Below are positions 1 to 64,000 of a DNA stretch of 64,000 nt, one piece after another. The stretch spans positions 29,898,534 through 29,962,533 of the forward strand of contig CM046858.1 of assembly GCA_025617745.1 (NCBI GenBank), in the 5' to 3' direction. Positions within the stretch are counted from its first letter, which is position 1; each line of letters opens with the position of its first letter. Position numbers and translations under genes: made by a program. Source of the stretch: Heliocidaris erythrogramma (lineage: Eukaryota > Echinodermata > Echinoidea > Camarodonta > Echinometridae). Below the pieces are notes generated by a model that searched no databases, was not told the origin of the DNA, and saw only the letters and a program-made list of their open reading frames with translations.

Positions 1-2050
1 CAACGCCCCCCCCCCCCTCACCCAGCGTTTTTTTTTCAATTTTTTTTTTAATTGAAAGACAAGTATAGGCCTAAATTGTGGCACCCCTTTCTTTTATAAC
101 ATAACATTTTTCAAAATTCTTTTTTTGCTTGTTAGAGAATTATGGAGGAAAACTGGACCCCATAAAATCTGGCAATCCCCCCCCCCCCCCCCCGGAGCGA
201 ATTTTGGAGGCGAAAAACAAATTGTTGGAGGGCTGGCTAAAAAAATAAATAAAAAAACAAATGACCCCCCCCCCCCATTTTCATCAAATCTTCTTTCACC
301 TTTTCTCATCTTTTTTTTTCTTTCCTCTCTCTCTCTCATACACAAACCTCGATCACACGTCCTGGTTCATTTCACCCCTGCCCCCGTATGGTTCATGTCA
401 TTGATATAACGTGAGAGGATCTATATCATGTTCACATAAGAATTTTCTATTACATATATCTTTCTTACAATCAAGATTTAAGGTGCAATTATTTGCACAC
501 GTCGATTCGGAAATACATTGAGATTTTCTCACTTTTTATTGAATATTTTCCTACATGCAGAAATGAGAAGTCTTTAGAGATGTTTAGACATTGTCTTACT
601 TATATATATATATATATATACACGTTTAATTTTTTCCTTAAAAACCATAATTTATCTGCAGTCATACTCTTTCAAGAGTTCCATTACAGCTGACTTGTCA
701 AGGTCAAATGGTATCATTCTCTTTTTGACAGTAGTACAAATATGTACATGCATTAAAAAAAAATGACTTGCAATTTAAATGAATCATACGTTATTAATTT
801 CAATCCCTTTCCAAGAGGTAAATTATTTGAATTTACACTGGAAAAATAGATACAATTAACTTATTTACCCACTACACTCCACAAAAGAAGAAATAATAAT
901 TAAAAGAAATAAATGACCATCTAATTTCTATACACACACCATGTTACTCTTGAAAAAAAAAGACAATGTTGAGTCTTGATGACAGTTCTAAGAAATATAA
1001 ATTAAATGATTCATCTCCTTTTAGTTGGTACATGTATATTGCATATTACTAGTATTATAAGTCTAACTAAAAAGAAAGCGGGGGGTGGGGGGAGGAGAAA
1101 CACACACAGAAATCTAATTCTATAGTTTTAATTTAAATAAAATGTTGAATAGTATGGATTGTCTCTGTATATCAATAATAGAATAATAATTCAATTAGCA
1201 CAAATTCATACTTAGAATCAGTTAATTATTATTATTATTTGGTTATACATGGCTATAAGATTTAATAAAGGAGAGGCCAAGTGGCTCTGGCAGTGCTTAT
1301 CTCAATATCATTAGGGGCCATGTAATGTCACTAGGCCACATAGAAGAGGAAAACCTCCTCACAATAACGAGCTACTACAAAAAAATGGCTGCATGTGACT
1401 ACAACATGTGACATGGGGAGGGGTGGGTAAGATGGTTAAGATATAATTGAAGAACTTTAAACTCCTCTTCAGCCATTGTAATGATGCATATTAGACTGGA
1501 ATCCAGGTATAATTTCAATATGAAGAAATAGATGTTGATCAAAGCAGGGGTGTATTTCACTGAAGAGCTGAAGTAGAAATCCATCTGTTGAAAGAAAAGA
1601 GGAAAGATTTTAGAAAATAGCATCCATTGTGTATTTTAAAATTTAACAAGCAACAATTAGAATTTGAAAAAAATATATATAGAAATTTAGAGTTTCCTAT
1701 TAATAGTGGGTAGCCTTCCTCTTCATCATCATCATCATCTGTTGTAGAATATATGAGGTAGAGAAGCATTATCATGTATTAAGAAAAAAAATCACAGATA
1801 CAATGATCATAATGATAAATAATAATAATGAAAATAATAATAATACATGTGTATTATCAATTATATAACTTCACCCATGTTAATTTTTGTTTTTGTTTGC
1901 AGGAATTAATAAAATGTTTAATGTAATAATTAAGGGGACTAAAGAATGTTTTATACTGACATCACACTGAACCATCCCTTAAAGATATCATAGTTGCTTT
2001 TTAAAGACACTAAACAGCTAATATACTATTAAACTGAAAACAGATCTCAG
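1..2050. other. AT-rich non-coding stretch
   Basis: No exon, RNA gene or transposon ORF is recognisable here. The stretch holds homopolymer runs, a short (TA)n run near 601-620, and small ATT/AAT and CAT repeats near 1225, 1725 and 1815. On the minus strand it lies downstream of the last aminopeptidase exon found, so it may be intron or 3' flank of that gene. Confidence 0.5.
110..290. repeat. dispersed repeat with poly-C run, related to 38880-39100
   Basis: A stretch reading TTGCTTGTTAGAGAATTATGG followed by AAAACTGGAC and a long C run closely resembles 38886-38990 (same GAATTATGGAGG core, then CTGGAC/CTAGAC, then poly-C). It is a dispersed non-coding repeat; no ends were defined. Confidence 0.45.
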
Positions 2051-2205
2051 TGGCGGATAAAGGAAAAGGACAAGTGAAATGTCCATTCCTCAGAAAAAAA
2101 AAATGATAATGTTTTGTTGTAGTTTTGGTTGGACAATGTAAACTAAAAAATCTTTATTGTAAATACATCACCCCTCCCCCCCCCCCGGTTAACTGATCCT
2201 GGATC
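2051..2205. mobile_element. short MITE-like repeat with GTGGCGGATCCAGG-type ends
   Basis: The left end reads AGTGGCGGATAAAGG. The right end reads CCTGGATCCACTA, which is the inverted counterpart. A poly-C run lies inside. A related pair of ends flanks 38824-39105. No coding capacity. Confidence 0.4.
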
Positions 2206-2316
2206 CACTACCACCACCAGACCTATAATATTTAGCTGTAATAGGCCTAGGTCTAACACTAACTAGTTAGGTCTAGACCTACCTGTTTATTTCTCACGTC
2301 TCATCAAAGTCTTTAA

Positions 2317-3230
2317 AGTAGCTATCCAAAGAAAATCACAAATATGGCAATTAATGTATCACTAGAAACTGGGAAGCTTACAGATGGCAATCGTATAAGT
2401 TTTATGTCAACTGCGTATCTGATGATTATAAAAACAACATAAATAAAAGCTCTTTTCAGCATGTGGAATATCCGAGGATTCGCCAGAAATATAGCGATGT
2501 TTTGATGTCGTCTCACTAGGGACCAATCCTGCTTAAGCAGACGACGTCCTATAATGAATGAACGTAATTGCAATGCAATTATTTATCAAATTATAAAGAG
2601 TTTGGTATATTTAAACATGACCTTATTTCACACCATTCTAAAAGGGAAAGTGAAACTGATTCTGATAACTAAAACCGTTTGATTGTAAATACACAGGAGA
2701 AAGGTCAATGATCAATGAAATAAACCCCACTTTCAAATCGAAAAGCCCTCCGAATAATAGCACGGATGGTATTCGTTCCCTGTTGAAACGCCGAACATGC
2801 CCCGGTGCAAGCAGCTGAAAATACAATGGCGTCTTATTTTGTTTACAAGTGACTGATTCCTTATTTTTTTAACTCTGCAGTTTTCATCAAAATAATACCA
2901 TACATGAAGTTAAGAGTGAGGCAACAGACTAACATTAAGACTGACGTTAGTCAAGTAAGAGAAATAAGTGAAGAGGAGATGACAAAACAGGCACTGAAAA
3001 ATTTGTAAGATGTTATGGGACATCGTCTGCTTAGACAGGACTGGTCCCTGGTGTGTCGTCACACATCTCATCAGCGTTCGAGGAGCTCTTCAGCTGCTAT
3101 ATCGGGGGCTGTATTTTACTGTTTTATAATTGATAATAATCATTACTTCAAATGTTTCCAAGCGTTGAATTTGGATACCCTTGTTTAATTTATGCCATCT
3201 ATGCAATAATAAGTATTACGCCAATATTTA
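2317..3230 (+). mobile_element. TTAA-associated repeat element A, copy 1
   Basis: This segment is a near-identical direct copy of 36354-37290. It starts with TTAA then AGTAG; homology with the other copy runs to about 3230. The right end differs from copy 2, so the terminus here is uncertain. The two halves of the element are inverted relatives of each other (compare 2508-2553 with 3012-3066), giving a foldback form. A short ORF like that at 36956-37186 begins near 2903 but is closed by a stop at 3006-3008. No known transposase is visible. Confidence 0.7.
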
Positions 3231-4792
3231 TTTTGATGTAATTTTCTTGTAATGTGATCTTTAATAGTAGGACTTTCTGCCTCATCCGGCACCTCCAACA
3301 CTTGTTGAGTTATGTAAGTAGACCTCTAACATTAGGCTCTAGTAGATCTTCAAGTAGATCAGCCAAAAATTAGTTCCTTGCCATGTTTATCTGAGGGAAA
3401 TCAAAGTCAACATGATGAGACTAATGAATGCGATACTGAAACAAAGGCCATCCAACTATTAGTGGAGATCTATTACCTCTCAACAGTTTTGATTCTGGTG
3501 TTGAATCAACACTAAATTATGTGCCCCCCCCCTCTCTCTCTCTCTCTCTTGAAATATAAAAATATAAAACCTCATCATGATGCTTGCCTAGCTAGCCTTG
3601 GCTATGGCCTTGGCTCTTTTACTAAGAACCACTGCGTTAAAATTACACCCGGCATTAGCAAACTGTGTAATATCTACTCAAAGCAGACGTGGACCTGGAC
3701 TGGTCTCTGGAAAATATCAACATGGAGGTATTTGGCAATGGAACCCTCCTCATTCTTAAAACAAATCCAGACCAGAATAGCCTACCGAATCAATTAAAAA
3801 GGGCCTCACCTGGGCCCTTTGTCTTTCAGAATATAACAGGGTCTATGCGTCTACATCTAACTTAGATAACCAAATCATCGACATACAATCTAAGTTCGAT
3901 CCATTTCGAGGTTTACTAAATCTGTAAGCCATGGCATTGGCATTGACATCAGTCAATAGATCATCTATCGAAACGTATCGAGATAGTCCCGCCCGAAAGT
4001 CCGGGTGAGCCGTCACATTAGCTCATGAAAATTGAATTGAAAGTTCGAGAGTAGATTTACACATTATTTCATGACATACAGCTCTGTAGATTCCTTTCAA
4101 AATGAAGAGAAATTGATTACTCACAATGGCAGAACTTACATACATAAATACAGGTGTACTCACCTCTATACTTTCCACAACTTTTTTTAGTGATGAAAAG
4201 AAGTCAAATCGCTCCTTTTGAAGAACATTCATATTCATAAGGTCCGGTCCAAAGTTTGATAAATCGGAGTATGCAAAACGAAAATGAATAATGCATGAGG
4301 TGTTTCTCGATACTTTTTTTGGTATCGGGGGCTTGGGAAAAATGAAATGTTACCAAAGGGGCGGGGCCGAATACGCTTAGACTGAATGTTGACGCTACAG
4401 CTTATATGCAAATGAGGCAATCCGCGAGTGCTACCTTTCCGCCTACAAGTTTTAATTTGTCTATGGTGTTGATACACGACAACTTTCCATGTGAGGATTT
4501 CATTAACGTATGTGTTTAAGAACACAGTGAAAAGGTATGTCATTATCTTATTTACAAACGGCCGAGAGATTACGTTCGTAAATTATTGTGTATTTGGCTG
4601 TATAACTCTGCCAAATTAGCAAGCATTTCCTCTCAGTAAGTGATAAAGTTAAGATGTTGGAGTACATGATAAGCATAAGGCTGCAGCCCCCGTTCCCCCC
4701 CCCCCCCCGAAAATTTTTAATAAGCTAATATCAAGGGAACCGTCTCCTCATATTCAGACAGCAATACTTCATAAAATATGCGCGACACACAC
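3231..4792. other. no gene recognised
   Basis: Contains a (TC)n run at 3531-3550 and a poly-C run near 4697. I searched the minus strand for the next aminopeptidase exon, which should follow the one ending at 4793, and did not find it. Short ORFs at 4023-4543 on the minus strand match nothing I know. Confidence 0.4.
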
Positions 4793-4996
4793 CTGGAAAG
4801 CACCGAAGGCGGACGCCCTGGACATCATGAGTTTGATGTAACCTAGGGCCTTCGTGGCCGTCAACCAAGGTACGTAGTCCCTCTCCTCGGCTAGATAGCG
4901 AGTCAGGTTGAGTGCCGTGGCATAACTCAGATCGCCAGCCCTCGCTAAATTCAAGGCATCCCCTATTAAAGCTACTCGATTCGAAATAGGGATAAC
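4793..4996 (-). CDS. M1 aminopeptidase exon (ERAP1_C-like domain)
   Basis: This is a 204-bp exon, 68 codons, entering and leaving in phase 0. The acceptor is TTGTAG at 4997-5002 and the donor is GTGTGTG just below 4793. The product reads VIPISNRVALIGDALNLARA, then a stretch containing LNLTRYLAEERDYVPW. This is the classic start of the helical C-terminal domain of aminopeptidase N/ERAP proteins (family pattern: NRAQLIDDA, ALNLT.YL..E.DY.PW). It is the most C-terminal exon found; the remaining helical-repeat exons were not located and may lie beyond the window edge. The protein is expected to be a type II membrane ectoenzyme trimming N-terminal residues from peptides. Identification is firm; the exact paralogue is unknown. 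Confidence 0.9.
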
Positions 4997-5532
4997 CTAC
5001 AATGGAGAATGTATGCGAATTAATATAAGATTATAAGATTTTTTGCACACTTCCTTAAATATGTCATTTGATTGTTTCCGCGCAAACGTTTCTAAAACTG
5101 AATTTTTAATCTAACACCAAATGTCACTAATGTCAATTACGTTTCACATGATATTTTGCAATCGTTATCAATGAACTGAAATCGATAACTCACTTGAAAT
5201 AGAATTCGCTTTTATACATGAGGAATTTGAAAAGCACTGCGTTTGTTTGTTTGTTTTGTTTTGTTTTCTTTCTTTCTTTGCATTTGTTTTGTTTTCTTGG
5301 ATTTACCATCAGCACTCCGTCTCCCAAAGAAATGTATCCTCTTCATAATTAAAATGAAAATTCGCTTTGAAGGGACTTTCTATTATTATTTTATCAAAAT
5401 GTTTGACAGTCAGTTGCACACAAGTCCTTATTCCACTACGCCAATAAATGATCAATCCAATAAAATCCATGCCATAGTAAAACAGTGACCAATACCATGA
5501 ATATGCCCTACAGATAATTTTCGGATGTGTCA

Positions 5533-5804
5533 ACTAGAACGCCGTCCTAGATCCTCCCAGCGACGATGGACTGCTTTGTGTTGACTGCATACAAAGTAGG
5601 TGAAGCATGAAGCTAACAATGGGTGAAGCGACGTTCACGTTTTAGAGAAGACGGCAAAACCATGTTTTATGCGTTCTCGATCTGACTAGTGGACGAGGGA
5701 GAAGCCAGTGGACGGGTGAGCCGTTCTTGCACAAAGCGCAGTATGCAGCTAACACAAAGCAGTCTATTGTAGCTAGGAAGATCTAGGACGGCGTTCAAGC
5801 TAGT
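5533..5804. mobile_element. palindromic MITE in aminopeptidase intron
   Basis: The left arm contains GAACGCCGTCCTAGATC followed by GGACTGCTTTGTGTT. The right arm is its inverted counterpart (AACACAAAGCAGTC, then GATCTAGGACGGCGTTC). Arms are about 70 bp and the whole is about 272 bp. It has no ORF and lies between the exons at 4793-4996 and 6004-6137. The superfamily was not assigned. Confidence 0.65.
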
Positions 5805-6003
5805 CCACACATTCGATAACTCACTAATGACGGCTGCACACGAGATGTCACACTAATGTTCTGAACACACTCATCATAGGTTTGTGTAGATTGTTACACA
5901 CCAATGTTCTGTCTATTTATATATTCCTAAATACCCTAGAATGACGCAATAGAATATAGCGCCTTGTGTGCCAAGGGTCTAATATCAGTTGGAGGCACAA
6001 TAC

Positions 6004-6137
6004 CTGGTGATCCGTCAGTAGTTGAGAAATTAGTAATTGCCAGTTGTGCTCATCATAATTCACCCGATAGTACCCATAAGCGTTGATATTAACCAGGAGC
6101 CAATCATCCGTTGTAGATCTCATCAATGGTATTGTAA
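6004..6137 (-). CDS. M1 aminopeptidase exon (GYYRVNYD motif)
   Basis: A 134-bp exon that completes a codon split with the previous exon (phase 1 in, phase 0 out). The acceptor is TTATCCAG and the donor is GTATTG. It encodes [20 protein letters not shown] followed by [13 protein letters not shown] and [12 protein letters not shown]. The GYYRVNYD block is a hallmark of vertebrate-type aminopeptidase N, ERAP and related M1 enzymes, at the end of the beta-sandwich domain before the C-terminal helical domain. It joins in frame to the exon at 4996-4793 over a 1.0 kb intron that holds a palindromic MITE. No stop or frameshift is seen. Confidence 0.93.
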
Positions 6138-6335
6138 CTGGATAAAATAATCATATAGCAATCAACTCTACATCTTCAAAATTGGATTTGTCAATTTCAG
6201 TCTATGTCATTATTTTGTAGATATGTGTCCGATGAGAAATGTGGAAAAACAACATTAAATAGGTTATTCGTATCGTATAAGTTCTTGGCTAAATTCTAAT
6301 TCTACTGTTATACAAACAAAGAGCAACCATATAAT

Positions 6336-7283
6336 AGTGGCGTCGCTTGCGGGGGTGTGGGGGTGTCACCCCCTCCCCCCAGTCAAAATTGCTGTCGGAA
6401 AATGCGCTACCTTTGTCGGCAAATTAAAAAATAAGGAGGGGGAAGGGAAATGGAAGAGGAAAAGGAAAAGGAGAAGAAAAAAGAAAACGGGAAAGGGAAA
6501 CAAAAACAAACCAGAAAGAAAAGAAGGAGAAAGAGAAGGAAAAACTGGCAATTTTTTTTTGGCTCGCTCGCTTCGCTCGCTCGCAAGTTAATATTCGGGC
6601 AAAAGGCATCCCCCTTCGGCAATAGGCTGCAGTCCCCGCCACCCCCCCCCCCGATATTCGAGCAACCAACACGTCATATTCGGGAAGCGAAGTTAGGTGC
6701 CAGAATATCCACTTATTTGGGCAGCAAGGTACCGCTGATAATTATGTAACTTCAGTACATTTTCTCTAAAAAAAGGTTAAAATAATTTGCTCGCTCGCAA
6801 TAATTTAGAAATTGAAAGTTGATATTCGGGCAAAAGGCGTCCCCCTTCGGCAATGGGATGCAGCCCCCCCCCCCGCCCCTCCTATGAGGATTTTCCAAGT
6901 TTCGATATTCGGGCAGCGAGGAGCCAGAATATCCACATATTGGGGTAGTGAGGTTCCCAGATAATTATGTAACTTCTGTATGTAAATTCCAAACAGCTCG
7001 CTCGCTCGCAAAAATTTAGGAATGGAAACCTTGATATTTGGTCAAAAGGCGTAAGCCCCTCCTTGTAAAAATGGCCCGGTATGATCAAGATCTCTACATC
7101 TGTGATTTTCTTTATTATTTGTGGGGGGAGGGAGATTAGGGCGCTGCATTTTTGTCGGCAAATTAGGTTTTCACAACCTAAAAATTTGTCGGTAACTTTG
7201 GGTGTCACACCCTAAAACTTTGTCGCCAAATTTGAGTGTCACCCCCCCCCCCCCCCATCAAAATGTTCTAGCGATGCCCCTGA
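6336..7283. repeat. internally repetitive element with poly-C and ATATTCGGGCAAAAGGC units
   Basis: The word ATATTCGGGCAAAAGGC recurs at about 6592 and 6822, with a diverged form at 7033, so the unit is about 210-230 bp. Each unit carries a CTCGCTCGC-rich segment, a CCCCCTTCGGCAATRGG segment and a poly-C run. The outer ends AGTGGCGTCGCTTGC and (inverted) AGGGGCATCGCTAGA resemble each other, suggesting a non-autonomous transposon with subterminal repeats. No genuine coding sequence; the ORFs across it are low-complexity. Confidence 0.5.
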
Positions 7284-7347
7284 GTGCAATATGATAATAC
7301 TCTGGATATGATATGTTGTAAAAATTAAAAAGTCAGAAAAATGGCAA

Positions 7348-7645
7348 AAATATAATAATAATAATAATAGCTACATTTATATTGCGCACGTATCCATCCC
7401 AGAGGATGCTCAAGGCGCCTACAAAGGAGATATTATTACCCCGGTCATTGGATACTGGCATGCCCGCACACAATGTATGCACATTCTCCGCTCCCTGGGG
7501 AGTATTCCAGCAATGGGCAGTACAGTGACGCTCAAATTGCTAAACAAACGATCCGCATCCTACCAGGTACCCATTTAACACCTGGGTGGAGAGTGGCAAA
7601 TGTAGATTAACGTCTTACCATAGGACGCTAGTGCTGCGGTGGTTC
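7348..7645 (-). repeat. dispersed repeat with (ATT)n tail, LINE/SINE-like
   Basis: Begins with an (ATA)n run and contains GATATTATTACCCCGGTCAT and GCACACAATGTATGCACATT. Both blocks recur, inverted, at 25560-25710 next to an (ATT)n tail. Such tails with AGCGCY...GCGCTATA stems are common at 3' ends of CR1/L2-type LINEs and their SINEs. The part from 7560 contains ACCAGGTACCCATTTAACACC, a block I associate with repeats of many marine invertebrates. Confidence 0.55.
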
Positions 7646-8456
7646 ATAATTGGAGATACTAGTCTTCAAATCGAACCTAAACCTGGATACTTAACATATG
7701 CATAAGTAAATTTTTAGGCCAAGGTAAACGTATATGTACACGACTTTAATAACATAGCAACGTTAGGATGGAAGTGTCCTGATGTTTTGCCAATAGTGTT
7801 AATGGGCATTTTGTTTTTGTTTTCCCTTGTTCTCTTAAACAAAATGTCATGTTAACACTTGTCCGTGACTATCAGTCTTTGAGTATCAAAAAGCCATGTA
7901 TTTTGTTGGTCATAGTATTGCGTGATGCTTCATCCCACACTCTTGATAACAACGTATTTGTAAACCCATCATTGAAAATAAATGTCCAGAAAATTGATTT
8001 TTAATTTGTATAACCTAACTACACAGGGTACTTTTGAAATGTGAACATTCCCATTAATGTTTAAATAGTAATTTCATATTGAGACTGATAATCAGTAGTT
8101 GTTTACTGGACGGATGATTGTACAGTGAACAGTTCTGTTTATCATGGATTGCCGATAAAATGCTATGTATTAATTCTTTTGTTATAATTTGCATACATTT
8201 AAATTATTAAAAAGAGGTGTATAGATAGACTGACACACAAGATGATGGATGGGTGAATGATGGAAAGAATGGAAGAAGAATGGGTGGAATGGAAAGTTGC
8301 AGCTCTTTCAGTTGAAAAAGCATCGGAGTCTAGTCTAGTGGTTTTAATTCGAGGTGGCGAATATTGTGTGATATATAACCAGCACGGCACCATTATCCGT
8401 GGTATCCTACACGTCCTAGGTCCGTCTTTCGTTATTTTAATGTAAACAAATCTTAC
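7646..8456. other. intron sequence, nothing recognised
   Basis: Intron between the aminopeptidase exons at 8457 and 6137. The ORFs at 8199-8507 and 8257-8445 overlap the real exon in wrong frames or are chance. Confidence 0.5.
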
Positions 8457-8548
8457 CAGCTGAGTTAGGTGTAAGCCACTGTAGTGGAGGAGTCTCGAAG
8501 TCTGCATCCTGCCTTGTAGTATACCTCATGGGTATATGCCATGTATAG
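8457..8548 (-). CDS. M1 aminopeptidase exon (beta-sandwich domain)
   Basis: A 92-bp exon with acceptor CTTCAG and donor GTAAGAT. It accepts two bases (GG) from the exon at 11242-11061, giving GYTWHIPMRYTT, then RQDADFETPPLQWLTPNSA. M1 enzymes have a matching segment (..W.VP..YTT.......W). Only the combination of splice sites, phase and position makes this small exon safe: it sits in order between two firmly recognised exons and keeps the reading frame through both junctions (phase 2 in, phase 1 out). Confidence 0.85.
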
Positions 8549-8971
8549 CTGAAGTAAGGAAGTAAGAGCGGGAGGGAAAAAGATCATCATACGGAAAGAA
8601 ATTTCTCAATAGCATGTCCTCATAACGTTAGTGGAAGGCTGGAAGTAGTTCATGTGTAGTTGTGTATGTATCATGTGACTTTATTTTCCCTTCCTTCCAA
8701 CCTTTTATTCATTGCTTTACCCATCTTCTCTTCAAGCTTTTGAGCTTCTTCAATTTATACTAGTGAAAATCATATTTCCAAAAGGAAATTAAATACTTTT
8801 AATTTCCACTTTTTGTTTCGCTTATAACGGGCGTTTATCTAAGCAGTTTTGTTATTTCCTTTCATGTCCCAAGAGAATTGTTTTGTTAAAATCTTTAGAA
8901 TTCATTTACATTATTATTCGAGAAAGAATACTGAATTTGAGTAAAAATATAAAGGGCACGAAAAGTACTTA

Positions 8972-10697
8972 CACTGTAAAAACTGAAGTGCTGAAACATG
9001 AGTGCTAATTGGAAGTTTGCACTTAACGTGCTATTTCTAACACCTCACGTGCCATTTGCGTCTGGGAGATGATAAGGTGCAGAAAATTGTGTGCTAAAAG
9101 TAAGTGCTGAATGTTAGGACGCTTGTTTTACACTTCAAGTGCTGACCAACGTCCCGTGATTAAATAAGCGATTTCGTAATTAGGATTTGCGCATGAGCAG
9201 ATAAAGGTCATTTGACATAAACTGGCATGTTCGTTTAAAATGCACTGAGATAAGCGTCGACTGTGTTATGATTATTCATATATTCATTTAATTATACTTT
9301 TCTTTAAATCCACTGAAAAACAACAAAGTGTTCATTGATGGTTGGTATTTGACAGTCTGCCAAATGATAGCCAGCTTGCAAACAATGCGCTTTCCCAAGT
9401 GTTCATTGACGTGCTATTCTAGTCACCTGGTCTACGATGTCTTTCTTTCATAGAGTTTGAATTCTTTAGGTTTCTATGTCGGGCAAGCTTACGTATTATC
9501 TTTCTTTGAAAAGATGACTATCCTAATGAAAAAGGGAAAGGTCATTTGCGAAAAGTTGCTCATGGGCCAATAGACCTGTTTACTCAGTGATTCAAATTTA
9601 TGGATGTTTCTTTCCTGGGGACCTAGTAACGAGGTATCATTAACATGTTATTAATGAATGAACTACAATACTTGGAATCGAGTTTGCATACATTACTTGT
9701 TGCTATGTCTGACAAGCCTCTGGCAAGCTTTCAGGTTGTCAAGAACAACCTTTGTTTTAAAAGTATGTATAAAATTTGAATCACTTAATAGTAAACAGGT
9801 CTATTACGAAATCGCTTATTACGCAACTGTAGTGCAAGAGCCATCATCTGCTGCACAGGCATGGCGTGGTAAGTAAAACTTTAAGACATTAAATTTAGAA
9901 CTTCTGTAATGTTATGCGAATAAAGGTATCAAATAATATGATAATTACATTAATTTTTGTAGTGGTGGATATGAAACATAATGAAAAGCAATGAAGTGGA
10001 AATGCCATGTTTCAGCGTGTGGCCAACCGTCTACGGTACGCGTTGTCGACGTTGACATGAAAATTGTTGATCAGCCAGGCACGGGGCGCGATTGACCGCA
10101 CGGGCCGGGACCGGGCCTGGGAAGTTTGGAAGGCAGTGTGTGTGCTTTTTTTCGTCACGATTGTGGATTGCCGAAATGGAACAATTAAACCTCCGAAATT
10201 GCCACTTCTTGGTCTAAAGTAATTCTCAGATGATTAAATCCACATGCCATGGTTTTAGTCGATATCATCTATGTATATAACCAGTTCATATCAATCTAAA
10301 AACAAAATCTAGACCTTAGTGTAGGGCTGTTTAACAGACTATTTAAGAGTGAGTTTTCAGCACTACAGGTGTGATTTTGTGCATACTGTTTGTGTGTGTT
10401 CTTCAGCACTATATTGAGTGCAAAAGTGTTAGCACTAGTAGTGCCGTTTTGGGGGCTCTAAAATGAGTTATTTAATGCACTAGAAGTGTTGTTTTTGAGA
10501 GCTGCATGCGTCTAATAGCACCAGAAGTGTAAAAGGCTTACACTTAAAGTGTTTAAAGTAGCACTTGGACTGGTGTTGAATTATAGCACTTGTACAAGTG
10601 CTACTTTAGCACAATTTGTGCAGTCCCTATGCATGCCCTTACGGGTGCTTCCTCCAAATCTTGAGGTGCTAATAATAGCACTTTATTTTTTAGAGTG
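8972..10697. mobile_element. TA-flanked element with CACTGTAAAAACT ends, copy 1 (1.73 kb)
   Basis: The element starts TA then CACTGTAAAAACTGAAGTGC and ends with the inverted form TTTTTTAGAGTG then TA. Both arms are rich in scattered AGTGCT/AGCACT words. An inner inverted pair (ATTACGAAATCGCTT at about 9804 against its complement at about 9168, plus a longer stem at 9569-9600/9772-9806) suggests a second foldback inside. Shorter relatives lie at 22098-22517 and 60955-61422. TA target duplication and these ends suggest a Tc1/mariner-type MITE. The 72-codon ORF at 9658-9876 has no known relatives. Confidence 0.7.
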
Positions 10698-11060
10698 TAG
10701 AATACGATCAAAATCAAAACAGTGAAAAGAGATCGAAAAGTTGAGTGATACATGTAAATCTTTTTGCTGTCGACATGTGTCGATGCCACTGACAGAAATC
10801 CATTCCGTTACATTCGAATTATGATCATAGTATGGTTTTTAAAAAAGATGAAAACTTCAAATTGGCTACATTCGACTGTTCGCTGATACCTAAGGATAAA
10901 AGCTTTGTACAATTATTAAGTGTCCCTTATAATGACTAACATCAGCAATAAAAATATTTTAAAAAAATGTTTGCACGTGTCATAAAATAGAGCATCTCTA
11001 TAACAAACATAGATTTTAAAATCTGTAATAAATTGACGAATAGGAGGAAATTGTAAATAC

Positions 11061-11242
11061 CCTAGGTCGTCATATTGCGTTGTGGTGTTTGCTTCCGGGT
11101 CAACAAGGAAGCGATTCTGATTGGCTGAGAAGGACGGGGTGGCTGCTGAATATTCACGATTAATGTTTACTGTTGGATAACCCATTTGTAAAGTCCATGT
11201 ATCCATCACTTGTTTGACGTCAATGCCTGAATCATTTGCAGC
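11061..11242 (-). CDS. M1 aminopeptidase exon (MDTWTLQMGYP motif)
   Basis: A 182-bp exon, acceptor TTTCTTAG, donor GTATTTAC, phase 0 in and 2 out. It encodes AANDSGIDVKQVMDTWTLQM followed by GYPTVNINREY and FLVDPEANTTTQYDDLG. The MDTWTLQMGYPV block and the downstream RFLxDPxAN block are diagnostic of the aminopeptidase N group within M1. The intron before it (11243-23420) is almost entirely the 11.7 kb foldback element; without that element it would be about 450 bp. Confidence 0.94.
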
Positions 11243-11611
11243 CTAAGAAAGGTTAGGAATCAAATTATGATGCTAATTCATTACCATGCAGGGCAAATAC
11301 TTCGTTTTACTGTGAATTGAACTGTTGCTTCAATTGTAAATAATATTATTTTTTATTTCATTTTTTTCCCGAATGTAAGATGATAGATCTGTCGAGTTAT
11401 TTTTTTAACAAGATAAGACAAACTGAGATGACAAAAATAACATACTTGATTTTGTTTCAAATAAATGATTTTTTCGGAGTGCTGTAAGTTCTTTTCTGGG
11501 TCATGGAATTATAGCGTCTTGGTTTGTGTATAAAAGATGACTTGGAATCATTAATATATTAGCCCCGAAATTTTAAATCCTGAATGTCTCATCTTGTCAC
11601 AATATCATTAA

Positions 11612-11789
11612 AGTCCGGCGCACACTATACGATCCGACTGCGACCCGATTTTCGAACAAATTGCAGTTTGCATTAAATGTAAAAGTTTAAAAAGTGAAAT
11701 TATCTCATTTGAAGTTCGGAATAATGATACGAATTTTGGTTAAATGTAATTCTTCTGGTTAGAGTAAAGGCCAGATTAGTCCGGGAGCC

Positions 11790-11821
<32 letters not shown>

Positions 11822-13050
11822 ACCTAGCTGGAAAGGAAACCAATTTTCATGCGCATGAATGTAAAGATCGCATAGTCCGATATAACGATCAAAAGATTCG
11901 CCAAAGTCCCAAGATACATGAATGGACAATGCCATACGTTTAAAGTGATGCGGAGTGCCTGCCAGACGCCCCCAAAGTGCCATAACCCTCAATATTGAGC
12001 TAGCTCAGCTGGAAAGGAAACCCTTAGAAACCTATATCAAAAGATTCGCCATAGTCCCAAGGTACATGAATGAGCAATGCCAGACATTTTAGGTGGTAGG
12101 GGTGCCCGCCAGACGCCCCCAAAGGGGTTCCAAAAATTGAGCTAGATCAGCTGGAAAGGAAACCCTTAGAAATCTATATCAAAAGATTCGCCATATTCCC
12201 AAGGTACATGAATGGACAATGCCAGACGTCTTAAGTGGTGGGGAGTGCTTGCCAGAAGCCCCTAAAGGTCCCCAACCCCCAATATTGAGCTAGATCAGCT
12301 GGAAAGGAAACCCTAAGAAACCTATATCAAAATATTCGCCATAGTCCAAAGATGCAGAAATGACCACTGCCAGACGATTTAAGTGGTGGAGAGTGACTGT
12401 TAGACGGTCGTTACTAATATACACCCCCTATATTTTTTGAGCGAGATCAGACCTGTGCAAACGAAAGTTCGTGGGAACAAAGAACAAAACAAAAACAACA
12501 AACAAATTAGCTTTGTCTAGACTTACATAGATACTGCCAGAAATTATCATGATTATATATTGTGAGATCTACCTGCCAGACGCCCCCCCCCCCCCCAATC
12601 CTCCATGTAAAGAATGACACTCAAAGTGTGCAAATCAACACTCATTATTGTTTTTCTTATTCCTTTTTTTTTTTACATATAAATGATATCTAGACGCTGT
12701 AAAACCAGCAAAATATGATTGATTTAACGCACGTAAGGTATTTACTCCTATATGTACCTTTTAACAATGTGGATTATGGTTTGTGTGATTGTTAATGATT
12801 ATAGTACGTTATCATTATAATTGACATTAGTTCTTGACTGCAGTAGAAAAACTCCGTTTGGCCAAGTATTGTAGTTATAAATATATAATTCATATTAGAC
12901 TACATTATATCATTTTATATGTTTATAGCAAGCACCAGAAAATGTTTTAGTCCTGATATAAGCTGTATATTATCAAATTCATTCCAAAAAAATCTGACCT
13001 TTTTTTTTAAAGGGCTAGCACAAGTTTTATAGTCAAATTTGGGCCGGTTC
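11612..13050 (+). repeat. left inverted arm of the foldback element
   Basis: Outer part: unique terminal sequence of about 180 bp, then a run of 27 or so G at about 11791. Middle: units starting AGCTGGAAAGGAAACC at about 11828, 12007, 12149 and 12298, each with AAAGATTCGCCATAGTCC and GCCAGACGCCCC blocks. Inner part: a poly-C run near 12585, then unique AT-rich sequence. All blocks reappear inverted and in reverse order at 20895-23334. Confidence 0.85.
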
Positions 13051-13439
13051 ACTGATTACACTATCTACAGTATATAGTAGACCATTCTGGGGCCAGTTTC
13101 TGTCATTTTTTGTGCGAATGGACAGAGGAGTTTTAAATTAACACAGTATAATATTTGTATATATGACATATTGGTATAGTTTGAAGTTTGAATTTTGAAT
13201 TTTTATTTGTTCCACTTTCACATAAAAAACAATTCAGTTATTACTAGCATATCAGCGTCAATTTCAAAACGTACGAGTAAAGAACTCAAATCAAGTATAA
13301 AGTGTGGTAAATAGGTGGAAAGTTTAGAGAGATATACATGTAGGAACGATTGGGGGAAAAAGATATTTGTAAACGACGAGGAGCTTAAATAAAAAGCATA
13401 TAGCTTGTAAATAATTAGGCTCCCGTTTAGAGTACTTAA

Positions 13440-14950
13440 TATTATAAGTAATTGTGATTAATATGTAATAAAAAGCGAAACGGAATAGAAATATCAGATT
13501 TACTAAACGATCCCGAAAAAGGACAGCAATGCTTATAACGTGCAGGAAAGAAAAGAAAATGACGAAAGAGACTAAAGAAAAGAAGAAAAAAAAAGAACAA
13601 AGAAGCCAAAGTAAAACTGTAAATGCAGGACAGTGTAACAAGAAGAAAGGCTATGTGACCATCACCTGTAAGATCCAGTATGACAGAATTGTTGGAGGAG
13701 CTATCAACCAGTTCGTTTTTCAGGCTATTCCAGAATTTGGGTCCAGTAAAGGTGATTGTTTTGTTTGCAAACACGGTTGGGGCTCGGGGGAGGTGGAAAT
13801 TGTTTGTCTGTCTAGTTGGGTAGGAATGTACCGCATAATGTTGGGTTGGAAAATAGGAAGGAATCATGCGGTAAATTACTTCGAGAGTTCGTATATATAA
13901 GTATTCCAAGATTCCAAGATTCCAAGAAAGTACAAGTCAGATATCTCAAGAACATAAAAGTCATAGAAAAGCTCATTTGTATGTGAACGAAATCCAACAT
14001 TCTTTACAATTCTTACATTTTGTCCATGAGGGTTATGGAGCTATTTCCTCATGCAAGTACAATAATTAAGATATAAGACCTTGTTCAATATACACCTGAA
14101 TTACATGAGTTTACATCAACAATAAATTTGAACTTTCCACGTTAGTTTACAGTTTATATAAACACCAAAAATCTGATAGACTCAGCCTCGGAATGATATA
14201 GAATTACTAAATAGCAAGATATTTGTTTCATTTATGATGAGCGACAATTATATGTTAGCTTTCATCCAGTCAAAAGCGGAAATTAATTCAGTGTTTACAA
14301 TGTTCAGAAGTGTAACAGGGTTATGGTGAGAGCAAAAAATATTTGGGGCATCGGCAAAGAGGATTATGACAAGACTGCAGATGAGTTTTGTAGATCGTTA
14401 GTGTACATAAAATAAACAGGAGCGGGCCTAACAGAGAGCCTGGAAGGATACCACAAGTAATTGACTGAAGGGTCGATTCAAAACCATTCATGTATGCATA
14501 TTGTTTTCTATCACTATAGGTTAGTTCCTGAACCACTCCAAGGCATTTCCCTGGATACCATAGTGAGATAACTTATACAACAATATCTCATGATTTACAG
14601 TATCAAAGGCCTTGCAGAAGTCCAAGAAAATACCTGCAGTATGTGCCACTGTCTATAGCTCTGGCAAATTTATGAATATTAGAAGCCCATTCGTGAATGT
14701 TGAGACGCGGAGAGGACATGATTATTATCTAAAAACGTATATAATGAGTCCAGAATAAACGATTTTTTCTAGATTTTTTGAGAAGTTTGTTAGGGGTGAT
14801 AAAGGGCGGTAATATATCGTTGTCTTGTTGGTCACCTTTGGTGAATAGGCATAACCTTTGCAATCTTCATTTTATTAGGAACAACGCCGTTTTTTAGTGA
14901 TAGATTAACAATATGTGTTGAAGGAGAAGCTATTTCATGAATGATATTTC
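13440..14950 (-). pseudogene. decayed LINE reverse transcriptase
   Basis: Reading the minus strand from 14950 down there are pieces of one RT in order. First LSLKNGVVPNKMKIAKVMPI (about 14940-14880). Then [20 protein letters not shown] (14635-14560). Then RKQYAYMNGFE with LLGPLLFIL (14510-14400). Then a C-terminal block HSYPTRQTNNFHLPRA and TFTGPKFWNSLKNELV (13830-13690). The order and motifs are those of CR1/L2-group LINEs (jockey superfamily). Several stops and frameshifts separate the pieces and the YADD region is eroded, so it is inactive. It lies in the loop of the foldback element. Confidence 0.8.
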
Positions 14951-15841
14951 TATTAAAACATTAGTTATACCATGATACACAGACCTGTTCTATTGTACCT
15001 TTTTGACATGTTCACATGAAACTTTAAGTATGAATAGTATATTTAATTGAAACTTAGTCATCGTATTAAGAATCATATTCCGCACATTTTAATACCGATC
15101 AATTATGCACCACACTGTTTTCATAACAACCGTTCAGTGCAAACCGACACGTTTTTGATAAGTTTTTGACATTTTGGCGTAAAAATTGATTTTTATTTTA
15201 TATTTAAGGTTTAATATGGGTTTCAAACAATATTCACACAGTTAATTTATATTGTACATATCTTTGATGCATGTAAACACCATTTTGATAATGGACATCT
15301 TCGTTGCTTATCAGCAGAGTGCCCTGCAAAGTACCATAAAACCTCGGTTTTGTTAACATTTGAGATTTTTGAATATTTGTTAGCACATTGATAACTTGAA
15401 CCTTTTTCCTTTTAGGCTGTTACTTTTTAATTCCTTATCATGATGCAATGAAACTTGGAATAATAGTCAGAATGATATTTCGCATTGTTTGAAAACAGTG
15501 GATATATGTTTACATAAACTTCAGTTACCGACTATGCGTGGCTAGTGGACGGACGTGTTTTTTAACCTCTCTCCATTTGGAGTCTTAATAAATTATCTTT
15601 TAAACCTGCGATCCTGTTTTTTAGTCATGCTCGATATGTATTTTTAACCTATCATACCCATGGATTGTTCTTTTTTATTTATATATATGTCATTTTGACG
15701 GTTTTATCGTGATTTTTAACATTTGCACTTGGAAAGCGCGGGAACTGCTCTCCATAGACATTGCACATACATGTATCGGCAATAGTCTAGCCTACATCGT
15801 TAGCGAAATGAATTTGACTTGGACTCTTATGGGAAGCGTCT

Positions 15842-17173
15842 TTGAAAGGGAATTACAGTAATCGGGTGAGTTCGTTCCATATCTTTTCTACAATCCAAAA
15901 ATTTCAAGATGGCGACCACAACAAGGCCAGTCTCCACATACGTAGGAAATCGTCAATCCCATATTCGCTTACTAGTTTATCAATACTGTTAGTACTTTCG
16001 GGAGACATTCAAGTAAACCCCGGACCTAAGTCTGTTAAACCTAGAACCCCTAAATACCCATGCGGATCATGCAGTAAAAATGTGAACTCAAACCACAAGG
16101 CAATGGAATGTGAAGAATGCGAAATATGGTTCCACACAAAATGTATAGGAATGAGTGATGTATTGTATCAGGTACACATGAACCACAACTCTTATACCTG
16201 GATATGCTGTAACTGTGGTTTACCGAATTTTTCGAGTTCCCTGTACTACGAATCAGACGTGGAAACTTCAAATCCTTTTCAACCACTTAGTGATATGGAT
16301 AGTAATACTGCAGTAGGTAGACCCTTGCTCTCATCAAGCCCGAAGAAGAACAATAGTAATCCAACAAAGCCCAACAAAATTAGTAATAGGCGTAGTAGTA
16401 AAGCAACGAACCAAAATAAAACAAATACTTTGTTGAAGGTCTTGAACATCAATTTCCAGAGTATTCGCAACAAAATTGCACAGTTTCAAGCACTGCTCGA
16501 AACCGAAAAGCCTGACGTAATAATAGGGACAGAAATAATATGGTTGCAGGACGGGATTCTTTCTAGCGAGTTTCTCCCTACATCATACCAAATATTTCGC
16601 CGGGACCGTAAAACCGACACTACCGGTGGTGGTGTCCTAATAGCACTTCGTTCAGATTTAGTTGTTCAAGGTGAAGAACTACATCCATCTAGTACTGATA
16701 GTGAAATGCTATGGACTAGTATCCACGTGACAGGACGTCCTACGCTATATATTGGGGCTTTTTATAGGAAACACCACAGCTCCCCAATTGTAGATCAAAA
16801 GCAGCTTTTAGATCTCGAAACTGTTATTGCAGGTTTACCAATAAACAGCCAAATTTTCCTAGCCGGGGACTTTAACTTACCGGATGTTGACTGGAAAAGT
16901 AACTGCTTTAAACCTGGGGGGAGATACCCTGCGATTAGTAAACAAATGATAAACATTGCTGACGACTACAACCTTCATCAAGTTGTTGAGCATCCTACAC
17001 GGAATGGCAACATATTAGATCTGGTGTTCTCTAATGTCCCGTCACTCGTGCAAAATATACAGATTCTACCTGGAATATCTGATCATGACATTGTGTCCAC
17101 AGAAATTAGGTGTTCTCAATACAGAGTAAAACAAAAACCTACCTGGTTAAAAAAGGGGACTTTGAAAGTATAA
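15842..17173 (+). CDS. CR1 LINE ORF, N-terminal part: 2A-like motif, PHD finger, endonuclease
   Basis: The open frame of about 444 codons has no in-frame ATG near its start; TTG at 15842 is just the first possible start. An ATG at 15808 opens a short frame that ends at 15859-15861, so a frameshift in the leader is likely. Residues 43-62 end in SGDIQVNPGP, a 2A-like motif. Residues about 73-131 form a PHD-type finger (CGSC, CEEC, WFHTKC, WICCNC). From about residue 195 comes the endonuclease: LNINFQSIRNK, a GTEIIWL block, GDFNLPDVDW and SDHDIVSTE carry the metal and catalytic residues (N, E, D, N, D-H). The frame is lost by a one-base slip near the A/G run at 17149-17157. Confidence 0.9.
   Translation: MKGNYSNRVSSFHIFSTIQKFQDGDHNKASLHIRRKSSIPYSLTSLSILLVLSGDIQVNPGPKSVKPRTPKYPCGSCSKNVNSNHKAMECEECEIWFHTKCIGMSDVLYQVHMNHNSYTWICCNCGLPNFSSSLYYESDVETSNPFQPLSDMDSNTAVGRPLLSSSPKKNNSNPTKPNKISNRRSSKATNQNKTNTLLKVLNINFQSIRNKIAQFQALLETEKPDVIIGTEIIWLQDGILSSEFLPTSYQIFRRDRKTDTTGGGVLIALRSDLVVQGEELHPSSTDSEMLWTSIHVTGRPTLYIGAFYRKHHSSPIVDQKQLLDLETVIAGLPINSQIFLAGDFNLPDVDWKSNCFKPGGRYPAISKQMINIADDYNLHQVVEHPTRNGNILDLVFSNVPSLVQNIQILPGISDHDIVSTEIRCSQYRVKQKPTWLKKGTLKV
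15968..16027 (+). other. 2A-like ribosome-skipping motif
   Basis: Encodes LTSLSILLVLSGDIQVNPGP. The 2A consensus is D-[VI]-E-x-N-P-G-P after a hydrophobic helix. Here the core is DIQVNPGP, with Q for E and all of D, N, P, G and P kept. 2A-like sequences are known at the N terminus of APE-type LINEs in sea urchin and amphioxus, where they can act in skipping or as signal sequences. Function here is inferred from the motif. Confidence 0.75.
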
Positions 17174-19284
17174 AAGCCGACTTACAGAGTTACAAGGAAT
17201 CAATTAATGGTGACACAGTTAAAAAATGAAGTGTCAGTGAGCTTTGGGAAGGATTAAAGACGGCTCTTACTTCGTCTATGAATCAACACATTCCTTTAAG
17301 ACTGGTTTCACCGAATAGTAGCCTACCCTGGTTCAAACATACCCATAAAAAACTGAGTGCTCGGAAAAGGAAAGCTTATGACAAGGCACAACACACTAAA
17401 TCTGAAACTGACTGGTTAAATTTTCGCACACTGCGTAGGTCATTGGACCGAAGCCTGAGAAAAGCACTTAGTGAACATCTCTGCAAGGTGGGGGAAAACT
17501 TGTCATCTAACAACACAAAGCCTTTTTGGAATTTTATGAAAAGCCTGAGACAGAGTTCTGCTGGGATTGCCTCACTCAAGACTGCATCTGGCGTAGCAGT
17601 ATCCCCCTTAGATAAAGCTAATGCGCTCAACAGCCAATTCAAGTCTGTGTTCACTCAAGAAGATTGTCAAACCTTACCTGCATACAGATGCCCTGCACCT
17701 CCCCCTATGCCCCCCATCAAAATATCAACACAGGGTATCATTAAATTGCTCCAAGAACTGAAATCTCACAAAGCACCGGGTCCGGATGGAATTTTACCCT
17801 CAGTGTTGAAGGAGTGCGCTGAAAACATAGCCCCTCTTCTTCAACCAATCTTCCAGAAGTCCATAGACACAGGGGAGTTACCCAAAGACTGGTTAAAAGC
17901 TAATGTTTCACCAATATTTAAAAAGGGAAACCGAGCAGAGCCAAGTAACTACAGGCCTGTATCACTGACATCTACCCCTTGCAAGCTTTTGGAGCACATT
18001 ATCCACACAAATGTTATGGGTCATTTTGAGAAGTATAACATCATCAATGATGAACAACATGGTTTCCGTAAAGGACGGTCGTGCGAAACACAACTAGCGC
18101 TGACAATAAATGACTTAGCAAAAATTCTTGATCGTCAGGGACAAGCAGATGTAATCATAACTGACTTTAGCAAAGCCTTCGATACAGTCCCACATAAACG
18201 CCTTCTTCTGAAACTACACCAGTCAGGCATCACAGGCGCCCTGTTTAGCTGGTTCACAAATTTCCTTACCACAAGGATTCAATCTGTGGTATTGGACGGA
18301 GTTTCTTCATCATCAGTTCGGGTACAATCTGGGGTTCCTCAGGGCACCGTCCTGGGCCCCCTACTGTTTACTCTATATGTCAGTGACCTCCCCCAGGGAA
18401 TCAAATCTCAGGTGCGTCTTTTTGCCGATGATTGCATTCTTTACCGTGAAATCAAAGCTGAAGATGACAGAACAGTACTGCAAAATGATATCGACACACT
18501 ATGCAGTTGGGAATCTAAATGGCAGATGAAGTTTAATATAGATAAATGCCACGTGATGCACATCACTCACAAACGGAAGCCCCTTCACACTTATTACAAT
18601 ATGAATGGGAATCGTTTAAAGTCTGTTACCAATCACACCTATCTTGGCGTTGAACTCAATAATAAATTGAATTGGGTAGATCATGTAAATAATACTGCAA
18701 CCAAAGCAAACAAGGTACTTGGGCTCCTACGTAGAAACCTGTACAGCTGTCCCCAGAAAGTGAAGGAAACGGCATACAAAGCTTTGGTGCGCCCCAAATT
18801 GGAATACTGCGCCTCAGTGTGGGACCCATACAAAAAGGACCATAAAAACAGGTTGGAAGCAGTACAGCGTAGAGCAGCCAGATTTGTCTGCAAAGATCCA
18901 AGAAGGACTAGCAGCGTCTCTACCATGATAACTAAACTGGGCTGGGAACCACTGGAAAAGCGTCGGGCCGTATCCAGACTTTCTCTATTGTTCAAGTCCA
19001 TACACCACATGGTAGCCATAAACACAGATGTACATCAACTTTACCAAGCTGACAACAAAATCCGTACCCGAAAGTCATGTGAAATCTCTTTTACTCATCC
19101 CACTGTCAAAAAGGATTGTTATAAGTACTCATTCCTACCAAGAACCATGACTGAGTGGAACTTACTGCCCCCAGATATACGTCAAACCACCACAGTTGAT
19201 AGCCTTAAGTCTAAATTGAATAGCATGGACTTTAACTTTTTTCATTCGCGGGGCCCATTACACGTATTAAGTCTACTCCACTAG
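17149..19284 (+). CDS. CR1 LINE ORF, C-terminal part: reverse transcriptase
   Basis: Continues the endonuclease protein after the frameshift. One in-frame TGA (17227-17229) precedes a long open frame from 17278 with 668 codons. RT blocks in order: KAPGPDGI, PIFKKGNRAEPSNYRPVSLT, EHGFRKGRS-like QHGFRKGRSC, ITDFSKAFDTVPH, SGVPQGTVLGPLLF, RLFADDCILY (the FADD catalytic pair), and HTYLGVELN. The C-terminal ARFVCKDPRR and FLPRTMTEWNLLPPDI blocks are typical of CR1/L2 elements. Only two lesions break the whole protein, so this copy is young or was recently active. A homopolymer sequencing error could explain the frameshift. Confidence 0.92.
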
Positions 19285-19429
19285 CCGCAAACGCGCCTGC
19301 AACAGTATATCCCGTTAGTGGAGTTTGCTTGCAGTATTCAACAGATACAGATACAGATACCGTGGCAGCCTTTATGCAATTACTCGTGCTATATAAATAC
19401 CATACCTGAATTTCTGCTAATATGCATTT

Positions 19430-19950
19430 GAACAATTATTATCCCAAAACAGCCCATAGGCAGGCTCATAGATCTAGTATAAGACACACTGGACCCGATA
19501 TTTGGAATTCACTACCTATATAGTTTATATTCAAGCCCAACAAAGTGTATTAAAAAAAGAACGCTTAAAAGATTATCTTCTTTCATGTATTGCTAGCGAT
19601 ATACAATATCATTAATCAGTAGTTTACAGGCTAACCTTAATTGTTTCCTACTTATTACAAGACAGTCTACTTATTAATGCCTGTATCTGCAACATTCGTA
19701 ATTATGCATAGAAATATACCTACAGGTGTTTTTCAGCACGTATCCTTGTACCTTGCAATATAAGAATCAGTAGTCAGGAGTTTTATGAAGGTTATTGGTA
19801 TTTACAGACCTTATGTTCCACCTGAACTGTGCTTATGACGACCCCTTTTTCTATATAATTATGATTTTATGTGACCATACATGAAGATTGTAAATCTATG
19901 ATGATGTACATGGAAATAGAAATGAACATCAAATCAAATCAAATCAAGTC
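19430..19950 (+). pseudogene. 3' fragment of another LINE
   Basis: Starts abruptly after the CR1 tail with a frame reading SSIRHTGPDIWNSLP and KKRLKRLSSF, the conserved C terminus of CR1/L2-group RTs (HGP.IWN.LP). It ends at a (CAAAT)n tail at about 19928-19950. It is 5'-truncated and has stops. Confidence 0.65.
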
Positions 19951-20894
19951 AAATGGGTTTTTTTATACGGAGATTGCTTTGAACGTGAAGAATTCAGCGT
20001 AAATATGAGTGAGATATAATACATACATATATAGTGAGTTATGGTATCGGTGGCAAATTTAATTCACCAAAATTAACAGAGATCAGGTGTAATCATTATT
20101 CTTTAGTACCCTTTTTGTACCTTTATGTGTGTATCCGAATATGTCACTAGGTTTCTAATTGGGCCGAGCGACGTTCCGATTCTTTCTAACTAATATTATC
20201 TGTCTAACATCATATTATGTTGAACATGTTGAATGAAATATGATGAGATGAGGTATTTATATAAATATAATGAATAACTTGACATGTATTTAACAGAGTT
20301 ATGAATAATACAGGCTAAAACTCTGAAAAAGGGTGATTTCTTTTAAAAGTCCAAAGTCTTGACCCCAACGTATACGTACTGGGATGGAAAGCCTTAGTCT
20401 ATGATTTGAACCTTGAACTTAGAAGGCTACATATTTGATATAAACATTGAGGATTGGACATTACTGACATAAATGTTACACACATTAATGTTTGTAGATA
20501 AAAGTGAAATCTGATTTATCAGGAATTAAGTATTGATAACAAAGCCTCTGTGTAGACTATGTAATTTGAAATGCACAGCTATAGCCTGATAGCCTGTTAC
20601 ATTTTGCAAAGAAGTAATTAGATATCATTGTTAAAATACATGTATCAGAATATTGTGATCTTTAAAAAAAATCTCTGGATCTTTACAGCAGTTTGTAATA
20701 TCAAACGATAATCAGGATACGATTTTAATACGTTTCAATAGGTCTGGCCAATTAAATATTTATCATTTTTTAAATGATTGTAGAGACTGGAGCTTTTTCC
20801 TGGAGCGTTTTCAGTGAGGTACATACATTTGGTTGGTATCAAAATGAGCGGAATATGAATATTATCGTCGGTATAAATTACGGGGAAATCATTA
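19951..20894. other. no gene recognised
   Basis: AT-rich sequence between the LINE fragment and the inner end of the right foldback arm. Nothing supportable. Confidence 0.5.
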
Positions 20895-21953
20895 AATCGG
20901 CAAAAATTTGACTAAAGCTTGCGCTAGCGCTTTTTGAAAAAAAAAATGTTTGAACATTTTTGAATGAATCTTATAGTTTACAACTTAGATCAGTAATAAA
21001 ACAAGTAATAAAACAGTTGCTGGTGCTTGCAATAAACATATGAAATTATAACGTCAATACTAATACGATTTTTACCAATTCAGTCAAGAATTAATGCAAA
21101 TTATATAACAAACTATGTGAACAATCTCAACAACCCATAATTTTCACTGTTAAGAGGTACTAAATATAGGAGTAAACTCCTTACATGCGTTAAATACGTG
21201 CGTATCCCATTTATAAGTAAAAGAAATGAAATAGGAACAGAAGTGATGACTGTTAATTTTCATATTTGCGTGTCATTCTTTAGGGGGCGGGGGGGGGGGG
21301 GCGTGCGGCAGGTAGATCCCACAATATATAATCATGATGATTCCTGGCAGTATCTATGTAAGTCTGGATGACATATAGGGGTTGTATAATAACGTCTAAC
21401 AGTCACTCTCCACCACTTAGATGGTCTAGTAGTGGTCATTTGCGCATCTTTGGACTCTGGTGAGTAATTTCCCACAGGTTCCATAAGGTTTCTTTTCCAG
21501 CTGATCTAGCTCAATAATGGTGGATGGATTACATTAGGGGCGTCTGGCAGGCACTCTCCACCACTTACATCGTCTGGCAGTGGTCATTTGTGTATCTTCG
21601 CACTATGGCGAATCTTTTGATATAGGTTTCTTAGGGTTTCCTTTCTAGCTGATCTAGCTCAATATTGGGAGTTGGGGAACGATAGGGGCGTCTGGCAAGC
21701 ACTCCCCACCACTTAAAACGTCTGGCATTGTCCATTCATGTACCTTGGGAATATGGCGAATCTTTTGATATAGGTTTCTAAGGGTTTCCTTTCCAGCTGA
21801 TCTAGCTTAATTTTTGGACCCCCTTTGGGGACGTCTGGCGGGTACCCCCACCACTTAAATCGTCTGGCAGTGGTCAATTGTGTACCTTTGGACTATGGCG
21901 AATCTTTTGATATAGGTTTCTAAGGGTTTCCTTTCCAGCTGATCTAGCTCAAT

Positions 21954-22671
21954 CCCTGATAGCAGAAAGTGGTAAAAATTACGTGATATTTACGTCGTGG
22001 TTTTCGTCTTTTTTACGTCCTGTAATTACGTCAATAAGACGACAACTTGCACCAACGCAAGACGTGAATAGGACGTCTTATTTTGACGTCATCTGTACAC
22101 TGTAAAAACTGAAGTGCTGTATATAGCACTTTTTGAGGGCATGCATAGGGACTGCACTCAGAGTGCTAATGAATGCACACAGCGTGCTATTTCAGCACTT
22201 TCACGGGAGCTGGACCGGCTCCTTAAACTGCTAAACATTCATTAAAAAAAATGATTTGGGCGAGCTTCGAACCAGGGTCCGCTGATCGAGAATTGCTGGC
22301 ATTACCGCTAGACTAACTCACATTTTACGATTTAGAGCAGATCATATTGTTACATAGTGAATTTACGACACCACATAGTTCATGTTATCTACTTGACTCC
22401 CATGACTAAACTGGATTTTTTTTGCTGGTAAATTAGCACACTACAAGTGCTATAAACAGCATTTCAGGTGCAGTCATTAAACATGCCCCTAAAAGTAGCT
22501 CTTTAGTTTTTACAGTGTATAAGACGTAGAGATGACGTCAAAATAAGACGTCCTCTTGACGTCTTGCGTTGGTGCAAGTTGTCATCTTATTGACGTAATT
22601 ACAGGACGTAAAAAAGACGAAAACCACGACGTAAATATCACGTCATTTTTTAACACTTTCTGCTATCAGGG
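21954..22671. mobile_element. palindromic MITE with CCCTGATAGCAG ends
   Basis: Begins CCCTGATAGCAGAAAGTG and ends with the inverted form. Arms are about 140 bp, rich in GACGT/ACGTC words, and nearly perfect complements. The neighbouring tandem units read CTCAATATTGGGG uninterrupted, so the insertion duplicated AT (2 bp). Another MITE sits in its centre. Confidence 0.8.
22098..22517. mobile_element. TA-flanked CACTGTAAAAACT element, copy 2
   Basis: Starts TA-CACTGTAAAAACTGAAGTGC and ends AGTTTTTACAGTG-TA; 420 bp. Inside, on the minus strand at about 22263-22325, is a tRNA-like A/B-box pair (GGTTCGAAGCTCGCC). It is nested in the CCCTGATAGCAG MITE. Confidence 0.8.
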
Positions 22672-23420
22672 ATATTGGGGTTGGGGCACTTTAGGGGCGT
22701 CTGGCAAGCACTCCCCATCACTTAAAACGTCTGGCATTGTCCATTCATGTATCTTGGGACTATGGCGAATCTTTTGATATAGGTTTCTAAGGCTTTCGTT
22801 TCCAGCTGATCTAGCTTAATTTTTGGACCCCCTTTGGGGGCGTCTGGCGGGCACACCTCACCACTTAAAACGTCTGGCATTGTCCATTCATGTACCTTGG
22901 GACTATGGCGAATCTTTTGATATAGGTTTCTAAGGGTTTCCTTTCCAGCTGATCTAGCTCATTTTTTTGACCACTTTGTGAACATGCCAGACGGTCAATT
23001 CGTTATATAGGACTATGCGATCTTTACATTCATGCACATGAAAATTGGTTTCCTTTCCAGCTAGGTTGACCCCCCCCCCCCCCCCCCTGGCTCCCGGACT
23101 AGATCGGCTTCAAATATTAGTCGATCGCAAGATTGGTATGACGTCACTACGATTTGGAATTGAATTCGCTTTTATTCCTACACGGGGGCTCGCAGTAGCC
23201 CGGAATTTCGATTTTAGTATTCATACTACTATTCGGAGCTTTGATCACAAAGATTTTACAAGTTTGAAGGTTCATATCAAATGTTATAACAACTTTCCCA
23301 AAATCGTAGTCAGATCGTGCAGTGTGCGCCGGGCTTAAGATCAAAATTGACGTAATTCAAAAATCACAATACAATGGAAGATTTTTTTTTGGTTAAATAA
23401 TGCATGAGGTACATACTTAC

Positions 23421-23486
23421 GTCAGTAAAACAATTCCACAAATCTGTATTGACTGCACTGCTGTATTGATATCTTTCTATATAGAT
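23421..23486 (-). CDS. M1 aminopeptidase 66-bp exon
   Basis: Acceptor TATACAG, donor GTAAGTATG; exactly 22 codons in phase 0: IYIERYQYSSAVNTDLW then NCFTD. Human aminopeptidase N has a 22-residue segment in the same place (YL..F.Y.N....LW). It directly follows the 66-bp exon at 25326-25261 in the gene and precedes the exon at 11242. It sits only 82 bp from the right end of the foldback transposon. Confidence 0.88.
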
Positions 23487-23699
23487 CTGTATAGAATTAA
23501 GTACAAATTGGGAAACCATTTTGTAAAAAGCGCAAGTTGAACTGATTGAAACTTTTTTTTCATTCAGCAATAAAGAATCGTTGATATTGAAACTTGGGGT
23601 AATTGCATTGTTTCGATTAGTTGAAGTACTTTTCAAATAAGAATTAATCAAGACAGATTGTGTATGTGCTGTAGCTGGGTTCGATAATCAAGCAATGCT

Positions 23700-23979
23700 T
23701 TGACTGAACTCTAAATTATATATACATGTGTGTGTGTATATATATATATTCTTATTAGTGTCTTCATGCCCACATCGGAACAAAGCGTTATTACGGAACA
23801 ATTGAGCGCGACTCACAACCCACGCCGCTTTCCCACTGGCTCATTGTTCCCCCGCTAGACTATTTAATTAATGATTTGCCGCACCCGGATATTATCCCTT
23901 AATTACGTTATTATGTAACATTTTTACGTGCCTCACAGCCCACGCTGTTTTTTTATCGCTTCATTGTTTCTTCGATATA
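23700..23979. other. intron with short TG/TA microsatellite
   Basis: A (TG)n(TA)n run lies at about 23722-23750. The rest shows two diverged copies of a block reading ACGTGCCTCACAGCCCACGC / GCGCGACTCACAACCCACGC, a local duplication. No gene. Confidence 0.4.
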
Positions 23980-24792
23980 CACTAAAGGAAAAAAGAAACT
24001 TATAAAAGTTCAAGAGATCACCAAATTAAATTCTCTGCATGGAAATGTACCAAATTTGGATATAATGTTGATTCAATGCATGGCTTTAAATGACAGTCAA
24101 TAACAAAAAGTTTTCTTCAATGCCACAAAAGAAATGTGCACTGAAGCAAAGGACTCTCTAATCCCCAAGTCACAAAGATAAACTGCAGCCTTGTACACCA
24201 TATGCATGTCAATGAATGAAACAAAAGAATTTCAAAAGGGATTTGCAAGTTCATATCCAAACAGATTAATAGCCAGTATGTCCACCTCTAGCTTGCTGGC
24301 AAGCTGTACACCGTCTTCGCATGCTTCCGATCAGATTCGCGATGGTAGCCTGGGGAACATTGTTCCATTCCTCTTGCAGTGCTGCAATGAGCGTCTCCCT
24401 ATTGATGGGTTGATTGATGGGTTGACACACGTCGACCAAGCTCTTCCCAGAGATGTTCAATTGGGGAAAGGTCTGGTGAACGGGCGCACCATGGCAGAAC
24501 ATCAATATCCTCTTGCTCGAGGGGTGCAAATCCCTTTTGAAATTCTTTTGTTTCATTCATTGACATGCATATGGTGTACAAGGCTGCAGTTTGTCTTTGT
24601 GACTTGGGGATTAGAGAGTCCTTTGCTTCAGTGCACATTTCTTTTGTGGCATTGAAGAAAACTTTTTGTTATTGACTGTCATTTAAAGCCATGCATTGAA
24701 TCAACATTATGTCCAAATTTGGTACATTTCCATGCAGAGAATTTAATTTGGTGATCTCTTGAACTTTTATAAGTTTCTTTTTTCCTTTAGTG
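23980..24792 (-). mobile_element. internally deleted Tc1/mariner element with long inverted repeats
   Basis: Flanked by TA on both sides. Ends are CACTAAAGGAAAAAAGAAAC and its inverted form. The inverted repeats are about 265 bp and nearly identical. Between them lies only the C-terminal part of a Tc1-type transposase, read on the minus strand. The 5' part of the transposase gene is gone, so the element is non-autonomous. Confidence 0.88.
24266..24540 (-). pseudogene. Tc1-type transposase, C-terminal fragment
   Basis: Pieces in order: WCARSPDLSPIEHLWEELGR (the DDE-terminal region with PIEHLW), then ETLIAALQEEWNNVPQATI and GSMRRRCTACQQARGGHTGY at the end. One frameshift separates them. The family usually has about 340 residues; fewer than 100 remain. 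The longer plus-strand ORF over this place is its antisense shadow. Confidence 0.88.
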
Positions 24793-24865
24793 TATAACCA
24801 CGGTAGTCGAATGTATTCTTTGCATTACCCCTGAAGAGTGGTAAGTGGAAGAGTAGTTGTGTACT

Positions 24866-24877
24866 TTTCTTCATATA

Positions 24878-24920
<43 letters not shown>
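24866..24920. repeat. (AT)n microsatellite
   Basis: About 50 bp of alternating AT in an aminopeptidase intron. Confidence 0.9.
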
Positions 24921-24921
<1 letters not shown>

Positions 24922-25260
24922 ATGGGTTACTAGTCTGTATGCAAATCTCAGGGTGTTGGATCAGGGAATTACATACTAGTCTCCGCTAGCAGAGTTCCCT
25001 GGTTCAAGTCCATTTATCGAAAGTCAAATGATGCTATATTATATTATACCTGAGATACGTTGTGTAGGTTTAAAGGAACATTATCGCCCATTTCATATAA
25101 AATGAAATACGGGGAAAGGAGCCCTTCAAAAAGCCAACTTTGTCTCTCAGGCCTTTGGGGAGGATGTAGATAAGAATGTGTGTTACACAATACATGTCAT
25201 CTCCAAAATACAGCGGCTTTTTCAAACAACAATGAAGCAAAAAACAGAAATCAGACAAAC

Positions 25261-25326
25261 CTCTAATCCTCTTCTGAAAGTTGTTTCACCAAGAAAATCA
25301 AGTACCATTCTTATGATAGACGCTCC
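25261..25326 (-). CDS. M1 aminopeptidase 66-bp exon (GASIIRM)
   Basis: Acceptor CCTCAG, donor GTTTGTC; 22 codons in phase 0: GASIIRMVLDFLGETTFRRG then LE. This is the M1 segment that follows the catalytic tyrosine (Y-x-K-GAS-x-IRML..FLG...F..GL). It links cleanly to the exon ending AIVYDK at 27303 and to the 66-bp exon at 23486. The ORFs usually called across this place read the wrong frame. Confidence 0.93.
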
Positions 25327-25439
25327 CTGAGGATGTAAGAAACAAGCAAATGCACTTTTTTCTTTTGAGATCAATATTTGATAGACATTTTTTGTCTACA
25401 ATTGACATTTTATATTCTTAGACATAATTATTCTTCTTC

Positions 25440-25710
25440 ATTTTCTTGTTGTTCTTCTTTTTCTTCTTCTTCTTCTTCTTCTTCTTCTTCTCATTCCCTT
25501 ACTATCTCCTTTGTCTTTTTACTATTTTTCTTGTCATTATACTTCTTCACTCTCTTCTTTATACCCCGGGAGCGGATAATGTGCATACATTGTGTGCGGC
25601 CATGTCAGAATCCGATGACCGGGGTAATAATATATCTATAAAGCGCTTAGACACATCACCATTGATGTATTAGGCGCTATATAAAAGCGGAATATTATTA
25701 TTATTATTCT
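25440..25710 (+). repeat. (TTC)n run and LINE/SINE-like 3' tail
   Basis: A (TTC)n run at 25444-25491 is followed by a block (25560-25690) that is the inverted relative of 7380-7510. It ends in a stem-like AAGCGCTTAGACAC...TAGGCGCTATATAA and an (ATT)n tail. Such 3' ends are typical of CR1/L2-type LINEs and partner SINEs. Confidence 0.6.
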
Positions 25711-26218
25711 TTGTCTTCGTATTCTTCTTCGCCCTCTCTATCTGCATGATCTATCACTCTCTCGATAATACAATCGCCCTAAATCAAATTTCTGTTTGGA
25801 CAGTCTTCAAGAAGGACAGTTCTCTACTTTGACGCTACGAGGCAATTATATTAAAGAAATTGCTTTCTCAACCTGAATGTGTTGTTTGAGTCAATACAAG
25901 ACGTGAAATCTTGAGATAGCACAGAGAACATGTTCGTTTGTCTTGAGCTCTGCAGGCATCTTCAGCCCATTTTCAACAAAAAACCAACAATTTTGAAAAG
26001 CAGCAAAGTCAAATCTTCAAACGCATGTATGAGTTCTATTTTCAATTATGCTCTTTGTTTTTGATTCCCATTGCTTTGTGATCGTGTAGTCATTCTGGTT
26101 GGCACTGGTTCTTTGGCATGCAACCTTGTTCAACTTCACCTAGACTGTCTTCTTTGCAAAAAAATTCCAATCTGAAAAGGGTTTTACACGACAACAATTT
26201 TGAAGCAAGGGTGAATAG

Positions 26219-26334
26219 CATCTCATTAACACACATTTGAAGGAGACAATCATTCATGATGAGAATTTGAACTCCCAGGCTGCTCAAATTCTCATTTTAG
26301 CTGATCTTCTTCTTCAAATGTGTGTTAATAAGAT
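26219..26334. repeat. hairpin-forming repeat
   Basis: TTAACACACATTTGAAG at about 26225 is answered by CTTCAAATGTGTGTTAA at about 26312, with a second inner pair (GAGAATTTGA / TCAAATTCTC). About 115 bp, no ORF; probably a small palindromic MITE in the intron between exons at 27303 and 25326. Confidence 0.55.
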
Positions 26335-27302
26335 TTTATGACCCTGGAAACCTAAAGAGGTAATACTACTGGAAAGTATATATGAATTACTCTTTCATAT
26401 GATTTGATTTTCACTGTCGGCAAACATATAGTTCATTTACAGGAAATTTTAGGAGTTGGGTTTCCTTTTTTTAACGCCCAGTACATCACTGTGATGGATC
26501 GCAAGGATTGGCTGGCTACTTGAAAAACGTAATTATTTTTTATTTTCTTTTTGCAATCTACATTATGGGCATCAGTCAGTTAGAACAAAACTTCAGAGAA
26601 AGAGTCCGGTGGTCCCGTGTCTTCCATCTGTATATCCTTATGGTATGATCGTCTTATGAATGTTATAGTAAACTATTCCCTCCTCGAGCCGTTGCTCACT
26701 CATGTTTTATATAAGTAATGAAGATTGACATTTCACAGTAAAGTGATTTAAAACATTGGGGAGCTTGAATATGTGCCCTTCATTGCTAAATATGGGGAAA
26801 CCCCTCCCCCTTCCCCTCCCCTCCCCCCCCCCCCCCCCGATGAGTGATGCTGTCGTTTACACGCTAATAAGGATTTACTTATATAAAACTTCAGACAACA
26901 TATCGCCAAGTTCATTTAATTTGAGGATATCACTTCATTGTTTAAAAATGTAAATCCAGTAAAAGAAAATATTTTCATCTTGCACATAACTGCAATGTTA
27001 ATAACAAAATGCGTATATATGCCAGTACAGAAAAGTATACATTCAACTAGCAGATACATCTCCAATGGTAGCCGTGCTAAAGCAGGGATAGTGATATGAT
27101 TGCAGGACCCTCATGGAAAACACTTGCTAATGGGTAAACAAGAATTATTATTATAATACAGGATAAACAAGAATTATTATTATTATACAGGGTAAACAAG
27201 AATTATAATTATTGTTATTATTATTATCATTATCATTATTATTATCAAACATTATTATTATGTTTATGTCTATACAATTGAATTGTCGTATTTCTCGATC
27301 AC

Positions 27303-27437
27303 CTTATCGTAGACGATGGCATCGTACTGCTGGTTGATATCGTCTGCTGTGAAGACATCCACGATGACTGGGCGGGAAGACGGTGCAGCATCCGCTTGGA
27401 GAGCGTCGTAGAAATTCGTTCCAGCAAATTGGTCTCT
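27303..27437 (-). CDS. M1 aminopeptidase exon with the catalytic tyrosine
   Basis: A 135-bp exon, acceptor TTATGCAG, donor GTGATCG, phase 0 on both sides. It encodes RDQFAGTNFYDALQADAAPS, then SRPVIVDVFTADDINQQYDA and IVYDK. In M1 enzymes the DQF...L..D...SSRPV...V.....I...FD.I.Y.KG stretch follows the HEXXH/E zinc site, and its Tyr is the transition-state residue (Y477 in human aminopeptidase N). This is the most N-terminal exon found. I did not find the exon with HEXXH above it; that part of the minus strand is filled with transposons, and the exon may lie beyond 64 kb. Confidence 0.93.
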
Positions 27438-27439
27438 CT

Positions 27440-27561
27440 GCATAATGATGGTAACGATAGCATAATAAGAAAAACAACAACAACAATAAGAAGAACAATA
27501 ATGATAATAGTAATAATAACAATATTAATAGTGAGACAAATAATAATGACAATAATAGTAG

Positions 27562-27593
<32 letters not shown>

Positions 27594-27740
27594 ATAATAA
27601 TTATAATTATACGAAGTGAATAACAATGATAGTGATATTGATAATAATAATGATAATAGCAATATAAATAATAACAATATGAAAAACAATAATAATACAT
27701 ATAATACAAATGATAATAATAACAATGATAATAATCTCTC
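27440..27740. repeat. degenerate (AAT)n microsatellite
   Basis: About 300 bp of AAT/AAC trinucleotides directly upstream of the aminopeptidase exon acceptor at 27437. The long ORFs across it (minus 27299-27888) are low-complexity products of the repeat with exon sequence in wrong frames. Confidence 0.9.
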
Positions 27741-30630
27741 TTTCTTCCTCTCCCATTCGACTGACTAGGACTATCTCTATCTCTCCTTGTACATAAATTT
27801 GAAAGGATGAATATATACACAGCTTGAAGTAATGTTTGCTTGTGTTTTCCCATGGATCAGTGTACAGCGATATAAATTGTAAGGGCAAGTTCTAACCTTT
27901 ATCTTTTACACATGCGTAACCACTGACACCAAAAACTTCTATTTCCTAATTTTAATCATGTCATAGGTGCATTGTGGGCTTAAAACGTTTGTTTGAATTT
28001 TCAATTCACATTTACTGGGAAAGGATGACCAAGTATTCACTTATTTCGCAAAACGATTTTCAATCAATTTGCATTATTCTTGGTTTGAACAAGAGAATAT
28101 TATCATTAATTTATCATTAATAATGTCGAAACTTTCATATCTCGCCTGATTATACTTCAACTCTCTATCTCTTTGTCTATATTTCTGCTTGTAGTGAAAG
28201 CGAGTTATTCCTGTGCAGAAGTTAGCCTTTAAAAATGAAGTTGTTTCTAAAGATACTGGGTTTGATTTTTTTCTTTTATTTGATTTAATTGATTTTACAT
28301 GGTTTCGCTGTAAACTCAAAAATTGTGCCTTTGAGAGTCTTGCTAATGTCAGTATGGGTTTGGTGATGGATTATCAACCGCTAGTAACAAACTGGCACAT
28401 CAGTGTTTAAATTTTCGTAATAGTTTCGTTGTTGCTAATGCTATATTTGTCTATTTCGTATGCTATACTATAAGTAATGCTATAAGTGTATATTTCGACA
28501 TGATTTGCTACCGTGAGAGATAAGTTTGTATTTAATTTACTTTATTTGTGACCGATGACAAGGCTGGCAGTCTTTATCTACTAGGGGCACTGGCTGACTC
28601 AGACAGGGCATTACTTAAACAAAACAAAATGGAACGCCAATTTGCACAACTAGCTTGTCAGTTGTCAGTTTAGGATTGTGCTGCACGGTCTTACCACAGC
28701 TTATTGGCAATACTTTTGACTATGTGGGCGATTCGAAGAACATGGCTTACACAGCCGCAAGTTCTTGACTTATTGCAGTTATCATATCAGCTGAAATTTT
28801 CATGATTAGATTCCTTCATCATAAAGCCTTGTACCATCAATCCAAAGAGGTATTTTGGCCATTGCGCTATCGTCATTTTGCCAAAAGCAGTTGGCATGCT
28901 TACTGTAGAGACATTGTTGAAATGCACAAAGGGCCAGGGCTGGGAACCGAAGTTCATACCTACAAAGGAGAACGCTGTCGGCGTTCAGCCATCGCTCCCT
29001 GGTGAAGGCCAAGGGATATCTCCTTCGTCTTCCCTTTAAAGCAACCAGGGTTCCTTTTCTAGCTAGAGAAAGACTTTCCGTCGCACTAGTCCATCAAGAC
29101 CCGACAAACAGTTAAATCCCTTCCCCACATAGGAATGGCAGGGCAGGGGATGTGTCTAATCCTGATCTGGGAAATACAGCTAACGAGAACTAGCCAAAGC
29201 CCCACGATCAAACCGCGTCTAACATCCAATATGAACCTGAGAGAGCCACTCCCATCCCTAATCAAATCCAAGATCAAGGTGTCGAGACTGCATGTCGATT
29301 TCCCTAGCCCTTCACACGTTGTAGAAACCACATGTAATTGTCAACCGCTCTTCACACGTCCACATCGATCTCTCCTGCGACTTTTCACTTTATTGGCGAT
29401 TATGTCTTCGATCAACAACATGCTTGTGATAACAGGAGATATCATGTGTTTTACCAAATCGTATGACCCATTTATTAGGAATGTCTCGTTTGCTTTCCAT
29501 GGTCTCCTGAATTGGAAGTATATTTGGTTTTTACAATGTTCTTTTTCACCACTTATTACGACGCTGTTTTCACTAGAAATGGGAAGTTTTGTTACCCAGT
29601 AGGATGCATGTTCGCTGGCTGTGTCTGGCTTATAATCGGTAAAATAGGTAATCCGTTCCATGCATTCTCAAAATGACATGTCACGGCTCTGTATGGAACC
29701 TTGGGCTTCGTGAGACCTCCGCAAGGAGCCCGTGCGATTATCGCAAGAAGCACGTGCCGGAAGAACGATGGCTGCGCGTGTCAGGTGCGTTCATCAGAAC
29801 ACGTAGCCACACGCAGAGATTGTTGTACATGTCCAACAGCCTCCCTGCGGGTCCTGCGTGTTCCTACGTACTTGGAAAAATCGTACAGACCCGTGCATGC
29901 AAGGCAAGGATTTTCTGCGAAATCCGTCGCAGACCACTCACAAGGAGGTGCAAGACCGGTTGTGACCAATATTTAAGTAGCCTTCAAACATGCAAAACCT
30001 GTGAAACTAAAGAATCGCCTAATGCTCAATGGTACAACTAAGTTCCATTGGACTTTTGATTTGTTGTTCCATTAATTTTGATATATTCTTTATTCCATTT
30101 GTTATTAGTCTATGTTGATTTTCTGCAATTATTTTTCAGGGGCCTTTATTGAGCTTTTGTAAAGATGGATACGAGCGCGTTGTAAATATTGTAATTTTCA
30201 TTATATTATTATAAATGTTATAACAAAAATGAACTGTTCTAAGTTTATTAAAATTTCGAACAAGATTTTTACAGATGGGTCCTATTGATGTTGGAAAATC
30301 TCAAAATTACTCTACAACAGAAAAAAATGGTAATATGGCAATAAATAAGAATAATGAAAGAAAAAAAGGAGGTAAAAAAAATGTCCCGCCGTAAAATGAC
30401 AGATAACGCCGAACTCATAAAGATTTTGAAGCTGGTTAAAAATAAATATTGATTTGCAACATCTATTGTTAGCGCTACTAGATCACATAAACCTGTAGAT
30501 ATTCACAAACAACACATTTTTAGCAAATCAGTGACCTCGGACTCTCATCGTTTCTTTACTTATTCGGTGAGTCGGGAAACAGGCGTTCCGATGGTTCGTC
30601 CGATTTCTGGTGCTAAGCGGCTGGAAATAG
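27741..30630. other. no gene recognised; GC-richer patch at 29690-29970
   Basis: ORFs of 100-155 codons at 29135-29602 (plus), 29341-29661 (minus) and 29673-30041 (plus) overlap one another and show no family motif. The 29690-29970 patch is GC-rich against an AT-rich background (words such as GCGAAATCCGTCGCAGACC), and resembles transposon end material rather than an exon. I looked for the HEXXH exon of the aminopeptidase here and did not see it. Confidence 0.4.
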
Positions 30631-30639
30631 ATCACACTT

Positions 30640-30882
30640 CAAGATGAAGAATAATCTTCTGTATCGGGAGTTTCGAGACTCTAGGGCAGGGGCTGACATC
30701 ACCACTCAATTGACAGTGCCATGGCCTCTAAGGAAACACGTCTGGCACACGAATCGGTCATGGGTGGACACTTAGGGGCAGGATCTTAGCTAAATTTTTC
30801 TGGCCGGGATTACAGAATGACGTGAAGATATTTTGCAGGTCATGTGACGCCTGCCAGCATTTCTACCGAAGGGAAGGGTGAC
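30640..30882 (+). pseudogene. Ty3/gypsy (gmr1-like) integrase, zinc-finger part
   Basis: Reads NNLLYREFRDSRAG, then after a frameshift RLAHESVMGGHLG, then FFWPGLQNDVKIFCRSCDAC. The H...H and C..C pairs are the HHCC finger at the integrase N terminus. The protein breaks at 30882, where a BEL/Pao LTR element starts, and resumes at 44963 with the integrase core. At least two frame lesions. Confidence 0.82.
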
Positions 30883-31832
30883 TGTTAATGACGTTGATTT
30901 GACCAAAGATTTGTCGCCCTCTGTTGGCATATGATATTTGATTTGATGGTACAGCTAGGTACGGCTTCTTGCTGACCGTTTGAATTGGCAAAATCGTTAA
31001 TCTGAGGGATTTTCAGTTCGCAATAGGGCACAGAGGTCAGTACTATATATAATTTAATGTTTACTTGCAATTAAGTTGGTGTTATGTAAAGGATTATGAA
31101 GATTGATATGGATATAAAACTAAGTCTGGTTGTACGTAGATGATACGTTCATGTTCATGTAGATTACCCACGTAGTGTACGACTGTTGGAATTTTCATTA
31201 GAATCAGTTATGAAATGTACAAAATGAATAGTAAGAAATTTATGATGTGAAATGCATGAAATTATGACAGTATGAGACAGATTTCATTTATCAAAGATAT
31301 AATAAGTTCGTGAAGAAAGCGACTAAATTTAGAGAAATTTCAGACAAATGTGAAGATTTCTGACTGGTAAAAAGGATTTGTATTTACTACGTAGAAAGGC
31401 ATAGGTGGGATACTGAGAATGTAATTTTCTAATATCTGAAGTTGATTTAATTTAGATGGACTGGCAAGCTTATAGGATTTGTTATGAGCCTTTTGACCTG
31501 TGTGACATCAGTTTGATAATAACCGAGCCGTGTAATATGTCAGGTTTATTTTCCAAGGTTATTTGAATAGATCATTCTGTGATCGATCAGAGCCGTAATC
31601 GATTCATAATTATTTCCTATTTTGGGCAATTGTACTGAAGCATTGCAGTTTGAGTTCAGATTCATTTGCATATGTACTTATTATTCTTACAATTTTGTCT
31701 TTGTCATACAGTTTTCACGGAGTTGGATACAAATGATACAAATATGGCAAATAAAGAAAAAAAGACAACTCCAGTCGAGACTTGTGTCTTTTTTAAATCA
31801 TGAGGGTTTATAGTGGCTCTGCCACATCTACA
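30883..31832 (+). repeat. 5' LTR of the BEL/Pao-like element
   Basis: About 950 bp. From 31016 it is nearly identical to 35126-36100 and then to 44872-44962. Its first 130 bp have no match in the 3' copy. The end TACA at 31829-31832 is chosen because the 3' copy stops matching right after it. A clean primer-binding site is not evident, so the LTR end could be about 20 bp earlier. Confidence 0.65.
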
Positions 31833-31917
31833 GTGAAAATTCTCCCATATTGAAATCCCTATCAGATGATTCTTTGTTTCTGCCAAGACTGGGAAATTAT
31901 AGAGACAGCTGTTCATT

Positions 31918-33215
31918 ATGGCTGAAGGAACGGATCAGCAGAAGCGGCAGCCTGTCCACACAGAAAGGGGCATCGAATACCGGCTCGATCTCAAGGCTAA
32001 TATCTTCAAAGGCAGTGTGACCTGCTGGCGACGTAAGGCCAATAGGCTTAGGGCTGCGCTTGCAGATGATGTTGGTTTCTCCGATGTCAAGGCTCTTCGA
32101 GATGGGTTACAAGAACTTATGGACACTGTCATTGAAGCACAAGAGAACCTCGCCGAATTGAGATTGTCCTCCGAGATAGCTGATGACAGTGGGGACAAAT
32201 TAGAGGAAGTTGAGAAAGAACACAGTTCAATCATGAAAAGCACACTTGAAAGGATGATCGTTCTAAAGGAAGAGGAAAGAAATTACGATGCATCTTCGAG
32301 GCAAGGGGACATTCTCGAACCATCACCTGTACATCCACCTGTTGCATGGGCGCCAATCCTCACAGGAATTCTATTCAAGTGGGGGGGGGGGGGGGGGACA
32401 CACCTGGATGCAACAATGGGGTGTCCCCCCCCCCACTTGAATAGAATTCCTGTGAGGATTGGCGCCCATGACCTGTTGGTGGGAATTCACCTCTTGATCC
32501 TTTGAGTCTTTTTGCAGAACAGTTGAGAGCCTCAAGATTTCCTCTTCCTGAACCGACTGCATTCGATGGCGATCCACTTTTGTATCCAGGTTGGAAACAT
32601 GCCTTCGACGTTTTGATCGATCCCAGTGGCATTAAGCCTATAGACAGATTCTTCTATCTCGAGAAGTACCTGAAGGGTCAAGCCCTAGATCTAGTGAAAG
32701 GATATGCACTGATTGATAATGAAACAGCATATCATGATGCCAGAGAAGCTTTGGAAGAACGGTATGGAAATTAATTCGTCATTGCTTAATGCCTTTCGAG
32801 ACAAGTTAGAGAGGTGGCCTCGAACAACCTCAAAGGATGCACCAGGTTTGAGAAAGTTCTCAGATTTCTTACGGCAGTGTGCTATAGCAATGGACAAAAT
32901 TCATCACCTCCATCACCTGAATGACGACAGAGAAATTCGTAAGATCCTGACTAAGTTACCTGAATGGTTAGTTGTCCGCTGGTCCAGGAAGGCTTATCAT
33001 TGGGCAGAGGACAACAAGAGCTTTCCGCCTTTCAAACTTTTTGCACGTTTCCTAGAGGAGGAGTCCAAGATTGCTTGTTGTCCCATCACCTCTATTTATG
33101 GATTGAGGGAATCAAGATCTGAAAGAGGATGGAGCCTCAAGAGGACTGAGAGTCGATCAGCTGGAGAGTTCTACATGGCTGACTGGTCCCAGATTCCTTT
33201 GGGAAAAGGAAACTC
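31918..33215 (+). pseudogene. BEL/Pao gag-like gene, broken
   Basis: ATG at 31918 opens a frame (MAEGTDQQKRQPVH...) with a charged, probably coiled-coil start. A foldback at 32345-32472 disrupts it. The frame at 32502-32774 (FAEQLRASRFPLPEP, AFDGDPLLYPGWKHAF) and, after a frameshift near 32765, the one at 32713-33222 (LERWPRTTSKDAPGLRKFSD, KLPEWLVVRWSRKAY) match the DUF1759 region of BEL/Pao gag proteins. The gene ends where integrase sequence begins. Confidence 0.8.
32345..32472. repeat. foldback hairpin with a G17/C13 stem inside gag
   Basis: CATGGGCGCCAATCCTCACA, continuing through AATTCTATTCAAGTG and a G run, is followed about 25 bp later by a C run and the exact inverted sequence, ending GGCGCCCATG. 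Arms exceed 50 bp. The insertion shifts or extends the gag frame. Confidence 0.9.
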
Positions 33216-33239
33216 CAAGTAACAGTAACCAGGAAGAAT

Positions 33240-33775
33240 TCACTATTCACCCAAATGATCCTGAATTGAAGAAAGTGACCGCTCACCAAGCGAAGGCAAA
33301 GCAGATTGGGTTTGAATTGGATCGCCTACAGCGATTTTCTACTTGGCATCAGGCAAGGAGAGCGGTTGGAAACTGTATGCGCCTGAAAACCTATCTCAAG
33401 GACTGCTGTTTGGTGAAAGGGAAGAATATGGGCAATACTTACCAGCGTCCTGTCATGAAGCCCATGTCCACTGAGGTGCTCACTCAAGCAGAAAAGGAAA
33501 TTTTAAAGCTTGTCCAGAAAGAGGAATTTCCAGAGGAAATTCAGCTGTTGAAAGAACTGGGGGCAGAAAGTCCTGCAAGTCGTCAACACAGACGCCATGT
33601 CAAGAGGAACTGTCGATTCCAAAGGCTCGACCCATTCTTAGATGATGAGGGTATAATGAGAGTAGGTGGTCGTCTGAAGGAAGCCGAAATGTCATTCGAA
33701 GATAAACATCCGATTCTCATTCCTAAAGAGAGCCATGTGACGAAGTTTTTAGTGCGTCACTGTCACGAGAAATGC
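33240..33775 (+). pseudogene. BEL/Pao integrase N-terminal part
   Basis: Frame 33266-33823 holds CRFQRLDPFLDDEGIMRVGG, RLKEAEMSFEDKHPILIP and VTKFLVRHCHEKC. This is the segment before and within the integrase zinc-binding region of BEL/Pao pol (LDPFLD..GI.RVGGRL....KHP..LP...H.T.L...H.H). Protease, RT and RNase H, normally between gag and this point (about 2.5 kb), are missing. The last codons of the frame belong to a palindromic insert. Confidence 0.8.
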
Positions 33776-34615
33776 CCAGGTTTCTCAAAACACATTTTGA
33801 GACTTGCGCATGAAATGGCGTAGTGTTGCGTACTGTGGCGTATAGACCGACGTAGACTTGTGTAGACTTGCGTAGACCTGGCGTACATTTACGTATAGTT
33901 GCTTATAGTTACTTAAATTTGGCGTACTCATGCTGGATCCTACTGTTTTTCATCACTTGCTAGTTTGAACAGATTCGTCCCATTTGAAATTAAATCGTTC
34001 GTGCTCTGCCATTCCCAATATTTCAAACATAGACTGGAAAGGTGTTCATATTGGTGTGCAAGTATCAAATATAGGAGAAGAGCAATTATTGAATCATATA
34101 ATAATTAAGATAAAGTACATGATATTTATCAATAGTAGAGTTAAAAGAAAACCCCCTACTTGTAATGAGATGAAGACAAAAATTCAAGAGGACAAAAAAG
34201 AAGAAAGAAAATTCTACGTCGGCCTATACGCCACAGTACGCAACACTACGCCATTTCATGCGCAAGTCTCAAAATGTGTCTTGAGAAACCGGGGCATTTT
34301 GGCGTAGTGTTGCGTAGGAATGGCGTACAGGGGCGTAGTGTTGCGTAGGCTTGCGTATAAACTGCGTTCTCTGGCTCTACGCAGACAGTACGCCAAAAAA
34401 TTAAACATGTTTAATTTTTTGCCAAAAAAATTAAACCATTGTGTGTACAATAAGAAAAAAAAAATTAAACATGTTTAATTTTTTGCGTACTTTATTTGCA
34501 TTCCTCGGCGTAGACTTGCGTAGACTTGCGTAGGCACAGCGTATGGCAGCGTAGCCGCTACGCAACAATACGTAACTCTACGCAACTCTACGCAAATCCC
34601 GGTGTGAAAGCCCCT
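33776..34615. repeat. palindromic insert dense in GCGTA/TACGC words
   Basis: A 57-bp block at 33777-33834 (GTTTCTCAAAACACATTTTG...) recurs inverted at 34236-34293. Around both there are about 25 GCGTA or TACGC words, often as TTGCGTAGACTTGCGTAG. Two palindromes AAATTAAACATGTTTAATTT lie at about 34399 and 34461. The right edge reads CGGGATTTGCG inverted, then GGTGTGAAAGCCCC, like a DNA-transposon end. The minus ORF at 34256-34450 is a product of the repeats. Confidence 0.65.
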
Positions 34616-35125
34616 TTAGACTGAATTATAAATTATGTACATGATATTGTTTATTATTTGTCTCATTTGAAATGCCTGAAATTCGTGTACAATTTAAATT
34701 TGTGAGTTTAGGCTTGACAAAAGGTCTGAAGGTTAAGACTACAAACATTTACTGCTTTGAAAAAATCAAAACAAAACAAAACAAAACAAAATCATAGTAC
34801 AGTATGATTCTGATTTGAGAATCGATTTGTATGCAAATAAAGGCAATTCAAACATCAAAATGGAAACGTATGAAATTCCTTTTCACTGAAAGAGAAAAAT
34901 TTCTTTATAGTACACATGCAGTAAGTTTGTCATACCCATTCAAGTCAATGGCTGATTATTTATGCACGTTGAAGCCAAATTTGCTTCTATTTATCAAGCC
35001 CTTTGTAAATGTATACACTGCATAAAGGATATTTAACAGTTGGATTATTTTTATCATGAAAGATGTTTTGAAATTGATATCAAATTGATGGGATCATTTG
35101 TACATCAATGTATTGTTCAGTATTT
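34616..35125. other. no gene recognised
   Basis: AT-rich remainder of the BEL/Pao interior with an (AAAAC)n run near 34768. Nothing supportable. Confidence 0.5.
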
Positions 35126-35283
35126 CGCAATAGGGCACAGAGGTCAGTATTTTATATAATTTAATGTTTACTTGCAATTAAGTTGGTGTTATGTAAAGGA
35201 TTATGAAGATTGATATGGATATAAAACCAAGTCTGCTTGTACGTAGATGATACGTTCATGTTCATGTAGATTACCCACGTAGT

Positions 35284-35519
35284 CACTATGAACATGACGA
35301 ACAAAGAAGCGGACAATTTATGCTGCTCCTCATTGTACCCTTCACAATTGCTCTGGTTAACAAAAGAACATCCATTCATTGCTATCCTGTAAAAATATGT
35401 AGAACAGGTGTCACATAATAGCAGTGAAGGGATGTCCTTTTGTTTACTAGAGCTATTGTGGAGGGTACAATGAGGAGCTGCATAAATTTTCCGCTCTCTT
35501 TGTCACCGTGTTCATAGTG
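35284..35519. mobile_element. CACTA-type MITE
   Basis: A 236-bp element with ends CACTATGAACA / TGTTCATAGTG-type and inverted arms of about 75 bp. It is flanked by AGT on both sides (35281-35283, 35520-35522). The sister LTR has one AGT at 31174-31176, so the 3-bp target duplication is shown directly. CACTA ends and a 2-3 bp duplication fit the EnSpm/CACTA superfamily. Confidence 0.85.
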
Positions 35520-36353
35520 AGTGTACGACTGTTGGAATTTTCATTAGAATCAGTTATGAAATGTACAAGATGAATAGTAAGAAATTAATGATGTGAAATG
35601 CGTGAAATGCATGAAATTATGACAGTATGAGACAGATTTCATTTATCAAAGATATAATAAGTTCGTGAAGAATGCGACTAAATTTAGAGAAATTTCAGAC
35701 AAATGTGAAGATTTCTGACTGGTAAAAAGGATTTGTATTTACTACGTAGAAAGGCATAGGTTGGATACTGAGAATGTAATTTTCTAATATTATCTGAAGT
35801 TGATTTAATTTAGATAGACTGGCAAGTTTATAGGATTCGTTATGAGCCTTTTGACCTGTGTGACATAAGTTTGATAATAACCGAGCCGTGTAATATGTCA
35901 GGTTTATTTTCCAAGATTATTTGAATAGATCATTCTGTGATCGATCAGTGCCGTAATCGATTCATAATTATTTCCTATTTTGGGCAATTGTATTGAAGCA
36001 TTGCAGTTTGAGTTCAGATTCATTTGCATATGTACTTATTATTCTTACAATTTTGTCTTTGTCATACAGTTTTCACGGAGTTGAAGGATACAAATGATAC
36101 AAAATTCCATTGATTTAGATTTTTGTGCTATTGGTATCACTGAAACTTGGCTTTAAAAAAATGACCCTGATTATCAAATTGATGGCTACACATTTATAGG
36201 TAACTCCCGCCAGGGCCGTAGAGGGGGTGGAGTGGGAGCTTTCATTCGGAATGATTTTAACTTTGTACATAGAATTCAATTTGATGTTTTTTCTGAATCT
36301 GTTGAATCAATTTGTATAGAAATTAAGTCTTGCCCTAAAAATATTTTATTTAA

Positions 36354-37290
36354 AGTAGAACACTCAAGAAAATCACAAATATGGCAATTAATGTATCACT
36401 AGAAATTGGGAAGCTTACAGATGGCAATCGTATAAGTTTTATGTCAACTGCGTATATGATGATTATAAAAACAACATAAATAAAAGCTCTTCTCAGCATG
36501 TGGAATATCCGAGGATTCGCCAGAAATATAGCGATGTTTTGATGTCGTCATACGAGGGATCGATCCTGCTTAAGCAGACGACGTCCTATAATGAATGAAC
36601 GTAATTGCAATGCAATTATTTATCAAATTATAAAGAGTTTGGTACATTTAAACATGACCTTATTTCACACCATTCTAAAAGGGAAAGTGAACTGATTCTG
36701 ATAACTAAAACCGTTTGATTGTAAATACACAGGAGAAGGGTCAATGATCAATGAAATAAACCCCATTTTCAAATTGAAAAGCCCTGCGAATAATAGCTGG
36801 ATGGTATTCGTTCCCTCTTGAAACGCCGAACATGCCGCGGTGCAAGCAGCTGAAAATACAATGGCGTCTTATTTTGTTTACAAGACAGTGACTGATTCCT
36901 TTATTTTTTTAACGCTGCATTTTTCATCAAAATAATACCATACACGAAGTTAAGAGTGAGGCAACAGACTAACATTAAGACTGACGCTAGTCAAGTAAGA
37001 GAAATAAGTGAAGAGGAGATGACAAAACAGGCACTGAAAAATGTGTATAATGTTATGGGACATCGTCTGCTTAGACAGGACTCGCCCCTCTTGTGTCGTC
37101 ACACATCTCAGCAGCGTTCAAGGAGCTTTTCAGCTGCTATATCGGGGGCTGTATTTTACCGTTTTATAATTGATAATAATCATTAATTCAAATGTTTCCA
37201 AGCTTTAAATTTGGATAACCTTGTTTAATTTATGCCATCTATGCAATAATAAGTATTAAGCCAATATTTAAAATCATTAATTATTCTACT
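36354..37290 (+). mobile_element. TTAA element A, copy 2
   Basis: 937 bp, TTAA on both sides (36350-36353, 37291-37294), ends AGTAGAA and TTCTACT. It is a close direct copy of 2317-3230. The inner halves are inverted relatives. The right TTAA also serves as the left flank of element B. Confidence 0.8.
36956..37186 (+). CDS. short ORF conserved between the two copies of element A
   Basis: 76 codons from ATG: MRQQTNIKTDASQVREISEE, then KQALKNVYNVMGHRLLRQD. The same peptide frame is present in the other copy but stops after KNL. The opposite arm of the element encodes, on the minus strand, a related string (GRRLLKQDWSLVRRH at 2503-2547). I recognise no family. It may be a captured exon pair or mere by-product of the inverted arms; the protein-level status is unproven. 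Confidence 0.35.
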   Translation: MRQQTNIKTDASQVREISEEEMTKQALKNVYNVMGHRLLRQDSPLLCRHTSQQRSRSFSAAISGAVFYRFIIDNNH

Positions 37291-37465
37291 TTAAAGGTCC
37301 CCTTTTATGGAATTACAAAGGAACTTCATTTAATAGACTTTTCTACTGTGAATCCAGATCTGTCAATCATATTACCTGAATTCCATTCATTAATCTGTAA
37401 CCTTGAAAATAAAAAAATAACTGGGAACGCCCCTAAAAATTTTGGAAAATCGGTCCAGCGATCGA

Positions 37466-37483
37466 TGACGTCATGTGACGTCA
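37466..37483 (+). promoter_or_regulatory. double CRE-like palindrome upstream of the ballast gene
   Basis: TGACGTCA twice in 18 bp (37466-37473 and 37476-37483), about 145 bp before the ATG at 37627. CREB/ATF sites have this sequence. A single matching site lies at the other end of the element. Confidence 0.55.
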
Positions 37484-37539
37484 CCCACAGAACGCTCGAC
37501 TCACACAAGCTGGATCAGTATCGATGTGTGTGTGTTATG

Positions 37540-38860
37540 GCTATTGAGCTTTGTGTAGTTCCCTTCGACTTCGTGCCATTTCAGCCCTTCATTTTAGCTT
37601 TTTAAAGACAAAATCCTACATCAACGATGGCATCATCTTCTTCAGCCAGGACACTTATTCAGGATCAGATATATCTGATTTGGAGCATCAAGTCCCAGAA
37701 GAAATTGAAGAGGAATTAGGGGCCCGGCCGTATACTATGTTTGAGCCAGACATGTCGGATTCTGGGCAAGATTCTGATGATGACAGAGACGTCCCTGATT
37801 TTAATAACGGAGAGGATATCGACGGGAGACACAATTGGTAATTATTTTTTGATAATAAATTACCGATTAAAGTTTAATTCACGCATATCCACGTATTATG
37901 AATCTTGTTTACGCTTGCAAATTGCCCGAGAAGCTGAGCTGTTACTTCGCTGATCGAGGCAGTGAGCTCGATGTGCGCAGGGCCGGGGTACACCCCGCGC
38001 TGTTTGGTTGTTCGCCTGCTGACCCTGCCTGGGCTTGCGCTCGGGCAGTTTTACTGGTGCATGGGGTGGTAGCGTTTGATTCTAGTAAATTCTAACATTG
38101 ATATCCAGAAAACTCTTAGCTCTCCTGTTATCTTGCTTGTTTTCTTTGTGCTGCTACACTAAGTAAGTGTAGGTACCGTTATAGTTGACAATAGATATGA
38201 TCTTCTTCTTCTTCTTCTTCTTCTCCATCCAGGGTTTCATCCAGTGTGTCTGGAGCGGTATGTGATGGAAACTGCTTACTAGCTATCTGTATCGGCAGCA
38301 GTATGGCGGACAGGCAAGGCAGGATGCAACTGAAAATCAGTGAGTACACCATATTTTTTGTTCTAATCCTTACTGCAGTATTCCTGTATTATATAAAGCA
38401 GTTTGGATGCAATATGCCAATTTGGCTCCTTATTTAATATTACGATATTCTATAAAATAATGTTTTAGCCTTAATGTAAATAGAGGAAGCTTATTCTATT
38501 TGCAGTGTACATGTATTTTCTTGTCCTATGTGCAGATTAACGTTTGTTTCCTCTTTCCCCATCACAACATTTTACACTGCGATGTTGACAACTAAATTAT
38601 TAGCTAATCTTCTATTGTTTATTTGTGAAGTTCAAAGTAAAAGTTACCTCACTATCACCTACATCATAGACTACACTGTGCATTGTTTTGAAGTTGTCTA
38701 ATCATAGTTTCCTTTGTACTCTTAAAAAAAAAATCTTTTATAGGAAAGCCAGGCAGGGCATGACATGTTCCTCTCCCATCTTGTGCCGTGACAAGAATCC
38801 GTGCAGCATTTCCATCAGAACCATTGGCGGATCCAGGGGGCACAGCTGACTCGGTCCCCC
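37540..38860 (+). pseudogene. P2X7-ballast-like cysteine domain gene, degenerate
   Basis: Three exon-like pieces. (1) 37664-37839: SDISDLEHQVPEEIEEE, then ARPYTMFEPDMSDSGQDSDD and HNW, followed by a GTAATT donor; the RPY.FEP plus acidic tract opens many ballast-type proteins. (2) About 38232-38334: FHPVCLERYVMETAY, then with a frameshift SYLYRQQYGGQ, donor GTGAGT. (3) 38744-38860: HVPLPSCAVTRIRAAFPSEP. The VCL...V..TAY..YRQQYG and PSCAV..IR..FP blocks are the signature of the zinc-binding C-terminal ballast of P2X7 and its many stand-alone invertebrate relatives (often named P2X purinoceptor 7-like). The WCTCG.C segment was not found. No channel part exists here. Frameshifts make it inactive. 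Confidence 0.7.
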
Positions 38861-39105
38861 CGCCCTTTGGAAGAGAAGTATGATTTTTTTTGTTGCTTGT
38901 CAGGGAATTATGGAGGGGAAACTAGACTCCAATAACCCCTTATTGAGCGATTTTTGAAGGTTTAGCGAATTTCTTTTTTGCCCCCCCCCCCCCCCCCTCA
39001 CTGAGGGACTTTTCGAGAAGCTGACGAGACCAGAAAAATACGGGTCTACCTTTTGACAAACTTTCATTTTTGTGCCCCCTCTTTTACTCAATCCTGGATC
39101 AGAAC
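38824..39105. repeat. GGCGGATCCAGGGGG-bounded repeat with poly-C
   Basis: Starts TTGGCGGATCCAGGGGG, ends CTCAATCCTGGATC, with a C run at 38983-38997. It is related to 110-290 and in its ends to 2051-2205. It overlaps the last ballast-like piece, whose reading degenerates here. Confidence 0.45.
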
Positions 39106-40500
39106 AGAACAGGGGCTTAGAAGAGGCATAGACCTACATACAATTTTGCTGTTTTTCCCCCACCTTGTCAAGATCTATGTTTACAGAAAAATATATGTTT
39201 TACTTCCACCTTATTACTGAGATTGTTATTACTGTTCTAAGATAGATTTTCAAAGATATTTTTTTTTAATTGGAAATATTCCCTGCATTTTACCTCTTTA
39301 GGGTATTTTCTTTTCAAAGTTTACTGTATGTATATATATTTTTTTAACCTTTGCAAAAAAATCAAAAGGGAGGGCAGCTCTGTGGAACTTTAATTTAAGC
39401 TATGCAACCATTATTCTCATACTTTTTTTTTACTGGGGCTTGGATATGACATGCACAAATCTCAACATTAAGCAAAGGTGATAGTAGAATTGAACATTTT
39501 AAAAATATTTATGTATCAGAACTGTTGTTCCATCAGTGTAAACATCTCCACAAAGTCATTATTTGAAAGAAAAAAATATTCAGTACTAATGACTGGCAAA
39601 CATCTTTTATTTAATCGGGTCATTCATGTGATCATCATTATTGTTGCTTCACATCATATTTCTTTTCAAATTGACATTATTTTTTCTACAGATTTTTTTT
39701 TTCTTCTTTCATTTGATTTATTGTATTTATTATTATGTACTGATATATGTTGGTCTAGTTGTTAACTTGATAATGCTTAGATAGCATATACATTTATCCT
39801 GTATATAACTGTTTATAAGAAATGTTAAAAATGCTAGTACGTCATATCTTTTCATGATATTTAATTCCTATACATGGATATCAGTTTTCCTGAAAGTTGG
39901 GTTTATTACATGAGGGTGTGCTACACTGTGACAATGTGGTAAAAATGTTATTGCTGTTTTTGCTTCAAGTATCAGAGGAAAAGAGTAGTCTAGAAGGCTT
40001 ATTTTGAATTGAATATTCATTTTCACTGTCAGAAATAAAATTGGAATTGGGTAACTGAGTTCACATCTAAGTATTTGCCCAGAGCATTTTTTGTAATGGA
40101 TGTTGTAAAGATGCATGTATCTCAGTCAAGAATGATAACTCTGTTGTTAATGGCATATGAGGTCTGTTATTTTTTACGGCATTTGTTGTTTAATTTGTTA
40201 ATGAAACACACTTTGGAAGCTAATCAGTTTTGTTTGTTTTGTTTTGTTATGTTTGCTTTTTTGGGGGGTGGGGGTGGGCATTCTCCTATTGAATTTTTGA
40301 TGTTCAATTGTAAGACAACCATTTCCTGGATACATCTATATCTACATTTCTCCAGAAGTAATAATATATTTCAAATCAATTGAATATTTTTGTCATCTCT
40401 GGAAGAGCTCAAACACATTTACTATGCAAGGCTTGTCGTGAATGAAACTAACAATTGAAAAGAAAGGTGTGAGTGCGTGAATGAGATCAAAACCAACAAT
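39106..40500. other. interior of element B, nothing recognised
   Basis: AT-rich, no motif of a DDE transposase seen in any frame. ORFs below 105 codons show no family features. Confidence 0.45.
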
Positions 40501-40519
40501 TGGCAGAATGGAAAAAGAA

Positions 40520-41005
40520 AAAAAAAAGAGATAAAGTTGAGAGGAGATGTGTGTAATTGGAGAATATTGGGCAAAAAGAAGGAGAAAGGGAGACAGAAAG
40601 CACAAGAGAAGAAATAGTGAAAAAAGAGGGAATCACTGGGGGAAAAAGGGAGAGATAAAAAAGTTGAGGGAAGATGTGTGAAAGTGGAGAATTTTGGCAT
40701 AAAGAGGGAGAAATGGAGGGAAAAGCACAAGGGAAGAAATAGAGAGAGAGGGAATCATTGGGGGGAAAAGGGAGAGATAAAAAAGTTGAGGGAAGATGTG
40801 TGAAAGCGGAGAATTTTGGGCATAAAGGTTGAGAATTTTGGGCATAAAGAGGGAGAAATAGAGAGGGAATCATTGGGGGAAAAAAGAGATAAAAAGTTGA
40901 GGGAAGATGTGTGTAAGTGGAGAATTTTGGGCATAAAGAGGGAGAAAGGGAGGGAAAGCACAAGAGAAGAAAAGGTGAAAGAGAGAGAGGGAATCATTGG
41001 AAAGC
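40520..41005. repeat. purine-rich minisatellite
   Basis: Four to five diverged units of about 115-130 bp, each with GAGAATTTTGGGCATAAAG, GGGAATCATTGGGGG and AAGTTGAGGGAAGATGTGTG. The long minus-strand ORFs here (70-158 codons) are products of the repeat. Confidence 0.85.
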
Positions 41006-41528
41006 AGATTTTCTGTCAAATGAACTACATGTATAAGGTAGAGAAGTAGGAATCAACCTGTAACTGTGATGTATACCCCTTTTTCCTGCCGAAGGAGGTG
41101 GGGGGGGGGGGGGGGGGGGGGTTGTAGGTTGAAAATTGCCCGTTACACTTTCACTACATTCAGGGTGGTAACAAAAATCAATATATTATACGGTGGAAAC
41201 TTAGTATAACGAGGTCCTTGGGACTATTAAAATTACCTGGTTAAATCCAGAATCTCGTTACATCAGTTTAAAAATAAAAGAATATAAAAAGTTGAGACCA
41301 AAATATTGCCTTGTTATATCAGGAATACTGTTGTATCAGACCTCTTTATACTGAGTTTCCACTCTACCATGATAAACATTTTTATAACACTCTTTATGGA
41401 GAAAGATCTTTTTCTTCATCAAGAACAAAAAAAATCATTTTTAATAGTAAAGACCAATTGAGAGAGGTGCTTGTGAGGTAAAGCTCAGAGTCGCCAAATT
41501 TCATATTATTGATACATGTATGATCAAA

Positions 41529-41778
41529 CTTGTTTCAGGGACGGCCTCTTCTTGATGCCATACGCAGCCCCGTGCTATCGACGAAGTCCTCCGCACAAAA
41601 GTGCTCGGAGCACACAACACTGTGCTCACTCGGCCCCTTCCAATGGGCGCGAGTTAATTTTACTTTTGCGGTCCATTTCCTTCTTATATTTGGGTCTTTA
41701 GGGAATAAATGTAGACTGACACCCTCCTTTGTGGTGTTACTGCAACCTGCAACAACGCAGCGTTGCGGCATACTTCGC
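41529..41778 (-). CDS. THAP zinc-finger exon in element B
   Basis: From ATG at 41778: MPQRCVVAGCSNTTKEGVSL, HLFPKDPNIRRKW, then HSVVCSEHFCAEDF. The C-x4-C ... W ... C-x2-H zinc ligands and the FP motif are those of a THAP domain, a DNA-binding module of P-element and Kolobok transposases and of host THAP proteins. After STG the frame shifts by one base and goes on GIKKRPSLKQ, the start of the usual domain end, then a possible intron. It is convergent with the ballast-like gene. Most likely the N terminus of a lost transposase or an accessory DNA-binding protein. Confidence 0.88.
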
Positions 41779-41877
41779 TTTAGAGGTGGTTTTCGAGGTG
41801 GTGTACACAACAAGAAGTTAGTTTGCACATGTACTACATAGGCAATATTGTAAACAAGCATCGGCAATGTCGGTTTG

Positions 41878-41885
41878 TGACGTCA
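41878..41885 (-). promoter_or_regulatory. CRE-like palindrome upstream of the THAP exon
   Basis: TGACGTCA about 100 bp upstream of the THAP ATG on the minus strand. It mirrors the double site at 37466-37483. Confidence 0.5.
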
Positions 41886-42092
41886 CACGTCAATCATGCT
41901 CGCGGAACGAGAATTCGGGGTTTAAAAGGGGGCGGAGCTTAGCAGACTGTTTTGGACATGAATACCTGGGGGAAATATTATTTTAAAAATATCTTGATAC
42001 GTATTTATTGCAAACGGATGTGATTTTTCAATTTAGATGAGATGCATGTACAAAATACCAAGAATTATAATTTCATGACAGGGGACCTTTAA

Positions 42093-44594
42093 TGTTATTT
42101 ATAGACCACCTAACTCACCCCTGACTAATTTTATTGAATCCTTGAATATTATTTTAGAAAATGTAAATAGTGAAAATAGATTATTGTATTTCATTGGAGA
42201 TTTTAATCTTAATTTATATAATGCTGAATCTTGCCCGTATATTAAAGATTTTTTAGATGCATTTATGACAAAGTCTGTTTATCCTATCATTCATTATCCA
42301 ACCAGAGTTACGGATCAAACTGCAACATTGATTGATAATATTTTCACAAATGATTTGAATGATGTATCATGTGGTATTTTCCTTGTTGATATTAGTGACC
42401 ATTTCCCTATTTTTTGTATACACTCTAAAATTATTATAGCTAACAAAAATAAAAAAATAATTAAACGTGTGGTAAATGATCGAAATATTCAAGATTTTAC
42501 GAATAAATTGAAGAATGTCGTTTGGCATATAGTTGATGATGATCCAAATTCTACTTATAATAATTTTTTGCATCAGTTTTGGCAAGTTTATGATGATTGT
42601 TTCCCAAAGGTTGAAATAAAAAATAAATCAAGGAAAGATAAGCCATGGTTTAATTTAGACTTGCGTAAAATGTGTAATAAAAAGTTTTTATTATATAAGA
42701 AATATATTAGAAACCCAACTGAATATAGAGAGCGGACGTATAAATCATTTCGTAATAAAGTAAATAATGAAATTAAACGTATTAAAAGGGAATATTTTAA
42801 AAATAAATTTTTTGAAGTTAAGTCAAATTTAAAAAGAACTTGGAAAATTATAAACAACGCTTTGGGTAATAAAAGAAAGGAAAAAAATATCGGAAATATC
42901 AATGTTAACGATAAAATTATTACTAATGATTTCACCAAAGCACAAACATTCAATAAATATTTTGTTGAGATTGGTTCTTCATTAAGTAAAAATATACAGT
43001 GCAATAGCTCTGGCAATAATTTTGTGCAATACTTAAAACATAATATTTATACTGCATTTTTTAATCCCATCACCCCTGGTGAAATAATAAATATTACTTG
43101 CAAGTTTGATAATAAATCTAGTGCAGGTTTCGATGAAGTAGATATTTCAATTGTTCAAAAGGTCATACATATTATTTGTCACCCTCTGTGCAATATATTT
43201 ATCTCTGTTTTATCTGTTGGTGTATTTCCTGATCAATTAAAGATTGGTAAAGTTGTTCCGGTTTTTAAAAATGGATCTCCGTCTAATATTTCAAATTATC
43301 GACCTATATCAGTGTTACCAGTGTTCTCAAAAATTCTTGAAAAATGTATATATAATCGCCTTTTATATTTTTTGGATAAACATGACATTATTTGTAAATC
43401 CCAGTATGGTTTCCGTCCCGGGCGCTCCACATCCTCTGCATTAGCTGATTTAGTTTGTAAAGTCTCAACTGCTTTTAATTCTAAAGAAATATTATTTGGA
43501 TTATTTTTGGATTTGAGTAAGGCATTCGATACTTTAGACCATTCTATTCTTTTATATAAGTTAGTAAATTATGGTATTCGTGGTGTCCTCTTAGATTTAT
43601 TCGAAAGTTATTTATTGAATCGTAAACAGTATGTGTTAATTAATAATGTTACGTCTGAATTAGAAACAGCAGGATGTGGAGTGCCCCAGGGGTCCATTCT
43701 GGGACCATTATTGTTTCTTATCTATATTAATGATGTATGCAATATTTCTGATGTATTACAATTTATTTTGTATGCTGATGATACAAGTGTTTTTATGTCT
43801 GATGTAAATATTAATAATTTAATAATCAATTTCAATTTTGAGTTACGCAAATTATCACAATGGCTTGTTGTAAATAAATTGATTTTAAATCTTAAAAAAA
43901 CTCAGTATATGATATTTACCGACAAGAAAATTAATTATAATAATGTTATTATTGAAATGAATGGTACTAAAATAAATAATGCTACATCTATTAAATTTCT
44001 TGGAGTGATTGTGGACTGTAAAATGTTATGGCATGAACATGTAAATGAAGTTTGTAGCAAAGTTTCTAAATGTATTGGCGTACTTTATAAATTGAAATAT
44101 TTTCCACGTAATATTTTATTAATGATTTACAACGCTATAATTTCACCTTATTTAAATTACTGTAACATTGCATGGGCCAATTCTAGAAATTACTCAATGA
44201 TGAGACTATTCTTGTTACAAAAGAAAGCCGTGAGAATAGTTTATCATGCCAATTATCTTGCCCATTCCACACCAATTTTTACTGAATTAAAGTTATTGAA
44301 TATTTTTGATATAATTATAATATTGCAGTATTTATGTTTTTAGTTTTTAATAAAATAGTACCATCTAGTCTTTCAACATGTTTTAAATTGAATTCTGAAG
44401 TACATTCATATAATATGCGAAAGCCATTAGATTTTCACTTGCCATTTGAGAGAACCAATATTGGTATCAAATCTATATTCTTTAAGGGTCCTAAAATTTG
44501 GAACGAAATACCTGATGAAATTAAATTAAGTGTATCACTCAATGCTTTTCAACGATTATTTAAAAACTCGTTATACAATTTGCAATGTTCATGA
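42093..44594 (+). CDS. LINE endonuclease end and reverse transcriptase
   Basis: Open from 42093 to 44340, then a one-base frameshift to the frame ending at 44594. Blocks: FIGDFNLNLY and ISDHFPIFC (endonuclease end), KVVPVFKNGSPSNISNYRPI, YGFRPGRSTSSAL, GLFLDLSKAFDTLDHSIL, CGVPQGSILGPLLFLIY, FILYADDTSVF (YADD catalytic box), FLGVIVDCKM. The C-terminal FKGPKIWNEIPDEIK is in the shifted frame. This is a CR1/L2-group RT with strongly AT-biased codons. Only one RT frameshift is seen, but the gene is cut from its start by the TTAA elements. Confidence 0.9.
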
Positions 44595-44962
44595 GATTCT
44601 TTTCAGGCTTTTCTTCAGCTTATGTTATGTGTAGGGTTTGTCTAGGTATATTAATTTGTTTGTATTTGTATTATCATCCGTACATATTTATATTCTTTTA
44701 ATATCATAAGTTATTGATCCAATTGTTATTTTTCATTAGGTGGCAGCACTTTATAAGACCTGTTTCTTTTTAAGCTGTCTCCACATTCCTATATTAATAT
44801 TTTGTTTTACTTTGTATATTTATGTGTTTTTATGAATGAATGGAATAAAAATTAAATTGAATTGAAATTGAAATATGGCAAATAAAGAAAACGGACAACT
44901 CCAGTCGAGACTTGTGTCTTTTTTAAATCATGAGGGTTTATAGTGGCTCTGCCACATCTACA

Positions 44963-45640
44963 GCGACCAAGGTGCCCCTAGGGTCGACGCCCGTAATCGA
45001 CGAGCCCTTCCATCGCGTAGCTGTTGACCTGGTAGGCCCAATCACGCCAGTCTCTTCCAAAGGAAATCGGTACATTCTCACACTGGTCGACTACGCTACA
45101 CGATATCCAGAGGCAGTGCCCCTCAGAAATATCGACACTGCCACGGTAGCTGAAGCACTGATGAGTATCTTCTCGAGAGTTGGACTTCCGAAGGAAATGC
45201 TCAATGATAGAGGGTCTCAGTTCACTTCAGGAGTCATGAAGGAGGTCAGCCGACTGCTTTTTTTACAGCACGTCACGACGACCCCATACCATCCTCAATG
45301 CAACGGACTTGTTGAGAGGTTTAATGGGACCCCGAAGAGAATGCTCATCAAGATGTGTGAAGAGCCCCCTACAGATTGGGACCGCTACATCGACTCTCTG
45401 TTTGCCTACCGGGAGACGCCTCAAGATAGCACTGGCTTTGCTCCTTTCGAGTTGCTGTACGGACGAGTGGTTAGGGGACCACTGATGATTCTCCAAGAGT
45501 TGTGGACAAGGAATATTCAACATCCGGAAACCAAGACCACGTATCAGTTCGTTTTGGATTTTAGATTACAAGGTTGATCTAGGTACGAGAGTCACTACTT
45601 TTCATGCCAATCTCTTGAAGCAGTACCTGCGACGTGAAGA
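44963..45640 (+). pseudogene. Ty3/gypsy (gmr1-like) integrase core
   Basis: Continues the protein broken at 30882. Core: TKVPLGSTPVIDEPFHRVAV, DLVGPI (first D), ILTLVDYATRYPEAV, LNDRGSQFTS (second D), TTPYHPQCNGLVERFNG (E). All three DDE residues are present. The long frame ends at 45577; a neighbouring frame then reads LGTRVTTFHANLLKQYLRRE, the integrase C-terminal part. An RT follows downstream in the same direction, the reverse of the usual gypsy order. Confidence 0.92.
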
Positions 45641-45739
45641 TGAGGAACCAAGCCAGGGTAATACTGGAGCGGTGATGGAATTAGCTGCGACATCGGTTAT
45701 CGAAGAGGAAGATGACCTCGAGGTTAGAAGGAGGTCAAG

Positions 45740-46154
45740 GTTACGAAGGAGCTCTCAGATGAGCACCAACGACAGTTGTACTCGCTACTTCTCGAGTTCG
45801 ATGACGTACTCACTGATGTTCCAGGGATCACTACGGCTGGATATCATGACATTTGACTCATTCACGACGAACCGGTGAGAAGTCGACCCTACCCATTGCC
45901 CCCGAAGAGACAAGTAGTCAAGGATGAAATAAAGGAGATGATAGATTTTGGTGTGATCGAGCAGTCAACCTCTCCTTACGCATCTCCAATTGTCTTGGTC
46001 AGAAAAAAGGATGGTAGTAATAGGTTTTGCTGTGATTTTAAGAAGATCAATGCTGTGACCGTCCCAGATGGTGAACCTATACCGGACCAGGAGGAGATAT
46101 TTGCGAAACTCACGGGTAACAACTTCTTCACAAAAATTGACTTAACAAAGGGGT
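45740..46154 (+). pseudogene. Ty3/gypsy (gmr1-like) reverse transcriptase, first half
   Basis: Reads LSDEHQRQLYSLLLEFDDVL, then EPVRSRPYPLPPKRQVVKDE, DFGVIEQSTSPYASPIVLVR and KKDGSNRFCCDFKKIN, ending KIDLTKG. These are RT blocks 1-3 of Ty3/gypsy. The linker carries stops and frame changes. Interrupted at 46154; resumes at 55816. Confidence 0.9.
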
Positions 46155-47267
46155 CTTCCGGTGCCAGGCCAAATACCCCTCCAGTGCCAAGGGTTTTGTT
46201 GGGTTTGTAAATTTCGCGAAGAGTAAGCTGTGTTTGATATTAGAGCGCTCATATCTCTTTCCCAATGCATCTTACAATGAAACTTTGTACACATGAAATA
46301 TTGTAGAGTTTATGGTCTTTACAATGGTGTTAGTCTCTATACAATTTTCTGTTCATATATGTAGTAAAATATGGCGTATATGAAATCATTTTTTTCAATC
46401 AGGAAAATGGAGGGAAGCCTACTGTTTGAGAGCAAATTAACTGAAAGTTCTAAGAGATTAAAAAAAAAAAAAAATATAACAATAATGGTCAATGTTTTAC
46501 CTTTTGAATGATATATACATTGATGGGGTAATATAGAAAATAGGGCGAAAATAATGCTATTTATGTATCAAATGCTATTCCCAATCAAAATTGTCGTCAC
46601 TGAACAAGTGACTGGTAAGCATACACAAAGGAGGCGTGACCTGCTTTGCCTATGCCTTCCATAAAAGGCATGGCGCAAAATGAAAGGGCCAATCAGAGCA
46701 TAACAATAGCGTCCATAGACATGTAAGCTACAGCAGAGCATTGTTCACAAACTCCACTGCACTATGTGTGCTCAATCGTGCATTTTCTTTTGCGTAGTCT
46801 TCAATATGAGACCCTGTAACTATGTTTGTGTTTTGAAATAAAATACATGTATCGAGAAAATGAGAGTTCAAAAGGAAAGACGCATGTGGGCAATTCCATG
46901 AAAAATGTTCACTTTAGTAAAAAAATGAAGTTTGCAATTGCACTTAAACTCTCAAATATTCTTGAAAAGTAATGTATAAATGTTCATTTTCCAATAGACA
47001 AATCATTAAACTGACAAATTTTCGTATTTTTTTCCACCAGTGAAAATCTAATATGATGTATCGCAATAACACAAAAATGTGGCTATTTTTGAAGAGTTTA
47101 TTCTTCCTGTCTCTAATGAAGGCCTAAAATCTACTGGAGGTCTCCTTCAACTTTTAAACAGTAGTTCAGTGTACATATCAACAGAAACTCACAATGAATG
47201 TTTATATCATTCATCAATTTTCGAGGCATTGATCCTCAAAATTGTGTGATTTCTTTATCATTAGAAG

Positions 47268-48975
47268 TGTCATGTCCGTTACGTTTTTCACTTAAAGTTT
47301 TCATAGCCAACAGGAAATTTGTATTTGGTTACTGTAAATTCAGTTTCTATGTTAGAACTAAATCCCCTTACATGTGTAGCAACCATTTTTCCTTACCACT
47401 GTCAGTTTTCAAGCAAATGGCGTAACGGACATGACACTTTGCGTAACGGACATGACACTTTATATACGACAAGTGGCAGAAACCACATTGTGGGCTCCAT
47501 TTAATAGATTGATTATTATTTTCAATTGCTTGAGGATAGTGGGATGTTTCTAGATACTAGTGACTCATAAATATAAATCTGCTTGTTATATTTAAGACAC
47601 AACAACAAGCAGATTTTCCAATTTACCCATGGAAGTCTGTAGATTTCAGATGATCTTGCTAGCCCTGTTATGTAATCCCATTCCAACATCTTGATCATGA
47701 TTGATGACCAACATGCAGCAGCAGGTATGTCCCTGTTTATTTACAAATGTACATAGTGGATTACTGAAGCCAAGACAATGCAGTTCCACTATTGGCCATC
47801 TCCCTAGCACTTTTCCACGATAACTTTGACCTCATTTCATAATGACACTGGTTTGTGGAACTGCTTTAGTGCATGTTGCAGATACATGTAGTTAACTTTC
47901 TTTCTTTAAAACTGATGTGAATCATTCAGGACATTTTCATGATATGTTCAAACTTTTGATCAGGTCTGGTTCATTAAGTTTTCTTTGCCTCAAAGCTTGA
48001 GACGTGCTCTACTTTGTTGTATGTTGTTGTGGTACTCTAAGCATTATATTCCATGCATTGTAGTACAGTTGTTAGATCACTAAAACCTGCAAAAAAGAAC
48101 TTAGATGTGTTATTATTTAACATTTGGTAGTAGTACTGAGCTGTTAGTTTTGTCTTTTTTATGCCAAATGTTTTTTTGAAAGAAAGAAGTGAAGATATGG
48201 TTCACTTCACAAGGGTGTCATGTCCGTTACGCTAGCATATTAATACTATCTGAGAAATATTAGCCTATAAAGGAGAAAACACCATAGCATCAACTAATAA
48301 TTTGTTCTGTTTTGGTATGGAGGGTAGTATTAACTAAAATGTATCATAAATTGTAGCTAGCTGGTGCAGAAGCAAGTTTGCTTTATTTTTTATATCTTGT
48401 GTAAACATTGAAAAACCAACCCTTCTAAAATTACAGAAATATATGAGATAGTACAGAATACCAGTTATGATGTGTGTCCCTATCTTTCAACCTTACTATA
48501 TGAACAATAAAATATCTGCCATATCTCGTAATAAAACAAATATGTCCGCTCACAAAAAGTGGACAAAACTGTCATGTCCGTTACGCTCAATGCGTCATGT
48601 CCGTTACGCTACATTCTGAGCTATAAAAAAAGAATGCAATGTAAAACTAATCTCAAACATGAATTTATGATTACAGCATGACTTTAAGTTATAATTAATA
48701 CCCAAACCAGGTTCATTCTATCCCAAAACTCACAGGAATTTTCGTAATAAAAAGTAGGTTAAAAAGCCTTGTCCATTTTGTGTCATGTCCGTTACGCTCA
48801 CAACGAGTGCATTTTCTCCACAACCGTTCAATAAAATGATGTGAAATTTCATGAGTATATCCCTGATAGTCAAATGTGTCTGATAAACTCAATAAAAATT
48901 GTTTGGAGACTGCCAATTCTATTGTGTGATGTTTTGAATTACAAAAAACTGTCTGAATGTCATGTCCGTTACGCT
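47268..48975. repeat. eight copies of an 18-bp motif TGTCATGTCCGTTACGCT
   Basis: Plus orientation at 47268-47283 (last two bases differ), 48216-48233, 48571-48587, 48594-48610, 48781-48798 and 48958-48975. Minus orientation at 47421-47436 and 47442-47457. Spacing is irregular (7-760 bp), the surrounding sequence is unrelated between copies, and the core TCATGTCCGTTACG is invariant. Such dispersed invariance points to a protein-binding site or recombined ends, not a simple tandem repeat. Confidence 0.85.
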
Positions 48976-49829
48976 GGAATTGACCATGTATAGAGAAATC
49001 TGAGTCACATATCTTGGATCAAAGTTTATGGGATATATGTGAGTATTTCCTACCTAAATAACGAGTATACATTTGAGATATATCCAAAATAAAGATGAAA
49101 AGAAATTGGCTTTGGGCGTTTTGAGGTATACTTGCAGTAGTTATCATTTCCCGTTGTGGCCCCCTTCCCTTTTGATTTAGTGATATAAATCATGAATGAA
49201 TGAATGAATAGACTAAAAGGGTTGAAAACACATTAGGGTAGTTAATTTGCACATTAGTTATAATTTTAAATAAAGGCAGTTATGTTTTGACCCGTACGTG
49301 TAAATAATGCTGCATGTTACTTTTGAAGAAAAAAAAAGCATTTTGCATCGTGCATAACACGCTCGTGGCTTTTCTCAAAATCAAGTGATTCTTCGTCCAC
49401 GTTCTATAATAGGCTGGGATCAAACCGATAGCACAACATTGATCACAACAGTAAACAAAATTAAACTAAACAAATGAGAGAGACTGCCACGCTCTGATCC
49501 CCGATCTAATATAACCAGCAGTGAGCGAGTCCAATTCTGAAGAAAAAATATTTTCTTTCCGGGTTCGGGAAAAAATTCAAATGCTGCTACCCCCCCCCCC
49601 CCCTTCCCACACACCCACACATACACACTTACACACCACCACTGCTCTCGAGTGTCAGATGGCGCAGCCCGGCGTGAATCCCGAACTCGTATACCTGGGA
49701 AGGAAATTCACGCCCTCTGGGAAAATATTGCCCCCCCCCCCCTCCCCTTCTGTCAGCGAGACTCGAAATAAAAGTAAAGTTGCTGGATTAGTATCGCGAA
49801 GGAAAAAATTCCATCGGAGAATACAATTA

Positions 49830-51625
49830 AATTGCTCGTCCCTCTCTCTCTCCCCTATCTCTTTCTCAACTCTCTCTTCACCCTGTCCTTCACAGTCACT
49901 ATGTCTATTTCTCTCATCTCTCTCTCTCTCTCTCTCACACACAGACACACATACAAACACACACCCTTTCAATTTCTCTTGCGCTCTCGTGTGAATCGTT
50001 TGTTTTATGCTACGGATTTTTTTTATTGATTCGCGGAGAAAGATTCTTTGTAAGTGAGAAGTTCTAATGGTAGAAAACTGGCGTAGATAAACTATCATTA
50101 CTTTTTGCTTAGGTAAAAATTCTGCTTAGGTAAAAATAGTTTAGAAGAAAAATACAAATATTAGCCATCATGGTATTTCCTGCGATCATCGATCATTAGC
50201 CATTATCTATAGCAACATCGAAGGATTGAACTTTCTTTTCAGGAGTCTATAATCCCGCACTCTACCATCCCCCGTTCTTAGAAATTGGGGCACATGGATG
50301 GACCATTATCCAAAACACCGGATTAGGGTACATAGAGTTTCATCAGGACTCTATTCCCCACCCCCTCCTCCAGCTAATGCCACCACCACTATTATTTGTG
50401 CACTATTATATAAACGCATTGATGTTATAATATAGACCTTTAGATCATCTCCCCTCATCATCATGCTGGTCCCCACCCGATCGCCCTCTCAATCTTCTCC
50501 TCTCACCAGGCTATCACTCTCTCGCTCATTCAACTTCTGTTGTGTTCTCGTGTTGAATCGTTTTTTGTTTGATTCTATTTTTTGTTTTGCTTGATTCTTA
50601 TCAAAACCCATCTCCAATATTTCTCTTAAAAAATAATGAGAAATAAAGAAAAATAAAATAATATAAGAATATTAAGAATAAATTAAGAATAAATAAGAAA
50701 CTATTGAATATTGAACTTAGCAATAATATTTGTTTTCGCGAGATAAGAGGGCGCGGGGAATATGTAAGTTAGAAGTATCAAGTAGAAAGTAAAAAAAGCA
50801 TGCGGAGATAAATGAGCATTACTTTTCGTTAGATCAGATCATCCCATCATAATGTTTGCTCATCCCTGCTCTGTCACTCCATCCCTCTTACTCTCTCTTT
50901 CTCAACTCTCCATTCTCTCACATTCTCTATCTCCGATTTCGATGTCTATATTCTGGGCGGATTTACCAATTTGATCACGCAAAGAAAGAAATAATGAGAG
51001 GGAAAACAAATATATGAATAGGCAAGTATAAAAACCGAAAAGAGAGAAAGAAAAATATAGGAAAGAAATACGGAAAAATACGAAGAGAGGATTAGAAAAT
51101 GGGATGGGAAAACAGGGAAAACGTGAAGAAAGATAGATACAGATTGAAGAGCAGAAAAACAAATTGAAATAATGAAAGAAGTAAACAAAGAAATAAAAAG
51201 AAATACACAAGAAACGATAGAAGTGAGAGGAAGAAACAATGCATAGTATAGATTAATATATATATATATATATATATTTATAATGTATATATTTTATAAA
51301 TAATCTCTGCAGCCCCACCCTCTCTTTCTCTCAGTTCATGATGTCTCGCTCTCTCTCTCTCTCTCTTTCTGTTTTGTTTATTTCCCTCTCCGTCTCTCTC
51401 TCTCTGTCATTCTCTCTCTCATTTAACTCTTTTTGCGTTCTCTTGATGACCATTTTTTTTTTGCTTTATTCCTTGTCTTCTTTGCTTTGCTCGCTTCTTA
51501 TTTCAATCTTAGTTTCGATATAATTCAATATCTCGTTTCCACTCATCATCTGCTTTTCACCCCACTCTCGCCCTCCCTCTCTCTATCAGCTCCCTCGTCC
51601 TCTCATCATCCCCCGCGTTTGTAAT
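49830..51625. repeat. pyrimidine-rich arm with TC/CA microsatellites
   Basis: Plus strand is dominated by TCTC and CTCT runs (49842-49945, 51340-51425) and holds poly-C runs at 49591 and 49732. Blocks near 50520-50620 (TTCTCGTGTTGAATCGTTTT) recur inverted at 53370-53470. ORFs here are low-complexity. Confidence 0.75.
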
Positions 51626-51725
51626 GTCTTTATATTGTTTTCTTCACTGTACATGGTTCTACCCTCTAAAATAACCATTCTCTCTTTTCCCCATTATTAT
51701 TTTTCTCTCATTGGTTTCTATCTAG

Positions 51726-52405
51726 CTATCACTTTCTATGTTACATTTCCATGTAAACTCTCTCTCTTTCCATTCGCCTGTATAGAAATTATATTGTGTA
51801 GGTAGATCTTTTGGTAAATAAGGTTACAACCGCTCTATTTTTTTTAATATATTACTCTAATTGATGAACCGGGATTTTAACTGAAATAAAATATCCAAAT
51901 AATAGCATAGTGGCACGAGCAGGAGGGGGGTATAGAGTCCTGACGCAGATCCTGGTGCAAACAAAAGTCCTATGCCCTCTGCCAGTATTTTGGATAATGG
52001 TGAATAGTCCATCAATGGGCCCCGATTTCTAAGAACATCCTGTCATAAATTGCTACATGGCGATCGCATAGAGTTAGGGGGTGGGGGTTATAGACCCCTG
52101 AGAAGAAAAGTTCTATCCCGTGGCGTGTTCCCATAGACAATGGCCAATAGTCGATGATCGCAACAAAATAATGCATGATGGCTAGTGTTTTGGTTTCTCT
52201 TCCAATCTATTTCTACCCATTTGTGATACTTCTCTCTTGCATTTTCCGCCCCCCCCCCCCTTTATCTTGTAAGAAAATAAATTATGGCTACGTTCAATAT
52301 TTAGCAGTTTCTTAATTTCTTGAGGCCTAGTAACTGAGTGAGGCAGATCGTAGATAATTATGTTGAATATGGGGCGTGAATAAATTAAAAATGAGTGGAA
52401 AGAGG
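51726..52405 (+). repeat. duplicated 0.7 kb block, copy 1
   Basis: Direct copy of 54224-55038. It contains a G run of about 6 (51926) and a C run of about 12 (52250). Shared words include ATCACTTTCTATGTTACATT and TTCTTAATTTCTTGAGGCCT. Confidence 0.9.
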
Positions 52406-52409
52406 TTAA

Positions 52410-53313
52410 AGGAGAATTAACCTCAAACAATAAAGACGATAGTGTTCAAAGGTGTTATTTATTCCTACTTGTTAGACTATATGGCTTCGCGTCAAAATAT
52501 ACGAGATCGATACGAATCAAGATTTTCTGAGCAAAATTTATCATCTGCTAGCAATATGTATCGTCTGCTAGCAATACATGGGGGCTGCCATTTTTTTATG
52601 TGTACAAGAAGATTTTCTTAATCCAAATGCCCAATTGCCTTTTTCAAAATTAAAAACCCATTTGAGATTAAAAATATAGAATAGATATGTCAATTTATTT
52701 TTAAACTGAAGATTTCCTTATATATTTCTGTTGAAAATCGATATTCGCTTAATATAAATCTATTTTCTACATACTGTGACGCAATGGACGGAGCAAATTA
52801 ATTCAAATTTTATGGATGCTTCTTCCCTGAGCATCTATAGCGGCAAACTATGCATTCACCTGCTTTCGGATAATGGGACTTGAAAAGTCAGAATGCATGC
52901 TGCATATATTATGTTCTGCTCTGTTTGGCAAACCCAAGAAAACAGATTTTTGTTAAGCAAAACCAGACAATTTAAAAGTATCATTATAAAGATTTAATTT
53001 TTATAAATCATGCAAACACCCACTTTATATTTTTCGTCACATATGGGATTTTAGGTAATGAAGAAAATCAATTTAGGTCTTGGATTCAAAATATCTTCCT
53101 GACCGGAACATTTCTCAATGGTTCATGTACAAATCCAAATCAGCAAGAAAATGGCAGCCCCCATGTAAATGAGTAGGAGACGATACCGGGTGTTGGAATA
53201 TCTTTATTTATACCCTTTTCTAATATCTTATTAGAAAATGATTTAGGCCAATAAGTAGGAATATATTACACCTTTCAATATAAGTAAATTTGTACTCAGG
53301 GGTTAATTCTCCT
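52410..53313. mobile_element. T2-like MITE with TTAAAGGAG ends
   Basis: 904 bp between TTAA at 52406-52409 and 53314-53317. Ends AGGAGAATTAACC and GGTTAATTCTCCT are perfect inverted repeats. The left end TTAAAGGAG fits the TTAAAGGRR pattern of T2/Kolobok-type MITEs. No ORF. Confidence 0.8.
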
Positions 53314-53419
53314 TTAAGGGATTCATAACTTACTGCGCTTACTGCGTTTTAGCGTCTTTTTTATTTGCAGAGGAATATTGGAGATAGGTTTTGATAATCA
53401 TCAAGCAAAACAAACGTAC

Positions 53420-53905
53420 CTCAAAACATACGATTCAACACGAGAACGCAAAAGGAGTTGAGTGAGTGAGATGGATAAAGATAGAAAGAGAGATATAAAT
53501 TTGATGATTGCAAAGGACGAGACAAAGAAGAGAATTGGGAAAGAGAGAAGAAAAAAGGAGAGATGAGAGAGAGAAAAAAAGGAGAGATGAGGGCGAGAAA
53601 AGTTTACAGAGGTAAAGAGAAAGTGATAGTGGTAAGATGGGTTATTGAGAGGGAGGGGCGAGAGCGAGAGAGAGAAATAGAGATATGATGATTGCAAAGG
53701 ACGAGACGAGGAGAAGAGAGTTGGGAACGAGAAAGGAAAAAAAGAGATATGAGGGCCAGAAAAGTTTAGAGAGGTAATGAGAAAGTAATAAAGGTAAGAT
53801 TGAGATGGAGGGAGGGAGAGAGAACGATGGAGAGAGAGAGAGGAGAGAGAGAGAGCGAGATGATGACGACTGTAAATGACGGGGCGAGGAGGAGAGAGTT
53901 GGGAT

Positions 53906-53938
<33 letters not shown>

Positions 53939-54035
53939 TATATACTTATTGAGATGTGAGGGCGGGAAGATTTTAGAACGAGAGGTAATGAGGAAATGGG
54001 AAAACGATAGATTGAAAGAGTGGAGGTAGGGTGGG
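53420..54035. repeat. purine-rich arm with (GA)n runs
   Basis: The plus strand is almost all A and G, with repeated GATGATTGCAAAGGACGAGAC and GAGAGAGAGA runs. It is the complement-type counterpart of the pyrimidine-rich arm at 49830-51625, with true inverted homology at its outer edge (53370-53470). Confidence 0.75.
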
Positions 54036-54223
54036 GTAGGGGCCAGTAACTATGACAATTAGGATCTAGAGTTCTGCATTATATCGAATAATATATATTC
54101 CTATAACAACAGTTTGTTTATTATGCAAAGAATGAACCCAATTTTGATTTTACTGTTATATATTATTGTTCGATGTCAATATTATTTAGTTTGTATTGTT
54201 TTGCAAGGACAATTAAGTTATCA

Positions 54224-55038
54224 GCTATCACTTTCTATGTTACATTTCCATGTAAACTCTCTCTCTTTCCATTCGCCTGTATAGAAATTATATTGTGTAG
54301 GTAGATCTTTTGGTAAATAAGGTTACAACCGCTCTATTTTTTTTTATATTACTCTAATTGATGAACCGGGATTTTAACTGAAATGAAATATCCAAATAAT
54401 AGCATAGTGGCACGAGCAGGAGGGGGGGGGGGGGGGGGGGGGGGGTATAGAGTCCTGACGCAGATCCTGGTGCAAACAAAAGTCCTATGCCCTCTGCCAG
54501 TATTTTGGATAATGGTGAATAGTCCATCAATGGGCCCCGATTTCTAAGAACATCCTGTCATAAATTGCTACATGGAGATCGCATAGAGTTAGGGGGTGGG
54601 GGTTATAGACCCCTGAGAAGAAAAGTTCTATCCCGTGGCGTGTTCCCATAGACAATGGCCAATAGTCGATGATCGCAACAAAATAATGCATGATGCATAG
54701 TATTTTGGTTTCTCTTGCAATCTATTTCTACCCAAGCAGAATAACCAAATAACGCGGTGCTTCATTAGTATAACATCATACAGACAACTATTGATACTAA
54801 TCTAATGAAAAATAATGCTCCTTAAATATCAATTTTATTTACGCATGTTTTTTTAATTTGTGATACTTCTCTCTTGCATTTTCCGCCCCCCCCCCCCCCC
54901 CCCCCCTTATCTTGTAAGAAAATAAATTATGGCTACGTTCAATATTTAGCAGTTTCTTAATTTCTTGAGGCCTAGTAACTGTGGGTGAGGCAGATCGTAG
55001 ATAATTATGTTGAATATGGCGTGAATAAATCAAAAATG
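54224..55038 (+). repeat. duplicated 0.7 kb block, copy 2
   Basis: As 51726-52405, but with a G run of about 25 at 54421-54445, a C run of about 22 at 54886-54906, and about 110 bp of extra sequence at 54735-54848. Confidence 0.9.
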
Positions 55039-55815
55039 GTAAGACATAATAAAAGTAGAAGAATGAAAATATAAAGGCGATACAAAATAACAACTGAACA
55101 GAAAGCGAATGCAAACTTTATGGTATATACAAAATAATACAGAAGACATGTTTTTAACATTTTATAGATCTCCACAGACATACTGAGAGGGTTATAGACA
55201 AACATGATAATAGTATGCAAAAAAAAATAAAAAATAATGACACACGCATCACGTAACGATTTTGTGAACAAGTTTCAATCACCCAAGTCATATGTATTGA
55301 GTGGAGGGAAAAGCCTTGACACGAGAATAATAACATTTAGACTCACGCTTCACCAGCTCTTTCAATCATGAATATTCATACTATGCTGGCGAATAAGCGA
55401 GCTGCATTTGGAACGCTGTTCTGCCATTGGTCAACTCCGAGCTCATTTTCCCGGGAGACTAACACAGGATGTCTGCCCATAGACATGCGTGTATTGCCAT
55501 ACACAACGTTTATAACACACGTTCTATTGGGAAACCTTGACGATGCTTGCGGCATTATCCCAAAAAACCTCTTCAAAATACTGCCGAGAAAATATGATTT
55601 TACTCAAAAAATGTTAATATAAACCCATATTTTTGTAATGGTTTATTGAATGCTTAATCTGTTATCAATACATCAATATGAAAAAATCTGAATATAAAGT
55701 TAGTTTTGTATAATTAAAATGGATGAAACAGAAAAAAGTTTATCGGGCAACTATACGTGCCATCGGCACTAAAGGGTTATGGGCAACTATACGTGCCTCC
55801 GGAACCGTAATTGAG
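55039..55815. other. right part of the 9.66 kb insertion, nothing coding
   Basis: Holds an inverted CCAAT box (CCATTGGTCAA near 55433) and, at the very end, two copies of GGGCAACTATACGTGCC (about 55746 and 55780). No gene. Confidence 0.45.
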
Positions 55816-56607
55816 TTAACAAAGGGGTATTGGCAAGTGCCGCTAACAGAGCATACAAAGCCAATGACTGCCTTTGTTACTCAAGATGGACTCTTATCAA
55901 TTCACGACTATGCCATTCGGGTTAATGAATGCACCAGCCAGCTTCAGCCGGGTGATGAGAACAGTGCTCCGTGGTCTTGAATTCGTCGACAATTTCATCG
56001 ACGATATCCTTGTGCACACACCGACATGGGAGCAACATATTGCTGCTCTGCGTTCACTGATGATAATATTGAGGGAGTCAAACCTCAAGGCAAAACCAAG
56101 TAAGTGTTATGTTGGCTTTGCAAAGTTCGACTTCCTAGGACATCAACTCAGCAGGGGATTCCTCAGACCGCTCCACAAGGTGGCCGACATCCAGACGGCA
56201 CCGAGACCAAAGACCAAGAAAGAACTCCGGTCGTTTTTTTGGGCTAGCAGGCTAATATAGGAAGTTTGTCCCACATTTCGCTGCTACTGCCGTTCCGTTG
56301 ACAGATCTTCTGAAGAAAGGGAAACCCAACAGTCTTGAATGGGATGAAGTTCATGAGAACGCATTCTCTAGCTTCAAGACAAAGCTTTCCAGAGAACCAA
56401 TGTGAACCGGATGTGAACAGAGAGTTCATCTTACGTACAGATAGATCGAACACAGGTACAGCAGGAATTTAATGGTGAAAAGTTTCCGATAGCTTATGCT
56501 AGTAAAAAGTTACTGGCTCCAGAGCAAGCCTATTCCACCATCGAGAAGGGGTGTCTAGCAGTAGTTTGGGTCGTTCAGAAATTCGAGACATTTCTTTATG
56601 GACAAAC
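55816..56607 (+). pseudogene. Ty3/gypsy (gmr1-like) RT second half and RNase H
   Basis: Reads LTKGYWQVPLTEHTKPMTAF, then after a frameshift PFGLMNAPASFSRVM, FVDNFIDDILVHTPTW (the x-x-DD catalytic box as FIDD), KFDFLGHQLSRG and KTKKELRSF. RNase H follows with LRTDRSNTGTAGI, FPIAYASKKLLAPEQAYSTI and EKGCLAVVWVVQKFETFLYG. It stops abruptly at 56607, so the RNase H end and any 3' LTR are gone. Several stops and frameshifts. Confidence 0.88.
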
Positions 56608-57308
56608 GGTAGGGGGCGCATGTCGGCGGATGGTGGGGAGCCATTCCTCCGGGATGTCAATGCCGTTATCTCTATTGATATTATTGGGGTGTAAACGGAA
56701 GCGATCCAAATCCGTTTACAAATAAATAAATGAATAGAATAAATTTACAAATAAATAAATGAATAGAATAAAATAAACGGTGTAACTGCGTAATGTTAAA
56801 TCTGTACCATGCCTCCAAATTTACAAACCTGTATAGAAAATGAAATTTTGTCAAGTAGGTTTTCACTCACAGTGCCCTTTTTCAATATTCGTATTTCATT
56901 TCATATATTTATTTCCACTCTCTATAAAATCTTCAAATATATTACTCATCATGTTCACAAATAAGTTTTAAAAATTAAAAGAAACGGGGGAATCATAAAG
57001 GCCAAAGGCTTGTTTGGGATGATTTCCAATACAAATACGTTAAATGAAAATTGCGTCATTCTATGAGAAAACAACTTTTCCAAAAAAGTACGGATAGGAC
57101 AGAGGAAAAGATGAAGAGAGAAATTTTTATGCATTGATACATAGGCCTATATTGTTTCATGATATCTAACTTCATAATTTCTCAACAAGCTTTATATTTC
57201 AAGAAGAAAAACGAGATTTCCTAAGGTAAAGAATGTATGAAATATCAAAATTTAACCAGTTCAATACGTCTGCGGCTATGAAATGTTGCCATGTGCAAAA
57301 AAATCATT
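56608..57308. other. no gene recognised
   Basis: Contains a duplicated ATTTACAAATAAATAAATGAATAG-type block at 56715-56770 (each half about 33 bp). Otherwise AT-rich and featureless. Confidence 0.5.
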
Positions 57309-57580
57309 TTTCCGAAGGTTCATAATTCAGAAGGTTCGTAATTTCGAAACATAAATTTCACATGCTGGGGGTTCATAATTCCGAAAATGATATAGGGTTC
57401 ATAATTCCAAAGGTTCGTAATTCCAAAATTGCAATAAAGCCCAACATGACCTTTCGGAATTACGAACCTTCGGAAATATGAACCCTTTTTAATTTTCGGA
57501 CTTATGAACCCTATTCATTTTCGGAATTACGAACCGTCGGAGTAACGAACCTTCGGAATTATGAACCTTCGGAAAAGCGA
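57309..57580. repeat. palindromic array of GGTTCGTAATTCCGAA words
   Basis: About fourteen words of the type GGTTCATAATTCCGAA / TTCGGAATTACGAACC in both orientations, plus orientation mostly left of 57430 and inverted to the right, so the array can fold on itself. No coding. Confidence 0.8.
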
Positions 57581-57621
57581 CATGTAACCGTGCAAAGGGG
57601 CAGTGGAGCGTCTTTCAGAGG

Positions 57622-57832
57622 AGGCGCAATGGCTCAGTGGTAGAACAGTGGTCTCGTAACTAGGAGGACCTGGTTCGAAATCAAGTGGATGCGCTAATGC
57701 CCTTTGGTTAGGCATTAATTCTAATTACCAAGTCACTCGAAGAGGATTTAAAGTCGTCGGTCCCCTGGTTGCTTACTTACAAGCATACATTATAAGCTTT
57801 CTTAGCAGTCGGGTAAAATAAACAAGCAAACC
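57622..57832 (+). mobile_element. tRNA-Thr-like SINE
   Basis: The head at 57622-57694 is tRNA-like: GGCGCAATGGCTCAGTGG (A box), an anticodon loop TCGTAAC (CGT, threonine), and GGTTCGAAATC (B box), with GCGCA and TGCGC closing the acceptor stem. The T stem pairs 4 of 5. The body runs to an A-rich end (GTAAAATAAACAAGC) at 57832, next to the TTAA that opens element D. The tRNA part has mismatches and no 3' processing context, so it is a SINE head and not a tRNA gene. Confidence 0.7.
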
Positions 57833-57998
57833 TTAAAGGTTAAAATTAGAGAGAAAAGGGGTGCTGTTTCCATGTATTTTTGCCTTCCAATCACGAATCT
57901 GGCAACAGATTGTCCAAATTATGTCTCGTTTTGGCGAAAAGGGGAAAAAGTAGAGGTTTTGGGACCGTTCTTTCAAACTCGTGAGCTGATTGGCTAAT

Positions 57999-58006
57999 TG
58001 ACGTCA
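57999..58006 (+). promoter_or_regulatory. CRE-like palindrome with inverted CCAAT box, element D
   Basis: TGACGTCA at 57999-58006, with ATTGG (inverted CCAAT) just before it at 57989-57993. It lies at the same relative place as the double site in element B. A half-site TACGTCAC is near 59303 at the other end. Confidence 0.45.
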
Positions 58007-58072
58007 CCCCCCCCTCCCCCAAGTGACGTATGAAGAGTAAGAGGCACAAGATCTGCAGGCTGAAGGATATAA

Positions 58073-58242
58073 CATTGTACACACAATGCGGTATTTGACC
58101 CCTCTGTTCGACGGACAATTTATGAAAAAAGGAAATTAATCAATATAGTCTTAGGAGCATTGTACACACAATGCGGTATTTGACCCCTCTGTTCAACGGA
58201 CAATTTATGAAAAAAGGAAATTAATCAATATAGTCTTAGGAG
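58073..58242 (+). repeat. 85-bp tandem duplication
   Basis: Two units starting CATTGTACACACAATGCGG at 58073 and 58158, differing by about one base. Recent local duplication inside element D. Confidence 0.93.
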
Positions 58243-58589
58243 TGAATAATCATCAATATATTTTCTACAAGATCAGCAAACACTTTTGCCCAAATATACA
58301 GCTGTTTTATTTTTTACCCTTTTTTAAAACAATGTTCTCATCCATTTGCCGAACAAAAGTTTTGCATTGATCTTAAACGCGTGCACAGCCGTTTTATGCG
58401 TCTGTGCAATGTACTACACATCTACAACTATGTTCCCCTCGTACTTAGCGACTGGTGAACGCGTTTGTTTTGTTTATTTCACTTTCGGCTTTTTTTTTAC
58501 TTCGCTTTACATACTACGGTAGTACTGACGTAGATTTTTCCTGAATTCGAGTAACTGATATAAAGAGATTAAAAAGTGACCGCGATTCC

Positions 58590-58855
58590 GAGTTGGAGGA
58601 CTTTCTTGAGTCAGATACAAACTCTGATTTATCAGATGATTTATCACATCCCGAAGGCAAAGAAGCTCAAGTGGCAGGGGAATTCAACCATATTATATGT
58701 TTGAACCCCTCGCAGAAGACGCGTCGGGGCCTGGTGAAGGGGCCGCGAGTGAAGTAACTGCAGGGAGCTCCAACGCGTTGGAGCTCCTTGGAGTTACGGT
58801 GAAGCTGCTGCAGCTGTTGGAGACGATGTCGTTGAAAAAAGATTGGAAGACTTGA
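58590..58855 (+). pseudogene. ballast-type N-terminal segment, element D
   Basis: Acidic DSELEDFLESDTNSDLSDD, then with a frame change QPYYMFEPLAEDASGPGEGA. The PY.MFEP block and acidic surroundings parallel ARPYTMFEPDMSDSG of element B. A palindrome GAGCTCCAACGCGTTGGAGCTC-like lies at 58768. The cysteine part of the domain is not found. Confidence 0.5.
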
Positions 58856-59118
58856 CTCCAAGTCTGATCGTTGGAATAGCTGAATCTTTTAGCTTGCTTC
58901 TCCTTTTCTTCATGCCAAATTCGAAATACAAAATCATCTTCGGCAAAGTGATCACTGCAAATTGTACTCCACTCACTTGGCCGGCCCTTGCCACTCTGCC
59001 CGCGTGAGCTTAACCGTTGCGACCTACAATTTCCGTAGATTTTCATCTTCAGGAAAATGATGTAGGCTCACATCATCTTTAGGGGTCTTGCTACAGCCCG
59101 CAACTATACACCGATTGA
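58845..59118 (-). pseudogene. THAP zinc-finger exon, element D
   Basis: Minus strand reads NRCIVAGCSKTPKDDVSLHH, FPEDENLRKL, stop (TAG in place of the conserved Trp), VATVKLTRAEWQGPAK, frameshift, STICSDHFAEDDFV. The zinc ligands C-x4-C and C-x2-H are all present. It parallels 41529-41778 in sequence and position. Two lesions make it a pseudogene. Confidence 0.8.
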
Positions 59119-59505
59119 CATTATTGATGAAACTGTGACCCCAAATCAACGTTACTGCAAGGAATTAAACACGAAAATATGCAATGCAAATGGTCGATGC
59201 GGTGAATATCATGCTCGCGTTCGGCACCGTACCGGGCTGGGCCTGCCAGGCCCGCGGGCGTGCACGGTATAGGTGGGTGGAATATTTTCCTTTACTAATT
59301 CTCGTACGTCACAGATCACGTGATCACGATGTCGCTTCGATGGGGTTTTTTTAGGGGTGAGGCTTATGACTGTGTAAATCAGCAAAAATGTACTTTTCAA
59401 ATGATTATGAAATATGACTGACTGTGTTATAGATATTTCTGGGCTCCTGATGACTCCTTCCTACGAAAAATGGGCAATTAATTTTCTATTTTAGTCACCC
59501 TTTAA

Positions 59506-60420
59506 GTGGTGGGCACCAGCGTAAATGGGCATTTTGTTGGAAAATGGGGAAAAAAGGGGGGGGGGGGGGGGGGAATTGTAACATTAATACTACCCTACAG
59601 TCTAATTAATACATTACAAAGGATCATCTTCTTCATCATTATAGTTTATATTGGTACGTAGTTCTGGATACTGCTTCAGCTTCCCCCAATTAGCAGTTGT
59701 GTGTCGTGGTTTTAAAAAAATATACATTTTTCTGATGCTAAGGGCCGTTCGAAGAATTAGCGGGGGCATTTAGGCGCCAAGATTTCTCTCGCGAACACAC
59801 ACACGAGGACACGCACAAAACCCCAAATTTATGCATACGTACTTATACCGGTTCATGCCCAGTTGACCGAAGGCCCGCGAGACCGAAGGCCCACGATACA
59901 GAAGGCCCAGGACGCCGAATTCCTGCGAGACCGACAAATCACAAATCGTAATCTAAGCATAAAAAGGAAATAATTCATATGTAGAATTCTGGCCAATCTT
60001 GTTTGAAAACGGCCTTTTTATGTTGCCACATAAAACGTAGAACACCCAAACTATGAGAAAGAATCGACTCGTAGAGACAAGGTAAATTTGCTAATTGGTT
60101 AGAAGTGCTGTTAATGGTGGGAATTAACCAGTTAAATGGTTTCTTAAAATAGTAAGCGTTATAGGTTTGGCCTATCTTAGTTTGACGTCTGTATTTGGTT
60201 GCGTAGAATTCCGGCCTTTTTATGAATTAGTTATGAAATATCGGTGTGTTTAAACTGATCACACGACCGATCTGTGTGCGTGCACGTGTATATGGCTAGG
60301 CTGATGACAATCAGGCTACGTGCAGATGCAGTAAATTGCGCGAAACTTGTTGACATGAACTTCAAATTTTGCGAGCGAGCGTAGCAAACGAGCACAATCT
60401 GGATTACAATCTGAGTACTT
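59506..60420. other. no gene recognised
   Basis: A G run lies at 59556-59573. At 59868-59935 a short imperfect tandem GACCGAAGGCCCRCGA repeats about four times. The rest shows nothing. Confidence 0.5.
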
Positions 60421-60954
60421 TTCCTAGAGGGGGCTGTCCTAGGGGGTAGTTTTCCGGGGGGGGGGGGTAGTTGTCCTAGAGGGTGGTTGTCCTAGGGTGT
60501 AGTTGTCCTAGGGGGTAGTTGTCTGGGGATAGTTGTCCTAGAGGGTGGTTGTCCTAGGGGGTAGTTAGTTGGGGGTAATCATCCTTGAGGGTAATAGTCC
60601 TGGGGGTAGTCGTCCTAGAGGGTGGTTGTCCTAGGGGGTAGTTGTCTGGGGTAGTTTTCCTAGGGGGTAGTTGTCTGGGGGTAGTTGTCCTAGAGGGTAG
60701 TTGTCCTAGCGGTAGTTGTCTGGGGGGTAGTTGTCCTAGGGGGTAGTTGTCTGGGGGTAGTTTTCCAGGGGGTGGTTCTCCGGGGGGTAGTTGTCCTAGA
60801 GGGTGGTTCTCCTAGAGGGTAGTTGTCTGGGGGTAGTTATCCAGGGGTAGTTGTCCCAGAGGGTAGTTGTCCTAGGGGGGTAGTTAGTTCGGGGTGGGGG
60901 GGGGGGGGGGTAATCATCCTAAAGGGTAATAGTCCCGGGTGGTACACTGTCAAA

Positions 60955-61422
60955 ACTAAAGTGCTATTTTTTCGGGGCATGTATAGTGACTGCACCTGAA
61001 ATGCTGTTTTAGAACTTGTAGTGTGCTAAATTACCAGCAAAAAAAGAAATGTGACCGTGGCGAGCCTCGAACCAGGTTCAGCTGACGTTACCGATAGACT
61101 AACGAATGCTTCTTGCAATCCAGTTTAGTCATAGGAGTCAAGTAGATAACATGAACTATGTGGTGTCGTAAATTCACTATGTAACAGTATGATCTGCTCT
61201 AAATCGTACGATGCGAGTTAGTCTAGCGGTAATGCCAGCAATTCTGGATCAGCGGACCCTGGTTCGAGGCTCGCCAAAATCACAATTTTTTTTAATGAAT
61301 GTTTAGCAGTTTAAGGAGCCGTGAAAGTGCTGAAACGCTGTGTGCATTAAATAGCACTCTGAGTGCAGTCCCTATGCATGCCCTCAAAAAGTGCTATATA
61401 CAGCACTTAAGTTTTTAGAGTG
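60955..61422. mobile_element. TA-flanked CACTGTAAAAACT-type element, copy 3
   Basis: 468 bp, TA at both sides, ends CACTGTCAAAACTAAAGTGC and CTTAAGTTTTTAGAGTG. Both arms hold a tRNA-box-like segment, one inverted (about 61058-61105) and one direct (61213-61275), so the palindrome is built around tRNA-like sequence. Confidence 0.85.
61213..61275 (+). other. tRNA-like A/B-box segment in MITE copy 3
   Basis: GCGAGTTAGTCTAGCGGTAA looks like a tRNA 5' half with A box; GGACCCTGGTTCGAGGCTCG has the B-box core GGTTCGA. GCGAG and CTCGC can pair as an acceptor stem. The T stem does not pair, so a working tRNA is unlikely. Confidence 0.55.
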
Positions 61423-61560
61423 TAGTCGTCCTAGAGGGTGGTTGCCCAGGGGGTAGTTGTCCTAGGGGTAGTTGTCCTAGGGGTTAGTTTGTCCTAGAGG
61501 GTTGTTATCCTAGGGGTGGTTATCCGGGGGTGGTTGTCCAGGGGGTAGGTGTCCTAGAAT

Positions 61561-62689
61561 CCCCTGGATATCATATCCTCCCTGACTGCCATAAAGTTGG
61601 ATGTCGGGCGACCACTCGGGCTGTTACCATGGTAATAGGATATATGTGTAATTCAACAACGTGAAAACACTTAGTAGGGATTACATCTATTTCAAGCAGC
61701 CCTTTTGAGTGCAATTTGTTTGTGTGCTTTCAAGGTCACAGTCAGGTAAAACAATTATAATTCTTATTATCCGTTTGGTCTCAAACTGACGCCGATATGG
61801 TGGGTGTGAGGCACCATGCAGCCTCATTACTATGGCAACGCATCATCAAAATATTGGAAATTGTTTGAAAATTACATATTTTGTTTTAACAATAGAAAAC
61901 AAATATTGGTCTTGATATACATATCATAAACTGCCTGAGATATTACAGTCATAATCCGAATCACTTAAGGCCATAGTAATGTCAAAACAGGGTTGTTGCC
62001 ATGGTAATATTTTTATGAAAATTGAGAAATTCAAAAAAAGAGATTTTTGTTATTACACAGCAGCAATTATGTTGCAAATACATTTTCCAACTGTTCGCCG
62101 TGTTCCGATAGCTCCGGGCGAGATGTGTGTGTCGATTTAGGGGACCGTTGCAGTAACAACAGCTGATCCCAACTGGTTAGCTGTACTTGAGTAGTTATAT
62201 GCTTCCATCTCTATACCTTGGCGTTGGGAGGGAGGCAATGGAGGCTTAATAGATGGATTAACCTCAGTCACAGAACCTAATGTATTCATAAGATGATAAA
62301 CTTGTCGGTCTGTAGCTAAAGCTGTCTACTTGAAATAAATCTGAGGAAATTGGAATAGAATTTAGCAATTTTTTCCCTAATCCTGCCCATAAGAAATCTG
62401 CATGTTCATTAAGGATTAGCATGGCCAAGGTGATCTAAGATTTGGACTTCATCAGAAACAGGGCCAAAGAATTGAACTCTTGGGTGCCTCATCATAGTTC
62501 ATGTCCAGGACTAAAGTGCTGATACCTGCCTGGAGTTTTTTTATATTTGCTAGAAGGTATTCAAAGGATCCACTGAGAATGCCTGTGGTGCAATTGCAGC
62601 TCAGCATTCTCAAGACTTGCATGATTGGGGTACATGTATATTAGCCATGACTTGATGTGTTGGGGACCATAAGGACCTATTATTATTAT
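61561..62689. other. no gene; three X-box-like palindromes
   Basis: GTTACCATGGTAAT (61623-61636), ATTACTATGGCAAC (61826-61839) and GTTGCCATGGTAAT (61995-62008) are variants of one palindrome. No exon or RNA gene is seen around them. Confidence 0.5.
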
Positions 62690-63781
62690 TATTACTTATA
62701 ACGCGCTTTTCCCATTAGGCTCAAAGCGCTTACAATAAATTAAATCATCTACAAACTATAAACTATCGAAAAGATGTGTTTTTAATGCCTTTCTGAAAAT
62801 TATTACTGATGAAGACTTTCTAATAGAAAGTGGCAAATCATTCCAGTATTTTGAAGCTGACACAGTAAACGTTCTATCACCAGCTAATGTTCGAGTTACT
62901 GAATATGTGAGGCGGAGAGGGTCACTGGCGGACCTTAGTAATCTAGTGGGTTTGTATAAACTCAGACAGTTAATTAAATACTCTGGAGCCTGGTTATTAA
63001 GTATTTTGTAGACAAACAAGAGTAATTTGAAAATTATTCTTTGCTTCAAAGGAAGCCAATGTAGTGAGTTCAAGAGTGGTTGAGAAGGGTGGTCTCGAGA
63101 AACCTGTAAAATTAATCGTGCTGCCCAATTTTGTAATCGTTGAATACGAATCAACTGATTAGAGGGAATCGTAGAAAGGAGTCCATTGCAGTAATCAATA
63201 CGAGATAAAACTAGAGAACGGACAGCATTGTGACAAGCAGACTGATCGATGAACCTTCTGATTCTAGAAATGCTCCTTAAATAAAAAGTAATTGTTTTAC
63301 AGATGTAAGAGATATGATGTGACATCGACATACACGGATCAAACATAACACCAAGGTTTCTTATTGTTTCTGAAGGTCTCATGAGTGTGCCACCAACATC
63401 TAACTGAACATTTGGAAGACTGCGCAGGTTGTAAGCAGAAGCAGCAACAAAAAATTCAGTCTTTGAATCATTCAATTTTAACTTATTCACCACCATCCAC
63501 TCTCTTATATCTGATATACAATTCTGAAGTGTAACAAGTGCATTATCAAGAGCTTCAGGAGTCTTAGGATCAAAAGAAATATATAATTGTATGTCATCAG
63601 CATAAAGGTGATAATTAATACCATGATATCGAATGATGTCACCAACAGGGAGAGTATATATTGAATATGCTATGGGTCCCACTATTGACCCCTGCGGGAG
63701 TCCAAATTCTAGAGTTGTGGGATTTGACAATGTGCTGCCAATGTCAACTTGTGAAGACCATCCAGACAGGTATAACATTAT
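62690..63781 (-). mobile_element. L2/CR1-type LINE, 5'-truncated
   Basis: The RT frame runs on the minus strand from 63778 to 62756, 340 codons without a stop: LEFGLPQGSIVGPIAYSIYT, YHLYADDIQLYI (YADD box), RNLGVMFDPCMSM, LVLSRIDYCNGLL, LHWLPLKQRIIFKLL and the end SIRKSSSVIIFRKALKTHLF. This is the C-terminal half of an L2-group RT. The 3' UTR (62755-62690) has a TAAGCGCTTTGAGCC...GCGC stem and an (ATT)n tail. Upstream of 63781 no LINE protein continues, so the copy was 5'-truncated at insertion. The intact frame suggests a recent insertion. Confidence 0.92.
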
Positions 63782-64000
63782 AAGTTTACATATTGGTTGG
63801 CCTTACAGGTAAGTTGCAGTTCTCTTGGCTTTAGAGGAGATATGGCCAATAGCTTGTGAGATGGTTCCTCTAATACTATCTTGCCTTAACCATGGTTGGA
63901 TAAAGGATGGGGGTAGCAGAGTTTAGTGGCTAAGTCCATAATATTGTGAAACTAGTGAACACCAGTGGGTTTGTCTATATATCTTTTACAGCTTTAAGGC
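63782..64000. other. no gene recognised
   Basis: Flank of the LINE; nothing supportable. Confidence 0.4.

Follow-up and report, generated by a model that had tools for sequence, protein, structure and literature searches.

Kolobok transposons of the Kol0 group (the Kolobok-1_XT type) insert at TTAA targets, have 5'-RR/YY-3' ends and encode a transposase together with KolX, a protein with the ballast fold of the P2X7 receptor (Kojima & Bao 2022, PMC9587614). According to the same study P2X7 arose from KolX, and 5'-RR/YY-3' termini tell Kolobok from piggyBac (PMC9587614). The term THAP does not occur in its main text, and a convergent gene layout is not stated in the sections available to us (PMC9587614). 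The available part of a report on Xenopus describes XKol transposases with THAP and DDE domains, TTAA targets and ends starting AG or AGG, and also attributes MITEs to these transposases (PMC6004289). The ballast domain of P2X7 and of Nanor constitutes family PF20478, with cysteine blocks and a PSC...IR..FP block; unlike the transposon-borne KolX, P2X7 and Nanor are host genes in the accessible portion of that account, the ballast being fused to the P2X channel in P2X7 (PMC7016195). The main text of the latter paper contains neither 'transpos' nor 'Kolobok'.

We analyzed a 64,000-nt stretch of the Heliocidaris erythrogramma genome (GCA_025617745.1, contig CM046858.1, 29,898,534-29,962,533), hereafter the window, whose own coordinates are used throughout. 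The window contains a DNA transposon with Kolobok-type ends that belongs to a multi-copy family. It lies at a TTAA beside non-LTR retrotransposon sequence and carries broken remnants of a ballast gene, with a THAP exon convergent to them. The element measures 4,794 bases (37295-42088) between TTAA target-site duplications that can be read directly in the sequence at 37291..37294 on the left and 42089..42092 on the right. Inverted-repeat comparison delimited its left terminal inverted repeat at 37295..37325 (+; AGGTCCCC...) and its right one at 42058..42088 (-). The inverted ends read AGGTCCCC/GGGGACCT, the 31-nt arms are 84% complementary, and the termini, 5'-AG...CT-3', follow the Kolobok RR/YY pattern. 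Self-comparison also revealed an imperfect tandem repeat of ~120 bp inside the element (40500..41010).

The sequence TTAAAGGTCCCC occurs exactly at 37291-37302 (+) and 42081-42092 (-). Six matches with at most two mismatches were found in the window (5.13 expected), and the exact ones are the two element ends only. A one-mismatch end at 12262 was rejected, as it has no partner end and shows no similarity to the element in self-comparison. Across the genome we counted 1,357 exact ends (664 + 693) versus 201 (101 + 100) for a control pattern, so the end is commoner than by chance. The insertion target, an interrupted non-LTR retrotransposon at 42093..44343 (+), was recognized by its reverse transcriptase (RVT_1, E=7.5e-34), a weakly matching endonuclease end and copies that cross the TTAA. 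When the flanks were joined, 10 of the 40 matches listed started 16 nt left of the join and reached the right end of the query; these span 194-196 bases, leaving no room for a second TTAA, as an empty site does. On the left, the empty-site copies match the flank over those 16 nt only; further out, the left flank is a different repeat.

Twenty further copies were fetched from the best-scoring list, a sample that is not random; TTAA stands on both sides of 15 and on one side only of 5. In an alignment of 18 of them with the window element (n=19), copies differ from the majority sequence by 0.37-1.27%, and the unit with both gene pieces recurs between TTAAs. To judge from these sequences the family is young, the copies being near-identical because movement was recent. 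At the places listed, 12 of 31 end pairs are spaced 641-643 bp apart. The initial annotation had set copies of these ends without both genes against its own proposal; these closely spaced pairs fit that description to the letter, yet we read them, from their spacing, as MITE-like derivatives and do not count them against the pairing.

The ballast gene survives as three plus-strand remnants. That of exon A (GARPYTMFEPDMSDSGQDSDDD..., 37627..37838), which has a counterpart in the older relative L060, is not in frame with the ATG at 37627, includes ...GARPYTMFEP... at about 37720-37748 (+) and is followed by a GT donor after 37838. The exon B remnant (FHPVCLERYVMETAY / YRQQYGGQARQDATEN, 38234..38339), recognized from sequence, relatives and aligned copies, reads FHPVCLERYVMETAY to a stop and then YRQQYGG... 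in another frame, ends at a GTGAGT donor and lacks its zinc-cysteine 5' part. The exon C remnant (PSCAVTRIRAAFPSE, 38744..38820), supported by sequence, profile search and relatives, contains PSCAVTRIRAAFP at 38776-38814 (+); 3' of it, other sequence replaces the EYRGFEEA-stop end found in L059 and L060. Exon B is broken in 19/19 aligned copies, and the zinc-cysteine exon was found in none of the 19, the cysteine blocks being present in L059 and L060. More generally, older relatives of the family keep the ballast exons.

In a profile search, the window's ballast pieces alone listed PF20478 as sole family, at 13.1 bits (E=0.092) against a cut-off of 23.5 bits, and a PDB search with them returned no matches. 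Their identity is nevertheless secure, because same-genome relatives match PF20478 above the cut-off: such loci contain exons that share 87-97% identity with pieces B and C of the window. Joined exons of L059/L060 (the zinc/B part from L059 and exon C from L060; exon C of L059 differs by one residue) match PF20478 at E=9.3e-13, and those of L061 at 1.9e-9. The joined L059/L060 exons also find four P2X7 sequences in PDB (E=1.7e-4 to 0.012). The gene thus belongs to the same domain family, PF20478, as the P2X7 ballast and Nanor, as far as the available description of that family goes (PMC7016195). NG86 rates calculated for the ballast exons were mixed, and in many cases dS was saturated.

On the minus strand, at 41535..41771, profile search identified a 78-aa THAP exon (PF05485, E=4.5e-14) ending RGRP-stop. 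It runs convergently to the ballast gene and, in our reading, once formed the 5' end of a transposase gene; in the window family it is not joined to a DDE core. The observations of the initial annotation, the TTAA-flanked inverted ends, the degenerate plus-strand ballast-like gene and the minus-strand THAP exon, were all confirmed at 37295-42088.

KP-type derivatives of the P element have lost an internal part but retain an N-terminal fragment with THAP; in Drosophila, KP represses transposition. The window family likewise represents an internal deletion leaving such a fragment, albeit in a different superfamily and with no sign of selection seen. By analogy, the 78-aa THAP-only protein might bind the ends and repress transposition. 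The ORF is open over all 78 aa in 7/19 aligned copies and matches the window's without a difference at 59 of the best 150 places (the window's own included), although high identity is expected anyway in a young family. Against this, the frame is broken in the other 12 of 19, with a stop after 28 aa in 11 copies and after 64 aa in one. Exon divergence (0.54%) lies within the 0.29-0.99% of other internal stretches, and differences among copies comprise 18 nonsynonymous and 6 synonymous changes, such that evolution of the exon looks neutral. We consider a repressor role improbable; if real, a THAP-only protein made from some copies would repress autonomous elements as a Kolobok counterpart of the KP repressor.

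Two ordinary host genes might instead have come to lie side by side by chance within repeats, given how numerous both ballast-like matches (best 150 of 462 candidates) and THAP matches (best 150 of 3,966) are in the Pfam lists. That is hardly credible here: the element recurs between TTAAs as a whole, with both gene pieces inside, and the ballast frame is broken in 19/19 aligned copies and the THAP frame in 12/19. Neighboring host genes were rejected on the copies and their TTAA flanks, the multi-copy TTAA insertions refuting them for the window locus.

We next consider the missing transposase core. The initial annotation had looked to 38.9-41.5 kb for a DDE core, and our DDE search (best 105 of 260 candidates) gave no match there; a hidden core was rejected, as the older relatives L059-L061 align across this region without long open frames. 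Neither the window element nor the 20 fetched copies, nor three elements of 9.0-9.4 kb that share these ends, at C1:74593523, C2:8528708 and C2:9475218, had a match in that search (best 105 of 260 candidates). Among the ballast-DDE loci and DDE matches listed, we found no autonomous element bounded by exactly these ends, and the exact TTAAAGGTCCCC end was absent within 10 kb of the five ballast-DDE loci on contig C1.

Because no DDE core or zinc-cysteine exon was found, we class the window family as a non-autonomous derivative. It resembles Kol0/KolX Koloboks in its TTAA target, RR/YY ends and ballast-fold gene remains, and differs from them in having neither exon detected. With XKol and the T2-MITEs it shares TTAA and AG ends, and it has a THAP exon, here not joined to a DDE core; unlike it, they have no ballast gene described in the available sections of the Xenopus report, and their ends differ further in (PMC6004289). 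Overall, we favor, with a probability of roughly 0.92, a deletion-derived Kolobok of the Kol0/KolX type whose ancestor had both ballast and THAP-DDE genes and which is moved in trans. In the putative ancestor, ballast-fold KolX and a THAP-DDE transposase would have read towards each other from the left and the right end, respectively; deletion would then have removed the DDE exons and the KolX zinc-cysteine exon. A THAP-DDE transposase supplied from another genomic locus would recognize the ends and cut and paste the element into TTAA sites. With such a two-gene ancestor, the ballast domain would be a gene of the transposon; our guess is that KolX is most likely a zinc-stabilized accessory protein of the transposase.

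Genome-wide matches point to the same arrangement. Among the matches listed, 66 loci carry a Kolobok-type DDE core; 24 of these have a listed ballast exon within 12 kb (0.22 expected if uniform) and the other 42 do not; 24 of 25 ballast-DDE pairs are convergent, one being same-strand. A THAP exon lies within 13 kb at 19 of the 66 (0.24 expected), in all 19 on the strand of the DDE core and upstream of it, among the matches listed. These matches include 13 ballast-DDE-THAP triads, again with the THAP exon upstream of the core, and in the PF05485 list all 16 listed THAP-ballast pairs within 16 kb are convergent. The pairing hence agrees with how autonomous Koloboks of the Kol0 type are normally built. 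At L048, joined KolX exons match PF20478 at E=6.7e-19, and the other strand of that contig stretch carries a 695-aa open frame that resembles MULE (E=0.0028) and IS256 (E=7.7e-7) transposases, both below those models' cut-offs. A PDB search with the DDE core gave one chance-level match (E=0.24), to an unrelated enzyme.

A piggyBac element, which also targets TTAA, carrying a KolX-like protein is a very remote prospect. The 5'-AG...CT-3' termini follow the RR/YY rule that separates Kolobok from piggyBac (PMC9587614), and we rejected piggyBac identity on them; moreover, a THAP exon is present, the triads rest on a core that resembles, weakly, MULE/IS256 transposases, and no piggyBac domain was listed among the 4 + 3 pieces scanned. 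The multi-copy TTAA insertions, the empty-site match and the 13 triads support the proposal that a Kolobok-type TTAA element owns both THAP and ballast. The suggestion that the ballast is a passenger or working gene holds as a passenger remnant, since the ballast is broken in 19/19 copies and the THAP frame in 12/19 with no DDE match; a working gene could apply only to other, autonomous families. The initial annotation is thus right in its biology and wrong as to novelty, a Kolobok with a ballast-fold gene having already been published (Kojima & Bao 2022, PMC9587614).

The window family itself is an ordinary deletion derivative. The genome-wide counts, from one animal genome, support the published placement of ballast-fold genes and THAP-DDE transposases in one kind of transposon, from which the P2X7 receptor tail is said to derive, and a ballast gene that is a transposon gene helps explain the abundance of stand-alone ballast genes. 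As for THAP exons of the window type (best 150 of 3,569), none lies within 12 kb of a DDE match, and three lie within 12 kb of a ballast match, two convergent and one on the same strand.

The TTAA-flanked element at window 37295-42088 is one member of a young Kolobok family that is non-autonomous and of the KolX-bearing kind. The inverted TTAA ends proposed in the initial annotation are present: a pattern search of the window placed exact TTAAAGGTCCCC at 37291-37302 on the plus strand and at 42081-42092 on the minus strand, and four further matches each carry one or two mismatches. The two TTAAs enclose 4,794 bases, and the element's terminal 31 bases pair at 84%. Between the TTAAs lie pieces of a ballast-like gene on the plus strand and, on the minus strand, the THAP exon that had likewise been claimed (PF05485, E=4.5e-14). 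The claim of a ballast gene needed relatives to support it: the window's pieces alone score 13.1 bits against the P2X7-ballast-like profile PF20478, under the cut-off of 23.5, and on the window by itself the identification would therefore be a lead, not a result, while related loci exceed the cut-off.

A PF20478 search of the 1.06-Gb assembly (26 contigs) returned at least 150 matches (best 150 of 462 candidates; best E=4.6e-22), from which 30 loci were retained. Among these, one or more exons in each of L051, L052, L054, L055 and L057 share 83-96% identity with window pieces. Two older relatives, L059 and L060, keep the part missing from the window family, CSCSGGC...CC...DCITEHPGFHPVCLD, followed by the remainder of exon B, exon C and a stop. 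Against PF20478, the zinc-cysteine/B portion of L059 joined to exon C of L060 reached 48.9 bits (E=9.3e-13; profile positions 82-191 of 192), and a PDB search with this query returned four P2X7 sequences (E=1.7e-4, 6.2e-4, 0.011 and 0.012). The joined exons of a third older relative, L061, scored 38.2 bits. Judging from these matches, the window family seems to derive from an ancestral element whose ballast gene was complete. The stretches read in L059-L061 hold no DDE-like open frame between ballast and THAP ends.

L060 has three ballast exons on one strand at C15 31286680, 31292198 and 31297683, about 5.5 kb apart, apparently a tandem array of an older non-autonomous relative. L032-L034 form clusters of matches (C11 22196077-22202198 and C7 42458659-42461909) spaced ~1.4-2.9 kb, some with stops; dN/dS for L032-L038 pairs is 0.22-0.90. 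In L040, a THAP exon (E=1.8e-9) and a ballast exon on the other strand converge ~30 bases apart (1232-1453, plus strand, and 1486-1884, minus strand), perhaps as nested elements.

A genome search with the element itself gave at least 51 matching pieces (best 32 of 4,786 candidates), 12 of which, the window included, are end to end or at most 12 bases short, the other 11 at 96-97% identity. Twenty copies were fetched from the best-scoring matches; 15 have TTAA on both sides and five (L010, L016, L021, L026 and L028) on one side only, and the flanks of L012 and L013 are alike. We aligned 18 of the 20 with the window, leaving out L021 and L026, each without one end, and found divergence from the majority sequence of 0.37 to 1.27%.

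Both genes of the window family are relics. In every one of the 19 aligned copies exon B of the ballast gene is disrupted: 18 carry a stop directly following METAY or a little beyond it, and L025 has a frameshift. Searched against these copies and their majority sequence, the zinc-cysteine piece of L059 has no match up to E=1, and some 800 bases are absent at its site relative to L060. The THAP frame stays open for 78 aa in 7/19 copies; one copy stops after 64 aa and 11 stop after 28 aa. Divergence is 0.54% in its exon, between 0.29% (exon B) and 0.99% in other internal stretches, and 0.11% in the 100 bases at the left end. Compared with the window copy, nonsynonymous differences in the THAP exons number 18 and synonymous ones 6, close to the neutral expectation. 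No DDE core was found at the window's place or in the 20 fetched copies (best 105 of 260 candidates).

A fuller anatomy occurs elsewhere in the genome. The ballast exons of locus L048, joined at guessed borders, match PF20478 at E=6.7e-19, and the adjoining stretch holds a convergent 695-aa open frame on the opposite strand with the blocks GDGRCD, ATDRH...DVWH and GAIESYH. Its matches to MULE (E=0.0028) and to IS256 transposase (E=7.7e-7, 28.4 bits, cut-off 150) are below cut-off, and the putative D, D, DxxH and E residues are our own reading. The core of this frame matches at least 108 stretches (best 105 of 260 candidates scored), merged into 66 loci (same strand, no more than 4 kb apart). 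A ballast exon lies within 12 kb of the DDE core at 24 of the 66 listed loci, against 0.22 predicted by uniform placement, and 24 of 25 pairs among the matches listed are convergent, one being same-strand; the other 42 loci have no ballast exon among the best 150 of 462 matches. With PF05485 (best 150 of 3,966 candidates), a THAP exon was found within 13 kb of 19/66 listed DDE loci (expected 0.24), always upstream on the same strand. At least 13 loci combine ballast, DDE and THAP, and all 16 THAP-ballast pairs within 16 kb among the PF05485 matches listed are convergent. Window-type THAP exons within 12 kb of ballast exons form three pairs, two convergent and one same-strand (best 150 of 3,569). 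The ballast-to-THAP distance is 2.8 kb in the window versus 7.5-18.6 kb in the triads; the window's gene order and orientation match those of the triad minus its DDE part.

Genome-wide, exact copies of the 12-base end number 664 + 693, against 101 + 100 for a control pattern. Among the first 100 places listed, 31 facing pairs lie less than 15 kb apart, with lengths of 641-643 bp (12), 3.9-5.8 kb (16) and 9.0-9.4 kb (3). By their length, the 12 shortest would be the same-ended copies lacking both genes that the initial annotation had set against its own reading; too short to hold the genes, they are probably MITEs and do not count against the pairing. Among the matches listed, no DDE core was found within an element bearing the window's exact ends, including the three 9.0-9.4 kb elements (best 105 of 260 candidates); on C1, which the listed ends cover before reaching C2, none of five ballast-DDE loci has an exact end within 10 kb; and no window-type THAP exon lies within 12 kb of a DDE match (best 150 of 3,569). 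We therefore infer the partner that mobilised the family.

Kol0 Koloboks are reported to encode a transposase and KolX, which resembles P2X7 476-595 and has the ballast fold, and P2X7, and probably Nanor, to derive from KolX (Kojima and Bao, 2022, PMC9587614). The Kolobok-ballast pairing is therefore already known: the initial reading of a Kolobok with ballast and THAP genes was right in substance, and the 2022 paper removes its novelty. THAP, DDE and H2CH motifs are described as usual in Kolobok transposases, and T2-MITEs as having TTAA targets and terminal AGGRR (PMC6004289). The main text of PMC7016195 describes ballast domains across animals, with transposons unmentioned.

We also searched with the window copy's flanks joined (best 40 of 315 candidates, two rows being the window itself). 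At ten places the match begins 16 nt left of the join and continues for 194-196 bases, as far as the right end of the query, leaving no space for a second TTAA; retrotransposon copies thus run through the site unbroken. Among the 40 listed, two begin 5 nt left of the join and 26 match the left flank, extending 2 to 10 nt beyond the join; the longer left flank is part of another repeat. A 0.92-kb repeat (window 36349-37270 and 2312-3230, 94.7% identical) adjoins the transposon's left side; its right end is what the 26 places running 2-10 nt past the insertion site match, and at the junction this repeat and the retrotransposon copies share about 18 nt.

A stretch contiguous at window 31643-31836 recurs as a second copy split into 36001-36103 and 44871-44966 (97% and 96% identity), the split at 36104/44870 taking in 8.8 kb, transposon included. 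This is a nested insertion, and its host is probably an LTR-type element, given the integrase core at 44927-45574 (rve, E=3.4e-12). Window 15818-19281 resembles an almost unbroken non-LTR retrotransposon, with two long ORFs encoding a PHD finger (E=1.4e-4, under cut-off) and endonuclease, then a reverse transcriptase (E=4.6e-35).
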